This document shows positions 1 to 64,000 of a stretch of 64,000 nt of DNA, one piece after another. A model generated the notes under the pieces. That model saw only the letters and a list, made by a program, of their open reading frames with translations, searched no databases and was not told where the DNA came from. The stretch comes from Brachionus manjavacas (taxonomy: Eukaryota; Rotifera; Eurotatoria; Ploima; Brachionidae), in contig JAHQIY010000040.1 of assembly GCA_019054805.1 (NCBI GenBank), positions 248,001-312,000 on the forward strand, written 5' to 3'. A program made the translations under genes and the position numbers. Every line of letters starts with the position of its first letter. Positions within the stretch are counted from its first letter, which is position 1.

Positions 1-401
1 TATTTGTTGAATATGACATACCCTCTTCGGTCAAATGCTTTGGGTTTGAAGGGGATCTTCAGGCAGCATTACTGAACTTAGTAACGAATGCTACTCATTG
101 GCTAAATACTGAAGAGTCTGAAGAGAGAAAAATTACGATTACTATTGAAAGTGATAGTGATGTTTTAAGCATTTATGTTTCCAATAATGGCCCTCAAATT
201 TTACCTGTTCATCATGAACGCCTATTTAATGCTGGCTTTACTTTAAAGACGGCGGGACACGGCCTAGGTTTGGTGATTGCAAGAGAAGCTATGCGAAATA
301 GTAATGGTGATCTTGAGTTTGATTCTAGCTGTGAAGATACAACATTCATTTTAACAATTCCGACGCAGGCTGAAGGAGAGGCGAGCAGTGCAACGCATTA
401 A
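1..401 (+). CDS. Histidine-kinase-like ATPase, C-terminal part (partial)
   Basis: The gene is cut by the left window edge; codons start at base 3 and the stop is TAA at 399-401. About 132 residues are visible and form a GHKL/HATPase_c domain: an N-box (LLNLVTNATHWLN), a G1-like SNNGP segment in place of the classic DxGxG, and a G2 box TAGHGLGLVIAREA. This is the ATP-binding part of a sensor histidine kinase or related GHKL ATPase; the upstream domains cannot be seen. It overlaps the next gene by 14 bases, so the two are co-translated and this protein is the likely partner of the receiver protein that follows. The missing aspartate in G1 makes canonical kinase activity less than certain. Confidence 0.8.
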   Translation, partial: FVEYDIPSSVKCFGFEGDLQAALLNLVTNATHWLNTEESEERKITITIESDSDVLSIYVSNNGPQILPVHHERLFNAGFTLKTAGHGLGLVIAREAMRNSNGDLEFDSSCEDTTFILTIPTQAEGEASSATH

Positions 402-1791
402 TCTATTAATTGTTGAAGATAAAAAGACTCAATTAGAAGAGTGGGAAGATGCTTTAGCCGGTTTCAACCTACACTCAGAAAGAGTTGGAAGAGGTTTAAG
501 GTTTGTTTCTAAGTTCGCTAGGACTCACAAAGAAGCGAGAGAACACCTTAGTACTTTCAATTTTTCGGCTGCGATTATCGATATCGGATTAAAAGACGAT
601 GATGGCCAAGACAATGAAGATAACACTGCAGGTAATAAAGTCTTGGAAGATATTATGGACTCTACGATGTGTCTTGCATGGGTTTATACTGCCCAGCAAA
701 CAGATGCAGACATTCCTAAACACTTAGATGACTATATTGAGTTAATTGATCGTTCAGCGAAGCCAAAATCAGAGGTGCTTGAGGATCTAGCTTCAAAGCA
801 AAATCTATTGAAATCAATCATCACAATAAAAAGTCAGTTTAGTAAATCTAAGGCCGAACATTTCTATTCTGCTATTGGGCCTCGTTGGAGTTTATGGGAA
901 CAAGATGCTTCTGATCATACTGATAAAGCAATTATCCGTCATATGGCGACTCACTTACATGCATCATTCCTTAATGAAACAGAAAAAGTGCACCCTGAAG
1001 AGTACTACTTCACTGGGCCTATGATTGAGGGGGCGTTAGACACGGGTGATATAACAGTAGTTGATGGTCATCACTACATACTGGTCACGCCACGGTGTGA
1101 AATAGCTCAGAAGAAAAACAGTTACTATCAGTTTGTTGAGCTTGAAGATATGTCAGAAAACCTCCTAAGGGAGGAAGATAAACTGTCGGAGTTAAGTGAT
1201 AAGCTCAAAGAAAAGGGTCAGCTAGTAAAAGATCTCAAAAAATCCATACCACCATTGAGAAAGACTTATCAGAGCAGCATTAAAGCAAAAAATGTAGTTA
1301 AAACTCAAGTAAACCGTGGAATAGCAGAAAAAAGCAAAACTACAGACTCAGAGGTTTTGTCTAAGCTGCATTCAGAGATAGTTGAAAACGTTGAGCTGCT
1401 GCTTGGGCTAGAGAGAAATGAACGTGTCGCTGAAGAAGAACTGAAGCAAGCGGAATCAGCATTGGAAGATGCAGAAAAAGAACACCTAAAAGCTGATAAG
1501 GCGGAAAAAAGGCAGCTAGCTATTAAAAATAAATTACTTCCACCAAATGGAGGTAAAATTTCACTTCATATACTGCCTGCTGTGAAACAACCTACTTCTG
1601 GAAGCTATGGCCCTTTACATGCTCATTTTGAAAGGCTTATATATATACCGGAGTCTGACTCTGACGCCGTTGCACGATTTATAGAAGGAAAATATGCGAG
1701 GTTATCAAATGAGTTCGTTCCTTCATTCGTCGAGCGACTAGGATCACACTTTAGTCGAATCGGAACTCCTGACTATTCTCACCCAGAGTGA
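388..1791 (+). CDS. Receiver-domain protein with long coiled coil, no DNA-binding output
   Basis: 467 residues from a GTG start preceded by AAGGAGAG. Residues 1-130 form a response-regulator receiver domain with the usual acidic pair E10/D11, probable phospho-acceptor D65 (AIIDIG), T101 and K125-P126. Residues 140-250 are an unassigned domain containing HYILVTPRCEIAQ. Residues about 250-385 are rich in K, E, L and Q and look like a long coiled coil, followed by a roughly 80-residue C-terminal domain. There is no winged helix, HTH, GGDEF or AAA+ output, so it probably acts by protein contact. It is coupled to the upstream HATPase gene and runs convergently into a DNA cytosine methyltransferase, its stop lying 2 bases from that gene's. 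Its exact function is unknown. Confidence 0.75.
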   Translation: MQRINLLIVEDKKTQLEEWEDALAGFNLHSERVGRGLRFVSKFARTHKEAREHLSTFNFSAAIIDIGLKDDDGQDNEDNTAGNKVLEDIMDSTMCLAWVYTAQQTDADIPKHLDDYIELIDRSAKPKSEVLEDLASKQNLLKSIITIKSQFSKSKAEHFYSAIGPRWSLWEQDASDHTDKAIIRHMATHLHASFLNETEKVHPEEYYFTGPMIEGALDTGDITVVDGHHYILVTPRCEIAQKKNSYYQFVELEDMSENLLREEDKLSELSDKLKEKGQLVKDLKKSIPPLRKTYQSSIKAKNVVKTQVNRGIAEKSKTTDSEVLSKLHSEIVENVELLLGLERNERVAEEELKQAESALEDAEKEHLKADKAEKRQLAIKNKLLPPNGGKISLHILPAVKQPTSGSYGPLHAHFERLIYIPESDSDAVARFIEGKYARLSNEFVPSFVERLGSHFSRIGTPDYSHPE

Positions 1792-1793
1792 TG

Positions 1794-3326
1794 TCAGTTA
1801 AGTAACTCCATCACAACCTCACCAATTTGCTGTGCCAAGTATGGCGGCACAGCATTTCCTACCTGCACATACTGCTGTGTACGATTTCCTTCAAATTTGT
1901 AGTTATCAGGAAACGTTTGTAAGCGAGCGGCTTCACGAACGGTCAAACTGCGGCACTGCTTAGGGTCGTAGTGAATAAAGTAATGCCCATCCTTTGAGAT
2001 GTGGCTTGTCACTGTAGTCGAGCAACGGTTCGCTGCTTGAGTTCTGAAACGATCAGCATGTGAGCCACTATTCCAGTTTTCGTGAGCGGGTGCTAGTGCT
2101 TGTGGGTAATCTCTTGATTTTGGTGACGTGCCATCACTGAGCTGTGTGTATGCGGCACTGAAGGCATAACGTAGTAAATCACTTTCCATATGGCCACGAG
2201 TTTCGTGGTTCAATACACAAGGCGGTTGATTGTTTAAATACCAATCTCGCAGGTGGTTAGGTAGCGCAAGGCCGTAGTTGCTAGGTAACTGCGATGACTT
2301 ACGGGTAAGCTGGGCATAAGGTTGTAAATCAAGTTGTTCGACTTCTTCCGCAGGGAACTGTTTTGGTAGCAGCTTAGAAAGCTTTTTGCTGTTTGCTTTA
2401 ACTGTTTTCTGCCAGTCCTTCGTATTATCCGGCTTTTTTGAAAATCCGCTTCGTAACAACGGCAAATCAGAAAGCACTTGTTCTACAGTGACTTCTTCGC
2501 CATGAGCATCAATTGTTCCTGGGACGGCTTCTAGGTCGGCACGTACTCCCAATAGAATCACGCGGTGTCGTGCTTGAGGTATACCGTAATCCTCAGCTTT
2601 AATTAAGTAGTCTGTAAAGTCTTGGTAATCAGGATTCTGTGGGTTGTCAGCAGGCGTAACCAATGAATAGACTCGATAACCCTCACATTCGACACCTGTT
2701 GCTAAAGACGGGTTCCTGAGATCATTTAGGATTTCTGGGAACATTACCTTTTTGTTTACTTTAGCTGACAATATCCCACGCACATTTTCCATTACGAACA
2801 CATCAGGTTGCGCTAAGGCGAGAACCTGTAAGTACTCTTTGTAAAGGAAATTTCTGTGGTCGTTTTCCGCACGATAGTCTTCAATTCCGGCGTTTCTTGA
2901 CCTACCCGCTAGAGAGTATGCCTGGCATGGTGGTCCACCAATAACAACTTTTGGCCCGTTATGATAGGTGGTTAGCTCCCGAATTCGAGCATGAATAACA
3001 TCATTGTTGTCACCCAATGCATGAGGAGTAAGTAGTGTTTCTTGCTGGGCTTCTTCCGCTTGCTGTGGGAAGCGTTTAAATAGCTCTTCACGTGTTATAT
3101 CGTCATTTAGGTAGGCGTTATAGCTAGCTAGACCGTTTTCCGTATCTTGAATTCTTCTGTAGAAAGCTCTGGTTGTTAGAGTTTTGTGTGCAGATGGTTC
3201 CCTTTCAACTGATACGCCAATTTGAAACGGCTTATTGCCATTTCTATGTGCTACTGACGATACGCCTTCACCAAGCCCGCCAGGCCCCGCGAATAAGTCG
3301 ATTACTAGAACTTCACCTGTTTGCAT
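1794..3326 (-). CDS. DNA cytosine-C5 methyltransferase
   Basis: Transfers methyl groups from SAM to cytosine C5 in DNA. The 510 residues carry the C5-MTase motifs in order: motif I VIDLFAGPGGLGEG near the N-terminus, motif IV GGPPCQAYS with the catalytic Cys, motif VI MENVRGIL, motif VIII QARHRVILLGVR, and motif X QVGNAVPP at the end. The target-recognition region between VIII and X is long (about 200 residues), which explains a length above that of compact C5-MTases. A longer TTG-initiated frame reaches 3359, but ATG at 3326 places motif I at the usual distance from the start. No cognate restriction enzyme lies within the window, so it is either an orphan MTase or part of a module extending leftwards. 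Recognition sequence unknown. Confidence 0.93.
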   Translation of the reverse strand: MQTGEVLVIDLFAGPGGLGEGVSSVAHRNGNKPFQIGVSVEREPSAHKTLTTRAFYRRIQDTENGLASYNAYLNDDITREELFKRFPQQAEEAQQETLLTPHALGDNNDVIHARIRELTTYHNGPKVVIGGPPCQAYSLAGRSRNAGIEDYRAENDHRNFLYKEYLQVLALAQPDVFVMENVRGILSAKVNKKVMFPEILNDLRNPSLATGVECEGYRVYSLVTPADNPQNPDYQDFTDYLIKAEDYGIPQARHRVILLGVRADLEAVPGTIDAHGEEVTVEQVLSDLPLLRSGFSKKPDNTKDWQKTVKANSKKLSKLLPKQFPAEEVEQLDLQPYAQLTRKSSQLPSNYGLALPNHLRDWYLNNQPPCVLNHETRGHMESDLLRYAFSAAYTQLSDGTSPKSRDYPQALAPAHENWNSGSHADRFRTQAANRCSTTVTSHISKDGHYFIHYDPKQCRSLTVREAARLQTFPDNYKFEGNRTQQYVQVGNAVPPYLAQQIGEVVMELLN

Positions 3327-3750
3327 GATTTCCACAATTATTATTAAAAAGCTTGGCAATCATACCAGGCTTAATATCCCTGGCAATATAAATCTACAGC
3401 AGGAATGTGTTGAACTCACATATGGTTGATTTATATACATATAGTGAAAGTTACATGTTTATCAATAAAGTTATTATGGTAATGTCAAACGAGTCTTTCA
3501 CAATCCCACAGGGTTAGGTATCTGAATCATAGCTTGACCCGCTATATTGAGAGTTGTCGTATTTTTACGAGTACTCTTTTGAATGTTCCACTTTTGTAAC
3601 CTTAAAGTCGGAAGTTGTTGATCTAATTGCATCTTGCTTGTTGACATTAGGTACATGAAGCAATGCACCTAGACTTTATGTATATCGGATAATAAGTTAT
3701 CTCGTGCCTCCTATATTCTATCAATCCCATTTTGTTGATTGAGCAGCAAT
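3327..3750. other. AT-rich intergenic region, no gene seen
   Basis: Noncoding stretch between the methyltransferase start and the terminator of the ABC transporter gene. It presumably holds the methyltransferase promoter. A frame from ATG 3421 has only 31 codons and no convincing features. Nothing else recognised. Confidence 0.5.
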
Positions 3751-3778
3751 AAAAAAGGAAGCCGAGGCTTCCTTTTTG
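3751..3778 (-). terminator. Intrinsic terminator of the ABC transporter gene
   Basis: Inverted repeat AAAAAGGAAGCC / GGCTTCCTTTTT with a 2-base loop, flanked by A and T runs. It sits 18 bases past the stop of the minus-strand ABC transporter gene and could work in both directions. Confidence 0.85.
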
Positions 3779-3795
3779 TCTATTTAACGTGTGAT

Positions 3796-5649
3796 TTAAG
3801 CGCTTTGCTTTTCAGCCTCTTCATCACCGATAAAGCCACCTGTCTGGTGGGCCCAAAGCTGAGCGTAGATTCCGCCACTTTGAACTAACTCTTGGTGAGT
3901 GCCTTGCTCGACGACCTCGCCTTTATCGAGAACGATCAATCGATCCATTGCGGCGATGGTTGAAAGTCGGTGCGCAATGGCAATAACCGTTTTACCTTGC
4001 ATCAACTCATTCAGGCTTTCTTGAATGGCCGCCTCAACTTCTGAATCTAGTGCTGAGGTTGCTTCATCAAGAATCAGTAGTGGAGCGTCTTTCAGTAGTA
4101 CACGTGAAATCGCAATACGCTGACGTTGACCACCAGAAAGCTTCACACCACGTTCACCAACCTGAGCATCGTAGCCTACGTTGCCAAACGGGTCGTTCAG
4201 TGTTTCGATGAACTCATGTGCGTGTGCCTGTTTCGTCGCTCGGTGTAACTCTTCTTCGCTCGCATCAGGGTTGCCATACAAGATGTTATCGCGGATAGAG
4301 CGGTGCAGCAGTGAAGTATCTTGCGTTACCATACCGATGTTACTGCGCAGTGAGTCTTGAGTGACATCAGAGATAACCTGACCATCAATCTTGATCTTAC
4401 CGCTTTCAACATCGTGGAAGCGAAGAAGCAGGTTAACCAAAGTAGATTTACCCGCACCAGAGCGACCGACTAACCCCACTTTTTCACCTGGCTTGATGTT
4501 CAGGTTAAGGTTACTGATAACACCTTTAGTTTTGTCACCATAATGGAAGCTGACATCATCAAACTCGATGCCGCCTTGGTTAACCACTAGTGGTTTCGCG
4601 TCTGGTTTGTCTTGAATATCAATGGATTTAGACATGGTTTTCATGCCATCAACTACGGTACCCATGTTCTCAAACAGAGCACCGACTTCCCACATGATCC
4701 ACATCGACATACCGTTGATACGCAGTGCTAGGGCAATCGCAATCGCAATTGCACCGATACTGATCGAGTTGTCCATCCACAAGTAGATAGAGAGTGCGCT
4801 GATTGAGAACACTAAAACGTAGTTAGTAATCTCGACCGCGACATCAAACCCTGTTACTAAACGCATTTGACGGTAAACGGTGCCTAAGAAGCCATTCATA
4901 CCTTCTTCGGCGTATTCTGTTTCACGTCTGCTATGCGAGAACAGCTTCACGGTTGCGATGTTAGTGTAGCTATCGACGATACGACCCGTCATGGTTGAAC
5001 GAGCGTCCGCTTGTTCTGAAGCAACCTGTTTTAGCTTAGGTACAAAGTAGAGCTGAATACCGACGTAGCAGAATAGCCAAATGATCATTGGGATCATCAG
5101 GCGCCAGTCGGCCTGAGCTAATAGCACGACAATCGAGGTAAAGTAGACAGAAACGTAAACAAACACGTCCATCGTCTTCATCACGGTTTCACGTACCGCC
5201 AGCGAGGTTTGCATCACTTTAGTCGCGACACGACCAGCAAAGTCATCCTGATAAAAGTTCAGGCTTTGTTTCAGTAAGTAGCGGTGAGCTAACCAACGAA
5301 TCGACATTGGGTAGTTACCAAGTAACGTCTGGTGAACGAGTAGCGAGTAACCAACCACAAGAACAGGCATTACAACTAGCAAAAGGATGCCGTAGAAAAT
5401 CAGATCACTCTGATTATCTTGCCAAAACGTTTCTGGGTTACTGTTCGACAACCAATCGACCAAGTTACCCATTGCTCCAAATAGAGAAACTTCAACAATT
5501 GCAACGATAGTTGCCATTACAGACATGATGATCAACGGGATTTCGAACCCGCGGGTGTAGTGGCGACAAAACGCAAAAATACCCGAAGGAGGCTGTGTCG
5601 GCTCCTGCTCGGGGAAAGGCTTAGTAAAGCCTTCAAACTTTTTAAACAT
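3796..5649 (-). CDS. ABC exporter, fused permease-ATPase half-transporter
   Basis: 617-residue inner-membrane type-IV exporter subunit expected to work as a homodimer. The N-terminal half has about six TM helices (residues about 35-330). The C-terminal NBD has Walker A GRSGAGKST near residue 395, the signature LSGGQRQ near 504, Walker B LLILDEATSALD near 527 and an H-loop AIAHRLST. ATG at 5649 is preferred over the GTG six codons upstream because AGGAA lies at a good distance before it. The NBD resembles MsbA/MdlB-type lipid or multidrug exporters, but the substrate cannot be told from sequence. It is a single gene with its own terminator, divergent from the ctlX-like gene. Confidence 0.9.
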   Translation of the reverse strand: MFKKFEGFTKPFPEQEPTQPPSGIFAFCRHYTRGFEIPLIIMSVMATIVAIVEVSLFGAMGNLVDWLSNSNPETFWQDNQSDLIFYGILLLVVMPVLVVGYSLLVHQTLLGNYPMSIRWLAHRYLLKQSLNFYQDDFAGRVATKVMQTSLAVRETVMKTMDVFVYVSVYFTSIVVLLAQADWRLMIPMIIWLFCYVGIQLYFVPKLKQVASEQADARSTMTGRIVDSYTNIATVKLFSHSRRETEYAEEGMNGFLGTVYRQMRLVTGFDVAVEITNYVLVFSISALSIYLWMDNSISIGAIAIAIALALRINGMSMWIMWEVGALFENMGTVVDGMKTMSKSIDIQDKPDAKPLVVNQGGIEFDDVSFHYGDKTKGVISNLNLNIKPGEKVGLVGRSGAGKSTLVNLLLRFHDVESGKIKIDGQVISDVTQDSLRSNIGMVTQDTSLLHRSIRDNILYGNPDASEEELHRATKQAHAHEFIETLNDPFGNVGYDAQVGERGVKLSGGQRQRIAISRVLLKDAPLLILDEATSALDSEVEAAIQESLNELMQGKTVIAIAHRLSTIAAMDRLIVLDKGEVVEQGTHQELVQSGGIYAQLWAHQTGGFIGDEEAEKQSA

Positions 5650-5994
5650 AAATAAATTCCTAAACACGCAAAGATAGAAAGTTGCCTATGTGGCAGATGC
5701 GTACGTCCATTAATAGGAAGGGTGAAACACCAATCTAGTCACCTATCTAGCTTGGTATAGCAATGGTATACCGTTAGTGGGGGAAATGTAACCAGTTTAT
5801 TATTCTTTCCTTTGCATAATATTCAATCAAAGATAATAAAAAGTCATGGTGACAATAAAAATAACTGGCTGAAAGTTTAATAGCGGTAATTATTACTGTG
5901 GTTGCAGTCAATTACCAGGTTAATTCAGTAATATTTCATTTAACATTATGTCTACAATTGGCAGTAATGAGTGAGATTAATTGAGTCTGTCACA

Positions 5995-6972
5995 ATGTTG
6001 AAACAGAAAACCCTACTACAGAAAAATCAATCAACAGTACAAAACGCTAATTGTGTGGTGATGGTGCCACCAAAAGAGTTTGCGTTTAATGCCGAAACGG
6101 CGCAGGACAATGAATTCCAACACCAAGTTTCACTGTCTACCAGCGAAGTACGCCACAGTGCGATGCAAGAGTTTAACGCCATGGTGGCGGAGTTGCGTCA
6201 AGCGGGTGTTCAAGTGGTGGTCTACGATTACCCGTTGGGTGAGGTAGAAACACCTGATGCAGTGTTCCCAAATAACTGGTTTAGTACGACTGCCAGTGGC
6301 GAGCTATACACCTTCCCGATGGCGTGCAAAAACCGTCAGCAAGAAGTTAAAGTCGATGCATTAGTTGCAACGCTTGAAAGTGCAGGTCGCCCAGTACAAT
6401 CTCAAGATAGTCTTCTGTCATATCTAGAGCAAGATGCGCATCTTGAAAGTACAGGCGTGATGGTAAAAGATCATGTCAACAAAACCGTCTACGCTGCGCT
6501 TTCTCAACGTTGTGATCGTGAAGTATTGGAAGATTACGCTGAACGTATTGGTTACGATCGAGTGGTTTCGTTCCAGACTGCATTGCCATCAGGTAAGCCG
6601 ATTTATCACACTAATGTGATGATGGCGATTGGTGAAAGCTTCTGCGTTATCTGTGATGAGGTCATCCCTGAATTTGAGCGTCGCTTTGTCATCAAGTCAT
6701 TGGCGAAGGACAAGCAGGTGATTTCGATTTCACTAGAACAGATGAATCAATTCTGTGGAAACATTTTACAGCTTGAAACGGTTAACGGTGAAAAAGTGAT
6801 TGCGATGTCTCAATCAGCATTTGATGCGTTTTCTCCAGCTCAACGTGCTCAACTGTCGAGCCATGGTAAGTTGCTGCCATTTAACGTTAAAACGATTGAA
6901 AACATTGGCGGTGGTAGCGTTCGTTGTATGTTAGGTGAAGTGTTCTTACCAACACGTACCAACAACCTATAA
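5995..6972 (+). CDS. ctlX: CtlX-like citrulline/arginine-type guanidino hydrolase
   Basis: A 325-residue member of the arginine deiminase/amidinotransferase (guanidino-group-modifying) superfamily, closest by eye to proteins named citrulline utilization hydrolase CtlX. Family features: the N-terminal strand VVMVPPKEFAFN, the substrate loop DAVFPNNWFSTT, the catalytic-His segment PIYHTNVMM and the C-terminal nucleophile loop IGGGSVRCMLGEVF with its Cys. ATG 5995 gives the usual N-terminus; a GTG start at 5971 in frame is possible. It is monocistronic, ending at a bidirectional terminator. No other arginine-catabolism gene is adjacent. The enzyme class is firm; the exact substrate (citrulline, dimethylarginine or another) is inferred. 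Confidence 0.8.
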   Translation: MLKQKTLLQKNQSTVQNANCVVMVPPKEFAFNAETAQDNEFQHQVSLSTSEVRHSAMQEFNAMVAELRQAGVQVVVYDYPLGEVETPDAVFPNNWFSTTASGELYTFPMACKNRQQEVKVDALVATLESAGRPVQSQDSLLSYLEQDAHLESTGVMVKDHVNKTVYAALSQRCDREVLEDYAERIGYDRVVSFQTALPSGKPIYHTNVMMAIGESFCVICDEVIPEFERRFVIKSLAKDKQVISISLEQMNQFCGNILQLETVNGEKVIAMSQSAFDAFSPAQRAQLSSHGKLLPFNVKTIENIGGGSVRCMLGEVFLPTRTNNL

Positions 6973-6993
6973 GCTTCAAGCGAATTTAAAAGC

Positions 6994-7020
6994 AAATGGG
7001 CACCTCATCGGTGCCCATTT
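6994..7020. terminator. Bidirectional terminator between convergent genes
   Basis: Perfect inverted repeat AAATGGGCACC / GGTGCCCATTT with a 5-base loop TCATC, flanked by A and T runs. It lies between the ends of the ctlX-like gene and the CRP-family regulator and serves both. Confidence 0.9.
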
Positions 7021-7031
7021 TAGGTTTAGTG

Positions 7032-7697
7032 CTATTGATAGTACTGTTCTAGATAGTCGCTTAGCTTGTCGATATCAACGGGCACTATCTCAGAGCTATC
7101 TGCCCCTTTCTTGACCAAGCCTTCCTTAATCAATTCGTGGACAATGCGCGTATAGGCTCTTTCGGTGCAGCCGAATCTTTGCGCTTCTTGGTACATATAA
7201 CTGTGGCCCCTAGAGTGAGTACCAGAGGTATATCGAGTGAGCATATCTTTGATGATATTGAACTTCAGCGGATAGAGAGAACGTTCCATCGCAATATGCA
7301 TGGTATTTAGGTAGATGTTCGACATACGGTGGCTCATCCAAAAGGCCACTTGGGCATCTTCAAGCAGGAACTCAGCAAAGCGCTCTTTTGGAATCACGGT
7401 CAACTGAGCATCTTGTGTCGCAATGACACTAAAAGGGCTAGGCTTATCAGAGAAGAACTCCATCTCGCCAAAGAAGTTATCCTCCAGATAGTAGTCCCCT
7501 AAGCTGAGGGTTTTCCCATTCTCTGCGGTGTGCAGCACTGAAAACTGCGCCGCTTCTGTCCAATACACTTCATTGACTTCGCTATGTTGGCGAATGATGA
7601 AATCGCCTTTACTGACGTGCAAGGTTTTGTACTGTTCACGTTTCACTAGTTGGCGGAGCTTATTCAACCCGTCACTTAAAATTTTATTCTTATCCAT
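7032..7697 (-). CDS. CRP/FNR-family regulator, YeiL-like
   Basis: 221 residues. The N-terminal cyclic-nucleotide-binding-like beta barrel covers about residues 15-125 (GDFIIRQHSEVNEVYWTEAA, then FFGEMEFFSDKPSPFSVIAT); the C-terminal part contains a winged helix (FGCTERAYTRIVHELIKEGLV, about 170-195). The PExxARxA-type cAMP pocket of CRP is not obvious, and no N-terminal Cys cluster like that of FNR is seen. Overall it resembles E. coli YeiL. It is transcribed divergently from add across a 193-base region, so it may control add or itself. The ligand is unknown. Confidence 0.8.
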   Translation of the reverse strand: MDKNKILSDGLNKLRQLVKREQYKTLHVSKGDFIIRQHSEVNEVYWTEAAQFSVLHTAENGKTLSLGDYYLEDNFFGEMEFFSDKPSPFSVIATQDAQLTVIPKERFAEFLLEDAQVAFWMSHRMSNIYLNTMHIAMERSLYPLKFNIIKDMLTRYTSGTHSRGHSYMYQEAQRFGCTERAYTRIVHELIKEGLVKKGADSSEIVPVDIDKLSDYLEQYYQ

Positions 7698-7890
7698 AGT
7701 GAATTTGCTTTGCTTAACATTGATTTGGCTATTTTGGCGTGCGACCGGACAATTGTCGTGTTATATATCGTCGTTAATCATATACCATGAGTTTTATCGT
7801 TATCAAAACAAATGATTAAGTGTCATTACCGCCACTTTGGCGTGTTGAGCTACGCTTACTCAATAAGCAGGAAAGTTAGGACAAAAACAG

Positions 7891-8883
7891 ATGAACTACT
7901 TTGATCTCCCTAAAATCGATCTTCATTGTCACTTAGATGGCAGCCTTCGCCCGCAAACTGTGCTTGATTTAGCCGCTGAAAATAACATTGAGTTGCCTAG
8001 CCAGAATGCCGAAGAGATCAAAACGATGATGATTGCGCCGGAAACTTGTCCTAACCTGCAAGAATACTTAGACCGTTTTGCACTGCCAATTAAAGTGATG
8101 CAAACCGCAGACAGCATTGAACGTATTTCTTTCGAGCTGTTCGAAGATGCTGCAAAAGAGAACGTGAAGTACCTTGAAGTACGTTTTGGCCCTCAGCTGC
8201 ATACACAGCAAGGGCTGACTTACGCAGAAATCATTGAGAGTGCGGTCAAAGGCATGAAACGTGCTGAAGCGCAGTACGATATTAAAGGTAACTACATTCT
8301 GTCATTGGTGAAACTACTACCAATCGATTCAGTTAACGACATTATTGATGCCGGCGCTCCTTTGTTAGGTAAAGGCGTTGCTGCGTTTGATTTAGCGGGT
8401 GCTGAGCTAGACAACTTTGCTCATGAATATGTTGAGTACACACAATATGCGCGTGATAAAGGCTACCGCATCACCATTCACGCAGGCGAGCAAGGCTGTG
8501 GTCAAAACGTTTATGATGCCATCGAGCTGCTAGGTGCAGAGCGTATTGGTCACGGTGTAGCAATCAAAGATCATGCAGAGGCTTACAAGCGCGTTAAAGA
8601 AGATGTGGTTGGCCTTGAAGCTTGTCCAAGCAGTAATGTTCAAACCAAAGCGATTCCAGAGCTTAAGCAGCATCCTCTGAAAGCGTTCCACAACGATGGT
8701 CTAGCAGTTACGATCAACACGGATAACCGTACTGTATCAAATACGACGATGACTGATGAAGTGCAAAAGGTGATGGAGCAGTTTGAACTTACCGCTGAAG
8801 ATTACAAGCAGATCTATACGGCGAGTGTTGAACAGTCATTTGCTTCCGATGAAGTGAAAAAACACTTAATGCAGTACGCGTAA
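7891..8883 (+). CDS. add: Adenosine deaminase
   Basis: 330 residues, the same size as E. coli Add. Converts adenosine and deoxyadenosine to inosine and deoxyinosine in the cytoplasm for purine salvage. Zn ligands and catalytic motifs are present: [11 protein letters not shown] (HxH, H12/H14), the HAGEQGCG loop with a Zn-binding His and catalytic Glu, the HGVAI catalytic His, and [10 protein letters not shown] with the Asp pair. It is monocistronic with a strong terminator; an upstream CRP-like regulator faces away from it. Confidence 0.96.
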
Positions 8884-8915
8884 ATCACTAGGTCAACAGA
8901 ACCTAGTAGATAAAA

Positions 8916-8941
8916 CAAAACCGCCGAATAGGGCGGTTTTG
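8916..8941. terminator. Bidirectional terminator between add and iutA
   Basis: Inverted repeat CAAAACCGCC / GGCGGTTTTG with a six-base loop between two convergent genes; T and A runs serve both directions. A second short inverted repeat, ACTAGGT/ACCTAGT, precedes it at about 8888-8908. Confidence 0.88.
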
Positions 8942-8959
8942 TTGTATTGGCGGCTTTGT

Positions 8960-11116
8960 TTAGAACTTAACTTGGTAGTTAAGAGTGTAGGTACGTCCAC
9001 GACCTTTGTAATCATAAGCCGCTGATTCATAGTGCGTAGAGTAGATGATTTGCGCACGTTGACCCCAAGCTGTGGTGTAGTCTTTATCAAATAGGTTTTG
9101 AATACCAAAACCTAGGCTACCTACTGGAAGCTGGTAGCTACCGACCAGATCAAATAAGGTATAGCCATCTAGCTTGTTGTTTGAAGCATCTTCATAGTCA
9201 AACATGGTTTGGCTTTGCAGTTTTACCGCAAGATCTGCGTCGTACCAACCTGCCCAAGCATTGGCCTTAGAAGTACTTGCATAGCCAGCATCATAGTCTT
9301 CCCAGCCATTATCGCCTTTCACTTCAGATACTACATAGTGACCGGAAGCACCCAACTGAATATTGTCATGAACCCAGTAAGACGCCATTGCTTCTAAACC
9401 GTAGACACGTTTCTTATCTTCGATTTCTTCGATAAGCAGTGTTGTTTTATTGTACTTAACATTCTTGTCTGATTGAGAATAGTAAGCCGCAGTTTGTAAG
9501 TTTAGATCGCCTGTATCTAAGCGGTAACCTAACTCAAAACTGTTGGTCTTAATCCCTGACATTTTTGATTCGTTGACGTTAATGCTGTCATTTAGTTGCC
9601 AATGATCTCCAACCAGTGTGTAGTTACCTTGTCCGTAGTACTTAGCAGGATCAGCAAGATCAAAGCCTTGTGAGAAGTTTGCCCATACTTGAGAGTCACT
9701 GTTTAGGTGATAAATTGTTCCCAAGTTAAATAGCGCGACGCCGTAATCTGTTTTACCACCAGGAACTGCATCTGCTGAAGTACCACTACCTGCGGCAATT
9801 TTTTTCTGTTGAGTATAACCAACAAAATCATCAATCTTGTTTGACATGTATTGGTAGCGTACACCACCTTCGACTGTCCAATCTTCAGTGATTGAGTAGT
9901 CTGCTTGAGCAAAAGCGGCAACTGAGCTGACTTCAACTCCCGGGTAACGACCAACTTGGGCATAAGTCTTATTGATTAGGTTGCCAGAATTATTGGCGAT
10001 GGTTGGATCATACAGTGCTTGGTTACTTTCCAACTTGTCTTGATAAGCATCGACACCATAAACAATGTTAAATTTATCGAAGTTTTTCGCGAGCGCTGCT
10101 TTAAGTGAAATGACATCTGTAATCTGTTGACCAGAAGACTGGAAATAAGGAGTGTAAGTCTGGTCTTCTTTGCGGTATGACGCTTCTGCGATGAGCTGAT
10201 GGCCAAGGAATTGCTCATCCACGTAAGAGGCGCTAAGCATAATGCGCTCCGTACCGTGTTCACGATCAGAATCAAAACCTTTACGTACATCTACAAAGTC
10301 GCTACCGACAATGTACAGACCATATGGCGAGTCTTGTTGGCTATCATAGTACTGCGCAAGAAGATTCAGCTTTTTGGTGTCTGAAACATTAACACCTACT
10401 GTTGTTAGAAAATCTACGGTTTGATTAAACTGGAGCGAGCCCTGTGAGATATCTGGAGTAACAATGGTGCCATTGGCATCGAAGAAGCCTTGAGTCTCTG
10501 TGTATACGACAGAAGTACGGGCTTGAACTTTTTCATTGCCGCCTGAAATAGACTGTGCAAGTTTGTAGTCAAAGTCTTCACTTGAGTTAAGGCCCGATGT
10601 TCCACCTACATAGGATTCAAATTCTAATTCTTCGCTTTGCGCTTTTTTGGTGATGATGTTAACCACACCACCTGAAGCACCTGCTCCATATATTGATGTA
10701 GAACCAGAAAGCACTTCGATACGATCAATATTGAACGGGTCGATTGAATCTAGATGGCGGCTGATAGAGCGCGAAGATTGCAGAGAAACGCCATCGATCA
10801 TTACTAGCATCTTACGTCCGCGAAGGTTTTGACCTAGATTAGTGCGGGCACCGCTGCTGACATCCAAAGATGGAATTGCCGAAGCCAGAATATCACCAAG
10901 AGTCTTACCACCGCGGTATTCTTGTTCAATTTTCTCTGAATCGATATACCATACCGTACCAGGAATATCGCTGATCGCTTTAGGTGTACGACTGGAGACA
11001 ACCACCATTTTGCCTTCAGTTGTGTATTCTTGTGCTTGGGCTGTAAACACTGTGCTTGCTGCGGCGATCGCTAGCGCAACAGTGGATAGAGGGAACTTCC
11101 CTTTACTCGCTTTCAT
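8960..11116 (-). CDS. iutA: TonB-dependent ferric-aerobactin receptor, IutA-like
   Basis: 718-residue outer-membrane siderophore receptor. ATG 11116 starts a clean signal peptide ending at AQAQ (about residue 28); a longer in-frame start to 11170 would spoil it. A TonB-box-like MVVVSS segment follows, then a plug domain with RTNLGQNLRGRKMLVMIDGV and IYGAGASGGVVNIITKK, and a 22-strand barrel ending in NYQVKF with terminal Phe. Several stretches match my memory of E. coli IutA: GRYPGVEVSSVAAF, KIDDFVGYTQQKKIAAG, TSADAVPGG, SYQLPVGSLGF and DYTTAWGQRA. The downstream iutR-vat genes support aerobactin (or a closely related hydroxamate/citrate siderophore) as ligand. Two Fur boxes precede it. Confidence 0.88.
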   Translation of the reverse strand: MKASKGKFPLSTVALAIAAASTVFTAQAQEYTTEGKMVVVSSRTPKAISDIPGTVWYIDSEKIEQEYRGGKTLGDILASAIPSLDVSSGARTNLGQNLRGRKMLVMIDGVSLQSSRSISRHLDSIDPFNIDRIEVLSGSTSIYGAGASGGVVNIITKKAQSEELEFESYVGGTSGLNSSEDFDYKLAQSISGGNEKVQARTSVVYTETQGFFDANGTIVTPDISQGSLQFNQTVDFLTTVGVNVSDTKKLNLLAQYYDSQQDSPYGLYIVGSDFVDVRKGFDSDREHGTERIMLSASYVDEQFLGHQLIAEASYRKEDQTYTPYFQSSGQQITDVISLKAALAKNFDKFNIVYGVDAYQDKLESNQALYDPTIANNSGNLINKTYAQVGRYPGVEVSSVAAFAQADYSITEDWTVEGGVRYQYMSNKIDDFVGYTQQKKIAAGSGTSADAVPGGKTDYGVALFNLGTIYHLNSDSQVWANFSQGFDLADPAKYYGQGNYTLVGDHWQLNDSINVNESKMSGIKTNSFELGYRLDTGDLNLQTAAYYSQSDKNVKYNKTTLLIEEIEDKKRVYGLEAMASYWVHDNIQLGASGHYVVSEVKGDNGWEDYDAGYASTSKANAWAGWYDADLAVKLQSQTMFDYEDASNNKLDGYTLFDLVGSYQLPVGSLGFGIQNLFDKDYTTAWGQRAQIIYSTHYESAAYDYKGRGRTYTLNYQVKF

Positions 11117-11189
11117 TATTTTCTCTATGTTTTTCAATACAAAGCTGCGCAAATTAGTATTTGGCGGCAAGACTGTTTTGTTATTTCTA

Positions 11190-11205
11190 AATAAGAATCA
11201 TTATT
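11190..11205 (-). promoter_or_regulatory. Fur box 1 upstream of iutA
   Basis: AATAAGAATCATTATT matches 13 of 16 positions of the Fur core AATGATAATCATTATC. It lies 74-89 bases upstream of the iutA start codon, where a Fur-controlled promoter is expected. Confidence 0.75.
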
Positions 11206-11219
11206 ATTGTATTTTTGCA
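11206..11219. promoter_or_regulatory. Candidate IutR half-operator at iutA
   Basis: ATTGTATTTTTGCA here is identical over 14 bases to 12444-12457 in the inverted repeat upstream of the GntR regulator gene. It abuts Fur box 1, which suggests joint control of iutA by iron and by the siderophore-sensing repressor. Confidence 0.6.
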
Positions 11220-11237
11220 GCGAAAGTGCAATATGCT

Positions 11238-11253
11238 AATGCGAATTATTTTC
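11238..11253 (-). promoter_or_regulatory. Fur box 2 upstream of iutA
   Basis: AATGCGAATTATTTTC matches 12 of 16 positions of the Fur core. It lies 48 bases further upstream than Fur box 1 (start to start), consistent with a tandem Fur operator. Confidence 0.6.
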
Positions 11254-11366
11254 TTTTAACTCAATAGCGGTGTGATAATTGTGGTTTGAAGAGGACCAAA
11301 GAGTCGGTAGCGCTCAGGTGTATGGTGACTTCAGCGTGGGTTTATGAGTAAAAACAGATTTGGGGG

Positions 11367-11404
11367 TGGGATAGAAAAACAAGGCAGCTGTGCTTTAGCT
11401 GCCT
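11367..11404 (-). terminator. Terminator of the iutR gene
   Basis: Stem AGGCAGCT / AGCTGCCT at 11382-11404 with a 7-base loop, followed on the minus strand by TTGTTTTT. It lies 22 bases past the stop of the minus-strand GntR regulator gene. Confidence 0.8.
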
Positions 11405-11425
11405 ATTAATCCCGATTGATATTAA

Positions 11426-12382
11426 CTAGATGTCGATGTCAGCAATACTGGTTACGAGCTTTTCTCGTTCTGATAGCGAAAGGTTAACCACATTGCCATA
11501 AGTGCGCTGCATGACGCGAATATCATTTTCTAGTAGTTGAGTGAGTTTAGCTGATGCGCCTTGGTTGTCGCCTGCCAATACAAGCTCAATGATATCCAAG
11601 CGGCGTTGACAAGACTTGGTGACAGAAGATTGAATATGCATAGACACGAGATCGGTCGCTTTACGCATTCGATTATGTTGCTGCATATTACCAAGCAAAA
11701 AGCGATTACCAGAACATGCGGCAATCCGCTCATGAAATTGTGCACTTAAGTTAAATAACTCACTTGCGCTCACTGCATCAGGATCTTGAATCGCTTTAAG
11801 GTGACGGTCGCGACACTCCTCTAGCGCGTGGCGGTCGAGTGACCAACTCGGCTCAAGAAGACCAGCAGGTTCGAAGATAAGTCGACATCGGTAGCTCTCG
11901 GTGTGTCGTTCAAGCGTGTTGAGGACGCCATCTAGATGCCATTTATAGCCGGGGCTGCGGCGCAAGATACCATCACTTTCGAGTAGGCGGAGTACACTTT
12001 GCACTTCACCTCGGTTAGCATTATAGCGCTCTTGAAGCTCTTTCTCAGAAAATGCAGCGTCGATATCACCGAAGAACAGATCCATGAGTAGTCTCAGGTA
12101 GAGCTTCTCCTGACGAGATTCTTCCTTATCGGAGGCATTATCGGATTTGATGGCTTGCGCATCTAGCTGTAATACAAAGCCTTTATAGGGAACCGCTTTG
12201 GCGATACCTAACGCTGACATATAAGTGAGCACAGCGCGCATCGGCGTTCTTGAGACTTCAAACTGTTGGGCTAATGAAGACTCGTTCAGGCTGTCGCCAA
12301 CTTTTGCATGCTCCGCTTTGAGCTTGCTGATGACTTTATTGAACAAATCTTGCTGAAGTTTAGTAATTGCTGTCTTTTCCAT
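11426..12382 (-). CDS. iutR: GntR-family regulator of aerobactin uptake, IutR-like
   Basis: 318 residues from ATG 12382. Residues about 10-75 form a GntR winged helix (LNESSLAQQFEVSRTPMRAVLTYMSALG); a second winged-helix-like segment follows at about 105-155 (FSEKELQERYNANRGEVQSVLRLLESDGI), then an FCD-like all-helical effector domain (RCRLIFEPAGLLEPSW, LSAQFHERIAACSGNRFL). The double wHTH before the FCD is unusual for GntR proteins. It sits between iutA and the vat genes, as the repressor IutR does in Vibrio vulnificus. A long inverted repeat just upstream suggests autoregulation; the siderophore is the plausible inducer. Confidence 0.82.
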   Translation of the reverse strand: MEKTAITKLQQDLFNKVISKLKAEHAKVGDSLNESSLAQQFEVSRTPMRAVLTYMSALGIAKAVPYKGFVLQLDAQAIKSDNASDKEESRQEKLYLRLLMDLFFGDIDAAFSEKELQERYNANRGEVQSVLRLLESDGILRRSPGYKWHLDGVLNTLERHTESYRCRLIFEPAGLLEPSWSLDRHALEECRDRHLKAIQDPDAVSASELFNLSAQFHERIAACSGNRFLLGNMQQHNRMRKATDLVSMHIQSSVTKSCQRRLDIIELVLAGDNQGASAKLTQLLENDIRVMQRTYGNVVNLSLSEREKLVTSIADIDI

Positions 12383-12442
12383 GAGTGACAATTTGTAGTG
12401 TTCTTGCCCCCATAGTAATCATAAATTCATCTCATTACCATT

Positions 12443-12471
12443 AATTGTATTTTTGCAACCAAAATACAATT
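12443..12471. promoter_or_regulatory. Inverted-repeat operator upstream of iutR
   Basis: Perfect 11-bp arms AATTGTATTTT (12443-12453) and AAAATACAATT (12461-12471) separated by 7 bases. The position 60-90 bases upstream of the GntR gene, and a 14-base identity to a site before iutA, suggest that this is the IutR binding site. Confidence 0.72.
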
Positions 12472-12580
12472 TAATGAATTTGGAATAAGTAACAAATAGA
12501 TAGGGCGTTTCAATAGAGAGGAGGAGTTGCCACAGAAGACCAATACATTAGCCTCCTATGGCGAGTTGTGGTTCTAGAGG

Positions 12581-14578
12581 CTAACGTCTCATTAGGTAGA
12601 GGAAGTAGCCGCCACCAATCAAGGACGCAAGCAGTCCAGCAGGGAACTGCCAAGGGAACCAAAGTGTTCGTCCTATCCAATCCGCCAATACCATGATGGT
12701 TGCCCCGAGTAAGGCTGCGGTGAGCATTTGCGGAGTTGCTCGATATTGGTGAAGTGAACGCGCCATATGCGGAGCCAGTAGGCCAATAAAGCTGAGTGGG
12801 CCAATCACTATGGTGCACAGCGTCGTCAAGGCAGCAACCAGTAACAGTAGCACCAACCTAACCACAGTGGCGTTCATACCAATACTATTCGCCGTGACTT
12901 CACCTAAGCCAATCAACTCAATCCAACGATTGAGAGATAGCGCAATCGCACCAACAAAGGTGACGCCAATCGCGAGCAGTACAACGTCATTGTGTGCTAC
13001 TAAGTAAGTCGATCCAGATAGCCAAGTGAGCAGCGCAGACGCGTTATCATGGCCTGAGCTCATTGCGATTCTAAGTAAAGCATCTAAACCTGCACTTAAG
13101 GCTATACCCGTCAGTAGGGTTTGTGTTGGGGCAAAATCGTGTTTTCTGCCCATTAACCATACCACTGCTGTTACCGAAACCGCGCCAATCGTACCGAGCA
13201 ACATTTGTTGTTCTCTGCCCACTGCGATACCAAACAAGGTGCCGAGAACCAGTGCGAGCGCTGCACCCGAACTAATCCCTAGTACTTCTGGGCTAGCCAT
13301 TGGGTTGTTAGAGATACGCTGAATTATCGTTCCTGCAAATGCTAAACCTATTCCCGCAATCAGCGCGACAAGTACGCGTGGTGCTCGCAGTTCAAACATT
13401 GCTTGGTTGAAACCAAGACTCCATCCCAACTGATTCTTACCGACCATAATCGCAAAGAGAGAAGCTGCGATGAGTGCAACGGTCAGTGCAGCCAAAATAT
13501 TGCGAGTGCTGACTAATTTATAATGCTCGACATGTTCAGAGCGTGCTTTAAGGTCGGATTGCAGCTTAGTTCGTTGTAGTAGCCACAACAAAAAAGGCGC
13601 GCCAATTAAGGCTGTCATCGCGCCTGTCGGTAACAGCTCTCCACCGACACCAGAGAAAGGTTGGATCACTAGATCAACAGTGAGCAAGATACCACTACCA
13701 ATAGCGCCACTGGCTAGAATTTGTTTGGCAAGGGCTCTAACGCCAAGCATTCTGGCGATAGCTGGCGCAACGATGCCGACAAAGCCAATTAAGCCCACCT
13801 CACTGACCACGGCAGCGGTAATGAAGATGGCTAACGATAAGCAGAGTAGTTTGATCTGTTTGATATTAACGCCCAACGATGTAGCGACATTGTCACCAAA
13901 CTGCAGTGCGGATAATGGACGCTGTAAGACTAAGAGTAAGCAGGTAGGTAAGAGAACCAAAGGTAACAGCATTTGAGTACTCGACCAGTCATTTTGATTC
14001 AGCACGCCTGCTCCCCAGACAAAGATGCTGGTAAGTCGCTGTTCATGGAGCATCAATAGCATGGTGTTGACTGATCCTAAAAACAGGCTTACCACCATAC
14101 CTGCGAGCACCATATGCAGTGGTGAAAACCCTCTCGCAGAACTTAAAACAAACACCAGTCCGGTCGCTAGGCAGCCGCCAATAAATGCCGGAACAAAACT
14201 TGGGATGACAAGGTTAGCGGGGATCAACAAAATACCCAGCACCATGCCGAGTTCAGCACCTGCTGCGACGCCTAATGTTGTTGGAGAAGCGATAGGATTG
14301 CGTAAGACAAACTGCATCACACAACCCGCAACGGCGAGCGCAAATCCACAAATGATCGCGACAGCCAGTCTTGGTAAATAGGTTAAATGGGTGATGAGAT
14401 GCTGATAATTGGCAGAATCAAAATGAAAAATGGTGTCCCAAATGAGGCCAATACCTTGTGAATAGGGAGCGGTGATTTGCAGCAGAGAGCCAATGATCAA
14501 AACAGCAGCGCTGAATATCGCTGCTGTTTCAAAACTTAATCGCCCGTTAGCTTGGTTTGCGATCTTTAAGGTATTCAT
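12581..14578 (-). CDS. vatB: Ferric-aerobactin ABC importer permease, VatB/FhuB-like
   Basis: 665-residue inner-membrane permease of the BtuCD/FhuB class. Like FhuB it is a fusion of two FecCD-type permease halves of about 320 residues, each with multiple TM helices and a conserved loop: the first half has FVLRNPIASPTTLGVAAGAELG and GLIGFVGIVAPAIAR, the second IQRISNNPMASPEVLGISSGAALA and GPLSFIGLLAPHMAR. It moves hydroxamate-type ferric siderophores from the binding protein into the cytoplasm. Its start overlaps the binding-protein stop by one base (TAATG), giving the operon order ATPase, binding protein, permease. Context makes ferric aerobactin the likely substrate. Confidence 0.9.
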   Translation of the reverse strand: MNTLKIANQANGRLSFETAAIFSAAVLIIGSLLQITAPYSQGIGLIWDTIFHFDSANYQHLITHLTYLPRLAVAIICGFALAVAGCVMQFVLRNPIASPTTLGVAAGAELGMVLGILLIPANLVIPSFVPAFIGGCLATGLVFVLSSARGFSPLHMVLAGMVVSLFLGSVNTMLLMLHEQRLTSIFVWGAGVLNQNDWSSTQMLLPLVLLPTCLLLVLQRPLSALQFGDNVATSLGVNIKQIKLLCLSLAIFITAAVVSEVGLIGFVGIVAPAIARMLGVRALAKQILASGAIGSGILLTVDLVIQPFSGVGGELLPTGAMTALIGAPFLLWLLQRTKLQSDLKARSEHVEHYKLVSTRNILAALTVALIAASLFAIMVGKNQLGWSLGFNQAMFELRAPRVLVALIAGIGLAFAGTIIQRISNNPMASPEVLGISSGAALALVLGTLFGIAVGREQQMLLGTIGAVSVTAVVWLMGRKHDFAPTQTLLTGIALSAGLDALLRIAMSSGHDNASALLTWLSGSTYLVAHNDVVLLAIGVTFVGAIALSLNRWIELIGLGEVTANSIGMNATVVRLVLLLLVAALTTLCTIVIGPLSFIGLLAPHMARSLHQYRATPQMLTAALLGATIMVLADWIGRTLWFPWQFPAGLLASLIGGGYFLYLMRR

Positions 14579-15471
14579 TATTGTTGGATGAGTTGCTCGG
14601 TAATGTGGTCACTAAATCTTTGTGCTGCGATCAGTCCACCAAACGTCCAAATTGCAGGAAGCTCGTAAACAGAATCTGTACGAGTGAATTCCATCGCTTG
14701 CCAAAGAGGAGACTGCGTAAGTTGCTGACGTTCTTCCTGTTTCAAAGGGCCAAAAATCATGACGTTAGCCTTTTGATGCTCCGCCAGTTTTTCTGTTCCC
14801 GTTGTGGTGAAACCCCATAGATTGGTTTGCTCTTGCCAGTCATTCTTTAGCCCCATCGCACTGATAGTGTCTTGCGCCAGAGAACCTTGGCTGTGAATAC
14901 GCAGTGTTTTATCGTTAATGAATCGCGCAAACAGTAGTGGCTTGTCTGCCTTTCCGGCTGATACAACTTTTTCTCCGTTGTTCGCAAGGCGTTGGTCCGT
15001 TTGCTCGATCACTTGCTTGGCACGTTGCTCTTTGTCGAACAGTTTACCTAAAGAGGTCGTAATGGATTTTGCTGACGCTAATGGTTGTTTTTCTTCACTA
15101 TAAACACTGTAAACGAGAACTGGTGCAATCTTATTCAACTGCTCATAGGCAGCGGCCATATGTTTGCTGATTAAGATGACATCGGGTTTGATATCCGTGA
15201 GTAACTCTAAATTAGGTTCGCGGCGCGAGCCAACATCGATTACATCAGAATCTAGGCTTGGCTCAACAACCCATTGCTGATAGCCGTTGGTATCGGCGAC
15301 CCCTTCGAGGTCGACGCCAAGGCTGAGTACCGTTTCGGTTAGTACCCAATCTAGTGCTACGACTTTCTTCGGTGTCGTTTCAAAGGAAGCTGTTCCCATT
15401 TCGTGGGTAATATCGAGCGCGTAGCTATTGAATGCAAATGCTGCAGAGAGCATTACTATGAGTTTTTTCAC
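14578..15471 (-). CDS. vatD: Periplasmic ferric-siderophore-binding protein, VatD/FhuD-like
   Basis: 297 residues from a GTG start with AAGGAA upstream. The N-terminal signal peptide MKKLIVMLSAAFAFNSYA is followed by a class-III periplasmic binding fold: KKVVALDWVLTETVLSLGVDLEGVAD at the start, a NLELLTDIKPDVILIS hinge segment and the C-terminal lobe. It delivers the siderophore to the FhuB-like permease encoded next. It lies 17 bases downstream of the ATPase gene and shares a TAATG junction with the permease gene. Related to FhuD; known Vibrio VatD proteins serve ferric aerobactin and can accept other siderophores. Confidence 0.88.
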   Translation of the reverse strand: MKKLIVMLSAAFAFNSYALDITHEMGTASFETTPKKVVALDWVLTETVLSLGVDLEGVADTNGYQQWVVEPSLDSDVIDVGSRREPNLELLTDIKPDVILISKHMAAAYEQLNKIAPVLVYSVYSEEKQPLASAKSITTSLGKLFDKEQRAKQVIEQTDQRLANNGEKVVSAGKADKPLLFARFINDKTLRIHSQGSLAQDTISAMGLKNDWQEQTNLWGFTTTGTEKLAEHQKANVMIFGPLKQEERQQLTQSPLWQAMEFTRTDSVYELPAIWTFGGLIAAQRFSDHITEQLIQQ

Positions 15472-15488
15472 AACAGGTTCCTTCTTGT

Positions 15489-16256
15489 TTAAGGGATGTA
15501 GCTGATCGGTTTGCCCGTCTTAGGGTGTTCGAACAATGCGAGCTCCATACCGTATATTTTCATTAACGTCTCTGGTGTCATTAGCTCTTGAGGAGAGCCA
15601 GCGGCAATGACTTTTCCAGAGTGGAGGGCAATCAGATGATCGCTAAACTTAGCAGCCATGTTGACATCATGCAGTACCATGATCACCGTTAAACCCATCG
15701 ATTGGTTGAGCTCTCGGATTAAGGCTAATAGTTCATGTTGATGGGCGACATCCAAAGCCGACGTCGGTTCATCAAGTAAAATACATTGGCTTTGTTGAGC
15801 GAGCAGCATTGCGACCCAAGCTCTTTGCCTTTCACCACCTGATAAGGTAGCGACAAATCGCTCTGCAAATGGTGTTAAGCCAACTTTCTCAATCGCTTGG
15901 TCGACAATGGCGTAATCTTCTTTTCCGTAACGACCAAATGCCCCTTTCCATGGGTAGCGCCCAAAACAGACCAGTTCGCGAACGGTGACGCCGTCAGTGA
16001 TCGGTGGATGTTGAGGCAAATAAGCCACTTTATGGGCGAACTCTAAACTTGAAAAAGAAGAAACGAGTTGTTGGTTAAATAAAACTTGCCCATGAGTTGG
16101 CGCATTTTGACGACTAAGAAGTTTAACTAAGGTCGATTTACCACAACCATTGTGACCAAGAAGTGTTGTCACCTTCCCCGGAGCAAAATCGAGCGTAGTG
16201 GGAGATAAGATAACTTTACCGTCGATTTCGAACGACGCATCGACAAGTTGATACAT
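15489..16256 (-). CDS. vatC: Ferric-siderophore ABC importer ATPase, VatC/FhuC-like
   Basis: 255 residues from ATG 16256 (a longer frame to 16319 would run through the Fur box). It carries Walker A LLGHNGCGKSTLVK, a Q-loop LPQHPP, the signature LSGGERQRAW, Walker B CILLDEPTSALD and the H-loop VLHDVNMAAK, in the size and style of FhuC. First gene of the vatC-vatD-vatB operon; it energises ferric-siderophore import. No strong Shine-Dalgarno is visible, so the exact start is the least certain point. Expected to be iron-repressed through the Fur box at 16318-16333. Confidence 0.9.
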   Translation of the reverse strand: MYQLVDASFEIDGKVILSPTTLDFAPGKVTTLLGHNGCGKSTLVKLLSRQNAPTHGQVLFNQQLVSSFSSLEFAHKVAYLPQHPPITDGVTVRELVCFGRYPWKGAFGRYGKEDYAIVDQAIEKVGLTPFAERFVATLSGGERQRAWVAMLLAQQSQCILLDEPTSALDVAHQHELLALIRELNQSMGLTVIMVLHDVNMAAKFSDHLIALHSGKVIAAGSPQELMTPETLMKIYGMELALFEHPKTGKPISYIP

Positions 16257-16317
16257 AAGTAAAATATGAAGTTGAGTTATTGGCTTTAAGCCGCTAACTT
16301 TATCACGCCAAAAAAGC

Positions 16318-16333
16318 AATGAGAATTATTTTC
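16318..16333. promoter_or_regulatory. Fur box between vatC and the MFS gene
   Basis: AATGAGAATTATTTTC matches 13 of 16 positions of the Fur core. It lies in the 153-base divergent region and can serve both the vat operon and the MFS gene. Confidence 0.75.
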
Positions 16334-16347
16334 ACAATCAATAACTC

Positions 16348-16361
16348 TATCATTAATGATA
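16348..16361. promoter_or_regulatory. 14-bp palindrome in the vatC/MFS divergent region
   Basis: TATCATTAATGATA is a perfect palindrome 14 bases past the Fur box. It may be a second, degenerate Fur site or another regulator's operator. Confidence 0.4.
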
Positions 16362-16409
16362 TGAATTGTTCATTGCTGATTTTTATAACAATTACAATGA
16401 ATTACAAAT

Positions 16410-17618
16410 ATGTCAGTTTTACACGGAAAAAAGGCTCAACTGTGGGCAATCAGTTCAGCAGCAGCACTCATGGGTATTGGTCAAAATGGCTTGCTGGTTT
16501 CATTGCCTTTCTTAGTTGAACGCTCTGCATTCAGTTTACCTACTTGGTCGATTCTTATCGCGATTGGCAGCTTTCTGTTTTTGCCCTCAGCACCTTATTG
16601 GGGAAGGTATAGCGACAAACGTGGGCCGAGAAATGTGGTTGTCCAAGCTTTGTTTGGCATGGCGATCAGTTTCGTGCTCTTGTTTCTATTTGCCATCTTA
16701 AGTGAGCATCAGCCCCATATGGTAATGCTCTGGTTAGTCGGATTGATACTCGCTCGGATTATATACGGTTGCACTGTATCGGGAATGGTTCCCGCTTGCC
16801 AACATTGGGCAATCCTATTGTGTGGTGCAGAGAATCGATTACAAGCCATCACGAGTATCAGTATTGGGTTGAGCGTGGGCAGGCTTGTTGGGCCTTTGAT
16901 TGCGATAGTGGCATTAAAGTTTTCTCCCTATGCGCCATTGATGCTAATGATCGCGCTTCCTGTTGTCGCGCTCCTCGCAGTATTTTTTCAGCCAACGCCT
17001 CAACATGGTTTAGAGAGTGAGAAAGCAGTTGAGGCTTTACCTTGGCTGCCGAATAAATCCTTTCTGCCTTATCTATTGAGTGGTTTGCTGCTTTGCGCGG
17101 CGATTGCGCTATTGCAGTACAGCTTTACCCCGATTATGCAATCGGTAACAAGTTGGTCGACGGCTCAAATCAGTGATGGGATTGGTGTGCTTTTGACGAT
17201 CAGCGCGGCATGTACGTTTGCTGTTCAACTTATTGTTGTTAAAAACAAAAAAATCACGCCAGTGAAAATGTATCGACTTGGGGCGGTGGGCTTACTGTGT
17301 GGCTTAGTACTTTTCCTATTCCCCAATATTTGGCTGTATGCTTTAGCGATGGCGATTGCGGCGAGCGGAGCTGCGCTACTTGTTCCGGCATATACGTCTG
17401 AGGCGACCGAGAAACAAAGCGATTCACCTGGCTCTGTGGCGGGTTACATTGCGATGTCGCATACCATTGGCTATGGATTAGCCTCGTTGCTGGCGTTCAC
17501 CGCAACCATAAACCCTTTGTATCCCATATATTTGTGTCTCGCGTTTTCGGGCTTGATAGTCGCAACCGCTTATTTAGTTACCAAGAGCCCCTCAAACGAA
17601 GTCGCAGATCCGTCTTAA
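16410..17618 (+). CDS. MFS transporter in the aerobactin locus
   Basis: 402 residues, about 12 hydrophobic segments. The MFS motif-A-like loop GRYSDKRGPRNVVV lies between TM2 and TM3. The Fur box in the shared promoter and its place between vatC and the FhuF-type reductase suggest a siderophore role: export of the desferri-siderophore after iron release, or movement of the siderophore across the inner membrane. No clear Shine-Dalgarno precedes ATG 16410. The gene ends in a 4-base convergent overlap with the reductase gene. Function is inferred from context only. Confidence 0.82.
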   Translation: MSVLHGKKAQLWAISSAAALMGIGQNGLLVSLPFLVERSAFSLPTWSILIAIGSFLFLPSAPYWGRYSDKRGPRNVVVQALFGMAISFVLLFLFAILSEHQPHMVMLWLVGLILARIIYGCTVSGMVPACQHWAILLCGAENRLQAITSISIGLSVGRLVGPLIAIVALKFSPYAPLMLMIALPVVALLAVFFQPTPQHGLESEKAVEALPWLPNKSFLPYLLSGLLLCAAIALLQYSFTPIMQSVTSWSTAQISDGIGVLLTISAACTFAVQLIVVKNKKITPVKMYRLGAVGLLCGLVLFLFPNIWLYALAMAIAASGAALLVPAYTSEATEKQSDSPGSVAGYIAMSHTIGYGLASLLAFTATINPLYPIYLCLAFSGLIVATAYLVTKSPSNEVADPS

Positions 17619-18346
17619 CGCTTATTATCTGGGTGCCTTGGGCAGTCAGTGCATAGTTCTCGCCCTTGGCATTTATAGACTAAACAGCAAGAGGTTCGCA
17701 CAAACACGAGTTGCTTTGATGCTTCGTCATAGCTAAGTGAAGCCATGAGTTTTTCAGGAAGATTGCAGGCGGCTAACCATTGTCGAGCTTGACCAATCAA
17801 ATACTCTCCGGGAAGGTCGGGAGCAAATTGACTTAACTTGACTAAACAACCGAGTACCCCATCAGCAAACAAGTGATTAGTAAATCCAGGTCGGATGCGG
17901 GTCCAAATACTCATCTCTTGGCGGAAATAATCAAATAGAGCATTGAGCTCTTTGCCCGCATGTTCAATCAGTTCTTTTTCAGTCCCCTGAAAGTAGTCTT
18001 CACTATCAAACTGATAACCGCTGATAAAGTTTGGCTGAACTTGCTGACCAATCGCTGACAGCTTAGGTAAACCTTGGCAAGAGTAGATAGCAATAAAAGC
18101 GACATAAATAGGCTGCCAACAAAGCAGTGTCCAAGTACGAGTCAGCCAGTACGGTGCCCCGGCTTCGGGGTGCTCTAGTTGTAGCCTTTCGTATAGTTGA
18201 CGAATATGTTCTGAACTGGAGCGATCGATATGAATGAGCGGATGCTCGGCATTCACCTCAGCTAGAGGTTTTATTGCGCCGTTTAGATAAGGGGTGACTT
18301 GCTGTGAGTGTTCGAAAAGGTGCTCAAAGAACGAATGGCCACTCAT
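17615..18346 (-). CDS. iutB: FhuF-type siderophore-iron reductase, IutB-like
   Basis: 243 residues. The C-terminus has the 2Fe-2S ligand pattern Cys-Cys-x10-Cys-x2-Cys of the FhuF family (C220, C221, C232, C235; within SCCLVYKCQGREL and CTDC). FhuF proteins are cytoplasmic reductases that release iron from imported ferric siderophores; the Vibrio vulnificus homologue linked to aerobactin/vulnibactin use is called IutB. A Fur-box-like sequence lies upstream. It is convergent with the MFS gene, whose end it overlaps by four bases. The class is firm from the Cys motif; the symbol is by analogy. Confidence 0.82.
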   Translation of the reverse strand: MSGHSFFEHLFEHSQQVTPYLNGAIKPLAEVNAEHPLIHIDRSSSEHIRQLYERLQLEHPEAGAPYWLTRTWTLLCWQPIYVAFIAIYSCQGLPKLSAIGQQVQPNFISGYQFDSEDYFQGTEKELIEHAGKELNALFDYFRQEMSIWTRIRPGFTNHLFADGVLGCLVKLSQFAPDLPGEYLIGQARQWLAACNLPEKLMASLSYDEASKQLVFVRTSCCLVYKCQGRELCTDCPRHPDNKR

Positions 18347-18405
18347 ATTGTTGTACTTATTCCGTTAAATCAGTGAGCCAAGAATAAATAAATCCAACCT
18401 TTATT

Positions 18406-18421
18406 ACAATTGATTATCATT
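18406..18421 (-). promoter_or_regulatory. Fur box upstream of the FhuF-type reductase
   Basis: On the minus strand AATGATAATCAATTGT matches the first 11 bases of the Fur core exactly and 12 of 16 overall. It lies 60-75 bases upstream of the reductase start codon. Confidence 0.65.
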
Positions 18422-18442
18422 ACGAAAGTTTCTAGTGGTAAT

Positions 18443-18472
18443 AAAAAACGGCTTCAATAGAAGCCGTTTTTT
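18443..18472 (-). terminator. Terminator of the popT gene
   Basis: Perfect stem AAAAAACGGCTTC / GAAGCCGTTTTTT with a 4-base loop AATA, 12 bases past the stop of the minus-strand DUF368 gene. Confidence 0.9.
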
Positions 18473-18484
18473 CAAAGTGAATGA

Positions 18485-19405
18485 TTATAGATCTCGATTT
18501 TCAGCGAACTTCTCTAAGCCTAAGACTAAGCCGATTGCACAAAGCATTAAGACAATAGCAATGCCGAGTTGAGACGGTTGAGAATTCAATGCTTCAAAGG
18601 CTGAAGGTGATAAGTTGTGCTGAATCAGAGGAACTTGCTCACCGCTTGAATTTGTACGCCAACTGATGGTCTCTTTCCACGGCCAGATTTTAGGTAAAGT
18701 GCCAAGCATTAAACCAGTCAGAAAGACGAGAGTAAGATCTCTGAAGCGCTTTAGAAGCCAAGAAAGTACGTGAGAGAAGCTCAGTAAGCCTAAAACGCAG
18801 CCTGTTAGGAATAAAGCAAGGATAGGAAGGTCAAAGGATTTAACTGCTCCTAATACTGGGGTGTACATACCAATCAACAACAAAATGAAGCTGCCGGAGA
18901 TGCCTGGTAGGATCATCGCACAAATTGCGATACCACCCGCGAGCAGGACATTGATGCTGGTTGGCTCAAGTTGGAGTGGATTAAGCACCGTAATGCTGTA
19001 AGCGAACGCTACCCCGAGTAGTAGGAAGACGAGTCGACTTAGGCTTTTTTGTTCAATTTGTTTAAGCATATGGAACACAGACACCAGAATCAGTCCGAAG
19101 AAAAACGACCATAGCGGAATCGGATGAGTTACCAGTAGCCATGAGATCAGTTTAGCAAGGGTCGCGATACTGGTAAGCACACCACCAAACAGGGCAATGA
19201 GAAATAAGCCATTGATATGCGCAAATGCGGCTTTGAAACCTTCGCGCTTCCAGATGCCAATAACACTCGGGTTAATACGACGAATACTTTCAAGCAAGGT
19301 GTCGTAAATACCAGTAATAAATGCAATGGTCCCGCCTGACACCCCAGGTACAACGTCTGCTGCGCCCATGGCCATGCCTTTAAGAAAAGTAGTTAAATAG
19401 TTCAT
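18485..19405 (-). CDS. popT: DUF368 undecaprenyl-phosphate flippase, PopT
   Basis: 306-residue polytopic membrane protein. The N-terminus LKGMAMGAADVVPGVSGGTIAFITGIY is the first of two DUF368 signature repeats; the second is MILPGISGSFILLLIGMY around residue 170. Members of this family (VCA0040 in V. cholerae) recycle the C55-phosphate carrier lipid across the inner membrane for cell-wall synthesis, important at alkaline pH and in the presence of sodium. The neighbouring Qrr, gltS and plzD genes resemble the V. cholerae chromosome II VCA0040-VCA0042 area. It is monocistronic, with a strong terminator. Confidence 0.92.
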   Translation of the reverse strand: MNYLTTFLKGMAMGAADVVPGVSGGTIAFITGIYDTLLESIRRINPSVIGIWKREGFKAAFAHINGLFLIALFGGVLTSIATLAKLISWLLVTHPIPLWSFFFGLILVSVFHMLKQIEQKSLSRLVFLLLGVAFAYSITVLNPLQLEPTSINVLLAGGIAICAMILPGISGSFILLLIGMYTPVLGAVKSFDLPILALFLTGCVLGLLSFSHVLSWLLKRFRDLTLVFLTGLMLGTLPKIWPWKETISWRTNSSGEQVPLIQHNLSPSAFEALNSQPSQLGIAIVLMLCAIGLVLGLEKFAENRDL

Positions 19406-19526
19406 TCTTCGTGATAACTAAATTTAGGTGCCAAGAGTATACCGACTCTTATGTAGAAAAAGTATGAAAAATCAACGTTGATAAATGTGTTTATAGGAAC
19501 ATGGTTTGATATGTTTTTGCAAATAA

Positions 19527-19539
19527 TTGCAAAATGCAA
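19527..19539. promoter_or_regulatory. LuxO-type enhancer site
   Basis: TTGCAAAATGCAA fits the LuxO-binding pattern TTGCA-WWW-TGCAA exactly. It lies about 75-87 bases upstream of the sigma-54 -24 element of the Qrr gene. A second, weaker copy, TTGCATTTTGGGA, is at 19548-19560, and a TTGCAA-rich stretch precedes it. Confidence 0.85.
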
Positions 19540-19613
19540 TTTTCATATTGCATTTTGGGAAGTAAAACCGCCCCAAAAATGCGGTGTAAGACAAAAATAA
19601 CGTGGTTTTAAAG

Positions 19614-19630
19614 TTGGCACGCTAACTGCA
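19614..19630 (+). promoter_or_regulatory. Sigma-54 promoter of the Qrr sRNA
   Basis: TTGGCACGCTAACTGCA has GG and GC separated by exactly 10 bases, as in the -24/-12 consensus TGGCAC-N5-TTGCA. Transcription should start about 12 bases after the GC, near 19641. Confidence 0.88.
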
Positions 19631-19640
19631 TTACTAAAAG

Positions 19641-19748
19641 TGACCCTTATTAAGCCGAGGGTCACCTAGCCAACTGACGTTGTTAGTGAATGTAATTTGT
19701 TCACACTATATATAAGCCAATCGCAACATTGCGGTTGGCTATTTTTTT
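19641..19748 (+). ncRNA. qrr: Qrr quorum-regulatory small RNA
   Basis: About 107-nt sRNA. A 5' stem GUGACCCU / AGGGUCAC is followed by the highly conserved Qrr pairing core CCTAGCCAACTGACGTTG, a second stem GTGAA...TTCAC, and a terminator hairpin AGCCAATCGCAA / TTGCGGTTGGCT followed by seven Ts. Qrr RNAs act with Hfq on luxR/hapR, aphA, luxO and luxMN mRNAs at low cell density, driven by phospho-LuxO and sigma-54. Both promoter parts are present here. It is not next to luxO, so it is one of the Qrr2-Qrr5 type copies rather than Qrr1; which one cannot be said. Confidence 0.95.
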
Positions 19749-20059
19749 GCCTAAAACCTTGTCAATCTTTATCTCGTCTGAGTGTGTAAAGCTAATATCT
19801 AGCGCACGTTTACACCCTCTTAAGTAGTGTTTTTAAAGTCAATACTCGACAAATGGGCGCAAGTTTATTAATAATGCCCGCTTTCTTTTCGCAACCCAGA
19901 CTAATATTTGTAGGGTTAACTGTTGAAACGAGCATCTTGAGGCTGTTTGTATAAGGACAAATTTCAATAGAAAAATTGAATCAATGAGCATAGCTCCACA
20001 GGGTCAATGAGGACTCTGGACTCGTTAGGGAAGATGAGTGAATCAAAAAAAGAGGTTAT
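19749..20059 (+). other. Promoter/leader region of gltS
   Basis: 311 bases between the Qrr terminator and gltS. No open frame or recognised riboswitch was seen. A short hairpin (ATTTCAAT/ATTGAAT, about 19961-19981) and the repeated CTCCACAGGGTC / GGACTCTGGACTC-like stretch at about 19993-20026 could form leader structure. AAGAGG at 20049-20054 is the gltS ribosome-binding site. Confidence 0.4.
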
Positions 20060-21286
20060 ATGAATCAGATAATTTCAGTTGGACCACTAGAATCTTTCTT
20101 AATCGCTATCAGCGTTTTATTCTTAGGGCACTTCGTCAACTCTAAACTTCCTGTCTTAAAGAAGTTCAATATCCCTGAGCCGATTGTCGGTGGTCTTATC
20201 GTAGCTGTCATCATCACATTAATGCATTTCAAAGGCATAGACTTGGAGTTCTCTCTACCGCTGCAAGAAGTGTTTATGTTGATGTTCTTTAGTACTGTTG
20301 GCCTTGCGGCTAACTACACCCAGTTGATGAAAGGGGGTGCTAAAGTCTTTATCTTCTTAGCCGTTGCGTCTTTTTATATCATTATCCAAAACGGTGTCGG
20401 TGTCTCTATGGCGACCGCTTTGGGGCTTGATCCTTTAATGGGCTTGATTGCAGGCTCTATTACGCTTTCTGGTGGGCATGGTACTGGCGCGGCTTGGTCG
20501 CAGACATTTGCTGATAGTTACGGCTTATCTAACACGCTTGAAATTGCAATGGCATCGGCCACATTTGGTCTGATCATCGGCGGTATTATTGGTAGTCCAG
20601 TCGCGCAAAAGCTGATCAACAAGAATGGCTTTGAATCTGAGTACGGCACGGGTACACAAACCCATGAACGTTTTCCAGAACTCGTGACTTACAATGAATA
20701 TGAAGAAGACAAAGTAACCGCAAAAAAGGTTATCGAGATTTTGTTCATCCTTCTCATCTGTGTGACGGGTGCTAAATACTTAGAGCAGTGGGTCAGCAGT
20801 TTTGAAATCAGTTGGCTAATGATCCCTGACTTCGTTTATGCACTCTTTATCGGTGTGTTCATTACCAACCTATTGGAAGTGACTAAGACACATAAAGTGG
20901 ACGCAGAGACGGTGGATATATTAGGTACGGTGTCTTTGTCCTTGTTCTTGGCAATGGCTCTGATGAGCTTGAAGCTTTGGAACATCTTTGACTTAGCAAT
21001 TCCGTTCTTAATCATTCTGGCTGTGCAATCTGTTGTGTTAGGTGTTTTCTCGTACTTTGTCACGTTCAAAGTGATGGGTTCAAACTATGACGCGGCGGTT
21101 ATTGCTGGTGGTCACTGCGGCTTTGGCCTGGGTGCTACTCCGACAGCAGTAATGAATATGGGGTCATTGGTGAATAAGTTTGGTCCGTCACCACAAGCAT
21201 TTATGGTCGTGCCAATTGTCGGTGCATTTTTCATCGACATTGTTAACTTGATTATCCTACAAGGCTATATTTCATTTATTGGTTAA
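20060..21286 (+). CDS. gltS: Sodium/glutamate symporter GltS
   Basis: 408-residue inner-membrane Na+-driven glutamate transporter, about the length of E. coli GltS. Visible features: about 10-12 hydrophobic helices, a conserved LSGGHGTGAAW loop in the first half and its pseudo-repeat AGGHCGFGLGATPTAVMNM near residue 350, plus the N-terminal FNIPEPIVGGL. These glycine-rich re-entrant loops are diagnostic of the ESS family. It is monocistronic, with a strong palindromic terminator directly downstream. Confidence 0.95.
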   Translation: MNQIISVGPLESFLIAISVLFLGHFVNSKLPVLKKFNIPEPIVGGLIVAVIITLMHFKGIDLEFSLPLQEVFMLMFFSTVGLAANYTQLMKGGAKVFIFLAVASFYIIIQNGVGVSMATALGLDPLMGLIAGSITLSGGHGTGAAWSQTFADSYGLSNTLEIAMASATFGLIIGGIIGSPVAQKLINKNGFESEYGTGTQTHERFPELVTYNEYEEDKVTAKKVIEILFILLICVTGAKYLEQWVSSFEISWLMIPDFVYALFIGVFITNLLEVTKTHKVDAETVDILGTVSLSLFLAMALMSLKLWNIFDLAIPFLIILAVQSVVLGVFSYFVTFKVMGSNYDAAVIAGGHCGFGLGATPTAVMNMGSLVNKFGPSPQAFMVVPIVGAFFIDIVNLIILQGYISFIG

Positions 21287-21302
21287 TGAGTGGCTAGATA
21301 TG

Positions 21303-21333
21303 AAAACGCCCTGCAAATTTGCAGGGCGTTTTT
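21303..21333. terminator. Bidirectional terminator between gltS and plzD
   Basis: Perfect palindrome AAAACGCCCTGCAAA / TTTGCAGGGCGTTTT with flanking T run, between two convergent genes. Confidence 0.92.
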
Positions 21334-21345
21334 GTATTCGTCTGG

Positions 21346-22080
21346 TTATCTTAGCGTAAGCTTAGTGCCATCAAATTTTAAATGACCGAGTAGCACTTTG
21401 GCATTCTCTTTTCCGTCGTCGGTAAACGCAACACCATAGCGAGCATAATGTAATGAGCGCTGTAGGTTGCACACTTTGCCATACAGAGGAGCGAACTCAG
21501 CCCCTTTTTGCGAGCTTAGCTGAACGTTTAGAGCGATTTCATCACCAATTTGAAATGGGCGGCTCAATGGTGCAGTGATAAAGCGACAACCACTTTTCGA
21601 CAGGTCACGAATTTCACAATCGAGCTTATGAGTCTCTGCAATCACTCTAGCGGCTAGATTTACATCAAAGCGAGGCTCTTTACGTAGTTGGGTAACTTGC
21701 ATCGTTTGAGGAACGGACAACGTGAAAATAGGTACTGGCGCTTTTAACACATGCTGTAGCTGCCCTCGAAAGTGAACAATAGCGCCTTCACCTCTTGGTG
21801 AAATCGCTCGAATGGTTGCCCAAAACCCTTCTTGGAAGAAAAAGTTTAAGTCGTCTTCTGAAAGCTTCGGTAGTTCGGCCAAAATAACATTGCCAGAGTG
21901 CGTACCAATAAAAGAGGTCTTACAGCGAAAGGTTGTCCCTACGGGGGTTGTTATACCAATAGTCAGCTCTCCACCATGTTCAATCATGGCAAGTGCATCG
22001 GTACTATTTAAAGTAGAAACATTTCTATCATTTGCAGAGCGAGCCGGTTGTTCTTTAATTGCTGCCGCTTGGGTATTCAT
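21346..22080 (-). CDS. plzD: PilZ-domain c-di-GMP receptor, PlzD-like
   Basis: 244 residues. The N-terminal YcgR-like beta domain covers about 30-125 and the C-terminal PilZ domain about 130-235. The two c-di-GMP-binding motifs are intact: RKEPR at 133-137 (RxxxR) and DLSKSG at 159-164 (D/NxSxxG). The domain layout and sequence resemble V. cholerae PlzD (VCA0042), which affects motility, biofilm and virulence. Proximity to popT repeats the V. cholerae arrangement. It lies convergent with gltS and divergent from a small GNAT gene. Confidence 0.9.
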   Translation of the reverse strand: MNTQAAAIKEQPARSANDRNVSTLNSTDALAMIEHGGELTIGITTPVGTTFRCKTSFIGTHSGNVILAELPKLSEDDLNFFFQEGFWATIRAISPRGEGAIVHFRGQLQHVLKAPVPIFTLSVPQTMQVTQLRKEPRFDVNLAARVIAETHKLDCEIRDLSKSGCRFITAPLSRPFQIGDEIALNVQLSSQKGAEFAPLYGKVCNLQRSLHYARYGVAFTDDGKENAKVLLGHLKFDGTKLTLR

Positions 22081-22251
22081 CTAGCCTCCGTTGTCCCCAC
22101 CATGTTATTGTTTTTGAGGTAGGTGAATATATGACATCCACATGACATTATGTGACAAGTGGATAGTCTCAATTCTATGTTTGCTTGGCGGTATGTTCAA
22201 ACATCAAATCACTCAATAAAGTTGAGCTAAGTATCATTTTCAGGAGTCAAC

Positions 22252-22533
22252 ATGTCTCATAAGGTAATTTTGGATGAAGTAAACTCACAGTTTCGTGTTC
22301 ATCTTGAGGGAGATCACTATGCAATCGTGAAGTTTGAAGACAAAGGTGACGTGTACGCGATCACCTCGACCAAGGTACCAGAGGTGCTTCAAGGTAAAGG
22401 CTACGGGAAAGTGATGATGGAAGCGGTTTTACCGCAAATCGAACAACTTGGTGTAAAGATTGAGCCGATTTGCAGCTATGTTGTGCATTACTTGAATCGT
22501 AATGCTCAGTGGTCTCATCTCAAAGCAGACTAA
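22252..22533 (+). CDS. Small YjdJ-type GNAT acetyltransferase
   Basis: 93 residues, ATG at 22252 with AGGAGTCAAC upstream. It is a minimal GNAT fold: the acetyl-CoA loop VPEVLQGKGYGKVMMEAVLPQI and the C-terminal EPICSYVVHYLNRN segment typical of the YjdJ/YidJ small N-acetyltransferase-like family. Its substrate is unknown; relatives include short proteins acting on free amines. The next gene starts 2 bases after its stop, so the two are translationally coupled. Confidence 0.85.
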   Translation: MSHKVILDEVNSQFRVHLEGDHYAIVKFEDKGDVYAITSTKVPEVLQGKGYGKVMMEAVLPQIEQLGVKIEPICSYVVHYLNRNAQWSHLKAD

Positions 22534-22535
22534 CA

Positions 22536-23501
22536 ATGCAGTACAATTATCAACCGCTTGTTTCAGAGCTTGGCTACTCAACGCTGCATTCATTAGATGT
22601 TCTGCAAACCTTATGGGGTGGCTATGGCGAACTTGTTCGCCTTTATGTCGATAATACGAGCGTTATCGTTAAGCATGTTCTGCTGCCAAAACCCAAGCAT
22701 CATCCAAAAGGCTGGAACACTGATGTCTCGCACCAACGTAAACTTCGTTCGTATCAAGTCGAACTGAACTGGTATCAATTTGCGGCTAAGCGATGTCACG
22801 CCAAAGTCCCAGCAACGATAATGGTTAAGCAGCATGAGCAAGAGCTGTTGTTAGTGATGGAAGATCTTCAGCAAGTGGGTTTTACCGAAGTCGTTACAAC
22901 GCCAAGTCAGCATCACTTAAGTGCCTGCCTTGGCTGGCTTGCCGACTTTCATGCTCAGCATATCGGTCATCAAGGCGAGGGACTGTGGGAAGTTGGTACC
23001 TATTGGCATTTGGCTACCCGTTCTGATGAGTTACAAGCATTGAGTGATGATGGGTTGAAGGCGAGAGCTGAGCAGATAGATAGTGTGCTTCAAAATGCTC
23101 CTTTTACAACGCTGGTGCACGGTGATGCGAAATTAGCAAACTTCTGCTTTACGCCTGATGGCAAAAACGCAGCAGCGGTTGATTTTCAGTACATAGGTAA
23201 AGGGTGTGCGATGAAAGATGTCGCGCTGTTTATGAGCAGTGCGGTAGAGCCACAGCAGTGTGCTGAAATGGAAACTTGGATTCTGGATGAGTATTTCGCT
23301 GCTCTCCGAATGGCCTTGCAGACACATCAACCTCATTTGTCTGCCGAAGAGGTTGAAACGGCTTGGCGGTCACTGTTTGTTATTGCTTGGGCGGATTTTC
23401 AGCGATTTGTGAAAGGTTGGAGCCCAGAACATTGGAAAATCAATGACTACACCGAGAGTTTGAAAGATCGCGCTCTAGAAATGTTAAAGGCTTACCCTTA
23501 G
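22536..23501 (+). CDS. Phosphotransferase of the aminoglycoside/choline-kinase fold
   Basis: 321 residues from ATG 22536. Protein-kinase-like fold: N-lobe lysine strand VRLYVDNTSVIVKHVLL, a catalytic loop FTTLVHGDAKLANFCF (HGD with downstream N) and the metal-binding AAVDFQYIGKG (D in place of DFG). It resembles the EcKinase/DUF1679 and choline-kinase-like group rather than true aminoglycoside kinases. The phosphate acceptor is unknown. It is coupled to the small GNAT upstream and is the last gene of this pair. Confidence 0.8.
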   Translation: MQYNYQPLVSELGYSTLHSLDVLQTLWGGYGELVRLYVDNTSVIVKHVLLPKPKHHPKGWNTDVSHQRKLRSYQVELNWYQFAAKRCHAKVPATIMVKQHEQELLLVMEDLQQVGFTEVVTTPSQHHLSACLGWLADFHAQHIGHQGEGLWEVGTYWHLATRSDELQALSDDGLKARAEQIDSVLQNAPFTTLVHGDAKLANFCFTPDGKNAAAVDFQYIGKGCAMKDVALFMSSAVEPQQCAEMETWILDEYFAALRMALQTHQPHLSAEEVETAWRSLFVIAWADFQRFVKGWSPEHWKINDYTESLKDRALEMLKAYP

Positions 23502-23517
23502 GTAAGCCTTATATTTA

Positions 23518-24009
23518 CTATAATTTTATACGTGCCATGTAGTAGGTATTGATGTACTCGCCATCTCGGTAAGAGCCAAACTTGGACTCACCTTCTATCT
23601 CAAAACCAAACTTCTTATAACAGGCGATAGCTTGGTCATTGTCGGCGTTGACTTCAATTTGCACTCTTTTTACTTGCAGCCAGTTATCGGCTAAATCAAG
23701 CACAGTTTCTATCAACTTGCTGCCTATGCCCAGCCCGTGGTAATCATCGTGTACACCGATACCAAAGCTTGCACAGTGAGCGGTACGTGGACGTTGCGAA
23801 TGTTCAAAGCCAATATTGCCAACCACTTTACCGTCAACTTCTGCCACAAAGCTATAAATACCAGCAGGCATGTTTTCCAGTCGGGTTGTCCACATACTCA
23901 CTGAAGGTTTTGGGAGTTGGAGTGTCTCACGCTGCGCTTTAGGTTGTGAGTAAACTTCACACAATGCGGCGGCATCGCTGACTTGAGTCGGACGTATTAT
24001 TATTTCCAT
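23518..24009 (-). CDS. aaaT: GNAT amino-acid N-acetyltransferase, YhhY/AaaT-like
   Basis: 163 residues. It resembles E. coli YhhY/AaaT end to end: start EIIIRPTQVSDAAALCEVYSQP, core RPRTAHCASFGIGVHDDYHGLGIGSKLIE (acetyl-CoA loop) and C-terminus VDNDQAIACYKKFGFEIEG-like followed by YRDGEYINTYYMARI. The E. coli protein acetylates free Phe and Met. It is monocistronic, convergent with the phosphotransferase gene. Confidence 0.78.
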   Translation of the reverse strand: MEIIIRPTQVSDAAALCEVYSQPKAQRETLQLPKPSVSMWTTRLENMPAGIYSFVAEVDGKVVGNIGFEHSQRPRTAHCASFGIGVHDDYHGLGIGSKLIETVLDLADNWLQVKRVQIEVNADNDQAIACYKKFGFEIEGESKFGSYRDGEYINTYYMARIKL

Positions 24010-24222
24010 CTTATTTGCCTTTTCGACTGGTTAAACATTGCTCCACCATAACTAGAAAAATTGGATTGTTAAAGTATTGTTTTAAAAATATTTTTCGGAA
24101 GTATTGTTGTTGGTGCAGTGTTTCAATGATCGAAGGCATTAGATTGGTATAAATTGTAAATTCGTTTGTTTCTATAGCGAAGGCGATCTAATGTAACAGC
24201 TTGTTCACATAAGGAATTACTC

Positions 24223-25401
24223 ATGAATCATTCCGCGAGTTGGAAAACTCCGCAAAACTTCCTCATGCTTATTTCAATCGTCGTCCCTATTGCTTTCTCA
24301 AGTTGGATGGCGCTGCTTAACAACTTCGTTATTGAGCGAGCAAACTTTGATGGTTCAGATATAGGTTTGTTGCAGAGCGTGCGTGAAATACCGGGCTTTC
24401 TTGCTTTTACCGCAGTGTTTGTGTTGCTGTTTATTCGAGAGCAGCGCTTTATGATACTTTCCCTCGCTGCTTTGACATTAGGAACCGCAATCACCGGCTT
24501 TTTTCCTTCACTTTTTGGATTGCTGTTTACGACTCTTCTTATGTCCACTGGTTTTCATTATTTTGAAACGCTGAAACAGTCTTTATCACTACAATGGCTC
24601 TCTAAAGACGAAGCACCTGAAATGCTGGGCAAGTTTATCTCTGTTGGTGCACTCGCCTCGCTGGTGACCTATGGTTCGCTTTGGATTTGTCTAGAAGTCT
24701 TCAAGATGGATTTCCAATGGGTTTACTTAACCTTTGGCGGTGTTGGATTCTTGCTCGTGGTGTGGATGGCGTTCGCCTTTCCTCAGTTTGAAACCAAGGT
24801 GCAGCAAAACAAGAAGCTGGTCTTGAGAAAACGTTACTGGCTTTACTACGCCCTGACCTTTATGAGTGGCGCACGCCGACAGATTTTTACCGTGTTTGCA
24901 GGCTTCTTAATGGTGGAGCGCTTTGGTTACTCTGCTGCAGATGTCACTCTACTGTTTATCATCAACTACGTGTTTAACTTCTTATTCGCCAAACGTATCG
25001 GCCGCTTCATTGGCCAAGTGGGCGAGCGTAAAGCGTTAATGTTTGAATACGTTGGCTTGATTGGGGTCTTTGTTGGTTACGCTTTGGTAGAGACAGCAGA
25101 ATGGGCTGCGGCACTCTATGTTATCGATCACCTGTTTTTTGCTCTAGCGCTGGCAATCAAAACCTATTTCCAAAAAATCGCCGACCCTGCTGATATGGCG
25201 TCTACCGCCGGTGTCTCATTCACCATCAACCATATCGCCGCCGTGTTCATTCCAGTGACGTTCGGCTTTATCTGGTTGGTCTCGCCAGCAGCAGTCTTCT
25301 ACATTGGTGCAGGAATGGCGTTGGTTTCTTTGTTATTGTCTCTCAATATTCCGAGATTACCTGAAGAGGGTAATGAAGTTCGAGTTTTAAAATGGAGCTA
25401 G
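24223..25401 (+). CDS. MFS transporter
   Basis: 392 residues with about 12 TM segments; ATG preceded by AAGGAATTACTC. Charged loops RIGRFIGQVGERKA and LREIPGFLAF-like segments are MFS-like, but the substrate is not recognisable. It is followed after 8 bases by a Gfo/Idh/MocA oxidoreductase with which it forms an operon ending at a terminator, so it may import the compound that enzyme oxidises. Confidence 0.82.
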   Translation: MNHSASWKTPQNFLMLISIVVPIAFSSWMALLNNFVIERANFDGSDIGLLQSVREIPGFLAFTAVFVLLFIREQRFMILSLAALTLGTAITGFFPSLFGLLFTTLLMSTGFHYFETLKQSLSLQWLSKDEAPEMLGKFISVGALASLVTYGSLWICLEVFKMDFQWVYLTFGGVGFLLVVWMAFAFPQFETKVQQNKKLVLRKRYWLYYALTFMSGARRQIFTVFAGFLMVERFGYSAADVTLLFIINYVFNFLFAKRIGRFIGQVGERKALMFEYVGLIGVFVGYALVETAEWAAALYVIDHLFFALALAIKTYFQKIADPADMASTAGVSFTINHIAAVFIPVTFGFIWLVSPAAVFYIGAGMALVSLLLSLNIPRLPEEGNEVRVLKWS

Positions 25402-25409
25402 TGTAAAAG

Positions 25410-26339
25410 ATGAAAGTAGCCATTATTGGATTGGGTGATATAGCGCAAAAAGCGTATTTGCCAGTGATTTGTCAACGCACTGATGTTGAGCCAATTTTCT
25501 GTACGCGCAATCCTGAAACCTTAGCTAGCCTTGGTCAACAGTATCGAGTTGAAAAGCAGTGCCAAGATTACCAACAGCTTTTAGCTTTTGCTCCTGACGC
25601 GGTGATGATTCATGCTGCTACCTCCGCTCATCGTGAGATTGCCGCCTATTTTATCAAGCAAGGGATTCCCACTTTTGTCGATAAACCACTAGCGGATAGC
25701 GCACAGGATGTTGAGTTTCTGTATGAACTGGCTGAAAAGCACAACCAGCCACTGTATGTCGGTTTTAATCGTCGCCATATTCCTTTGTATAACCAGCATA
25801 TCAAGGAACTTGGTCAAGGAGAGGTTGGCGACCTTACTTCCCTAAGGTGGGAGAAACACAGATACAACCAACCGGGTGATATTCGCACCTTTGTGTTTGA
25901 TGATTTCATCCATCCTCTAGATAGCGTAAACCTAAACGCGCAAGCAACGCTGGACGATGTCTATGTGACTGCGCAGTTTGAGCAGCGTCAGCTTGCTCGG
26001 GTTGATGTTCAATGGCAATCGGATTCAACGTTGCTGCATGCGTCGATGAATAGACAATTTGGCGTTACTAAAGAGAGAGTGTCAGCGACCTATGCAAACA
26101 AAGCGTTAGAATTTGACTCTTTTGTCGAGGGGCGAGTTTGGCAACAAAGCCAAGAATCAAAACTCGTGCTGAAAGATTGGACACCAATGCTTGCCAGCAA
26201 AGGGTTTGATTGCATGATTCAAGATTGGCTTGATGTAGTCAGAGTTGGCAAGCTTGCTACTGAAACGATAAGTCGAAATATTGCTAGTCACCAACTTGCA
26301 GAACACCTGGTTAGCCATTTAGAAGCACAGATGAAATAG
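25410..26339 (+). CDS. Gfo/Idh/MocA-family NAD(P)-dependent oxidoreductase
   Basis: 309 residues. N-terminal Rossmann fold starts MKVAIIGLGDIAQKAYLPVI (GxGxxA), followed by FVDKPLADSAQDV, the family's EKP-like motif with D for E, and GFNRRHIPLY. The C-terminal alpha/beta domain carries FDDFIHPLD with a probable catalytic His. Related to MviM-type dehydrogenases. The substrate is probably a sugar or polyol derivative but cannot be told. Operon with the upstream MFS gene. Confidence 0.85.
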   Translation: MKVAIIGLGDIAQKAYLPVICQRTDVEPIFCTRNPETLASLGQQYRVEKQCQDYQQLLAFAPDAVMIHAATSAHREIAAYFIKQGIPTFVDKPLADSAQDVEFLYELAEKHNQPLYVGFNRRHIPLYNQHIKELGQGEVGDLTSLRWEKHRYNQPGDIRTFVFDDFIHPLDSVNLNAQATLDDVYVTAQFEQRQLARVDVQWQSDSTLLHASMNRQFGVTKERVSATYANKALEFDSFVEGRVWQQSQESKLVLKDWTPMLASKGFDCMIQDWLDVVRVGKLATETISRNIASHQLAEHLVSHLEAQMK

Positions 26340-26360
26340 CAAATACTGATCAAATAGAAC

Positions 26361-26386
26361 AAGCGGAGGGGAACCTCCGCTTTTTT
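26361..26386. terminator. Terminator after the oxidoreductase gene
   Basis: Stem AAGCGGAGG / CCTCCGCTT with a 4-base loop and a six-T run. It touches the end of the convergent LysR gene. Confidence 0.88.
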
Positions 26387-27299
26387 ATAACTGACTGAAC
26401 CTGTCTTGAATGTAGTCGACAAAAGTCTTTATCTGTCCTGGGATAAATTTAGACTGAGCATATTGAGCGATGACCTTGCCTTGGTAATTGCCACCTACAT
26501 GCCAGTCGCGCAGAATTTCAATTACCTCGCCTGACTCCACATAGTCTTGAATAGCAAACTCAGGGAACACTGAAATTCCAACTCCTCGCAATACTGCCTC
26601 GCGACGGATTTCACTGTGGTTGACGGCAAATGAGCCATTAACGTTAATCGATACTTTCTTGTGATTATTGGTAAAGTCCCACACCCGATCGCGGGGGTTT
26701 TCACCAAGACAAAGGCAGTTGTGGGATGAAATATCTTCCGGATGGATTGGGATGCCATGTTGTTCAAGATAATCAGGACGGGCGCACATGACTAGGCGGC
26801 ACTGGGTTAACGTTTTAGCGATTAGCCCTTCCGTAGGTTTGTCAGTGATATGAATAATGACATCGACTTCATCACCAATAGGATCGATATAGTGATCGGC
26901 GACTTTGAGTTGCAGCGCCACGTTAGGGAAGGCATCAATAAAATCTAGCACCATCGGCATCAGAACTTGTCTAGACAAGGCTTTCGGCGCTGCGACGCGC
27001 AGTACACCCGATACTTCGGTTTTGTCCGCTTGAGCCGCTGAGACTGCCATCTTTGCTGAGTTAATCATATCGCTGCACAGGCTATAGACTTCCTGACCAG
27101 TGGAGCTAAGGCGCATTTGCCTTGTGGTTCTCTCAAGCAGCTTCTCTTCTAACGCATTTTCTAAGCGAGTGATTGAACGGCTAACTGATGAAGGTGAAAC
27201 TCCGAGCTTTTTGGCCGTATTGGAAAAGCTGCCAGAGTCGACAACATTAACGAAGATTGCCATTTCAGATAACAGTGGAATAAGCCTATTTGTGTCCAT
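26385..27299 (-). CDS. LysR-family regulator next to the ligase-dioxygenase-exporter operon
   Basis: 304 residues. N-terminal LysR winged helix (MAIFVNVVDSGSFSNTAKKLGVSPSSVSRSITRLE, about residues 13-47), then a substrate-binding domain of two alpha/beta lobes. It resembles the common Vibrio LysR type with R-x-x-L-C-A-R-P-like loops (CRLVMCARPDYL). It is divergent from the argininosuccinate-synthase-like gene across 99 bases, the classic layout of a regulator and its target. The inducer is unknown. Confidence 0.9.
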   Translation of the reverse strand: MDTNRLIPLLSEMAIFVNVVDSGSFSNTAKKLGVSPSSVSRSITRLENALEEKLLERTTRQMRLSSTGQEVYSLCSDMINSAKMAVSAAQADKTEVSGVLRVAAPKALSRQVLMPMVLDFIDAFPNVALQLKVADHYIDPIGDEVDVIIHITDKPTEGLIAKTLTQCRLVMCARPDYLEQHGIPIHPEDISSHNCLCLGENPRDRVWDFTNNHKKVSINVNGSFAVNHSEIRREAVLRGVGISVFPEFAIQDYVESGEVIEILRDWHVGGNYQGKVIAQYAQSKFIPGQIKTFVDYIQDRFSQL

Positions 27300-27398
27300 G
27301 GTGCAAAAATCCTTTGCGTATTCGCTGTATTGTTTCGTTTAAGTTACTTATGGATACTAATTAAGTCAATTGACAGCAGGGAAGGCAGGAAGGACATC

Positions 27399-28610
27399 GT
27401 GAAGAAGTTAAGAAGTATTGAAGATATTCGTACCATCTCTAGTACGGTTAAGCATGTTTTAACTCTGTTTAGTGGCGGTTTGGATAGCACATACCTCCTT
27501 GAGATACTTAAAGAGCAAAAAGTGAAGGTGACCGCATTGGTGGTTGATCTTGGCGAAGGTATTGATGAGTCTAATTTAAACCTGATTGCTGATCACTATG
27601 GTGTGGAACTGATGATCCTAGACGCGAAACAGGAGTTCGTTGAACACAGTTTGGTTTCTGCAATACAAGCACAAGCTCTTTATCTTGGCGATTACCCTGT
27701 TAGTTCTTCATTGTCACGTCCAATCATCGTTAAAAAAGCGGTGCAAGTGGCGCAAAAGCTTAAGTGTGAAGCTATTCTCCACACTGCTAATCAATCTCAA
27801 AATAGCCTCAGACGCCTCAATGGGGCGATTGAAGCGAGTGGCTATCAGGGATATTACGGCTCGCCCTATGAGTACTCCGCACTGACTCGTGAAGAGAAAA
27901 CGGCAGAGCTATTTCATTCTGGTTTAGTCGGATTTAAATCTCGCAATGTTAGCGGTGATGCCAATCTTTGGTGCCGTGAATTTGAGTCTGGTGTTTTGGA
28001 TGACCCAGAATCCTTTACTGTCTCAGAGTCTCTGTTTAGTTGGTCAAAATGGAATCCAGCTAAGCAGCTTGATAACCATCAAATCAAAATAGGATTTCGT
28101 AAGGGGTATCCGGTAACCATCAACGATTTACCGATAAACCTTAAAGAGTTAATTGCTTTCATTAACAACCACGTTGGCGCGTATGAAATCGGTCGATATG
28201 TAGGTTTCGACCACCTAGATGAGGATGAAAAAGTCTTAGAGGTGCGCGAAGCACCCGCTGCTCACATCCTTATGAAAGCATATAAGTTGTTGGAAACAGC
28301 AACTTTACCTACCGATGTTCTCAAAGCGAAAGCGATGCACAACGAAATGTGGACTCAAGAAGCGGTTGAAGGCCGTTGGGGAAGCATGTTGCAGAGCTCA
28401 AGCTATGCGTTCATCGCTCACACTGCCGAGCATGTCTCTGGCAGTGTTTTATTCTCACTATCACGAGGACATGTTCTCGCAACTGGCATAGTTGCAGATG
28501 AGCCTAAGTATCTTCGTGATAGAGATGCATGGGAGGTGCAAACCGCTCATAAAAGAAGTTTGCGTACACTCTCCCCCTCATCATTAAAAAAACAACAACA
28601 AACGGTGTAG
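27399..28610 (+). CDS. Argininosuccinate-synthase-like ligase with altered substrate loop
   Basis: 403 residues from GTG 27399, which has AGGAAGGA 5 bases upstream. N-type ATP-PPi loop SGGLDS at 25-30 and the C-terminal synthase segment ANLWCREFESGVLDDPE correspond to ArgG. The ArgG loop HGCTGKGNDQ, which contacts ATP and aspartate, is replaced by HTANQSQNSLRRLNG. So the ATP-dependent ligation chemistry seems kept while the acceptor or amino partner probably differs. It starts a three-gene operon with an amino-acid dioxygenase and an exporter, not an arginine-synthesis operon. Likely product: a ligated or amidino-modified amino acid. This is inference; no known pathway is assigned. Confidence 0.8.
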   Translation: MKKLRSIEDIRTISSTVKHVLTLFSGGLDSTYLLEILKEQKVKVTALVVDLGEGIDESNLNLIADHYGVELMILDAKQEFVEHSLVSAIQAQALYLGDYPVSSSLSRPIIVKKAVQVAQKLKCEAILHTANQSQNSLRRLNGAIEASGYQGYYGSPYEYSALTREEKTAELFHSGLVGFKSRNVSGDANLWCREFESGVLDDPESFTVSESLFSWSKWNPAKQLDNHQIKIGFRKGYPVTINDLPINLKELIAFINNHVGAYEIGRYVGFDHLDEDEKVLEVREAPAAHILMKAYKLLETATLPTDVLKAKAMHNEMWTQEAVEGRWGSMLQSSSYAFIAHTAEHVSGSVLFSLSRGHVLATGIVADEPKYLRDRDAWEVQTAHKRSLRTLSPSSLKKQQQTV

Positions 28611-28626
28611 TTGCGAGGTGGTCTAT

Positions 28627-29370
28627 ATGGAAATGGTGAAAAAGCCTATCGAGCGTCATGCTTCGGTTATTGCTCAGATACTCAGTCAAAATAGTTATGT
28701 TTTTGTCAGTGGCAAGCAGATGACCAACCTGCTGACAACCAATGTAGACGAGGTGATTCGATTTAAAAACTGTTGGAACCACCTAGAGCGTGATCGCTAT
28801 ATGGCAGATGGCGGGGCGTATCGTTACCGACGTTATGGTCAGTTCCTAAAAGCAAAAGGTGGTAAGCAGATTTCAATGCTGCCCCATGAGCCTTATGTGC
28901 AGCCTTCTTATATCAACTCATTGAATGGTGACATTGAGCGCCACTTTGAGCCTTTAACGGATCGTTTTGTCACATCGCCAATTCTAGAGAGATTGTTGCT
29001 GCTATTAAGTGACGTCTATGACTTGGCAGAAGGACAAGCAACAGATTGGAATATTCGCTTACACCCTTATCGAATCATCGCTGATGAAATCGAACAAGGT
29101 GAGCCAACCCCAGAAGGGTTACATCGTGATGGCGTGACCTACATAGCGTCACTGATGATCAATAAGATCAATGTATCTGGCGGTGAAACCACGATCACAG
29201 ACGAAAATGGCAACACTCTGGAATCCCTGACGTTGGATAAAACATTTGATGTAGTGCTTGCTGATGATGAAAAGACCATGCATGAGGTGACCGCCATCAC
29301 GCCAAACAGTATAGATAAATGCGCGTACAGGGATGTACTCGTTATCGCTTTTACAAAAATGGAGGAATAA
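28627..29370 (+). CDS. 2-oxoglutarate/Fe(II) dioxygenase of the amino-acid hydroxylase type
   Basis: 247 residues from ATG 28627 with GAGGTGG upstream. Iron ligands are H166 and D168 in PEGLHRDGV and probably H219 in KTMHEVTAI, with GGETTI between them. This pattern fits the 2OG-Fe dioxygenase family that includes bacterial L-isoleucine 4-hydroxylases. It is expected to hydroxylate a free or ligated amino acid using oxygen and 2-oxoglutarate. It lies 16 bases after the ligase gene, and its stop is one base from the exporter start, so one mRNA encodes synthesis and export. Confidence 0.82.
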   Translation: MEMVKKPIERHASVIAQILSQNSYVFVSGKQMTNLLTTNVDEVIRFKNCWNHLERDRYMADGGAYRYRRYGQFLKAKGGKQISMLPHEPYVQPSYINSLNGDIERHFEPLTDRFVTSPILERLLLLLSDVYDLAEGQATDWNIRLHPYRIIADEIEQGEPTPEGLHRDGVTYIASLMINKINVSGGETTITDENGNTLESLTLDKTFDVVLADDEKTMHEVTAITPNSIDKCAYRDVLVIAFTKMEE

Positions 29371-29371
29371 G

Positions 29372-30277
29372 ATGACAACGGCTACGGGTCAATTAAAAAA
29401 AGGAAGTTTTAAGTTTCCGTTAACCGAATCATTGCTGCTGCTCGTCGCAGTTTTTTGGGGCACAAGTTATGGACTAACCAAAAGTGCCCTTGTTTACACC
29501 AGCGTTTTAGTTTTCATTTCGATTCGTTTCTCGATCACTTTTCTATGTATGCTACCTGTAGTGATTCGAGACTTTCGCCGCGGGCTCAATAAAGACTGGA
29601 AGATTGCCATACCGACTGGCTTTATCCTATCGGCGATTTTTTTCTGCGAAGTGTTCGGGGTTTCTCAAACCTCAGCATCAAATGCGGCGTTTTTGATTAG
29701 CTTATCGGTGATACTGACGGCCTTTGCCGAGTTGATAATCAATAAGAAACGAGTCAGCAATACCTTATGGGGTTTAACTTTGTGCAGTGTAGTAGGCGTC
29801 TTGTTGCTAACCAGTAACCAAGGTATCGAATTTTCCCTCAATACCGGTGACTATTTTATCCTTGGAGCAGCATTGCTTAGAGCTTTAATGGTGACACTCA
29901 CTAAGCGCTTTACCGAAGGAAAAGAAATTACCACTAGCACGCTTACGTCACTCCAGTCGCTGGTGGTCGCTGGTGTTGCGATATTCGCTGCTATGGCGTA
30001 CTTACCTGCATCTGAATTTGTTATCCCAACCAGTACCGAGTTTTGGATTACAGTGGCTTACCTAGTGTTGTTTTGTACTTTGTTTGCCTTCTATGTTCAA
30101 AACTATGCGGTGCGCAGAACGTCACCGACACGTGTTTCTTTGCTGATGGGCAGTGAGCCATTATTTGGTGCGATATTCGCTATGGTGTGGTTGCAGGAGT
30201 CATTGAGCCTGTTACAGGTGGTTGGTGGGGCACTGATTCTGTTTAGTGTTATTGTCACCTCGACGAAAGAGAGTTAA
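29372..30277 (+). CDS. EamA/DMT exporter in the ligase-dioxygenase operon
   Basis: 301 residues from ATG 29372 with GGAGGAA directly upstream. Ten TM segments in two EamA repeats: ESLLLLVAVFWGTSYGLTKSAL opens the first, and the second ends with MGSEPLFGAIFAMVWLQESL. RhtA/YdcZ-type relatives export amino acids and their derivatives. In this operon it most likely exports the product of the ligase and dioxygenase. A terminator follows directly. Confidence 0.88.
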   Translation: MTTATGQLKKGSFKFPLTESLLLLVAVFWGTSYGLTKSALVYTSVLVFISIRFSITFLCMLPVVIRDFRRGLNKDWKIAIPTGFILSAIFFCEVFGVSQTSASNAAFLISLSVILTAFAELIINKKRVSNTLWGLTLCSVVGVLLLTSNQGIEFSLNTGDYFILGAALLRALMVTLTKRFTEGKEITTSTLTSLQSLVVAGVAIFAAMAYLPASEFVIPTSTEFWITVAYLVLFCTLFAFYVQNYAVRRTSPTRVSLLMGSEPLFGAIFAMVWLQESLSLLQVVGGALILFSVIVTSTKES

Positions 30278-30280
30278 AGA

Positions 30281-30310
30281 AAAATGGGTCACTGCAATGT
30301 GACCCATTTT
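30281..30310. terminator. Bidirectional terminator after the exporter gene
   Basis: Stem AAAATGGGTCAC / GTGACCCATTTT with a six-base loop, between two convergent genes. Confidence 0.9.
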
Positions 30311-30314
30311 GGTT

Positions 30315-30587
30315 TTACTGAATCTTTATTTTGTGACCCAAGTGTTGAACTTGAATCGTCGCGTAGCCAAGCATCACGGCTTCAAACTGTTTACTCAACT
30401 CTTGAGCATGTTGTGCGTCTTTAGCAAGAAAGGCAACTGAGTAAATTGGGCGGACAATTCCGTCGTTAAGTTCTTGTGTATCTAGGTAAGATGACGTGAC
30501 GAGCCCCGCCTGATTTAGACTGATGACACGTTGTAAGTCGATGCCTAGTACACGATCCATCTCTAGTGCTTCTATTCCTTTTTCCAT
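30315..30587 (-). CDS. Small cytosolic protein, uncharacterised
   Basis: 90 residues, no signal peptide or TM segment. It contains GIDLQRVISLNQAGLVTSSYLDTQ and an AVAFLAKDAQHAQELSKQFEAVML-like segment (positions about 50-75); the alternating beta and helix pattern could be a dimeric alpha/beta barrel subunit. Its start overlaps the end of the preceding 134-residue gene by 16 bases, with GGAG 10 bases upstream. An alternative start nine codons later exists. Function not recognised. Confidence 0.6.
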   Translation of the reverse strand: MEKGIEALEMDRVLGIDLQRVISLNQAGLVTSSYLDTQELNDGIVRPIYSVAFLAKDAQHAQELSKQFEAVMLGYATIQVQHLGHKIKIQ

Positions 30588-30976
30588 GTGATTGTTACTC
30601 CATAGTTGTTGTAAACCGGTGTGTTATCTAACCATTTTGAACCCATTGGCTGAATGTTTGCTATTTTGACCAACTCCTTTTTATACAGTGGTAAATCCTT
30701 AAGTTTTTGTTCTACTTGTGCAGGACTGTCGGCTTCGATAACAAAGCGCAGCATCTGTACTGAGCGGTTATCAATCTGGCTACGAGACACGAACATATCT
30801 TTGATTTCGCCTTGTTCCACGAGTTTGCCAAAGGCTGCTTTTTGCTCTGGCATGGTGTTAAGGACTTCCTCTGCGTTATCGGTGTTCCATTCGAGCGAGA
30901 CACCGAAGTCTGCCGCGATTGTAAAAGTTGAAGCAAAAAGTGATGTGATGAGTGCTACGGTAGTTAGTGCTTTCAT
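30572..30976 (-). CDS. Secreted small YciI/muconolactone-isomerase-like protein
   Basis: 134 residues with an N-terminal signal peptide (MKALTTVALITSLFASTFTIA). The mature part FGVSLEWNTDNAEEVLNTMPEQ followed by a RSVQMLRFVIEADSPAQVEQ strand-helix pattern suggests a ferredoxin-like/dimeric alpha-beta barrel as in YciI or muconolactone isomerase. It is probably periplasmic. It overlaps the 90-residue gene downstream, and it lies 46 bases after the cytochrome c' gene in the same direction. Function unknown. Confidence 0.65.
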   Translation of the reverse strand: MKALTTVALITSLFASTFTIAADFGVSLEWNTDNAEEVLNTMPEQKAAFGKLVEQGEIKDMFVSRSQIDNRSVQMLRFVIEADSPAQVEQKLKDLPLYKKELVKIANIQPMGSKWLDNTPVYNNYGVTITWKKE

Positions 30977-31022
30977 GTCATGTTCCTCTAAGTAATTTGG
31001 ATAAGTTATCGTGTGTGGGTGA

Positions 31023-31454
31023 TTACCAGCGCGAGCGGTAGCTTCGGTGGCAGCTTTTACAGGTTTTTTGCGCGGAGTCTAAGCTAGACTCAGCAAGGGA
31101 TAGGTTTTGTTGCTGACTAGCCTGATAAAGCTGTTCAAAACCTTTATCCATTTGCAGCAACAGTTGATTAAATTTCTCGGGTTTGCTCCAGACACTCTCT
31201 TTCGCTTTACTGCCTTGTTGGCTGCCAGCAGGAAAAAGGGTTAACAGGGCTTGGCTGTGATTGTTTAACTCTAAGCTTGTGGCTTGAAGCTTATCCCAAT
31301 CGGTTTGTGACCCATCTAAGGTGCGATTCGCACTCTTAACCAACGTTTCTACCTGTTCAAAAGCATGCTGTCTTTGTTCAATTTGCTGCGAGTAATCTTG
31401 CGCGTGAACCAGTAAAGGGGTTGAGCACAGTAGGCTGACAATGACTTTGTTCAT
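31023..31454 (-). CDS. Cytochrome c'-family protein
   Basis: 143 residues from ATG 31454; the signal peptide MNKVIVSLLCSTPLLVHA is clear. The haem-binding CKSCH (C132, C135, H136) lies at the extreme C-terminus after four predicted helices, as in cytochromes c' and c-556. Such periplasmic proteins bind NO or CO or carry electrons. Upstream lies a perfect 50-bp palindrome shared with a divergent cytochrome b gene, so both are likely controlled together, perhaps by the MarR regulator at 32240. Confidence 0.85.
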   Translation of the reverse strand: MNKVIVSLLCSTPLLVHAQDYSQQIEQRQHAFEQVETLVKSANRTLDGSQTDWDKLQATSLELNNHSQALLTLFPAGSQQGSKAKESVWSKPEKFNQLLLQMDKGFEQLYQASQQQNLSLAESSLDSAQKTCKSCHRSYRSRW

Positions 31455-31510
31455 ATTGGTCGTCTCTTCTTTTCGTTTGATCATTTTCGATCATGGCGTG
31501 TTGTTGGGAT

Positions 31511-31560
31511 TTAATTTACACAGCAATAGTTGCAATTGCAACTATTGCTGTGTAAATTAA
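31511..31560. promoter_or_regulatory. Perfect 50-bp palindrome between two cytochrome genes
   Basis: Bases 31511-31535 (starting TTAATTTACACAGCAATAG) are exactly reverse-complementary to 31536-31560, centre TTGCAATTGCAA, with no loop and no mismatch. It sits midway between the divergent cytochrome c' and cytochrome b starts. Most likely a double operator for the MarR protein encoded two genes away; a shared 12-mer, GCAATAGTTGCA, recurs just before that gene. Confidence 0.85.
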
Positions 31561-31601
31561 TGCAAATGAAATGAACAACCAAACAATTGAAGAGGTATCA
31601 A

Positions 31602-32225
31602 ATGAAAGTATGGGATCTATCTACACGCCTATATCATTGGGCTCAAGCAGGACTTTTTATGGCGCTATTGGCGAGTGGTTTTTCCGGTAATGGTCCGCAC
31701 GTCCAGCTGGGTTTAGCTATTACGACCTTGATCATATGGCGGATAGTTTGGGGATTTGTTGGCAGTGAAACGAGTCGTTTTAGGCAGTTTCTGCGTTCAC
31801 CAAAGAGTGTATTCAACTACCTATTGGGGAGGGAGTCATCGCGACCAGGTCATAACCCAGCGGGAGGATGGATGGTGCTAACCTTGCTTTGCGCTTTACT
31901 TGTTCAATGTATTTCAGGAATGGCCTTGGCGGGATTGCTTGATAATTTGCCGTATGCTGAAGTTTGGCTAACGGATTCAGTATTCTCTTTGCTTGAAACA
32001 GCGCACTTACTGTTGGCAAACCTCCTACCTGCATTAGTGGCTTTGCATGTTGGTGCAATTGTGTTTTACAAGTTACGCTCCAAACCACTGACTTGGGCAA
32101 TGGTAACCGGTAAGCAAACCTTTTTAAATCAATCAGGGAGTGTATTGCTAGTCTCTCAATGGCGCGCATTATTAGTGCTAGTTGTAGCAACATCAGTTAC
32201 CATGGCAATAGTTGCATTCTCATAG
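31602..32225 (+). CDS. Cytochrome b561-type membrane protein
   Basis: 207 residues, ATG 31602 with AGAGGT upstream. Four to five TM helices: the first contains MKVWDLSTRLYHWAQAGLF, with a haem-ligand-type His, and the fourth LETAHLLLANLLPALVALHVGAI, with two His. This is the cytochrome b/b561 family of Ni/Fe-hydrogenase b-type subunits and of diheme partners for c-type cytochromes. Divergent from the cytochrome c' gene, which is a plausible electron partner. The MarR gene follows after 14 bases. Confidence 0.85.
   Translation: MKVWDLSTRLYHWAQAGLFMALLASGFSGNGPHVQLGLAITTLIIWRIVWGFVGSETSRFRQFLRSPKSVFNYLLGRESSRPGHNPAGGWMVLTLLCALLVQCISGMALAGLLDNLPYAEVWLTDSVFSLLETAHLLLANLLPALVALHVGAIVFYKLRSKPLTWAMVTGKQTFLNQSGSVLLVSQWRALLVLVVATSVTMAIVAFS
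32205..32216. promoter_or_regulatory. Half-site copy of the 50-bp palindrome
   Basis: GCAATAGTTGCA is identical to 31523-31534 in the palindrome and lies at the end of the cytochrome b gene, 24 bases before the MarR start codon. It could mediate feedback control of marR. Coding constraint on the last codons of cytochrome b is an alternative explanation. Confidence 0.45.
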
Positions 32226-32239
32226 TGAGTAAGTTGTAA

Positions 32240-32668
32240 ATGAGTGAAGAATTCGATAGACAACGTAGTTTTGGTTGGCTGATTAATGTTGTGGCTAATG
32301 ACGCCGCGAAAACATTTGATACGGAACTAAAAAAACATGGCCTGACGATTGCTCTGTGGCCTACGTTGATGTGTTTATGGGAAGAAGAGGGCGTGACCCA
32401 ACGCGAGATTGCGCAGAAATCTAAGGTGGAAAACTCAACCACAACTAGAACACTCGATAAACTTGAAAATCTCGGGTTGGTTGAAAGACAAGCGGATCCC
32501 AACAGCCGCCGTTCTTTTCGAATTTACCTGACGGATGAAGGGCGTGCTCTTAGAGAGCAACTCATCCCCATTCCTTTAGGGATTAATCAAAAAATCCTCA
32601 GTGCACTTGATCCACAAGAGCGTGATGAGCTGATTCGTTTATTGCAAAAATTGGTTGCCCAAGTGTAA
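32240..32668 (+). CDS. MarR-family transcriptional regulator
   Basis: 142 residues. Winged helix core: VTQREIAQKSKVENSTTTRTLDKLENLGLVERQ, then the wing DPNSRRSFRIYLTDEG. Helices at both ends form the dimer interface. It is the third gene on the strand after the palindrome and the cytochrome b gene; the adjacent inverted repeats are the obvious operators. No redox-sensing Cys is seen in the winged-helix core. The ligand is unknown. Confidence 0.88.
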   Translation: MSEEFDRQRSFGWLINVVANDAAKTFDTELKKHGLTIALWPTLMCLWEEEGVTQREIAQKSKVENSTTTRTLDKLENLGLVERQADPNSRRSFRIYLTDEGRALREQLIPIPLGINQKILSALDPQERDELIRLLQKLVAQV

Positions 32669-32701
32669 CTTGCTAGAGGCTTTATGCAGATGGAGAATAT
32701 A

Positions 32702-33700
32702 ATGACCAAGCCACTCAATGAATGTATTGTGCCTATGTACCCAACTATTCAGGCGCTAGACGTCAACGCGCTTGAGGCGGGAGAGCACAAATTCTGGTTT
32801 GCGGTTGCAACGGACGCGATTGGTCATCCGCAAACATTGCCCGTTAGAGTGTTTAAGGGGGCTAAGCCCGGAAAGCGCATTGTGATTACGGCGGGTGTGC
32901 ATGGTGATGAACAAAATGGCATTTTAACGGCGCAAAAGCTTGCCCGAGAGCTAGAGGGCAAAGCGATTTCCGGATGCGTAACTATCGTTCCGGCGGTTAA
33001 TTTATCGGGCATTGCCCGCCACAGTCGTGATTTTCACTCCGCTGCGCCAGACAGTTCTTCTGCGAACCTTAATCGTATATTCCCAGGTAATCCAAGTGGC
33101 GATGATGCCAGTCGCTATGCCTATAGCCTGTGGGAAAACTTACTCAAGCCCAATGCCGATCTCGCGATTGATCTCCACTCTCAAACTAGCGGCAGTGCGT
33201 ATCCACTTTATGCGTTTGCCGATTACCGAATTGACGATGCGATTCGGATGGCGAGGCTGATCAACCCTGATGTGATTCTCAATGACCCGGGCGATCCAGG
33301 AATTCTTGAAACGGTTTATAACCGGGCAGATATACCTTCAATCACTATTGAGGTGGGCGTGGGTCGTTATACCGATTTAGAGATGGTTGAGAGAGCAACG
33401 CTGGGTGTTTTGAATGTACTGCGCTCTTACGAGATGCTTGCAGGAGAGGTAAAGACAACACAAGAGCAATGCGTTGAGGGAAATACCATCACCAGTGTGA
33501 GGGCTGAGCAAGGTGGCTTTGTGATTTGTCATGTTGAGTTGTTGGAAAATGTCGAACAGGGGCAAAAACTTGCTACGCAATACAATAGCTTTGGTGATGA
33601 GATCCAAACCTACTACTCACCTACAAGCGGAACCGTGATCAGCCATAACGTGGAATCGGTTCGCGCTCCGGGTTCGCTAGTGGTTCGATTGATAAAGTAA
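32702..33700 (+). CDS. Succinylglutamate desuccinylase/aspartoacylase-family hydrolase
   Basis: 332 residues from ATG 32702 with GGAG upstream. A zinc-dependent M14-like carboxypeptidase fold: ITAGVHGDEQNG supplies the His-x-x-Glu Zn ligands, and ADLAIDLHSQTSGS supplies the third His. The C-terminal beta domain (VRAEQGGFVICHVELLENV) is of the lipoyl-like swapped-hairpin type common to this family. It probably deacylates or cleaves an N-acyl amino acid or a similar small amide. It follows marR by 33 bases and may be cotranscribed. Confidence 0.85.
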   Translation: MTKPLNECIVPMYPTIQALDVNALEAGEHKFWFAVATDAIGHPQTLPVRVFKGAKPGKRIVITAGVHGDEQNGILTAQKLARELEGKAISGCVTIVPAVNLSGIARHSRDFHSAAPDSSSANLNRIFPGNPSGDDASRYAYSLWENLLKPNADLAIDLHSQTSGSAYPLYAFADYRIDDAIRMARLINPDVILNDPGDPGILETVYNRADIPSITIEVGVGRYTDLEMVERATLGVLNVLRSYEMLAGEVKTTQEQCVEGNTITSVRAEQGGFVICHVELLENVEQGQKLATQYNSFGDEIQTYYSPTSGTVISHNVESVRAPGSLVVRLIK

Positions 33701-33709
33701 ACCCGACAA

Positions 33710-35542
33710 CTATGGCGTGTCGGGGTTAGTCTGCTCTTCGTGTTCTTGAATAGATTGCTCAACTAGCTGAGTAATCTCTTCTATTTGCTCGGGAGCAGAC
33801 TCCGCAATCGTACTAATAAACTCTTCGACCGATTCATTAATATCACTTTCCTCTCGATCCGCAAGCCGCAGGTTTTGGTTGGTTTCAACCATATTGGCGA
33901 CCAGTTCCTGACTGAATTCTGCCAATTTCTCTGGGGATTGTTCTGCGAGTGTTTCAATCAAGTTGTTAGGTTGTTCTTCCATGGCATCACTGATGGTTAC
34001 CAAGATCTGCATGGTATTCTCAGGTTCTTTTTCAATCAGCCATTCAACAATCTCATCGACCTGTTCATGCTCTGACTCTGCGAGCTTTTTCGCGATCTCA
34101 ATCGACAAGTCTGGGTTGGTCAGGGTAAGAGAGCGAAACAGCACCACTGTATCGATATTATCTAGTTGGGCGGCTTTCTCTGCTAAAGATGCGGCCCATT
34201 CTGGGTTTTTGTTTGACAGTCCACGTATCAATGCAATTGCCTTACTTGGGTGATCTTTGGCTAACGATTCTACCTGTTCCCAAACTTCATCAACGTAGAG
34301 TGAGTAGTCTTGGTACTCAGTTCGTGGATCAAGCTCTTCATGGATTGACGCTGGAGTATGCATAACGAAGCTTTCTTGCTCTTCCACAGGGAGTGCTTGT
34401 CTGACCGACATTCGGTAGATGGTAAAGACAATCAAGCCAAGATCGACAAATATTAAAAAGCCAAATAGAGCACTACCATTAAAGCGCTCCATGATAAGTG
34501 CCGCTGTATAAGGGCCAATGACTGAGCCGATCGCATAGATACACAGTAGGCCTGATAAGACGGGAACTAACTGAGCTTTGAGCGCTCTATCAAAGGTTTC
34601 TGAAATACTGAGTGGATATAAACAGGCGATTAATCCCATAGTCATTGCAACCAAGATGAGCGGTGCTACTTGCCATTGATACTGCATTGAAACGGGTAAC
34701 GCGAAACAGACGATAGCAAGTACAAAGCACCCAGATAAGATAACTTTACGCCGTTCAAACTTATCGGATAAATAGCCCATTGGCAGTTGGAGAAGGATAC
34801 CGCCCGCTGTTGCTGCACCCATAAAAACAGACAACTGGAAGCCAGTAATACCTTGACCATCAGCATAGACAGGTAGCATGTTCGCGATGGTTGAATAGAG
34901 AATGCCACACACGAAACAGGTCATAAAACCCAGTGGTGATAAAGTATAGATTTCTCTGAGCGGAATCGATTCGGTCTGCTCTATTTGTGGCTCAAAGTGA
35001 GAAACGAACACAACAGGTGAGACCGAAATACTAAAAAGCACCCCACATAGAATAAACAGCGTGGTTTCACTGGGCGGCGCTAGGGCTAAGCCAAATTGAC
35101 CCAAGGTTATCGCACTCAAGATCACCACCTGGTTGACGGCTAAGATCTTGCCACGATTAGACTCGGTCGACACGCTGTTGAACCATGTATCGAGTGTTGC
35201 GGTCGCACAAGCGATGCAGAATCCCATCACAGCACGCATTATGGCCCAAAGCCAAATCTCCGAGCTAAGCCCCATGATCAAGATGGCGCTAGCACCTAAG
35301 CTACCGCACATGGCAAAGGTTCTGACTAGGCCAATTTGACGCAGGACTCGCTTACCAATAATCGCGCCAAGCAGAAAGCCGACAGAGTACATCGAAAGTA
35401 CAAAACCAATTGATTGCACTCCGACTTGCTCATCGGCTAGTTTCACAGGAAGGAGGATGCCACTTAAGCCATGACTGCTCATCAGCAAAAACGAGCTGAT
35501 AAAAAGTAGGGTGAGTGGTCTTAGCGTCGCCGTTAAAGTCAT
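33710..35542 (-). CDS. MFS transporter with long acidic helical C-terminal tail
   Basis: 610 residues. Residues 1-395 are a 12-TM MFS carrier of the YcaD-like type: RPLTLLFISSFLLMSSHGLSG at the start and a motif-A-like GYLSDKFERRKV. Residues about 400-610 are a soluble, strongly acidic tail with repeated helical units of 30-40 residues (LIRGLSNKNPEWAASLAEKA, LFRSLTLTNPDLSIEIAKKL, LVTISDAMEEQPNNLIETLA). YcaD itself is about 380 residues, so the tail is an extra module, perhaps a HEAT-like or regulatory domain. The start codon lies just 20 bases after a U-run terminator hairpin, which is odd. The substrate is unknown. Confidence 0.8.
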   Translation of the reverse strand: MTLTATLRPLTLLFISSFLLMSSHGLSGILLPVKLADEQVGVQSIGFVLSMYSVGFLLGAIIGKRVLRQIGLVRTFAMCGSLGASAILIMGLSSEIWLWAIMRAVMGFCIACATATLDTWFNSVSTESNRGKILAVNQVVILSAITLGQFGLALAPPSETTLFILCGVLFSISVSPVVFVSHFEPQIEQTESIPLREIYTLSPLGFMTCFVCGILYSTIANMLPVYADGQGITGFQLSVFMGAATAGGILLQLPMGYLSDKFERRKVILSGCFVLAIVCFALPVSMQYQWQVAPLILVAMTMGLIACLYPLSISETFDRALKAQLVPVLSGLLCIYAIGSVIGPYTAALIMERFNGSALFGFLIFVDLGLIVFTIYRMSVRQALPVEEQESFVMHTPASIHEELDPRTEYQDYSLYVDEVWEQVESLAKDHPSKAIALIRGLSNKNPEWAASLAEKAAQLDNIDTVVLFRSLTLTNPDLSIEIAKKLAESEHEQVDEIVEWLIEKEPENTMQILVTISDAMEEQPNNLIETLAEQSPEKLAEFSQELVANMVETNQNLRLADREESDINESVEEFISTIAESAPEQIEEITQLVEQSIQEHEEQTNPDTP

Positions 35543-35560
35543 AGCTTTGATTTAAAGGTA

Positions 35561-35594
35561 AAAAAGAGCCATTTACAAGAGGTTTGTAAATGGC
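35561..35594 (-). terminator. Terminator or attenuator just before the MFS gene
   Basis: On the minus strand, stem GCCATTTACAA / TTGTAAATGGC with a 5-base loop followed by TCTTTTTT. It ends the operon of the two-component system and small membrane protein. Because it lies only about 20 bases before the MFS start codon, it may also act as an attenuator for that gene. Confidence 0.8.
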
Positions 35595-35680
35595 TTGTAG
35601 CGTAAATGTGTTATAAGTGTGCTATTCAAAAAGGAGAGAAACGTGAATGAAAAATTGCTCGATAGGTAGGGGAAGTTTAC

Positions 35681-35833
35681 TTAGCTTCGCCAGCTATTTC
35701 CCAACAGTAGAGAAACCCCGACGGAAATACCCAATGCGATGAGAACATTGGATAGGTTGAAGCCCCAAATTGCTACACAGACAGCAACGGTGACAATTGC
35801 CCAGAGTAGAGTTTCTAAAATCCAAGTACCCAT
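35681..35833 (-). CDS. 50-residue membrane protein after a two-component system
   Basis: 50 codons from ATG 35833, with AGGAGTC 5 bases upstream, to TAA 35681. Two hydrophobic stretches: LETLLWAIVTVAVCVAIWGF and VLIALGISVGVSLLLG, ending NSWRS. The strong Shine-Dalgarno, the consistent composition and the position 63 bases after the histidine kinase gene in the same direction support it as a real small inner-membrane protein. It may modulate the kinase, but no homologue is recognised. Confidence 0.75.
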   Translation of the reverse strand: MGTWILETLLWAIVTVAVCVAIWGFNLSNVLIALGISVGVSLLLGNSWRS

Positions 35834-35896
35834 TAATAGACTCCTAAAATTCACTATACGAGTAAGTTTAGGTGAACGAGGGTTAAGATTTGGTTA

Positions 35897-37192
35897 TCAC
35901 TCTGATTGCGTGCGATGGGATTGAAAACTTACACTGGCGATAAACTCTGTCTCTTGATGATATTCAAACTTCCACGCTTGGTGGCGACATAATCGCTCGA
36001 TTAGAATGAGGCCGATACCAAATGAAACCTCAGAGCTGCTTGATTCTGAGTCTTCCAATGAATTAGTGACTTGAACATCAAAACCCGAGAGTTCGATATC
36101 TATTGCTCCTTGCTTGGTATGCTGTAAAGCGTTACGGATAAGATTCGTTAGGACAATTTCAACCAAGATACTTGGCAGTTTTACGGGCGAATTTTGTGGG
36201 CTTGCATTCACTTTGATTGCTACCTGTTTTCCATCTTGCAGGTATTGATGGTTGGCTAAGATAGTCTGTACCAATTGCTCTAAATCGACCTCTTTAATTT
36301 CGAGATCATCAAGTTGGTTTCTGCTCATCCAAAGTAGGGTGGTGATCAGGTTTTGCATCGTTACGACGGAGCGATTGATCCTAGCGACTGCGCGTTGACC
36401 GCCTTTGGTCATAGAATCTGAAAGGCGGGTTAACATCTCACCACTGGCGGAAATAATGGATACGGGCGTTCTTAACTCGTGGCTAGCGGCGCGGAGAAAG
36501 AACTCCTCCCTTTCAATTGCCTCACGCTGTTGTCTAACGCTCTCGATAAGCTGCTTTGCTAAAAGATCGACCTCGGTATAGCGAAACTTCTCTAGCCTGT
36601 TGGTCTCTTGTAAATTGAGAGTCTGTGACCATTGAGACAAGGTAATAATAGGTTTGGTGAGCCTATAAATCAGTAAACGAATCAGAAGAAAAACGAACAG
36701 CAGCAATGCGCCGACGATCAAGACAGCGGAGTTAAATTTGCTGACTGATTCCGGTGGGCTCTGGCTAAGCAGCTCGGTATAGACGGCCTCGTCATATTGG
36801 GAAACGACGTACAAATAGCTGTTTTTTGCTTCGACATAGTGAAGGGCGGCATAAAGGTACTCGCCATAACCGCCACTGGCACTGGCGATATAGTCTTCGT
36901 AAATCACATCGTTTTCAAATGTCTCCCAATCGAACTGTTGGAGAAACTTTGCTGGGATTTGATTGAAGTCTGAGTAAACCTGCAGGGTACTACTTTGAGA
37001 TTGGGGGAGCTTTCCAGTAACGAGAAACTCAGTCTCAGCCAGTTTCAGCTCATAGAGGAAGCCATATTTGGCCGATTCATTGAGGCCAATCTGGTAACTT
37101 TGGCTGATCATCAAGCCATAGATAGCGGTTAAACTGATCACCAAGCCAAACAAGTAAAGGTAAATATCTCGCTTAATACTAACGCGCTTCAC
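35897..37192 (-). CDS. Sensor histidine kinase
   Basis: 431 residues from GTG 37192, which directly follows the response-regulator stop TAA. TM1 (about 11-33), a periplasmic sensor of about 120 residues, TM2 (about 155-175), a HAMP-like stretch, the phospho-acceptor His H238 in ASHELRTPVS, and a HATPase domain with NLIRNALQHT (N-box) and FGIGLILIERLC (G2). The periplasmic domain is not recognised. It pairs with the OmpR-type regulator; the operon also includes a sterol-desaturase-like enzyme upstream. Confidence 0.92.
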   Translation of the reverse strand: MKRVSIKRDIYLYLFGLVISLTAIYGLMISQSYQIGLNESAKYGFLYELKLAETEFLVTGKLPQSQSSTLQVYSDFNQIPAKFLQQFDWETFENDVIYEDYIASASGGYGEYLYAALHYVEAKNSYLYVVSQYDEAVYTELLSQSPPESVSKFNSAVLIVGALLLFVFLLIRLLIYRLTKPIITLSQWSQTLNLQETNRLEKFRYTEVDLLAKQLIESVRQQREAIEREEFFLRAASHELRTPVSIISASGEMLTRLSDSMTKGGQRAVARINRSVVTMQNLITTLLWMSRNQLDDLEIKEVDLEQLVQTILANHQYLQDGKQVAIKVNASPQNSPVKLPSILVEIVLTNLIRNALQHTKQGAIDIELSGFDVQVTNSLEDSESSSSEVSFGIGLILIERLCRHQAWKFEYHQETEFIASVSFQSHRTQSE

Positions 37193-37867
37193 TTACTCTT
37201 CCTCTCTGATTGCAATACCTACACCGTGGAGGGTGTGAATCAGCTTGTTTTCGAACGGCGCATCAATCGCTTGTCTTAGCTTAAACAAATGCACTTTCAA
37301 ACTGTCAGCATTGGGTAGCTCATCGCCCCATACTTCTTCTTCTAGCTTGGATTTACTGACAACGTTAGGGCTATTTTGAATTAGACATACCAACATCTTC
37401 CAACACACAGGTGGAAGTTTAATCGCTTGACCTGCGCGACTCACTTGGTGCTGATCGAGGTCGACTTTGAGATCGCCAACTGAAAGTGAGGTCACTGCTC
37501 CTTTAGCTCTGCGTACCAGTGCGAGTACGCGAACCTTGAGTTCTTCCATGGCAAACGGCTTGACCAGATAATCATCAGAACCCGCGGCAAAGCCAGTCAA
37601 CTTGTCGTCCAAGGTATCTCGGGCGGTGAGCATCAAGATTGGCGTACTGACTCCTTTCTCTCGCAAGGATTGGCAGACATCAATACCATCCATTTTAGGC
37701 ATGTTTAGGTCGGTAAGAATGATATCGTAGTGATTACTTAACGCTAGGTTAAGCCCTGATAATCCGTTGTAGGCAAAGTCAAATTCGACTCCGTCTAGCT
37801 CCATGTAATCGCTGATTGCTTCGGCGAGATCTTTATCATCTTCAATTAACAGGGCACTAATCGTCAT
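37193..37867 (-). CDS. OmpR-family response regulator
   Basis: 224 residues from ATG 37867. Receiver domain with D10/D11, phospho-acceptor D53 (ILTDLNMPKMDG), T in LMLTARD and K in YLVKPFA; C-terminal winged helix (about 130-220) of the OmpR/PhoB type (SKSKLEEEVWGDELPNADSL, then HLFKLRQAID). Partner of the kinase immediately downstream. It lies 7 bases after the sterol-desaturase gene, so membrane-lipid enzyme and sensor system share an operon. Confidence 0.94.
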   Translation of the reverse strand: MTISALLIEDDKDLAEAISDYMELDGVEFDFAYNGLSGLNLALSNHYDIILTDLNMPKMDGIDVCQSLREKGVSTPILMLTARDTLDDKLTGFAAGSDDYLVKPFAMEELKVRVLALVRRAKGAVTSLSVGDLKVDLDQHQVSRAGQAIKLPPVCWKMLVCLIQNSPNVVSKSKLEEEVWGDELPNADSLKVHLFKLRQAIDAPFENKLIHTLHGVGIAIREEE

Positions 37868-37874
37868 TGAACCT

Positions 37875-38765
37875 TTACTTCCTTTTTTGTTCTTGCTGCC
37901 AAGCCCAGACAGGCGGTTTAACCAGTAGTTTGAACTTGACGCTCCACTCCGGCGCATGCCATATCTGGCTGAAAAGCTTCATATATCCATTGAAGTATAC
38001 TTTAAATGGATTGACGGAGTTAATCCGTGGGTAAACGCCATATTTTACTTCTTCCTCTTCACGGGCAAAGGTACCAAACATGCGATCCCAAATAATCAGT
38101 ATTCCGGCATAATTTTTATCGAGGTACTGTTTATTGGTTGCATGGTGAACCCTGTGATGCGACGGCGTGTTGAATATCGCTTCAATCGGACGAGGAAACT
38201 TTCGCACCGTTTCAGTATGAAGAAGGGTTTGAAACAATTGAACGAAGGTTTCACACATCAAGACAACAAACGGATTGAAGCCGAGTAAAATCAAAGGTAA
38301 GTGGAAAAAGAACGGGAAAAACCAGTCCAAAGGTCCAAATCTGTACGCCACCGATATATTGAAGTAGGGCGAGCTATGGTGAACGGAGTGCGTTCCCCAA
38401 GCGATTCCATTGCTGTGTAAAAATCGGTGCTCCCAGTAGTAAGCTAAATCGGCAAGAATCAAACAGCCAAGAATTGTCCAACCTGTGATTGGCAGCTGAG
38501 TAAGGCTAAAGTTTTCGTAGGCAAAAACAAACGCGCCCACATAAGCTAGACCGACAACAAACAGTGTCATCAGTAGGAAAAAGAGCGTGACAAAGTTAGT
38601 CGCACTATCTCCTATCATGTTCCAGCTAAGCTTCTTTTTAAACGCATAGCGGATAAGTTCGATTAAGAAGATAGCGACAGCAATAAGCAGGAAATTATCA
38701 TCCACCCAGCTTTCGGTAAATATGATAGTGCTTTCCGAGAACACTTGAGACATAGACTCAAACAT
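37875..38765 (-). CDS. Sterol-desaturase/fatty-acid-hydroxylase-family membrane enzyme
   Basis: 296 residues from ATG 38765 with AAGGAG upstream. Membrane di-iron enzyme of the fatty-acid-hydroxylase superfamily: His clusters HRFLH, HSVHHSS and HRVHH, with about four TM helices. Such enzymes hydroxylate or desaturate lipids; bacterial members include carotenoid and sphingolipid modifiers, but the substrate here is unknown. Operon: GyrI-like secreted protein, this enzyme, response regulator, kinase, small membrane protein. Confidence 0.9.
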   Translation of the reverse strand: MFESMSQVFSESTIIFTESWVDDNFLLIAVAIFLIELIRYAFKKKLSWNMIGDSATNFVTLFFLLMTLFVVGLAYVGAFVFAYENFSLTQLPITGWTILGCLILADLAYYWEHRFLHSNGIAWGTHSVHHSSPYFNISVAYRFGPLDWFFPFFFHLPLILLGFNPFVVLMCETFVQLFQTLLHTETVRKFPRPIEAIFNTPSHHRVHHATNKQYLDKNYAGILIIWDRMFGTFAREEEEVKYGVYPRINSVNPFKVYFNGYMKLFSQIWHAPEWSVKFKLLVKPPVWAWQQEQKRK

Positions 38766-38781
38766 AGTTATCTCCTTTACC

Positions 38782-39321
38782 CTATTGCTTATAGTAGACG
38801 GACATTTGGCTCGCTTCAGGTAAGCCGTGTTGGTTGAGGTAGTGAGTTTCGACCACCGCATAAGGCTTTTTAGCAAAGTCTATTTTCTGCCATGCCTCTG
38901 TGAGCTCAGTTTCATTGTGCTTTCCTTCCTTGAGCAGAAGTTTTGCATCGGCTATGTCTGGTAATTTGGTCAGGTCACTTGCTATTGCGCCCGCTGTGGT
39001 CGGGTAACCAATTGTCACCTCTGCTTCAGAGAAATCTGCATTAAATGCTTGATACAACACGACGATGCGATCGACCTTCTGAGGTAGAGGGTTAGCCTCA
39101 TCGATTCTGGCGTAGAACTTATCCCATAAGTTTGGCACGTTTTGTAATGCGATGGTCTGAGTGACGCCGCGCAAATAGTTGTTGGGCTTGTTATCGACGA
39201 CGGGTGTTGCTGACGATTTTGCGCCATTGGCATCTTCGGCAACGGCAGGTTGAGCTAAGACAAGCCCCCAGATTGAGCCAGTAATTAAGGCGGTGGTGGC
39301 GATGGATGCGAATAATTTCAT
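38782..39321 (-). CDS. Exported GyrI-like effector-binding protein
   Basis: 179 residues with a signal peptide (MKLFASIATTALITGSIWGL, cleavage near AVAEDA). The mature part NLWDKFYARIDEANPLPQKV, then VVLYQAFNADFSEAEVTIGY, has the strand pattern of GyrI/AraC effector-binding (SOUL-like) domains. These normally sit in the cytosol, so an exported one is unusual. It begins the operon of the sterol-desaturase enzyme and two-component system; it could bind a small molecule in the periplasm. The fold assignment is tentative. Confidence 0.65.
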   Translation of the reverse strand: MKLFASIATTALITGSIWGLVLAQPAVAEDANGAKSSATPVVDNKPNNYLRGVTQTIALQNVPNLWDKFYARIDEANPLPQKVDRIVVLYQAFNADFSEAEVTIGYPTTAGAIASDLTKLPDIADAKLLLKEGKHNETELTEAWQKIDFAKKPYAVVETHYLNQHGLPEASQMSVYYKQ

Positions 39322-39503
39322 GCTGACTCCATACCTAGGTTAAACACATACCTAAGTGTGATTTATTGATTATGGTAGGAGTGTAAGTGGGTAGGCGTTA
39401 ACAAAAGGTTATCGATACTCAAATGATCAAAACAGCAATCTGGGACACTTTTTCTTGAGATGAATTGGCAATACTAACGCCAAATTCATTCACAGGAACA
39501 ATG

Positions 39504-40403
39504 ATGTCTGACCGCTTCCAAGTAACACTTAAATCCACCATTGGCTTAGAGCCCTTCAAAGTAGCGCTTACTTGGTTCATGGTGCTGGTGGAAAACGTGA
39601 TGCTGATATTACTGCCACTTGCGATAGGCTACGCGATTGATGGTGTATTAAATCATGACATGCAACCCTTAGTTCACTTTGCTTTTTTGCTGCTGTTCGT
39701 CGTAGCTGTTGGTGTTCTGCGTCGTTTTTATGATACCCGAGTTTATGGCCGTATCCGCTTTAAGTTAGCCAGATTGGTTGAGCGTAACTTAGAACACGCG
39801 CCAGTGTCAGTGCGTAGTGCGCGCTTAACCATGTCTCGTGAGCTGGTGGACTTCTTAGAAGATGATTTGCCGGCGTTAATGACGGCAGTGGTACAGCTTG
39901 TTGCTACCGTTGTTATCCTAGCTGCATTCCACTTCTATCTTGCTCTGAGTGTCTTGGCGTCAGGTATCGGTATCTTGATTATCTACGGCCTGTTTCATGG
40001 CACTTTCACTCGCTTAAATGGTGCGCTAAACGATCAGCTAGAACAGCAAGTAACGGCGCTTAATAGCGGTAAGTTTGCCAACATTCGCGGGCATTTCAAA
40101 CGGCTTAAAAACTGCGAAATTAAACTGTCAGATACCGAAGCCATCGCTTATGGATTGATTTTTATCGTCTTACTGAGCGCGGTTTTAGCCAACCTGTGGA
40201 TGGTGAGTGCCTTGGTCGAACCTAGTGTGGGGCAGATCTTTTCGATCGTGACTTATTCTCTTGAGTTCGTTGAAGTCGCAGTTGTGTTACCAGTGACACT
40301 ACAGACATTGTCGCGTTTGGCTGAGATTACTCAACGTCTCAATGTTTCATCAAAGGCTGAGGCCGAAACCCCTAACCAACAGGAGATTTCTTATGAAGGT
40401 TAA
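39504..40403 (+). CDS. Lone six-TM ABC-transporter membrane domain
   Basis: 299 residues from ATG 39504, with AGGA six bases upstream (ATG 39501 is also possible). Five to six hydrophobic segments arranged like the membrane half of an ABC exporter (LTWFMVLVENVMLILLPLAI, VVQLVATVVILAAFHFYL, IFSIVTYSLEFVEVAVVL), but no nucleotide-binding domain follows. Matches the family annotated as ABC transporter six-TM domain proteins. It overlaps the RND adaptor gene by 11 bases, making it the first gene of an efflux operon. How it works without an ATPase is unclear. Confidence 0.75.
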   Translation: MSDRFQVTLKSTIGLEPFKVALTWFMVLVENVMLILLPLAIGYAIDGVLNHDMQPLVHFAFLLLFVVAVGVLRRFYDTRVYGRIRFKLARLVERNLEHAPVSVRSARLTMSRELVDFLEDDLPALMTAVVQLVATVVILAAFHFYLALSVLASGIGILIIYGLFHGTFTRLNGALNDQLEQQVTALNSGKFANIRGHFKRLKNCEIKLSDTEAIAYGLIFIVLLSAVLANLWMVSALVEPSVGQIFSIVTYSLEFVEVAVVLPVTLQTLSRLAEITQRLNVSSKAEAETPNQQEISYEG

Positions 40404-41532
40404 ATCTATCTTAGCTGTCGCGTTAGGCGTAAGCGCAGTTTTCGCTGCCTTGGTTATGGTTGACTACTTAGAGCCACAGCCGACTCCGATTAAAGAGAAG
40501 GCGGAGCTGAAAGCACCTGTTTCAATTGTTGATGTGACGCCGCAAGCGCATAAATCGTCTTTGACTTTACTCGCCACCACAGCAGCAAGGTGGCCGATTC
40601 AACTTAAAGCATCGAGCACCGCTCAACTAGCTTGGTTAGATTCTCGATTAGAGCCGGGGATGACGGTGGTGAAAGGTGATGTATTAGCCAAGCTAGAGAC
40701 CAGTGCGTTAGCGTCTAATTTAGCGCAAGCGAAAAGCCAAGTAACGCAAGCTGAGCTTAATCTCAAGCAGGCGAAACACGAACAAACCGTGGCTTTGAAA
40801 ATGTTATCAGCTAAAACCAGCTCACCTTTTGCACGCAGAGAGCCGCAAGTGGCGGCAGCGAAAGCGGAGTTAGACAGAGCACAGCAAGCGCTGCAGAGCG
40901 CCAACAAACTGCTAAGTGAAGCCAATATAGTGGCGCCATTTGACGCGATTATATTGCGACGCATGATTAGCCCAGGTGAGTGGTTAGAGTCAGGACAAGT
41001 GTTGTTTGAGTTGGCTGCGAGTGATTCAGTCGATGTTGCGCTGCCCGTCTCGGATCTTCACTGGCAGAAAGTACAAGGTGCGCTGAGCAAACCAGAAATC
41101 TCGGTATCGAACAGAGCAGGGCAGCATTGGCCTGCTAAGGTTCGCTATGTTGCCCCTCAAGCCGATGCCAACACTCGTCAACGTCAGGTTGTGTTAGCAG
41201 TCAGCGAGCCTTATGCAGAAAAGGAAAAGTTGTTGCCCAATCAGCAAGTTAAAGTTGTGGTGAGTTTAGGTAATCAGCAGAGCATTGCGACCTTGCCGCT
41301 TAGCGCCTTAACACGTGATGGCTTTGTTTGGACTTTAGATAACCAAGATAGATTACAGAAAGAGTGGGTAACGCTGGTTGGTCAACAGCAAGATCAAGTG
41401 TTCGTTCGTTTTGACAAGCAGAGTGAGCAGTCTCGTCGAGTAGTGGTTTATCCTTTAATTTCGATGTTGGTTGGTAAGCAAATGGCACCTCACAGCATGA
41501 CTGAAATGACGGCCAAATTGAGGAGTGAATAA
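40393..41532 (+). CDS. RND efflux periplasmic adaptor
   Basis: 379 residues from ATG 40393 with AGGAG upstream. The N-terminal signal/anchor VKSILAVALGVSAVFAALVM is followed by a membrane-fusion protein: a lipoyl half, a coiled-coil hairpin of about 70 residues rich in A, Q and K (LAQAKSQVTQAELNLKQAKH), then the second lipoyl half and beta barrel. It links the inner-membrane RND pump to an outer-membrane channel; no TolC-like gene is in the operon. A TAATG junction couples it to the pump gene. Confidence 0.9.
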   Translation: MKVKSILAVALGVSAVFAALVMVDYLEPQPTPIKEKAELKAPVSIVDVTPQAHKSSLTLLATTAARWPIQLKASSTAQLAWLDSRLEPGMTVVKGDVLAKLETSALASNLAQAKSQVTQAELNLKQAKHEQTVALKMLSAKTSSPFARREPQVAAAKAELDRAQQALQSANKLLSEANIVAPFDAIILRRMISPGEWLESGQVLFELAASDSVDVALPVSDLHWQKVQGALSKPEISVSNRAGQHWPAKVRYVAPQADANTRQRQVVLAVSEPYAEKEKLLPNQQVKVVVSLGNQQSIATLPLSALTRDGFVWTLDNQDRLQKEWVTLVGQQQDQVFVRFDKQSEQSRRVVVYPLISMLVGKQMAPHSMTEMTAKLRSE

Positions 41533-44500
41533 TGAGCTGGTTAACCAAGTGGTTTATTAACAACTCGGTCGGCGCTAACTTGCTGATGCTAGCCATCATC
41601 GCAAGTGGCGTGATGGCATTTGGACAGTTGCGGGTTGAGTCATTTCCGCAGATTGCTCCATCTTCTATATCTATTACAGTGGCTTACCCAGGTGGAAGCG
41701 CTAAGCAAATAGACGAAAGCATCACTCAGCGTATCGAAGAGTCCATCAGCGGTATTGCAGGGATCAAACAGATCACCAGTCAATCTAGCGCGGGTCAGTC
41801 GAGTGTTGTGGTGCGAAAAACCAGTAGCACGGATTTGAACAAACTCTTGGATGACGTACGTAATCGCGTCAATGCCATTAATGGCTTTCCTGCTCAAGCA
41901 GAAAGACCACAAGTAGTGCGCAATGAGTTTACCAATTTAGCGGCTTTCGTCGTGGTGTCGGGTGAGCGCAGTGATGAGCAGCTTCAGCCAATTGCGCGTC
42001 AAGTCGAGCAAGCATTAAAGAGCAATCCACGGATCTCAAAAGTCAGTAACTGGGGCTCACGTGCTCCTCAGCTGATTATTGAGCCTCGTCCTGATGAGTT
42101 AAAAAAGATCGGCATGACCTTGGATGATCTTGCCAACACGATTAACCAAATGTCACTGGAGTCACGAACTGGCGAGTTAGTCAGTGATAAAGGAAGAATG
42201 GTGATTCGTGGTGACGGTTACGCCGATGACTTACAGAAACTTAAGCAACTGGTGGTGGTGTCTAGGCCATCAGGTACGGTTTATTTAGGTGATATAGCCA
42301 CACTTACTAGAGATTACGAATCAAGCGGTGCAATCGTAAGAAACAATGGTTCTAATGCCATTGCTTTGTTGGTCAGCACTAGCCAAACCGATAATCTACT
42401 TAAAGTGAGCTCAGCGATTGAAGAGACGTTAGCTGAGCAACAGCGAATTCTACCTAACGATATCGAGCTCAATGTTATGGCTGATATGGCGCCTTATATC
42501 GAGGAGCAGCTATTTCGACTCGGGGATAATGCATGGCAAGGTCTATTGATTGTCGTTGTTTTACTGGGAATCTTTTTAGAGCTTAAACTGGCTTTTTGGG
42601 TCGCGGTAGGGATCCCAGTTGCACTAGCAGGTACGTTAGGTGCAATGCAAATAGCCAATTACAGCATCAACGATATCACGCTATTTGGCTTTATCTTAGT
42701 GCTGGGTATTTTGGTCGATGATGCAGTTGTTGTCGGTGAAGCCATTCATGAAAAGCGCTCTCAATATAAGAGTGGTAAAGAAGCGGCGTGGCATGGAGTC
42801 CACTCTGTGTCTGTGGCGACTGTCTTTGGCGTCTTGACCACCATAGCGGCGTTCTCTCCTATGCTGTGGATCAATAATGACTTTGCCAAAATACTGGCTG
42901 GTTTTTCGGCAGTGGTGATTTTCGCCCTAATTTTCTCTTTGATTGAAAGTAAGTTCATTCTGCCATCGCATTTGGCGCAGCTTTCTACGCATAAGAGAGG
43001 AAAGGGGATAATTGATAAGATTCAATCCACTGCACAAGGCGGGCTGACTTGGTTTAATCAACGTGTTTATAAACCTGCGCTAGAGGCAGTACTGGAACAC
43101 AAACTTGCTAGTTTGATGGGCTTTATCGCCATGATCGTGTTGGCTTACGGAATGTGGTCAACCGGAACGATTCGCAGTGCGATTTTTCCTGAAATTCCGG
43201 GGCGTTACATTACCGCGAAAGTGGCGTTGGAAGATGGTGCTCCGCTACCTTTGCAAAAGCAAGCATTGGATAAGATTGAGCAGTCGATGCTCACTGTCGA
43301 GCAACATCTTCAAGCCGACTACTCACTTAGCAAACCACCGATCGTTAACCTGTTAGCATGGTCTGATGGATATGGCGAGATTGAGGTAACGGCAGAGTTG
43401 ACCAGTGAGTCTCTTAGCATACTCCCTGGCAACCTATTGACTGACAGTTGGCGACAACAAGTAGGCGCGATAGAAGGGGCTTACTCTGTTGAGTTTAGTG
43501 CTGCAGAAGCGCCAGCTGGTGGCACGTTTATTTCTATATCATCCCGCGATAGAGAGTTAGCAAAACGCGTGGCGATTGAACTGGGCGATGCCTTGTCAGT
43601 GCTACCGGGTGTTGCCGATGTATTCGATGATGGTAAAGGCGGACAGCCACAGGTTCGTTTGGTGCTTAATGAGTTTGGTCACCAGCTTGGCTTAACGCAG
43701 GACAAATTGGCCAAACTGGCGGGTGAAGCCTATGGCGAGCGTGAAATTCACCGTCTCTTAGAACAAGGCCAAGAAACGAAAGTATTGCTTAAATACCCAA
43801 GGGATGCGCGTAAGACCTTGGCGCAGTTAGAGCAATCACAGGTAATGTTAGCAGGTGGAAAAACCGTCCTGTTAGGCGATATCGCCGAGTTTCAGCATGA
43901 GCAGCAACCTCAGATATTGTATCGCAGAAATCGAGAGCAGGTGGTTAATCTCTACTGGAAGCAAAATCGCGACATACAGGCTCCCGAGCAGACTATGACT
44001 CAACTGACAAAACGGATTGAACAACTTGAACTTCAATACCCTGGCGTGAAAATAAAAGCGGGTGGTGAGTTTGAGGAGATCAGTGAAGTCTCCGATGGAT
44101 TTAAATCGGCAATGATTCTGACCATCTTGTTGATTTACATCTTGTTAGCAGTTCCTCTTAAGTCTTATTGGCAGCCGTTTATCATTATGGCAGTGATTCC
44201 TTTTGGTTTTGCTGGGGCGATATTTGGCCACTACATTATGGATTTGCCCATCAGTCTGTTATCTATGTTCGGCATGATGGCGATGACAGGGATCGTTATT
44301 AATGATTCATTGGTTTTGATTACTCGTTTCAATCATGAATACCGTAATGGCATGCCTCTTAAGCAAGCATTGGTGACAGCAGGTACGAGTCGCCTGAGAG
44401 CTATTTTCTTGACCACGATTACCACAGTTTGCGGCTTGCTGCCATTGTTGAGTGAGACGGCAGAGCAAGCCCAATACCTTAAACCTGCCGCAGTATCATT

Positions 44501-44621
44501 GGTGTTTGGCGAGTTATTTGCGACAGCGGTTACTTTATTATTGATTCCGAATTTACTCGGACTGGCCAGTCGTAAGCAGGCAAAACAGACGGAAGAACAA
44601 CTGGTGATGGACGCAGTGTAA
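41532..44621 (+). CDS. RND multidrug/heavy-cargo efflux pump
   Basis: 1029 residues, AcrB-family proton antiporter. 12 TM helices in two halves, each followed by a large porter domain. Signs: the N-terminus FINNSVGANLLMLAIIASGV, PGGSAKQIDESITQRIEESI in the first porter loop, DDAVVVGEAIHEKR in TM4 with the acidic relay residues, and the second-half counterpart NDSLVLITRFNHEYRNGM. The substrate is not evident from sequence. It overlaps both neighbours by one base (TAATG), which fixes its start and end. Confidence 0.94.
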   Translation: MSWLTKWFINNSVGANLLMLAIIASGVMAFGQLRVESFPQIAPSSISITVAYPGGSAKQIDESITQRIEESISGIAGIKQITSQSSAGQSSVVVRKTSSTDLNKLLDDVRNRVNAINGFPAQAERPQVVRNEFTNLAAFVVVSGERSDEQLQPIARQVEQALKSNPRISKVSNWGSRAPQLIIEPRPDELKKIGMTLDDLANTINQMSLESRTGELVSDKGRMVIRGDGYADDLQKLKQLVVVSRPSGTVYLGDIATLTRDYESSGAIVRNNGSNAIALLVSTSQTDNLLKVSSAIEETLAEQQRILPNDIELNVMADMAPYIEEQLFRLGDNAWQGLLIVVVLLGIFLELKLAFWVAVGIPVALAGTLGAMQIANYSINDITLFGFILVLGILVDDAVVVGEAIHEKRSQYKSGKEAAWHGVHSVSVATVFGVLTTIAAFSPMLWINNDFAKILAGFSAVVIFALIFSLIESKFILPSHLAQLSTHKRGKGIIDKIQSTAQGGLTWFNQRVYKPALEAVLEHKLASLMGFIAMIVLAYGMWSTGTIRSAIFPEIPGRYITAKVALEDGAPLPLQKQALDKIEQSMLTVEQHLQADYSLSKPPIVNLLAWSDGYGEIEVTAELTSESLSILPGNLLTDSWRQQVGAIEGAYSVEFSAAEAPAGGTFISISSRDRELAKRVAIELGDALSVLPGVADVFDDGKGGQPQVRLVLNEFGHQLGLTQDKLAKLAGEAYGEREIHRLLEQGQETKVLLKYPRDARKTLAQLEQSQVMLAGGKTVLLGDIAEFQHEQQPQILYRRNREQVVNLYWKQNRDIQAPEQTMTQLTKRIEQLELQYPGVKIKAGGEFEEISEVSDGFKSAMILTILLIYILLAVPLKSYWQPFIIMAVIPFGFAGAIFGHYIMDLPISLLSMFGMMAMTGIVINDSLVLITRFNHEYRNGMPLKQALVTAGTSRLRAIFLTTITTVCGLLPLLSETAEQAQYLKPAAVSLVFGELFATAVTLLLIPNLLGLASRKQAKQTEEQLVMDAV

Positions 44622-45592
44622 TGAGCAAGGTATTTGATTTAATCGATCAAGCGGGCGATAGTGATTTTATTGATCTAAAAGGACCGAGTGCAATGGCAGA
44701 AAATGAAAAGCAGCCCTTCTTGCTGGTTCCTGAGATAGCCTTGCTAGAGCCGCTGCCTGAGCATCTGCGTAAGCGATTTTCACACGCCTTGTATTTAATG
44801 CATAAAGAACTTGATGAGCACAGAACTTGGGAGCAAATCGCGACGGCCAGTGCGATTTCTCCCTATCACTTTCACCGCCAATTTACCGAGCTGTTTAACG
44901 AGACGCCCGGGCAATACTTAAGTCGTTTAAGGTTGCAGGTGTCGGTTAGCTTACTGATGAACAATGATCCTTGGAGCGTGACCGAGATTGCTCAATATTG
45001 TGGGTTTTCTTCTTCTCAAGCTTTGGGTAAAGCGCTTAAGCGAGAGCTCGGTGTGACGGCTAAGCAAGTACGTAAAATGGGTTGTGAATTAACGCCGCGA
45101 GAATCTGCTGCATTTATCCGTCAACTCGGCCATCCGGGGAAAGATATCCCTTTAGAAAACGAATTGGCTATGTCTATGCCGACAGAGCTTATATGGTATC
45201 CGAAACGAGGGATGAAAAAGCTGTCTATGGTTGACCCAGATTGGGACAGTGTGATGGAAATCTATGGTGAGAAATCGGTTCGTTTGATGGGGGCCACCCC
45301 GGTTAATCAACTAGAGCAAAGCTGGGATCAAATCGATACCTATATTGGCGACTGGCAAGTTGAAGAACAAAAGTATGATTTTATTCTGCCTGAAGGTTAC
45401 TACTTATGCAGTGATGTTTACCTCGTCTCTGACGCTGGTTACAGTGCCGCGCTTGAAGCTTTGTTTGATATTGCGTTGAAAAAGAATCTTGAGATTGATG
45501 AAGACGGTTTTTTTGTCGAAATGATACGTTATATAGAGCTGACAGAAGTGGGCGGCGTCACTTTCTCTTTTCAGATCCCTATCGTTAAGTGA
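44621..45592 (+). CDS. AraC-type regulator with C-terminal GyrI-like ligand domain
   Basis: 323 residues. Double HTH near residues 55-155: TWEQIATASAISPYHFHRQF and TEIAQYCGFSSSQALGKALK. The C-terminal ~145 residues (about 178-320) form a GyrI/AraC effector-binding-like domain. The start shares a TAATG junction with the RND gene; ATG 44672, with AAAGGA upstream, is an alternative. It is the last gene of the efflux operon and probably senses the exported compound. Confidence 0.88.
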   Translation: MSKVFDLIDQAGDSDFIDLKGPSAMAENEKQPFLLVPEIALLEPLPEHLRKRFSHALYLMHKELDEHRTWEQIATASAISPYHFHRQFTELFNETPGQYLSRLRLQVSVSLLMNNDPWSVTEIAQYCGFSSSQALGKALKRELGVTAKQVRKMGCELTPRESAAFIRQLGHPGKDIPLENELAMSMPTELIWYPKRGMKKLSMVDPDWDSVMEIYGEKSVRLMGATPVNQLEQSWDQIDTYIGDWQVEEQKYDFILPEGYYLCSDVYLVSDAGYSAALEALFDIALKKNLEIDEDGFFVEMIRYIELTEVGGVTFSFQIPIVK

Positions 45593-45617
45593 CCTTAGAG
45601 GCTAGCTCTAAGGTCAG
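45591..45617. terminator. Inverted repeat between the efflux operon and nitrilase gene
   Basis: Stem TGACCTTAGAG / CTCTAAGGTCA with loop GCTAG, overlapping the AraC stop codon, between two convergent genes. There is no long T run, so efficiency is uncertain. Confidence 0.6.
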
Positions 45618-45628
45618 TTAGCAGTGAA

Positions 45629-46588
45629 CTATTTTTCGTTAAACCTGGCATGATAAGGGTCAAGCTCATAGCCTTGTCGCTCGGTAAGCTCACGATAAAG
45701 TTCTGGTCTACGCCCCCTTATCCAACGCCTACCTGTACACATATCAAGCTCTTTGGGATCAAGGTCGGCAATGATCATCGCGTTGTCTATTGAGTCAGTT
45801 TCAACCATGGTCTCACCGTAAGGGTTTAATATCATCGCATTGCCTGTTCTCACTTCATCCATATCAACGCCAACACCATTGCTAAATATCAGAAACAGCC
45901 CATTGTCGTGGGCTCGGGCTGGCAGCCAACGCATTAGCCAAGCGCGCCCTTTTCGTCCCTGCATTTCAGCTCGAATAGCTTCTGGGTCTTTATGTCGGTT
46001 AAGCCAAAGCTGCGGGTCGATCCTTCCCATCGCGTTCGGACTACGTGAGTGGCAACCTCCTGTCTGGTGAGGGGCAAGCAGTACGTCTGCCCCCTTGAGT
46101 GCTGTCATCCTTACGTTCTCAACTAAGTTGTTATCCCAACAGATCAATATGCCCACTCGCCAACCTTGCAGGGTTTCGACCACAGTGTATTGGTCGCCGC
46201 TACTCATGTGCGGGCTGACAAAGGTATGCAGTTTTCGGTGCTTGGTGATGTTGCCGTTCGGTATCGCTAGGATAAAGGTATTGTAGAGACAGCCTTGCTC
46301 ATCAATTTCAATCAGCCCAACGCCAATGTTGATCCCCGTTTGCTTGGAAAGTGACAAAATCTGTTGGCTAGAACTGCCTGCAGGAATCGGTTCGGCTAGT
46401 TGAACGATTTGCTCTCTGCTCAGTTTAGAAACATGCCAGTAGCCTGAAATACACATTTCTGGGAAGCAGATAAGCTCAACCCCTTGCGTTTGAGCGCTTT
46501 TTACATAGTGCTCAATCACAGCAAGGTTGTACGCTTTATCCCCAGGGTGATGATTAAATTGAACAGATGCGACACGTAACTTTTCCAC
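45629..46588 (-). CDS. Nitrilase-superfamily carbon-nitrogen hydrolase
   Basis: 319 residues. Catalytic triad visible: E44 (ICFPEMCISG), K119 (KHRKLHTFV) and C150 (VGILICWDNN). This belongs to the amidase/carbamoylase side of the nitrilase superfamily. It is longer than the usual ~270 residues because of an insertion near 165-215 that includes GGCHSRSPNAMGR and LNRHKDPEAI. Cytosolic; the substrate is an amide or nitrile not identified. It is divergent from a LysR regulator with a small inverted repeat between them. Confidence 0.88.
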   Translation of the reverse strand: MEKLRVASVQFNHHPGDKAYNLAVIEHYVKSAQTQGVELICFPEMCISGYWHVSKLSREQIVQLAEPIPAGSSSQQILSLSKQTGINIGVGLIEIDEQGCLYNTFILAIPNGNITKHRKLHTFVSPHMSSGDQYTVVETLQGWRVGILICWDNNLVENVRMTALKGADVLLAPHQTGGCHSRSPNAMGRIDPQLWLNRHKDPEAIRAEMQGRKGRAWLMRWLPARAHDNGLFLIFSNGVGVDMDEVRTGNAMILNPYGETMVETDSIDNAMIIADLDPKELDMCTGRRWIRGRRPELYRELTERQGYELDPYHARFNEK

Positions 46589-46635
46589 GGAGATTCCTTA
46601 CTTGATAAAAACTTGTTGTGAGTTTAAGAAAATTC

Positions 46636-46655
46636 TTTCATTCCATATAATGAAA
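46636..46655. promoter_or_regulatory. Inverted repeat between nitrilase and LysR genes
   Basis: TTTCATT and AATGAAA arms of 7 bases with a 6-base spacer, in the 95-base divergent region. It fits the T-N11-A form of LysR operators. Confidence 0.55.
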
Positions 46656-46683
46656 TAAATTCTCTATTCAATAAGGGTTTGGA

Positions 46684-47586
46684 ATGGAAGTTGAGTTACT
46701 TAAAGCGTTCTGTATTTTGGCTGAAAGCCAAAACTACCGGTTGGCATCGGAGAGGCTGTTTCTCACGCAACCTGCCATTACCAAGAAAATTCAACGTTTA
46801 GAAAGCAAAGTGGGTGCTCCACTGTTTGAGCGTGGTCGCCATGGGGCTCGTTTGACCGCAGCAGGACAGTCACTGTTACCCGAGGCTCTGCGTCTGATGC
46901 GTCAATTTGAGCAGTTCGATACCCTGTCGCAGCGAGTCTCATCTGGGTTGTACGGAAGTTTGAAAATCGGCTTTGGAGTTTCGACCTACCATGAGGCGCC
47001 TCGTTTTGTGGCTGCATTCAAGCAGCGCTACCCTGACGTCAATATTGTGCTGAATGACATTCCTTCCCAAACCCAACTAGACCAACTGCAAAGTGGTGAG
47101 CTCGATGTAAGCTTCAATCGGATTCCGAGCGATAGTCAGTTCAAAACCTTACCTCTGTTTGATGATCAATTGGTGGTCGCCATTCATCGAGATGAAGACA
47201 TTGACGAGCAACAGCTGTGGCATTCATTAGCTCGGCATAACTATTTAAAATTGGCGACTAATCGAGGCCCCGGGCTCAGCCGACAAATAGAGGGCTACCT
47301 CGCAGCCAATCAATTGGAGTTAACCATTGCCCAAGAAGCGGACGACATCTTAACGCTACTCGCATTAGTCTCTGCTCGACTGGGATTCACCATCGTTCCT
47401 CAAAGCGCTCAAGCGATAAGCAATCCACATGTGCGTTTTATTCCATTGAAGGGGAGCTATGCCCAGTGGCCAATTGGTTTGGTGTGGTTACCGCACTCGC
47501 CCAACGCACTGCTAGATAATTTTGTTGAGTTAGTGACAAAGCTAAACTCGCGAGGAGGGACACCAGATACTCTCAGTAAGTCGTGA
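46684..47586 (+). CDS. LysR-family regulator of the nitrilase gene (probable)
   Basis: 300 residues. N-terminal HTH (AFCILAESQNYRLASERLFL and TQPAITKKIQRLESKVGAPL, residues about 6-45) and a two-lobed effector domain (about 90-290). Divergent from the nitrilase gene. The target and ligand are inferred only from position. Confidence 0.88.
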   Translation: MEVELLKAFCILAESQNYRLASERLFLTQPAITKKIQRLESKVGAPLFERGRHGARLTAAGQSLLPEALRLMRQFEQFDTLSQRVSSGLYGSLKIGFGVSTYHEAPRFVAAFKQRYPDVNIVLNDIPSQTQLDQLQSGELDVSFNRIPSDSQFKTLPLFDDQLVVAIHRDEDIDEQQLWHSLARHNYLKLATNRGPGLSRQIEGYLAANQLELTIAQEADDILTLLALVSARLGFTIVPQSAQAISNPHVRFIPLKGSYAQWPIGLVWLPHSPNALLDNFVELVTKLNSRGGTPDTLSKS

Positions 47587-47771
47587 AATATTCTCTAGTG
47601 TTATGTTTTGTTGTTTAGTTATTGTTATAGATGTTAGGTTTGACTTTTTATTTATTAATGGTGAATAAAATTGCAATTTTAGCTTGTGTTGGATTTTTTA
47701 GGATATATAATCGCTCATATTGAAGATTTATTCACTTTAAGTGAAATTGTAGTCATCTAGGGAGTAGTCAG

Positions 47772-49145
47772 ATGAGCGATACACTTCTCGTTGAAGAGAA
47801 CCACAAAACTAACCGGAATCTGCTGATGTTTTCGATTCCATCATTGCTAGGATTATTCTTTTTCCTTGCTCCGCTAACATACGACGGTAACTTTACCTTC
47901 CCACTGGCTTTAATGGCGAAAGGGGTTAAAGTGCTGCTAGGGGATGCGATTTTACCGACAGTCACGGGCGTGATCTGTTTTTCAGCGTTTGCATCACTTG
48001 CCGCAAGTCTTTTAAAGCCAACTTTTGTTACGCAATCTTATCTGCTTACAAGACTTTTCATTCTGACTCCAACTTGGCTGGTGATTCGTTCGTTAGGTGC
48101 GTTATTTACGCTACTGGCGTTGCATCAAATCGGGCCAGAGATCATCTGGAACGGTAACACGGGTGGTTTAGTTTTAAATGACTTACTTCCATCACTATTG
48201 GTGACTTTCTTCCTGGCGGGATTATTACTTCCGCTGCTGCTTAACTTTGGTCTGCTAGAGCTATTGGGTACGTTACTGAGTAAGTTTATGCGCCCTGTTT
48301 TCCGTCTACCGGGTAGAGCGGCGATTGACTGTATGTCTTCATGGTTAGGCGATGGTACGGTCGGTGTTATCTTAACTAGCAAGCAGTATGAAGATAAAAA
48401 ATACACAGCGCGTGAAGCTGCGGTGGTTGCAACTATGTTCTCGCCAGTGGGTATTTCATTCTCGCTTGTGGTACTGACTCAAGTTGGATTAGCGAACTAC
48501 TTTGTACCGTTTTACTTTGCGATCTGTTTGTCTGGCGTTGCCGCGGCGATGGTGATTCAATTCCTGCCACCGCTATCTTACAAGAAAGATCTCTACATTG
48601 ATGGTAGTGCGCCGAATCGAGACGATGAACTGGTTCCAGCAGGTAAATCGACTCTAGGCTTTGGTATGGAGCTAGCACTGAAACGTGCCGACAAAGTAAA
48701 AAGTTTAGGCTCAGTGGCTAAAGAAGGTGTGCATAACGCGCTAGATATGGTGTTTGGTGTTCTTCCTGTTGTTATGGCGATTGGTACACTAGGTCTAGTG
48801 GTTGCAGAAGCGACGCCATTGTTCTCAATGCTAGGTGCTCCGTTTGTACCTCTACTAGAGCTACTTAATGTACCAGAAGCAGCAGCGGCGGCGGAAACTA
48901 TGCTGGTGGGCTTCACTGATATGTATGTTCCATCAATCATAGCGGCGTCATCTGTGAATGCGGATTTAACCAAGTTTGTTGTTGCAGCGCTGTCTGTTAC
49001 TCAGCTGATTTTCATGTCAGAAACTGGCTCGGTGATCTTGAGCAGCAAGGTGCCAATTAACTTCTTAGAATTGGTGGCAATTTTCCTATTACGTACATTA
49101 GTAACGCTACCGATTATTGTTCTGGTGGCACACGCGATATTCTAA
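47772..49145 (+). CDS. YjiH-type nucleoside-recognition-domain membrane protein
   Basis: 457 residues, about 10-11 TM segments. The Gate/nucleoside-recognition pattern is seen in both halves: FMRPVFRLPGRAAIDCMSSWLGDGTVGVILTS shape around 175-205 (the glycine-rich re-entrant segment) and MLVGFTDMYVPSIIAASSVN near 380. YjiH proteins are membrane proteins of unknown transport substrate. It has its own promoter region (185 bases upstream) and a strong terminator. The start is ATG with AGGGAGTAGTCAG upstream. Confidence 0.85.
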   Translation: MSDTLLVEENHKTNRNLLMFSIPSLLGLFFFLAPLTYDGNFTFPLALMAKGVKVLLGDAILPTVTGVICFSAFASLAASLLKPTFVTQSYLLTRLFILTPTWLVIRSLGALFTLLALHQIGPEIIWNGNTGGLVLNDLLPSLLVTFFLAGLLLPLLLNFGLLELLGTLLSKFMRPVFRLPGRAAIDCMSSWLGDGTVGVILTSKQYEDKKYTAREAAVVATMFSPVGISFSLVVLTQVGLANYFVPFYFAICLSGVAAAMVIQFLPPLSYKKDLYIDGSAPNRDDELVPAGKSTLGFGMELALKRADKVKSLGSVAKEGVHNALDMVFGVLPVVMAIGTLGLVVAEATPLFSMLGAPFVPLLELLNVPEAAAAAETMLVGFTDMYVPSIIAASSVNADLTKFVVAALSVTQLIFMSETGSVILSSKVPINFLELVAIFLLRTLVTLPIIVLVAHAIF

Positions 49146-49168
49146 TCGAACTGAACTGTTCAGTCCTG

Positions 49169-49202
49169 AAAGCCCGACAAATAGCTGTTTGTCGGGCTTT
49201 TT
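49169..49202. terminator. Terminator after the YjiH-type gene
   Basis: Stem AAAGCCCGACAAA / TTTGTCGGGCTTT with a six-base loop and T-rich tail, between convergent genes. Confidence 0.9.
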
Positions 49203-49211
49203 CTTTGTCTG

Positions 49212-50594
49212 TTAACACGCTTGCTTTATGAGTTTGATAAGCAAGTCTAGATCTTGTTTCGCCTGCCCTTGTAGTGGATAGCCCATATTGATTCGAATGC
49301 ACTCGCTATACAGGTCGAGCGTGGTAAATAGGTGACCAAGCCGGACATCGAGTTGATGCTGCTCGACACTTTGCGCGAGGACATCTTGGTCCAAGTTGGG
49401 TATTTGTAGCCATAGCACCATCCCCCCTTGTGGGTGACTGAATTTCACCTCACGCGGTAAATGCTGAGTAAGGTAGTCAAGGTATTGCTGCCTCAGGCTA
49501 AGTAATTGGGTGCGCCTTCTTTTTACGTGTTTAGCGTACTGACCTGATTCGATAAAATCTGCTACAGCGAGTTGGGTTGGCAGGGCAACCCCATAACTTG
49601 CCGATGCAAATTGGGTTTTGTACGTATCTAGGTATCTTCCCGGAAGGCACCAGCCCAAACGGTAACTGGGAGAAAGGCTTTTCGAGACTGAGCCACACCA
49701 TAAGACATAACCCTCCTTGTCATAATATTTAGCCGGTAAGGGTGTATGGGAAGAGTAGGAGAGTTCCATATAGACATCGTCTTCGATCACCGGGATACGG
49801 TAATCATTGGCGAGCTGTGCCAGCTTTTGCTTCTGGTTGGCTGACATATTGATGCCTTGTGGATTCATATGCGAGGTACAAAATATCGCTGCATCGACAC
49901 GTCTGTGCTTGAGGTGCGCTTCAAGTTGTTCAAGGTCGACACCATCATCTAAAGAAGGGATCTCAATGATCTTGCGCGACATCTTGCCTAGCAGCTCCAA
50001 AATACCATTGAAGCATGGAGAGCTGATCGCGATGGTGTCGCCTTGTTTAGTGCAGGCTTCCAGTGCTGCTTTGATTGAAGACATACACCCCGCGGTAACG
50101 ACGATCTGATCAGGATTGAAGTGTAAGTCGAGCTTAGCAAAGTGGGTGGATAAAGCACAGCGTAGTAAAGGCTCACCTTGAATATCGGGATAGTGATTGA
50201 GCCTGTCTCCCATCCGTTTCAGTGCGCGGCGAAAGCTGCGTTCTAGCTCAATCACAGACTGTTCATCCGCCGTGGTGCTCGACACGCCCAATGGACCACT
50301 TTTCGCACTGTGGGTTGGTGAACTTCTGATGACGTGAGAGACCTTACTTTCAAATTGAGCCCAATCTGGCGTCGAGTGCACTGGCTTGCGAGGTGAAACA
50401 AAGTAACCCGCTTGTGGCCTAGAGTGAATCCAACCCTGCGATTCGAGCTCTTGATAGCAGCTAACCACTGTAGACATGCTGACGGATTGCTGTTTGGCTA
50501 GCTGCCTAAGCGATGGCATTCTCCCCCCTTCGACTCTTTTGCCGTTTTCTATCTCTACAATAAATTGATTCGCTAGCTGTTGGTAAATACTCAT
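49212..50594 (-). CDS. MocR-type PLP-dependent regulator
   Basis: 460 residues. N-terminal GntR winged helix (GGRMPSLRQLAKQQSVSMST, about 22-42) fused to a class-I aminotransferase domain (about 110-455), with the PLP lysine in GSVSKSLSPSYRLGW and a conserved DDVYMELSYS. MocR proteins sense amino-acid-like ligands through PLP rather than act as transaminases. AGGGACAGA precedes ATG 50594. It is divergent from an EamA exporter gene, the usual layout for an autoregulator of amino-acid export. Confidence 0.9.
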   Translation of the reverse strand: MSIYQQLANQFIVEIENGKRVEGGRMPSLRQLAKQQSVSMSTVVSCYQELESQGWIHSRPQAGYFVSPRKPVHSTPDWAQFESKVSHVIRSSPTHSAKSGPLGVSSTTADEQSVIELERSFRRALKRMGDRLNHYPDIQGEPLLRCALSTHFAKLDLHFNPDQIVVTAGCMSSIKAALEACTKQGDTIAISSPCFNGILELLGKMSRKIIEIPSLDDGVDLEQLEAHLKHRRVDAAIFCTSHMNPQGINMSANQKQKLAQLANDYRIPVIEDDVYMELSYSSHTPLPAKYYDKEGYVLWCGSVSKSLSPSYRLGWCLPGRYLDTYKTQFASASYGVALPTQLAVADFIESGQYAKHVKRRRTQLLSLRQQYLDYLTQHLPREVKFSHPQGGMVLWLQIPNLDQDVLAQSVEQHQLDVRLGHLFTTLDLYSECIRINMGYPLQGQAKQDLDLLIKLIKQAC

Positions 50595-50691
50595 TCTGTC
50601 CCTGAACTGTACTGGTTTTTATTTGAAAAATTGTATCTGTATATGATTTATCACTCAAGGGATACTGTGGCAAAACATAAGAGGGACGAAT

Positions 50692-51588
50692 ATGAAAAGA
50701 AATGACTTATTGCTTGCCGTGCTTGTCATGGCTATATGGGGATTTAACTTCTCGATGATCAAAATGGGGGTAACCAATGTTCACCCCTTATTGGCAACAG
50801 CTGCACGTTTTGCGCTCGCGGTGATTCCTGCGATCTTCTTTATTGCTCGGCCCAATGTCGCGTGGCGTTATCTAGTTGGCTACGGCATTGTGTTTGGGGT
50901 CGGTGTGTGGGGAATGGCCTCTTGGTCTATCACTGCAGGGCTTTCGTCTGGAATGTCTTCCGTTTTACTGTCAACCAATGTACTTATCGGCATGGCCGTC
51001 GGGATTTTGATTTTTAAGGAGCAGGCACCGCTGCGCAAAATTGTTGGGGCGGCATTAGCGATGTGTGCCTTAGCGGTACTGGTTTCAGCAACGACCGGGA
51101 ATGTCACCTTGAAGGGGGTAGCATTGATTATGATCGCGGCATGTTCTTGGACCTTGATGGGAGTCATTGTTAAAGCGTCGAAGACGACACAGGCATTCGC
51201 GTTCAATGTGTGGGGAATGCTGTTTTCGCCCCTGCCACTTGTTCTATTTGCCGTGTCTCTGCATGGTGAAGCGATCATCTGGCAGGCGTTTGAACAGTGG
51301 GATTGGAACACGACGATGGCCGTGGTGTTTCAGGCTTATCCAACCACTCTGTTTGGTTACTGGGTGTGGAATCTGATGCTGATTAAGTACCCGTTAAGTA
51401 CCACTGCGCCACTGACGTTACTAGTTCCAGTGTTTGCTTTAGTGAGTGGATACTTTATGTATGATGAGGTGCTGTCGATGGCACAGATCATTGCCTCTGG
51501 ACTGTTTTTGGTTGGGATTGGGTTAATCGTTAAGCCTGCATCGATGCAAAAGAGCCCGACTAAATCGTTTGGTAAGCTAGCACGATAG
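50692..51588 (+). CDS. EamA/DMT exporter controlled by a MocR regulator
   Basis: 298 residues, 10 TM helices in two EamA halves: LLLAVLVMAIWGFNFSMIKM opens the first, and AACSWTLMGVIVKAS plus ALVSGYFMYDEVLS mark the second. The short N-terminus before TM1 is typical. It resembles cysteine/O-acetylserine or threonine exporters such as YdeK/EamA, but the substrate is not certain. Divergent from MocR, 97 bases apart. Confidence 0.88.
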   Translation: MKRNDLLLAVLVMAIWGFNFSMIKMGVTNVHPLLATAARFALAVIPAIFFIARPNVAWRYLVGYGIVFGVGVWGMASWSITAGLSSGMSSVLLSTNVLIGMAVGILIFKEQAPLRKIVGAALAMCALAVLVSATTGNVTLKGVALIMIAACSWTLMGVIVKASKTTQAFAFNVWGMLFSPLPLVLFAVSLHGEAIIWQAFEQWDWNTTMAVVFQAYPTTLFGYWVWNLMLIKYPLSTTAPLTLLVPVFALVSGYFMYDEVLSMAQIIASGLFLVGIGLIVKPASMQKSPTKSFGKLAR

Positions 51589-51593
51589 ATAGG

Positions 51594-51623
51594 ATTCCGA
51601 GTAAGTAAAGACTTACTCGGAAT
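51594..51623. terminator. Inverted repeat between EamA and hcr genes
   Basis: Stem ATTCCGAGTAAGT / ACTTACTCGGAAT with a 4-base loop, between convergent genes. It lacks a marked T run. Confidence 0.65.
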
Positions 51624-51631
51624 GCGTACAA

Positions 51632-52663
51632 TTACATCAATTCGACTTCAACATCGCTCTGAATCTGGCTAGAGCACGCGAGTGTATAACCTTCCGCTAA
51701 GTCTTGTTCAGTCAGAGTTTCGGTACTGGTACGAGACACTTCCCCTTTAGTCACTTTGCATTTGCAAGAACCACACATACCGCTGCGACAAGCGATGATG
51801 ATGGGTACACCATTGTCTTCTAGGACATCGGCAAGTGTTGCACCTTGCTCTACTTCAGCAGTGACACCAAAAGCGGGCACTTCAAATTGAACCACACCGC
51901 CAGTAGATGGCTCTTGATGGGTTTCGATTGGAGTGAAGCTTTCCTGATGAAACGCTTGAGGCTCGACTCCGAGTACGAGTGAGTGAGACTCCATATCCTG
52001 CATAAACTGAGTTGGGCCGCATAGATACACGGTGCGTTCCGCGATGTCAGGACATAGGGTTTGTAGCCATGCCTTATCTAGGCGACCTTGCGGATGACGC
52101 GTCCCGGTGTTGTCTTTTAACAGCAACTTAAAGTGGAAGTGGCTGTGAATGCTGTCCATTGACTCTAGCTCATCAAAATAGATGGTCTGCGGAGCGCTTT
52201 TAGCCATATGAATAAAGACGATGTCGATATCTTTTTCATCAGCTAACCAGGTCTTTGTCATCGACATTACAGGGGTAATACCGCAACCTGCGCTAAGCAT
52301 AACGACTTTCTCTTTTGGCGCGCAATCGACACTGTTAAATGGACCCGTAGGCGCAAGGGCTAACACAGTATCACCCGGGGCGAAGGTATCGACAATGTGG
52401 TTTGAGATTAACCCTCCCTCAACGCGCTTGATGGTCAGTTTTAACAGAGGTTCATTAGGCACAGAGCTAATAGAGTAGGCTCTATATTCAACTTTACCCT
52501 CTATCGCAAAACCGAGTGAGACAAACTGTCCGGGCTTAAATTCGAAAGCGATATCTTCATCGTCTATAGGGGCCAGCGTTATGCTCACGGTATCTTGGGT
52601 TTCTTGCCACTTCTCTACGCAGCGTAAAGTTGTTGGCAGGTTGTTTTGCCATTCACTTGTCAT
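51632..52663 (-). CDS. hcr: Hybrid-cluster-protein reductase
   Basis: 343 residues, NADH oxidoreductase that passes electrons to Hcp. Order of domains: FAD-binding (YRAYSISSVPN at about 77-87), NAD-binding (LSAGCGITPVMSM, then YLCGPTQFMQDM), and a C-terminal plant-type 2Fe-2S ferredoxin (CRSGMCGSCKCKV and a further Cys in ACSSQ). It lies 56 bases downstream of hcp with a hairpin between them. It belongs to the nitrosative-stress response. Confidence 0.93.
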   Translation of the reverse strand: MTSEWQNNLPTTLRCVEKWQETQDTVSITLAPIDDEDIAFEFKPGQFVSLGFAIEGKVEYRAYSISSVPNEPLLKLTIKRVEGGLISNHIVDTFAPGDTVLALAPTGPFNSVDCAPKEKVVMLSAGCGITPVMSMTKTWLADEKDIDIVFIHMAKSAPQTIYFDELESMDSIHSHFHFKLLLKDNTGTRHPQGRLDKAWLQTLCPDIAERTVYLCGPTQFMQDMESHSLVLGVEPQAFHQESFTPIETHQEPSTGGVVQFEVPAFGVTAEVEQGATLADVLEDNGVPIIIACRSGMCGSCKCKVTKGEVSRTSTETLTEQDLAEGYTLACSSQIQSDVEVELM

Positions 52664-52681
52664 AGTTTTCTCTTAAAAACG

Positions 52682-52707
52682 TGCCTAGCTCCAATTAGAG
52701 CTAGGCA
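52682..52707 (-). terminator. Intercistronic hairpin between hcp and hcr
   Basis: On the minus strand, stem TGCCTAGCTC / GAGCTAGGCA with a 6-base loop, followed by CGTTTTTA. It may partly stop transcription, giving more hcp than hcr mRNA, or protect the hcp mRNA 3' end. Confidence 0.7.
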
Positions 52708-52719
52708 AATTGGCGAGGA

Positions 52720-54381
52720 TTAAGCAGCTAAGATGGTTTTTAGATCGTCTTCAACATTACCGATACTGCGCATGTCGAATTTCTCTTGAATGATTGCCAG
52801 TAGGTTGTCGGTCAAGAAAGCAGGTGCTGTTGGACCTGTATAGATACCTTTCACGCCTAAAGCGAATAGGGTAAGTAAGATAACAATCGCTTTTTGCTCA
52901 AACCAAGATAGAACGAGGGTTAGCGGAAGCTCATTGATATCACAGTCGAACTCTTTAGATAGTGCTAGTGCAAGTTGGATTGCTGAGTAAGCATCATTAC
53001 ATTGACCAACATCGAGTAGGCGTGGGATACCGTTGATGTCACCAAACTGATTCTTGTTGAAACGGAATTTACCGCAAGCCAGAGTCAGGATTACGCTGTC
53101 TTCAGGTGCTGCTGCGGTGAAATCTGTGTAGTAACTACGCTCAGACTTATCGCCATCACAACCACCCACTAGGAAGAAATGTTTGATGTTGCCTTCTTTC
53201 ACTTGTTCCACTACCGCAGGTGCCGCTTCCATCAGCGCATTACGACCGAAGCCAACCGTGATCATCTGTTCGATTTCATCATGTTGGAAACCGTCTTGAG
53301 CTAGAGCGCACTCGATCACTTGGCTGAAATCATCACCTTCGATATGTGCAACACCCGGCCAGCCAACAATGCTGCGTGTAAACAGGCGATCGGCGTACTG
53401 GCCGACATTTGGATTCAACAAACAGTTCGATGTCATGACAATTGCGCCAGGGAAGTTGGCAAACTCTTTTTGCTGGTTTTGCCATGCGCTGCCGTAGTTA
53501 CCCACTAAATGAGGATACTTGTTTAGTTCTGGGTAGCCGTGTGCAGGTAGCATTTCACCATTGGTGTAGACATTAATGCCTTTGCCTTCAGTTTGTTGCA
53601 GGATCTTTTCTAGATCATGTAGGTCATGACCAGACACTAGAATCGCTTTGCCTTTTACTGTCTTAACGTTAACGGCAGTAGGAGTAGGGTGACCGAACGT
53701 AGCAGTTTCACCCGCATCTAGCATCTCCATCACCTTGTAGTTCATTAGGCCAATCTGCATTGAACACTCAAGCAAAGCGTTTAAGTCTTCTGGGTCGGTG
53801 CCAAGCCATGCCATGATTTGGTGGTACTCGGCATAAATATCTGTGTTGGTTTGCTCTAGTACGCGTGCGTGCTCCATGTAGGCAGCAGCACCTTTTAGGC
53901 CGTATAAGCAAAGTAGGCGCAGACCAATTACATCTTCACTCAGGTGTTGGTAGCCGCGGTTAACTGCCACAAGAGGAGCATGAGCCAAAATCTCTTCCGC
54001 ACTCGCCGGAAGCTCAAAGTGGGCGACAGATGGTGCTTCATCCAGTTCGATATCACCCAATTTAGCTGCCGAGAGAGTTTGCTCTTTTAAGCGAGCTTTG
54101 TATTGCGCAGCCAATGAAGCAAGCTCAAGAATGCGCTCTGGATCGAAGTTAACGTTGGTCAGCGTAGAAAAGAAAGCTTTTGGTGCCCACTGGTCGATTT
54201 CAGTATTGATGATATCGAATTTGCGCGCTTGCTCAGCCCAGTAAGATACACCTTGTAGGGTGTAGACTAATACGTCTTGTAAATCAGAAACTTCAGAAGT
54301 TTTGCCACACATACCTTGTGCAAATGAGCAGCCCTTTACAGTAGGGGTTTGAATAGTCTGTTCACATTGAATACAGAACAT
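52720..54381 (-). CDS. hcp: Hybrid cluster protein (Hcp; hydroxylamine/NO reductase)
   Basis: 553 residues from ATG 54381, which gives the family's usual N-terminus [20 protein letters not shown] with the proximal Fe-S cluster cysteines (C3, C6, and C18/C25 in the [10 protein letters not shown] segment). The rest holds the hybrid Fe-S-O cluster: [42 protein letters not shown] and [15 protein letters not shown]. Reduces NO or hydroxylamine; part of the NO stress defence. Controlled by a sigma-54 promoter and NorR sites upstream. The older longer start at 54462 is not plausible. Confidence 0.96.
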
Positions 54382-54446
54382 TGCGCGTCTCCAGTCGTGA
54401 TAATTGTTAGCGGAACCATCCGCCGTTTTATTTTGAGACTGATAGA

Positions 54447-54462
54447 GCAGGTAGTGTGCCAA
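54447..54462 (-). promoter_or_regulatory. Sigma-54 promoter of hcp-hcr
   Basis: On the minus strand TTGGCACACTACCTGC has GG and GC exactly 10 bases apart, matching the -24/-12 form TGGCAC-N5-TTGC. The transcript would start near 54435, about 55 bases before the hcp start codon. Confidence 0.82.
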
Positions 54463-54513
54463 TTATTAACTAATTGTTATTTAAGGATTTTACGTTGCTT
54501 GTGAGACTGTGGT

Positions 54514-54530
54514 GATGTTGATTTTACATC
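54514..54530. promoter_or_regulatory. NorR-type enhancer site 1 upstream of hcp
   Basis: GATGT-N7-ACATC with the GT-N7-AC core of NorR sites, about 55 bases upstream of the sigma-54 -24 element. Confidence 0.78.
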
Positions 54531-54536
54531 GCAAGT

Positions 54537-54553
54537 GATGTGTAAGTGACATC
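54537..54553. promoter_or_regulatory. NorR-type enhancer site 2 upstream of hcp
   Basis: Second copy of GATGT-N7-ACATC, 23 bases from the first; flanking T/A extends it to TGATGT/ACATCA. A weaker third copy, GATGT-N7-ACAAC, lies at 54694-54710. Confidence 0.78.
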
Positions 54554-54731
54554 AGAAAGCGGAGGTGGGCAAGATAGTGTGTGATCTGTCATTACTCTTT
54601 GAGGTCACACTTTAAGCCAAAAGGTGAAAATGACGTCACTTCAAACAAGAAAACAGGTGAGGATTCACAAGCTTAGTGGATGCTTTAAAGGGTGATGTGA
54701 TTTTTACAACAAAGACTATTAGGCAGTAACA

Positions 54732-54755
54732 AGGCTCACCGAAATTGATGAGCCT
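54732..54755 (-). terminator. Hairpin downstream of the PAP2-barrel gene
   Basis: Stem AGGCTCA / TGAGCCT with a 10-base loop, 9 bases past the stop of the minus-strand PAP2 gene at 54764; only a weak T stretch follows (TTGTTAC). Confidence 0.5.
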
Positions 54756-54763
54756 AGTATGAA

Positions 54764-56065
54764 TTAAAATCGGTTGGCGAAAGAGAGTACTACCGCATTG
54801 GCTCGATATTTAACGCCGACATCACGCCACTCATTTCGTGACATAGTGTATTTCAATCCGAGCTCCCAATCTTTGTTCACCGCGTAGTTGAAACCAGCTT
54901 CTACATACCCGACTTGATCATTGCTCCAAGTTTGGTAGTTAGCAAGCCCCTGCAAATACAGGTCACCGATCAGCTTGTACTGAGCCTTACCTGTGACAGA
55001 GGGCATAAACTGATAGCCTCCTTCACTGGCGTAATTGCCTCCGCGCAGATGATCAGCTTCTAACTCAACCAAAAATCCATATAAACCAACACCGGCAGAG
55101 AGGTTGAGCTTATCGTTAATTTGGTAATGTTGATAATAAGTACCGCCAGCACTCCACTGCTTAAAAGCTAGGTAGATGTCTGAACCTTGGCTATAAGTGG
55201 TATTGTCTACGGAAAACTCCCCATTTGCTGTCCCATATCGACGAGTTTCGGACGGTGTTAAAGAAAATTCAACTGAGGTTTCATCGTCTATCGTGTACTC
55301 ATAAATGACTGAGGAGAAGGGTTGGTGGTCATCAACCAGCTTAGAACCTGGTAGCAGGTCGTGATCATCCATCTGATCAACCGAGTCTGTCATATTAAAG
55401 CCGACGTCAAACTGAAAGCGATGACGATTCTGCTTAGGTAATTCACCAGTGCCGCGCTTACGACCTTGATCGTATTGCAACGCTTTATCCGTTACAGACA
55501 CACCGAACATAACACCGCCATCAGAGCTTGGGCCAGCTGTGAGGCTAACACCCTCTTTAACGTACGGTGAAACGACCAGTTGGTTAACAAGAAAACCAAT
55601 ACTTGCCCCTCCTAGTACGTCATCAGGGTAGTGGCGGTTACCATGAACGCGACTTGCAGCAACAAACGTCGCCGCTGCATATGCTGGTATTCCCCAAGCA
55701 GCGCCGTAGCGAGTTTGCAAGAATGCAGCACCGGAAAACGCGCCAGCTGCATGACCCGAAGGGAAAGACTTATAACTCGCTCCTGTCAGATCTGAATTTG
55801 GTCGGTAACGTCCGACCGTATTTTTGGTAACCTCGGTAATGCCTTGAGCGGCGAGAACCGAGATGGTCAGTTGAGCTGCCCCTTCAAGGTCTTGATGAAT
55901 CAGGGAAGCAAATAGACCGGTTGCAGGTAGGGCGATGGCAAGAACATCACCCGCTTCAACGATATCGTCATTCACTGACTCGTTGATGGCATTGTAGTCT
56001 TGTGCATAGGCCAACGGACTGCCAACAAGCATAGTTAAGCTTATCGCAAATAATGTTCTTTTCAT
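54764..56065 (-). CDS. PAP2 phosphatase fused to an outer-membrane barrel-like domain (copy 2)
   Basis: 433 residues with a signal peptide ending near AYAQ. Residues about 35-185 are a PAP2/acid-phosphatase domain with its three motifs: K-N-T-V-G-R-Y-R-P, SFPSGHAAGAF and ASRVHGNRHYPDD. From about 200 onward the chain alternates polar/hydrophobic strands with frequent aromatics and ends ANRF, as in beta-barrel outer-membrane proteins. This predicts a periplasm-facing phosphatase held by a barrel. It is 20 bases after the paralogue at 56086-57375. Role in lipid A or pyrophosphate-lipid dephosphorylation is inference. Confidence 0.8.
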   Translation of the reverse strand: MKRTLFAISLTMLVGSPLAYAQDYNAINESVNDDIVEAGDVLAIALPATGLFASLIHQDLEGAAQLTISVLAAQGITEVTKNTVGRYRPNSDLTGASYKSFPSGHAAGAFSGAAFLQTRYGAAWGIPAYAAATFVAASRVHGNRHYPDDVLGGASIGFLVNQLVVSPYVKEGVSLTAGPSSDGGVMFGVSVTDKALQYDQGRKRGTGELPKQNRHRFQFDVGFNMTDSVDQMDDHDLLPGSKLVDDHQPFSSVIYEYTIDDETSVEFSLTPSETRRYGTANGEFSVDNTTYSQGSDIYLAFKQWSAGGTYYQHYQINDKLNLSAGVGLYGFLVELEADHLRGGNYASEGGYQFMPSVTGKAQYKLIGDLYLQGLANYQTWSNDQVGYVEAGFNYAVNKDWELGLKYTMSRNEWRDVGVKYRANAVVLSFANRF

Positions 56066-56085
56066 CGCCTATCGTCTCTCCAGAT

Positions 56086-57375
56086 TTAGAATCGGTTAGT
56101 TACCGACAGTAAGACTGACTCAGAGCGATATCTTGTTTGGTACATTTCCCAATTGTTGTTGGTATAAGCGTATTTCAACGCGACCGTCCAGTCTGGATTG
56201 ACCTTATAGTTAACGCCAGTTTCAGAGGCAAACACTCGATCTCTATCGAAGATTTGGTAATCCATACGGCCCATGACTGACCACTTATCATTGAATGCGT
56301 ATTCCATTTCTGCTGATACGGATGGAAGGACAGGTGTAGAACTTAATTTAGAGTGCTTACCACCATCGATAAGATCGGTTTCGATATCAAGCAAGTAGGC
56401 ATATAAACCTGCGCCAGCAGTAAGAGAGACAGCATCACTGACTTGGTACTGTTTCTGGTACAGGGCACCTGCGCTCCATTGACGCAGAGCGATAAAGATA
56501 TCTTCCCCTTGCGCATAGGTGTTGTTGTCGATTTCAAAGCCACCGCTTACTTTGCCCGTACGGCGAGTTTCATTAGGTGCCAGTTGGAACTCAATCGCGC
56601 TGTCATCGTTCAGTTGGTAGGCATAGATTGCGCGTGAGAATGGTTGGTATTCATCGACTGGTGCTGAGTTTTCAATCGTTTGGTTCGCGCCCAAATCACC
56701 CATGCTATCGTATAAGTTGAAACCGATGTCTAGCGTAAATGAATGCACTTTTTTCTTGGCGTAAACCGGGTTCGTACGCTTTCTCTCTGAGTCATATTCG
56801 AAGGCATCATTGGTTAAGCTGACGTTGACCATCATGCCATCTTTCATCGGTGCTGCACTTAGGTTCACCCCTTCAGGCGTGTACTCTGAGACAAAAAACT
56901 GATTGGTTAAAAAGGCAATACCGGCACCGGCGACCACATCATCTGCATAGTGGCGGTTACCGTGAACGCGACTTGCGCCAACAAAACTCGCGGCCGCGTA
57001 CGCAGGAAGACCCCACTTAGCACCATAACGGCTTTGTAGAAATGCTGCACCAGAGAACGCAGCAGCAGTGTGCCCAGAAGGAAAGGACGCTGAATTTGAA
57101 GAATTAGGGCGAATACGACCGACGGCATATTTTCCTGCTTGTACGATACCGATAGTCGTCGCAAGCGAGTAGGTTAACTGTTTTGCACCCTCAGCATCAT
57201 CATGTAGCCATGCGGCAAAAAGCCCTGTTAGAGGAAGAGCGACTTGAACATAGTCACCAGCGACAACAATATCGTCATCAGTGTTTGACGTGATTGCGTT
57301 CGTTGTTGGATTTGCAAATGCAGTTCCTTGAGCAAGTACAGTGGTTATCGCCGCTGACAAAAAAAGTTTTTTCAT
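56086..57375 (-). CDS. PAP2 phosphatase fused to an outer-membrane barrel-like domain (copy 1)
   Basis: 429 residues; signal peptide MKKLFLSAAITTVLAQGTAFA. It has the same architecture as its neighbour: PAP2 motifs KYAVGRIRP, ASFPSGHTAAAF and SRVHGNRHYADD, then about 230 residues of barrel-like strands ending VTNRF. Clear tandem duplication with the next gene (many identical stretches such as GAAFLQSRYGA, WGLPAYAAA and SRVHGNRHY). The two form an operon. Both keep all catalytic residues, so neither copy looks decayed. Confidence 0.8.
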   Translation of the reverse strand: MKKLFLSAAITTVLAQGTAFANPTTNAITSNTDDDIVVAGDYVQVALPLTGLFAAWLHDDAEGAKQLTYSLATTIGIVQAGKYAVGRIRPNSSNSASFPSGHTAAAFSGAAFLQSRYGAKWGLPAYAAASFVGASRVHGNRHYADDVVAGAGIAFLTNQFFVSEYTPEGVNLSAAPMKDGMMVNVSLTNDAFEYDSERKRTNPVYAKKKVHSFTLDIGFNLYDSMGDLGANQTIENSAPVDEYQPFSRAIYAYQLNDDSAIEFQLAPNETRRTGKVSGGFEIDNNTYAQGEDIFIALRQWSAGALYQKQYQVSDAVSLTAGAGLYAYLLDIETDLIDGGKHSKLSSTPVLPSVSAEMEYAFNDKWSVMGRMDYQIFDRDRVFASETGVNYKVNPDWTVALKYAYTNNNWEMYQTRYRSESVLLSVTNRF

Positions 57376-57968
57376 AAAGTAATACCATCAACGTGGGGCT
57401 TAGTTGTTATAAAGATGAGGCGAGAAATGGCATGACAGAAGCGCTCCCTATAGTAAGTGAAATGCTCCCAGCTCTTACATTCACTGTGTCTATCATAACC
57501 GTAACTCATTGGCTAGGCGCGTTAAATTTGATTGACTTGTGACCAGTTTCTATTTTGAGAAACGCTGCTCGGTAACCAAGTTTAAAATGTACTGCGCCAA
57601 TATCTTTGCATTCTGTAGCAAAAATTAACTTCATTTAAATCATTGGTAGAGATTATAATTGAATGATGGTTTGATGTAAAACTTTTATTGTTGGTTTGTA
57701 TTTTCCTAATGAGGCCTAAGGTGTAGATACCTTCTTATGAGTATTTTAAATAAATATGTTATCAAGGTTGTAGTGGCTATTGAGGAAGTTGCTTAAGAGC
57801 AATTTGGAGGATTGAAAACGTTAAGATGACTTTATAAGGTTTATAATGAAACCTTGGTTTATTTTTTGGTTGGTTTTGTATTAATGTTTGCCGCCTTTAA
57901 ATTCACTACTCTTAGAATTGACTGTTTCTAGGCGGAGGATTCCCGCCTTCATTCTTAGATTCACTATA
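57376..57968. other. AT-rich intergenic region with weak hairpin
   Basis: Holds the promoter region of the PAP2 pair (57376 upward) and the norR 3' end. Only a short inverted repeat, AGGCGG/CCGCCT at 57930-57948, was seen; it may be a weak norR terminator. No credible open frame. Confidence 0.5.
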
Positions 57969-59498
57969 TTACACTTCTACCCCAAGCTTTTTCCCCATCC
58001 TGTATAAGTTGCCTCTATCCATTTGCAAAAACTCAGCAGCCTTCGCCCATGTACCATTCGATTTATCAAGTGCATGTAGGATCAGATCTTTTTGATAGTC
58101 TTCAACCAATCCACGCATAGCTTGACTCTGTTTGGGTAGGTAATTGTTGTTTGTCAGCTTTGCTGCGGTCTCAATCCCACCGTCAAAGTGTTGAGTGGTG
58201 ATGATCTGTTGTTGATCTTGAATGGCGCGCAGCGCGGCTCTAGTCAGTGTGTGTTCAAGCTCTCGAACATTGCCCGGCCATGCTTGACGCTCAAGTAGGT
58301 TGAGGCTTTTAGGATGTAAATGCAGGTTAGGGATGTTGAACTGACTGCGCACTTTTTCTAGCAAGTAGCCCGCGAGTACGGGTAGGTCACCTTCACGTTT
58401 TCTTAGCGGTGGCACTGAAATAGGAAAGACATTTAGGCGGTGATATAAGTCGGCTCTGAACTGCCCATTTTCGACTTCTTGGGCCAGAGAGCGATTTGTT
58501 GCGGCGATAATGCGCACATTAACCAATAAGTGTTGGTCACTGCCGACTCGTTGCAGTTCACCTTGTTGAATCACACGCAGCAATTTTGCCTGCAGCACAA
58601 GTGGCAACTCGCCCAATTCGTCTAGGAAAATGGTGCCGCCATCGGCAAGTTCAAATTTACCTGCTCTGGAACTGTTCGCTCCTGTAAATGCGCCTTTAAC
58701 ATGACCAAATAACTCACTTTCGGCTAGTCCTTCAGGCAGTGCGGCGCAGTTTACGTAGATCATTGGTTTGTTGGCACGGTGACTTTGAGCGTGCACACTG
58801 TGTGCAACGAGCTCTTTTCCCACCCCGGTTTCCCCTGTGATCAACACGGCATAGTCAGACTGCGCAACCGTCGCTATGTTGGTGCGTAGTTTTTCTATCT
58901 GCGGACTAACGCCAACCATCTCTCCTTGCTTGGAGCGAGCTTGCTGAATCAAGGTTTCCGTGACGTGTTTTTGCTTTTTGTTTTGCGCCTTAAGGGCTTT
59001 CACTTGGGCTATATTACGCAGAGTTGCAGCAGCAAGTGCGGCGAAAGTTTCGATTGTTACCGGGTCAATGCTGTCAAATGCCCCCACAGTCAAAGAATCT
59101 AGCGTCAGCACTCCGACCAACTGCCCACCGACATACAAGCTACAACCCATACAGTCATGGACATCAAGCTCGGCTTCTTCACTTAACAAGATGCCACTAA
59201 ATGGGTCGGGCAACTCACAGTCGGCACCAAAACGGACGGGTTGTTTACTCTCCATGATGGCTTGTAGGCGAGGGTGAGTTTTAGGGAAGAATCGCCGTGC
59301 TAGGATGCTACTCGATATGCCTTTAACCGCGACAGGAGTAAGAAAGCCATCTTGATCGAGGATAAATAACGCGCTCGCATCGCAAGGAAACACCTGATCA
59401 ATACCATCAATAAGATGCTGATATTGGGTTTCACTGTTTTGGTTGGAACTTAAATTGAGCGCGATATCCAACAGGACTTTATTCAAGTTAGCTTTCAT
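57969..59498 (-). CDS. norR: NorR, nitric-oxide-responsive sigma-54 activator
   Basis: 509 residues. N-terminal GAF domain (about 20-165) that binds a non-haem iron which senses NO: the Asp-rich [11 protein letters not shown] and DVHDCMGC segments lie near residues 90-120. Central AAA+ domain with Walker A GETGVGKE (222-229), the sigma-54-contact loop GAFTGA (269-274) and [10 protein letters not shown]-terminal Fis-type HTH. No norVW genes are adjacent, so hcp-hcr in this window is the likely main target. A GATGT-N7-ACATC site before its own start suggests autoregulation. Confidence 0.95.
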
Positions 59499-59541
59499 GA
59501 TTTGGCGATCCCTTTTTGAAGAGTCGCCATGCTAACAAGGT

Positions 59542-59558
59542 GATGTAATTTTCACATC
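59542..59558. promoter_or_regulatory. NorR-type site upstream of norR
   Basis: GATGT-N7-ACATC, identical in both arms to the two hcp sites, 44 bases upstream of the norR start. Likely feedback site. Confidence 0.72.
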
Positions 59559-59614
59559 GCCATTAGGGGTATAAACGCCGTACGGTTGATGTGAGTCAAA
59601 AACGACAAGTTGAG

Positions 59615-60556
59615 CTAGGCTAAATCCCCAAATTGCTTACGATATTGCTGCGGGGAGACGCCGACCAAACGCCGGAAGTGATGACGTAAAGTTGTGGCAC
59701 TCTCGAAGCCTGCCATACTGGCTAAGCGCTCTATCGAGTGAGACTCGATTTCGAGCAGACCTTTTGCTCGCTCAATACGTTGCTGAATTAGCCACTCTTT
59801 AGGAGATAAGTTGAAACTGGCGCGAAATTTTCGATCAAATGTTCGACGTGACATACTGGCTTTTTCGGCAAGAAGATCAACACTAATACTCCTGTCTAAA
59901 TGACTGTTTGCCCAGTCGAGCGCTGATGCAAAATTGTTGGGAACCTCTAGTATCGGAGTCTCAACAAACTGCGCTTGACCGCCAAGCCGATGGGCGGAAA
60001 TCACTAACCTTTTCGCCACTTGATTGGCAAAGCTATAACCAAAATCATGTCGAATAACGGCTAAGCCAAGGTCGAGTGCAGCGGCACTACCAGCAGAGCA
60101 ACCGATATTGCCATCGAAAACGTAAAGGACATCAGATTGATAATTTACGTTTGGAAATTGCGAGCGAAAGCTTTGCTCGTACATCCAATGAGTAGTCGCC
60201 GCTTTGCCATCGAGTAGCCCTAGCTTAGCCAATAAAAATGCGCCTGAACACAAAGTGAGCACTTGCTTACCTTGTTTGGAAAATTGACTAACTTCCGCTT
60301 CTATTTTCTCAGGAATTGCATAGTCCCAAGTCGGCCATCCGGGGATTATCAGAGTGTCGTAATCTTCAAGGCTGTCGACCTTTTGCGCGCTAAGAGTGAT
60401 GTTTCCTGTGGCATGGATGTCAGCGCTCTCTAACGTCACCACGTCGGTCTCATACCAAGACTCAAACTCTGGTCTGGGCAGGGCGAATAGTTCAATGGCA
60501 CAAGATGTTTCAAACAGCGCGGCATGGCTGTGGGCGAGTATCGCGACGCGTTTCAT
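59615..60556 (-). CDS. GlxA-type AraC regulator with DJ-1/PfpI domain
   Basis: 313 residues. The N-terminal DJ-1/PfpI-like domain (about 1-190) has the nucleophile-elbow segment LTLCSGAFLLAKLG near residue 100. The C-terminal AraC double HTH covers about 205-310 (VDLLAEKASMSRRTFDRKFR and IERLASMAGFESATTLRHHF). It belongs to the GlxA/FtrA class. Divergent from the rhodanese-GST operon at 60689, which it probably regulates. The inducer is unknown. Confidence 0.9.
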   Translation of the reverse strand: MKRVAILAHSHAALFETSCAIELFALPRPEFESWYETDVVTLESADIHATGNITLSAQKVDSLEDYDTLIIPGWPTWDYAIPEKIEAEVSQFSKQGKQVLTLCSGAFLLAKLGLLDGKAATTHWMYEQSFRSQFPNVNYQSDVLYVFDGNIGCSAGSAAALDLGLAVIRHDFGYSFANQVAKRLVISAHRLGGQAQFVETPILEVPNNFASALDWANSHLDRSISVDLLAEKASMSRRTFDRKFRASFNLSPKEWLIQQRIERAKGLLEIESHSIERLASMAGFESATTLRHHFRRLVGVSPQQYRKQFGDLA

Positions 60557-60688
60557 TTCTCTTCCTTGAAAACTAAGTTTATTTTTGACTTTGGCTTGTT
60601 ATTAACGACATGTGGCTTTTAAGCCAATTTAACACACCGAGAATTGGTTGCACTATGTACACAAGCGATAACAAAACAAGGACAAGTT

Positions 60689-61102
60689 ATGACCAGTGCA
60701 GTATCTCGTGTGAAAGCCGCAGCAAGTGAACAAGCTCTAGCGCACTTTGAACAACTACTCAGATTCGAAACCGATTGCTGGGATGTGCATCATGCCCTTA
60801 GCAATGGTCTCCAAGATTTCATTTTGGTTGACGTCAGAGGTGAAAGCTTGTTTGAACAAGGGCACATTGACGGTGCAATCAACATTCCCCACCCTAGACT
60901 CAATGAAAAGCGCTTAGCTGAGTTTCCGCTTGATACCTTGTTTGTGGTGTATTGCGCCGGGCCACATTGTAATGGCACAGAGAAAGCGGCGATTCGTTTA
61001 GCAAAGCTTGGCCGACCAGTGAAAAAGATGATTGGTGGTATCACAGGTTGGTTAGATGAAGGATTTGAACTGGCAACAGAGGAGGAAGCACAATGCAGCT
61101 AA
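60689..61102 (+). CDS. Rhodanese-domain protein
   Basis: 137 residues from ATG 60689 with AAGGACAAG upstream. One rhodanese domain: VDVRGESLFEQGHIDGAINI then the active-site loop YCAGPHCNG with catalytic Cys, and MIGGITGWLDEG. It moves sulfane sulfur, possibly to or from the GST partner. It overlaps the GST gene by 10 bases. Divergent from the GlxA-type regulator. Confidence 0.88.
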   Translation: MTSAVSRVKAAASEQALAHFEQLLRFETDCWDVHHALSNGLQDFILVDVRGESLFEQGHIDGAINIPHPRLNEKRLAEFPLDTLFVVYCAGPHCNGTEKAAIRLAKLGRPVKKMIGGITGWLDEGFELATEEEAQCS

Positions 61103-61698
61103 TCGTTGGAACGGGCTCAACATGGTCACTGCGTGTTTGGTTATGCGCAACAATGGCGAACTTAGAGTTGGATGCTCAAGTCATTGAACTCTCAAACTCA
61201 GAGTCAAAACAGCAACTGGCTCAATTGTCGCCTTCTGCTTTGGTACCTGTGTTAAAAGACGGCAACTTAGCGGTGCATGATTCGTTGGCCATCGTTGAAT
61301 ACCTCAATGAGCAATCTGGAGGGGCGCTGTACCCGCAAGATAAAAGCCAGAGGGCGATAGCGCGTTCGCTCTGTAATGAAATGCACTCAGGCTTTTTTAC
61401 CCTGCGTTCTCAATGCAGTTTCACCTTAGATTCTGTGCCGTCAGCGGATATGTCAAACCAAGCACTACGACTTGAGATTGAACGAGTTACCGCTATTTTC
61501 TCGCAGGCCGAACGCCCCTTTATGTTCGCTCGACCAGGTGCTGTTGATGCGTTCTATGCTGTGCTTGCATACCGCCTCAACAGTTATGGTATTCGCTTAG
61601 AAGGTAAGGCTGGGCAATATCAGACTAGCCTATTGGATTGGGCGTTAATGCAATCAGGGATAGAGCAGATGAGACAGTGGGAAAGTAGTGCTGATTGA
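61093..61698 (+). CDS. Glutathione S-transferase
   Basis: 201 residues. N-terminal thioredoxin-fold with LIVGTGSTWSLRVWLCATMA and the glutathione-contact ALVPVLKDGNLAVHDSLAIVEYL; C-terminal helical domain. A Ser in the GTGSTWS segment is the likely catalytic residue. Forms an operon with rhodanese; together they suggest detoxification of an electrophile or persulfide. The gene overlap fixes the ATG start. Confidence 0.9.
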   Translation: MQLIVGTGSTWSLRVWLCATMANLELDAQVIELSNSESKQQLAQLSPSALVPVLKDGNLAVHDSLAIVEYLNEQSGGALYPQDKSQRAIARSLCNEMHSGFFTLRSQCSFTLDSVPSADMSNQALRLEIERVTAIFSQAERPFMFARPGAVDAFYAVLAYRLNSYGIRLEGKAGQYQTSLLDWALMQSGIEQMRQWESSAD

Positions 61699-61722
61699 AG
61701 GTCGAGGCATAGTCACTAAGAC

Positions 61723-61739
61723 TATGCATATTATGCATA
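61723..61739. repeat. Paired TATGCATA octamers upstream of the His-rich gene
   Basis: TATGCATA-T-TATGCATA: two copies of a perfect palindrome separated by 1 base, about 90 bases before the small gene at 61827. Candidate operator for the His-rich protein/MFS operon. Confidence 0.55.
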
Positions 61740-61826
61740 ATATCTTTGTTTAAATGTCATTTGAGTCATTGCGCGAGGGGCTCTACACTTCGCGCTCTTT
61801 TTTAACCCATGCTGAGATAATGAATC

Positions 61827-62006
61827 ATGTTTTCTCAATCACTTTTTGCTCAGCTAGTGCGAATGATAATGCTGTTAGCACTGTCTTTGGTAGCGGTCCA
61901 CAACTCTCCAAAGTTGTTGGAGCTACTGGCGCAGCAAGCGATCAATAGCGGTTGTCATCAGACGACGGGCGACGGCCACGACCATTCTCTCCACCATCAT
62001 CATTAA
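61827..62006 (+). CDS. 59-residue membrane-anchored His-rich protein
   Basis: 59 codons. A hydrophobic helix LVRMIMLLALSLVAVH (about 10-25) is followed by a polar tail ending GCHQTTGDGHDHSLHHHH with eight His. It starts 54 bases after the GST gene region's operator repeats, and its stop is only 9 bases before the MFS start, so the two are likely one operon. The His-rich tail suggests metal binding (Zn, Ni or Cu). Only a modest ribosome-binding site is seen. Another open frame overlaps here but lacks such features. Confidence 0.65.
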   Translation: MFSQSLFAQLVRMIMLLALSLVAVHNSPKLLELLAQQAINSGCHQTTGDGHDHSLHHHH

Positions 62007-62015
62007 GGCTTTGCG

Positions 62016-63227
62016 ATGAGCATTTTCCGATTTCCACCAATAGTTTGGCTTGGGATAGCCATTCTGATTATCTGTCTAGGGATCAGGCAATCTTTCGGTA
62101 TCTTTATGATGCCTATCTCGGACCATTTTCAGACAGGTCGAGAGTTTTTCAGTTTTGCTATTGCACTGCAAAACTTGTTGTTCGGCGTTTTCCAGCCATT
62201 TGTCGGCATGGCAGCGGATCGCTTTGGCGCGAAAAGAATCATCATCATGGGCGCGATCGCTTATGGCGCAGGTTTGTACTTAACGTCAATCGCTGTGGAG
62301 CCGAGCTTACTTTACCTCTCTTTAGGTGTGTTGGTTGGTTTAGGTCTGAGTGCGACAAGCTATGTGATTGTACTTGGCGCAGTGGCCAAAGTTGTGCCAG
62401 CGCAGCACGCAGCGAAAGCTTTTGGCCTAACAACAGCAGCCGGCTCGTTTGGTATGTTTGCGATGATCCCTGGCGCTCAAACTTTGCTCAGTGACTTTGG
62501 CTGGCAAGGTGCGCTTCAAGGCTTCGCCATCTTGTCTAGCTTAATGATTGCGTTTGCTCTATTCATGAAAAATGGTCGTGCAACAACAAATCAATCGTCA
62601 GCCAATCAGGAAGATGACAACCAAACGCTTAAGCAGGCGTTAAAAGAAGCCTTCTTACACAAAGGGTATTGGTTAATTCACCTTGGGTTCTTTGTGTGTG
62701 GCTTTCACGTGATGTTTATTGCGACGCACTTGCCAAGTTATCTGGCGGATAAGCATTTACCGGCTTCAACTGCCGCGATGGCTCTGGCTTATGTGGGTAT
62801 CTTTAACATCTTTGGTTCCTATTTCTGGGGCGTAATGGGTGACAGATTCAACAAGCGTCATGTGATGTCCGCACTGTATTTAGTTAGAACCGTTGTGATT
62901 GGTGCTTTTGTAACTCTGCCTGTTACAGAGCACACTGCGGCAATCTTTGGTGGGGCGATCGGCTTTTGCTGGCTTGGCACCGTGCCACTGACATCTGGCT
63001 TGGTTCGCCAAATATTCGGAGCCAAGTATCTGTCTACGCTTTATGGTCTGGTTTTCTTTACCCACCAAGTCGGTAGTTTTCTAGGAGCTTGGGCTGGTGG
63101 ACGAATCTACGATTACTACGGATCTTATGACCCAATTTGGTGGTCAACTGTGGTTCTCGCGTTTGCGGCTGCATTGATTCATCTACCAATCAATGATCAA
63201 CCAGTTAGACGTTTGGCGACCGCGTAA
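62016..63227 (+). CDS. MFS transporter (OFA-like)
   Basis: 403 residues, 12 TM helices. Sequence features such as IRQSFGIFMMPISDHFQTGR, GMAADRFGAKRIIIMG (motif A) and WGVMGDRFNKRHVMSALYLV point to the oxalate/formate-antiporter or monocarboxylate-like MFS families. The substrate is not known. It lies 9 bases after the His-rich gene, suggesting function together. Confidence 0.85.
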   Translation: MSIFRFPPIVWLGIAILIICLGIRQSFGIFMMPISDHFQTGREFFSFAIALQNLLFGVFQPFVGMAADRFGAKRIIIMGAIAYGAGLYLTSIAVEPSLLYLSLGVLVGLGLSATSYVIVLGAVAKVVPAQHAAKAFGLTTAAGSFGMFAMIPGAQTLLSDFGWQGALQGFAILSSLMIAFALFMKNGRATTNQSSANQEDDNQTLKQALKEAFLHKGYWLIHLGFFVCGFHVMFIATHLPSYLADKHLPASTAAMALAYVGIFNIFGSYFWGVMGDRFNKRHVMSALYLVRTVVIGAFVTLPVTEHTAAIFGGAIGFCWLGTVPLTSGLVRQIFGAKYLSTLYGLVFFTHQVGSFLGAWAGGRIYDYYGSYDPIWWSTVVLAFAAALIHLPINDQPVRRLATA

Positions 63228-63321
63228 TTCTGTAATGGATTGATTCTTCGGCTCTTCTTTTTCGTATATGGGTTTGACGATTTAATTGCGTTCGAAACTG
63301 CATAAAGTAAAAGGGGAGCTG

Positions 63322-64000
63322 ATGTTGTCTAAAACCGCTGGACTATACTGGTATACCAATGATTTAAGAGTGGCAGACAACTGTCTGCTTGCTAGAGCTG
63401 TTGACCAAGTCGATACTTTGCATTGTGTATTCTGTAATCCATCCATCACTTCCTTTTTGAAACACTATTCGCGAGAAGAGCGCTTCGGTTGTGCAAAACA
63501 AGTCTTTCTCGAACAGTCTGTAGATGCGCTTTCCAGTGCCCTCACACAACATAATCTGACCCTTCAAATCGAATCAAAACCTGCGCTAGCTTTTCTAACT
63601 GACCTTATTGAAAAGTTAGAAATCACTCACCTTTTTTGTAATCAGAGTGCGGGAAGTGACGAGCAGAAGACACTCGTTCAATTGAGACAGAAATTTCCAG
63701 CTATCCAGGTTGTGCAGCAGCCCGTCAATACTTTGTTCAATCTACAACAACTGCCTTTCGATGTATCAGAGGTTCCAGTTACTTTTACCAAGTTTAGAAA
63801 GCAGGTTGAATCTTTATCTATAGAACCTGTCGTTGGTATTAACAGCGAACACGATAATTGCCCATTTCCGCGAGTGGCTGGCGAAGATGAACTGGTTTTT
63901 TGTGGAGGAGAAAGCACTGGGCAAGAACATATTAAGGATTACTTCGCAACTTCATTGGCTAGCGAATACAAGAAGACACGTAATGGTTTGGATGGAATGC
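63322..64000 (+). CDS. DASH-family cryptochrome/photolyase (partial, runs off right edge)
   Basis: 226 codons visible from ATG 63322 (AAGGGGAG upstream); the gene continues past the window. N-terminal photolyase alpha/beta domain: LYWYTNDLRVADNCLLARAV, and at the cut edge GGESTGQEHIKDYF then EYKKTRNGLDGM, as in DASH-type cryptochromes before the FAD-binding helical domain. These repair single-stranded CPD lesions or act as blue-light receptors with FAD and MTHF. Catalytic residues lie beyond the window. Confidence 0.88.
   Translation, partial: MLSKTAGLYWYTNDLRVADNCLLARAVDQVDTLHCVFCNPSITSFLKHYSREERFGCAKQVFLEQSVDALSSALTQHNLTLQIESKPALAFLTDLIEKLEITHLFCNQSAGSDEQKTLVQLRQKFPAIQVVQQPVNTLFNLQQLPFDVSEVPVTFTKFRKQVESLSIEPVVGINSEHDNCPFPRVAGEDELVFCGGESTGQEHIKDYFATSLASEYKKTRNGLDGM

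Follow-up and report, generated by a model that had tools for sequence, protein, structure and literature searches.

A candidate bacterial operon for a hydroxylated nitrile amino acid, centered on an ArtA-type relative of argininosuccinate synthase

Described nitrile synthetases and amino-acid hydroxylation operons

The auranthine nitrile synthetase ArtA/NitB, which we take to be fungal, has a fold derived from argininosuccinate synthase (ArgG) and forms a clade apart from it. ArtA dehydrates an amide to a nitrile and contacts that amide through Q146, S197, and D199 (PMC13060819, sections available to us). The same sections cover other ATP-dependent nitrile-forming enzymes, QueC/ToyM and PesC, and propose for them that ATP activates an amide and AMP is then eliminated, as in the reaction we propose here; these enzymes differ in that they start from a carboxylate, take their nitrogen from ammonia or Gln, and belong to other protein families. 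Hydroxylation of free amino acids by PF10014 enzymes, with Ile, Leu, and Thr as reported substrates, is described in the available part of PMC3684760 together with the Hil and IDO operons of Pantoea, Pseudomonas, and Bacillus thuringiensis, the Hil core consisting of HilR, HilP, HilA (PF13640), HilB, and HilC (an SDR). Bacterial biosynthesis of nitrile amino acids by amide dehydration was not found in the literature covered, and among the matches listed only PMC13060819 was judged relevant to the operon or to a link with nitrile synthetases.

Here we describe, in a 64,000-nucleotide stretch of DNA (the window), a bacterial system whose central enzyme shares with ArtA/NitB the ArgG-derived fold, the amide-contacting Q/S/D residues, and the position outside the ArgG clade; in place of the NRPS pathway of ArtA/NitB, the enzyme is accompanied by a PF10014 oxygenase, an EamA exporter, and a LysR regulator. 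We consider it probable that the product of this operon is a hydroxylated nitrile amino acid that is then exported. If so, bacteria would have a new means of making cyano (nitrile) amino acids, and a protein family now named "argininosuccinate synthase" or "argininosuccinate synthase-related" would be reread as bacterial nitrile synthetases, which would open nitrile amino acids to genetic study and offer a possible enzymatic route to nitriles.

Operon architecture and conservation

The coordinates and Pfam domains confirm the predicted arrangement of a divergent regulator gene and three packed plus-strand genes. The LysR-type regulator (26385..27299, minus strand; PF00126 and PF03466 matches) faces away from genes for a 403-aa ArgG-like enzyme (27399..28610; Pfam domains Arginosuc_synth and Arginosuc_syn_C), a 247-aa BsmA-type Fe(II)/2-oxoglutarate amino-acid oxygenase of family PF10014 (28627..29370), and an EamA/DMT-family protein that probably serves in product efflux (29372..30277; PF00892 at 119.7 bits, in two stretches, against a gathering score of 28.2). 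With starts at ATG 28627 and ATG 29372, the gaps between the plus-strand genes are indeed 16 bases and 1 base. For the ArgG-like gene we prefer GTG 27399 over the longest alternative, TTG 27330, because the resulting 403 aa is the length of the homologues P0002 and P0003 and is near the 404-406 aa of many other homologue rows. A 12-pair plus-strand hairpin after the last stop (30281..30310) is a possible terminator, although the strength originally ascribed to it is not borne out: only 5 of the pairs are G-C, the T tail is modest, and a scan of the region returned 4 terminator-like sites versus 3.6 in shuffles.

Between lysR and the ArgG-like gene lies an imperfect dyad, GCAAAAATCCTTTGC (27303..27317, no strand assigned), which is a putative LysR-binding site. 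When the intergenic region of the window was compared with those of 15 chosen from the 36 loci that have lysR, the motif GCAA[AT][AT]ATCCTTTGC was present in 16/16; it is also retained in a genome that has lost the ArgG-like gene.

The locus resembles the Hil and IDO operons in having a PF10014 oxygenase, here too with a free amino acid as the probable substrate, and, as in Hil, a LysR gene, and its EamA exporter can be compared with the RhtA-type exporter of IDO and some Hil operons (PMC3684760, available part). It departs from Hil in that HilA, HilC, and HilP are absent, the extra enzyme is ArgG-like, and the oxygenase scores only 42.5 bits against the cut-off of 350 for the HilB isoleucine dioxygenase model (NF042428); across the nine proteins scanned from 22509 to 30976, PF13640, PF00497, and PF00106 gave no match.

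The neighborhood comparison bears out the prediction that the three genes belong together. Among 44 loci with the ArgG-like gene, a PF10014 gene is nearby in 44 and an EamA match in 42, with a LysR match at the corresponding divergent position in 36; a Bradyrhizobium locus and a B. cenocepacia locus adjoining NRPS genes have no EamA match. All four genes, the exporter included, occur together in 24/24 Vibrionaceae and 10/10 G464-family genomes among the carriers of the gene. The unit thus recurs in distant bacteria and is beyond chance. At loci L032, L072, and L073 the ArgG-like and PF10014 genes are fused in single ORFs, and fusions account for 8 of the best 120 of 888 homologous proteins (E 0.001 or better), a set that beyond those 120 may include true ArgG. 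Root-nodule bacterial plasmids that carry relatives are typed as conjugative, and genome sampling for the rhizobial relatives at class and family level returned the query genome alone (1/289 and 1/297). We discarded a viral origin, since the viral contigs scanned contained no relative, and a recent plasmid copy of the window operon, since megablast gave no match in plasmids.

Kinship and active-site residues of the ArgG-like enzyme

An affinity with ArtA is evident from sequence, fold, and phylogeny. The ArgG-like protein scores 617.5 bits against NCBIfam NF038212 (argG_rel; curated cut-off 425) and falls under the cut-off of each of five curated ArgG models, the best three giving 196.5 of 334, 189.8 of 512, and 188.6 of 268.2 bits (the last being TIGR00032). 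In the PDB, ArtA is the closest sequence (335 bits, versus 132 bits for the best ArgG; 45% identity) and also the closest solved structure by fold (9leh/9lei; 380 residues at 1.8 A). Two trees place 8 and 6 true ArgG sequences on one side (100/99 and 100/100) and ArtA within the ArgG-like family, where its neighbors (100/100) are rhizobial enzymes with a linked or fused PF10014 partner of their own.

The amide contacts of ArtA correspond to Q134, S185, and D187 of the window protein, in a mapping whose numbering offset of 29 fits all three residues. In the family alignment these positions are Q in 191/193 rows, S in 193/193, and D in 192/193; only the Q is diagnostic, being G in 7/7 rows of true ArgG, since S and D occur in ArgG too. 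Like ArgG, the window enzyme keeps the fold, the SGGLD ATP loop (the predicted SGGLDS motif is present), and part of the citrulline site. The downstream LWCREFESG, originally listed as a retained ArgG stretch, is not one: Vibrio ArgG rows read AWHISTEGG there, and an E instead of the first S characterizes the ArgG-like family (192/193 rows). The aspartate loop has changed as well. At the positions that we take to be the aspartate contacts of ArgG (T119, N123, and D124 in human numbering), true ArgG reads T, N, D in 7/7 rows whereas the window protein reads N, N, S, the T119 to N and D124 to S replacements each occurring in 188/193 family rows. Kinship and residues together point to a probable bacterial nitrile synthetase of the ArtA type, i.e. 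an ATP-dependent amide dehydratase.

The same residues bear on what else the enzyme might do. It could be a ligase that takes a hydroxylated amino acid, adenylates its ureido or amide group, and couples that group to a second amine, not aspartate, in keeping with the shared fold and ATP site, the four retained residues of the presumed citrulline site, and the retained N123 equivalent; with two of the three presumed aspartate contacts replaced, and with ArtA, the only characterized relative found within the family, dehydrating an amide (PMC13060819, sections available to us), we regard ligation as unlikely. Because ArtA is 45% identical and works in an NRPS pathway, its bacterial kin may act on a carrier-bound or other amide, and one version of this idea has the nitrile arise from a bound amide, such as one on a peptide or a carrier protein, with the Vibrio operon feeding an unlinked NRPS. 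B. cenocepacia and M. huakuii do have NRPS genes close to the ArgG-like/PF10014 pair, and auranthine is an NRPS product according to the same sections of PMC13060819; the constancy of the four-gene unit and its exporter in Vibrionaceae and G464-family carriers counts against this reading, which we consider quite improbable.

A cyanamide-forming variant, in which adenylation and elimination on the ureido group of citrulline or hydroxy-citrulline would give an N-cyano amino acid, draws on the origin of the enzyme in a citrulline-binding fold. Taking the citrulline-site residues of that fold to be Y87, S92, R127, and S180, together with S189 and Y282, the first four are retained (as Y99, S104, R139, and S185), but S189 is replaced by E in 192/193 family rows and Y282 by R in 193/193; kinship with ArtA moreover favors a carboxamide, and we consider this variant very unlikely. 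That the gene is a plain argininosuccinate synthase copy, as its Pfam domains and several public names say, is scarcely credible and was rejected, as originally predicted, on the trees, the missed cut-offs, and the residues; this assembly also has a separate Vibrio argG, on contig C45.

Proposed pathway, oxygenase, and parallel systems

From these observations we infer a reaction, substrate, order of steps, export, and role for the proposed nitrile-forming operon. As in ArgG, an adenylated intermediate would form by attack of the substrate's carbonyl oxygen on ATP; because the aspartate site is altered, a second amine would not enter, AMP would be eliminated, and -CO-NH2 would become -C#N, with a predicted loss of 18 Da from the amide. 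A free amino acid of the Gln or Asn type would most likely supply the amide through its side chain; hydroxylation of that molecule by the PF10014 oxygenase would either precede or follow dehydration, EamA would export the product, and the LysR protein would control the promoter. The original prediction of a hydroxylated, ligated, and exported amino-acid product is thus kept as to its amino-acid origin, hydroxylation, and export, all of which stay conditional, and abandoned as to ligation: we expect a nitrile rather than a condensation product because the enzyme groups with ArtA and has lost two of the three ArgG aspartate contacts. A role as a chemical weapon or signal is suggested in the V. 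tubiashii group, vibrios that are shellfish-associated, and on the plasmids of root-nodule bacteria.

The oxygenase matches PF10014 (2OG-Fe_Oxy_2) at 205.5 bits (gathering cut-off 23.1), and its AF2 model has a pLDDT of 91.4. The predicted H166, D168, and H219 are correct when counted along the 247-aa protein; of 128 rows, 128, 126, and 128 keep them, respectively, and R235, which presumably binds 2OG, is conserved as well. PF10014 membership alone is not enough to assign a substrate, and more distant relatives that match the family weakly are common (230/296 Vibrionaceae at E 1e-10). C4 hydroxylation is known for PF10014 enzymes. A profile search ranked 3pl0 first, isoleucine-4-hydroxylase sixth, and TqaL seventh of 7; 3PL0 is named as the dioxygenase MpDO in the available part of PMC8948231, where its sole use is as the template for a leucine C4-hydroxylase. 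It is conceivable, though doubtful, that the product is an alpha-hydroxynitrile with hydroxyl and nitrile on neighboring positions: a Gln first hydroxylated at C4, or an Asn at C3, would on dehydration yield a cyanohydrin, in the case of Gln that of aspartate semialdehyde. Such a compound would be an exported pro-cyanide amino acid releasing HCN outside the cell, or in a neighbor after uptake, and would represent a cyanogenesis unrelated to HCN synthase across Vibrio, Burkholderia-group bacteria, and rhizobial plasmids.

A Sulfobacillus plasmid operon (L085) combines the same three functions in consecutive genes, encoding a GntR regulator, an ArgG-like protein, a TauD/AsnO-like oxygenase, and a DMT exporter. 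Its distant ArgG-like protein has the diagnostic Q, with D124 changed and Y282 replaced by R, but differs in reaching 270.3 of 425 bits against NF038212 and in lying, like a Streptomyces row, on a long branch on the side of the tree that contains ArgG; its oxygenase is of an unrelated family, nearest to asparagine oxygenase. The AsnO residue D241, presumably amide-specific, was set aside as evidence since clavaminate synthase and lysine hydroxylase share it with the Sulfobacillus oxygenase. This parallel operon and the fusion ORFs are consistent with tightly coupled hydroxylation and dehydration. In some lineages the oxygenase step is altered or lost, as H-x-N replaces H-x-D in P0211, P0213, and G245 and the G110 oxygenase gene contains an in-frame TAG.

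Active-site residues of the ArgG-like enzyme

Nitrile synthetases of the ArgG-like fold are already known from the auranthine pathway; ArtA and NitB are reported to have amide-to-nitrile dehydration as their sole reaction, and for ArtA the amide contacts were assigned by docking and mutation to Q146, S197, and D199 (PMC13060819, bioRxiv 2026). An offset of 29 places these residues at Q175, S226, and D228 in the 9leh chain; their counterparts in the 403-aa ArgG-like protein of the window (GTG at 27399 to 28610, plus strand) are Q134, S185, and D187. A 193-row alignment was made up of the window protein, ArtA, and every one of the 191 relatives listed (P0002-P0192). It shows Q in 191 rows (the other two have a gap and an H), S in 193, and D in 192, whereas in three ArgG rows the Q position is G, the S position S or A, and the D position D. 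Since the ArgG rows share D (and S or A) and have G at the first position, the aligned sequences mark Q as the diagnostic residue of the three, and it is located in the altered aspartate-contact loop that the original prediction had highlighted. In a smaller alignment this G, along with T119, D124, and Y282, is constant in 7 of 7 ArgG rows.

We take the contacts of human ArgG to be Y87, S92, R127, S180, S189, E270, and Y282 for citrulline, and T119, N123, and D124 for aspartate. On that assumption, most of the citrulline site is retained among the 193 rows (Y87 in 180, S92 in 191, R127 in 192, S180 in 193, and D or E at E270 in 192; S92 and S180 also vary among ArgG rows), with S189 replaced by E in 192 and Y282 by R in 193. 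At the aspartate site N123 is retained in 192 rows, and T119 has become N and D124 has become S, each in 188. Kept citrulline contacts together with changed aspartate contacts would suit adenylation of an amino acid on a side-chain oxygen followed by elimination of AMP, with aspartate no longer serving as the attacking amine. We consider it likely that the ArgG-like enzyme is a nitrile synthetase. The genome of locus L025 (G003:C176) encodes a second ArgG-type protein, 30% identical to the window protein, in which A replaces two of the presumed citrulline-contact serines.

Organization and distribution of the operon

The divergent lysR gene (26385-27299, minus strand) and the three packed plus-strand genes described in the original prediction were all found: the ArgG-like gene, a 247-aa PF10014 oxygenase (28627-29370), and an EamA exporter (29372-30277), separated by spacers of 16 and 1 base. 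The strong terminator claimed for its end stands only in part; a 12-pair hairpin does follow the EamA gene (30281-30310), but terminator-like sites in the region are about as frequent as in shuffled sequence (4 versus 3.6). The G+C content of the operon (0.442) matches that of its flanks (0.445 and 0.454). About 7 kb upstream, at 19641-19748 (plus strand), lies a small RNA of the Qrr quorum-sensing family (Rfam RF00378, 115.6 bits against a gathering threshold of 50).

The three families do recur elsewhere as a unit: PF10014 lies near the ArgG-like gene in 44 of 44 loci examined, with EamA in 42 and LysR in 36, in a count that includes one genome twice (L003 and L074) and two loci apparently from a single species (L033 and L068). 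Loci L001-L008 were first retrieved with the oxygenase as query, and the ArgG-like query recovered the same eight genomes. The ArgG-like gene is present in 24 of 296 Vibrionaceae genomes (E 1e-70 or better), and all 24 have divergent lysR, ArgG-like gene, PF10014, and EamA in identical order; in one carrier (G110, locus L067) the oxygenase gene contains one in-frame TAG, so that it is either broken or wrongly sequenced. The same four genes occur, at 42-53% identity, in all 10 carriers among 343 genomes of a further family (that of G464), and in V. halioticoli the four-gene form is plasmid-borne. In Rhizobium, Agrobacterium vitis, and Mesorhizobium, plasmids carry the genes in the order EamA, ArgG-like, PF10014, and no LysR match was found at these rhizobial loci. 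The gene is otherwise sporadic, occurring in 5 of 398 genomes of a phylum sample (including the previously found G001 and G028) and 0 of 14 control genomes, and the genes flanking the operon vary between genomes.

By its sequence the window's contig (C40) is assigned to Vibrio (V. europaeus/tubiashii group), the window oxygenase sharing 98% identity with its V. europaeus counterpart. Contig C45 of the same assembly carries a true argG that is close in sequence to a Vibrio argG. The assembly, of 114 Mb in 61 contigs, also has fragmented ArgG matches on contig C2, and therefore looks eukaryotic, apparently with bacterial contigs inside it.

The oxygenase and the proposed pathway

The metal-binding triad proposed for the oxygenase holds across its relatives, with H166, D168, and H219 present in 128, 126, and 128 of 128 rows, and R235 in 128; a profile search returned seven structures, 3pl0 ranking first. 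For PF10014 enzymes, C4 hydroxylation of the free amino acids Ile, Leu, and Thr is reported, and such an enzyme is accompanied by a LysR regulator or an RhtA-type exporter in the Hil and IDO operons (PMC3684760). No closer precedent for the present architecture was found.

Weaker PF10014 relatives are widespread, with 230 of 296 Vibrionaceae having one at E 1e-10, but matches above 226 bits occur in 25 genomes, namely the 24 ArgG-like carriers and G245. The G245 locus (L091, 5617-8408) keeps lysR, the promoter element, oxygenase, and EamA; it has no ArgG-like gene, and its oxygenase reads H-x-N. It is a natural loss, in which regulator and exporter seem to have been kept without the pathway. 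The H-x-N motif also occurs in P0211 and P0213, and is not strictly tied to loss of the ArgG-like gene, because the contig of P0211 is equal in length to that of the ArgG-like protein P0015 and so is apparently the same one. At two other loci (L092, 6149-8126; L093, 5962-7939) there is another PF10014 oxygenase (37-38%) and no ArgG-like match; downstream of the oxygenase come an exporter of homoserine/threonine type and a ThrH-like gene, families assigned by a scan of L092.

In the proposed pathway, the PF10014 enzyme would hydroxylate Gln, Asn, or a close relative, the ArgG-like enzyme would dehydrate the amide of that amino acid via an AMP-imidate, before or after hydroxylation, and EamA would carry the product out, with the LysR protein acting on a conserved element at 27303-27317. 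This reading, a nitrile synthetase operon acting on a free amino-acid amide with hydroxylation and export, is in our judgment probable as a whole, if somewhat less so than the enzyme assignment; it replaces the hydroxylated and ligated product of the original prediction with a hydroxylated nitrile. The boldest reading, in which the hydroxyl sits on the nitrile-bearing carbon and makes the product a cyanohydrin, is unlikely; if true, the product could release HCN. In the literature searched we found no report of a bacterial operon joining an ArgG-like nitrile synthetase to an oxygenase, exporter, and regulator.

Fusions and parallel clusters

The ArgG-like and PF10014 enzymes occur as a single ORF at L032 (Rhizobium sp. 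007), L072, and L073. Of the 120 relatives listed for one fusion protein, eight are themselves fusions; they lie at three points of the tree, which could reflect three fusion events, or fewer with losses.

A parallel operon with an oxygenase of an unrelated family is present on a Sulfobacillus conjugative plasmid (L085, 3226-7199), encoding GntR, a distant ArgG-like protein that scores 270.3 bits against the 425-bit cut-off of NF038212, a TauD-family oxygenase closest to the asparagine oxygenase AsnO (191 bits; next 148), and a DMT exporter. A Streptomyces plasmid cluster (L084, 107-8915) likewise pairs a distant ArgG-like protein with an AsnO-like oxygenase (AsnO 202 bits), along with an acyl carrier protein, aminotransferase, cyclase, AMP-binding enzyme, carbamoyltransferase, and others. 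In each of the two ArgG-like proteins the ArtA amide-contact Q is present, D124 is replaced by T or S, and Y282 is replaced by R, all three differing from 7 of 7 ArgG rows, whereas T119 is retained; in the tree both proteins form long branches on the side of ArgG. These pairs suggest, without proving, that what the systems have in common is an amide of Asn or Gln type that is both hydroxylated and dehydrated.

A B. cenocepacia replicon (L027, 6983-15161) has consecutive genes for an ArgG-like protein, TauD-family oxygenase, PF10014 oxygenase, acyl-AMP ligase, and NRPS. On an M. huakuii plasmid (L031, 2155-15164), EamA, ArgG-like, and PF10014 genes are close to an NRPS and to a YqcI/YcgG protein with weak likeness to GntA (42.8 of 145 bits).
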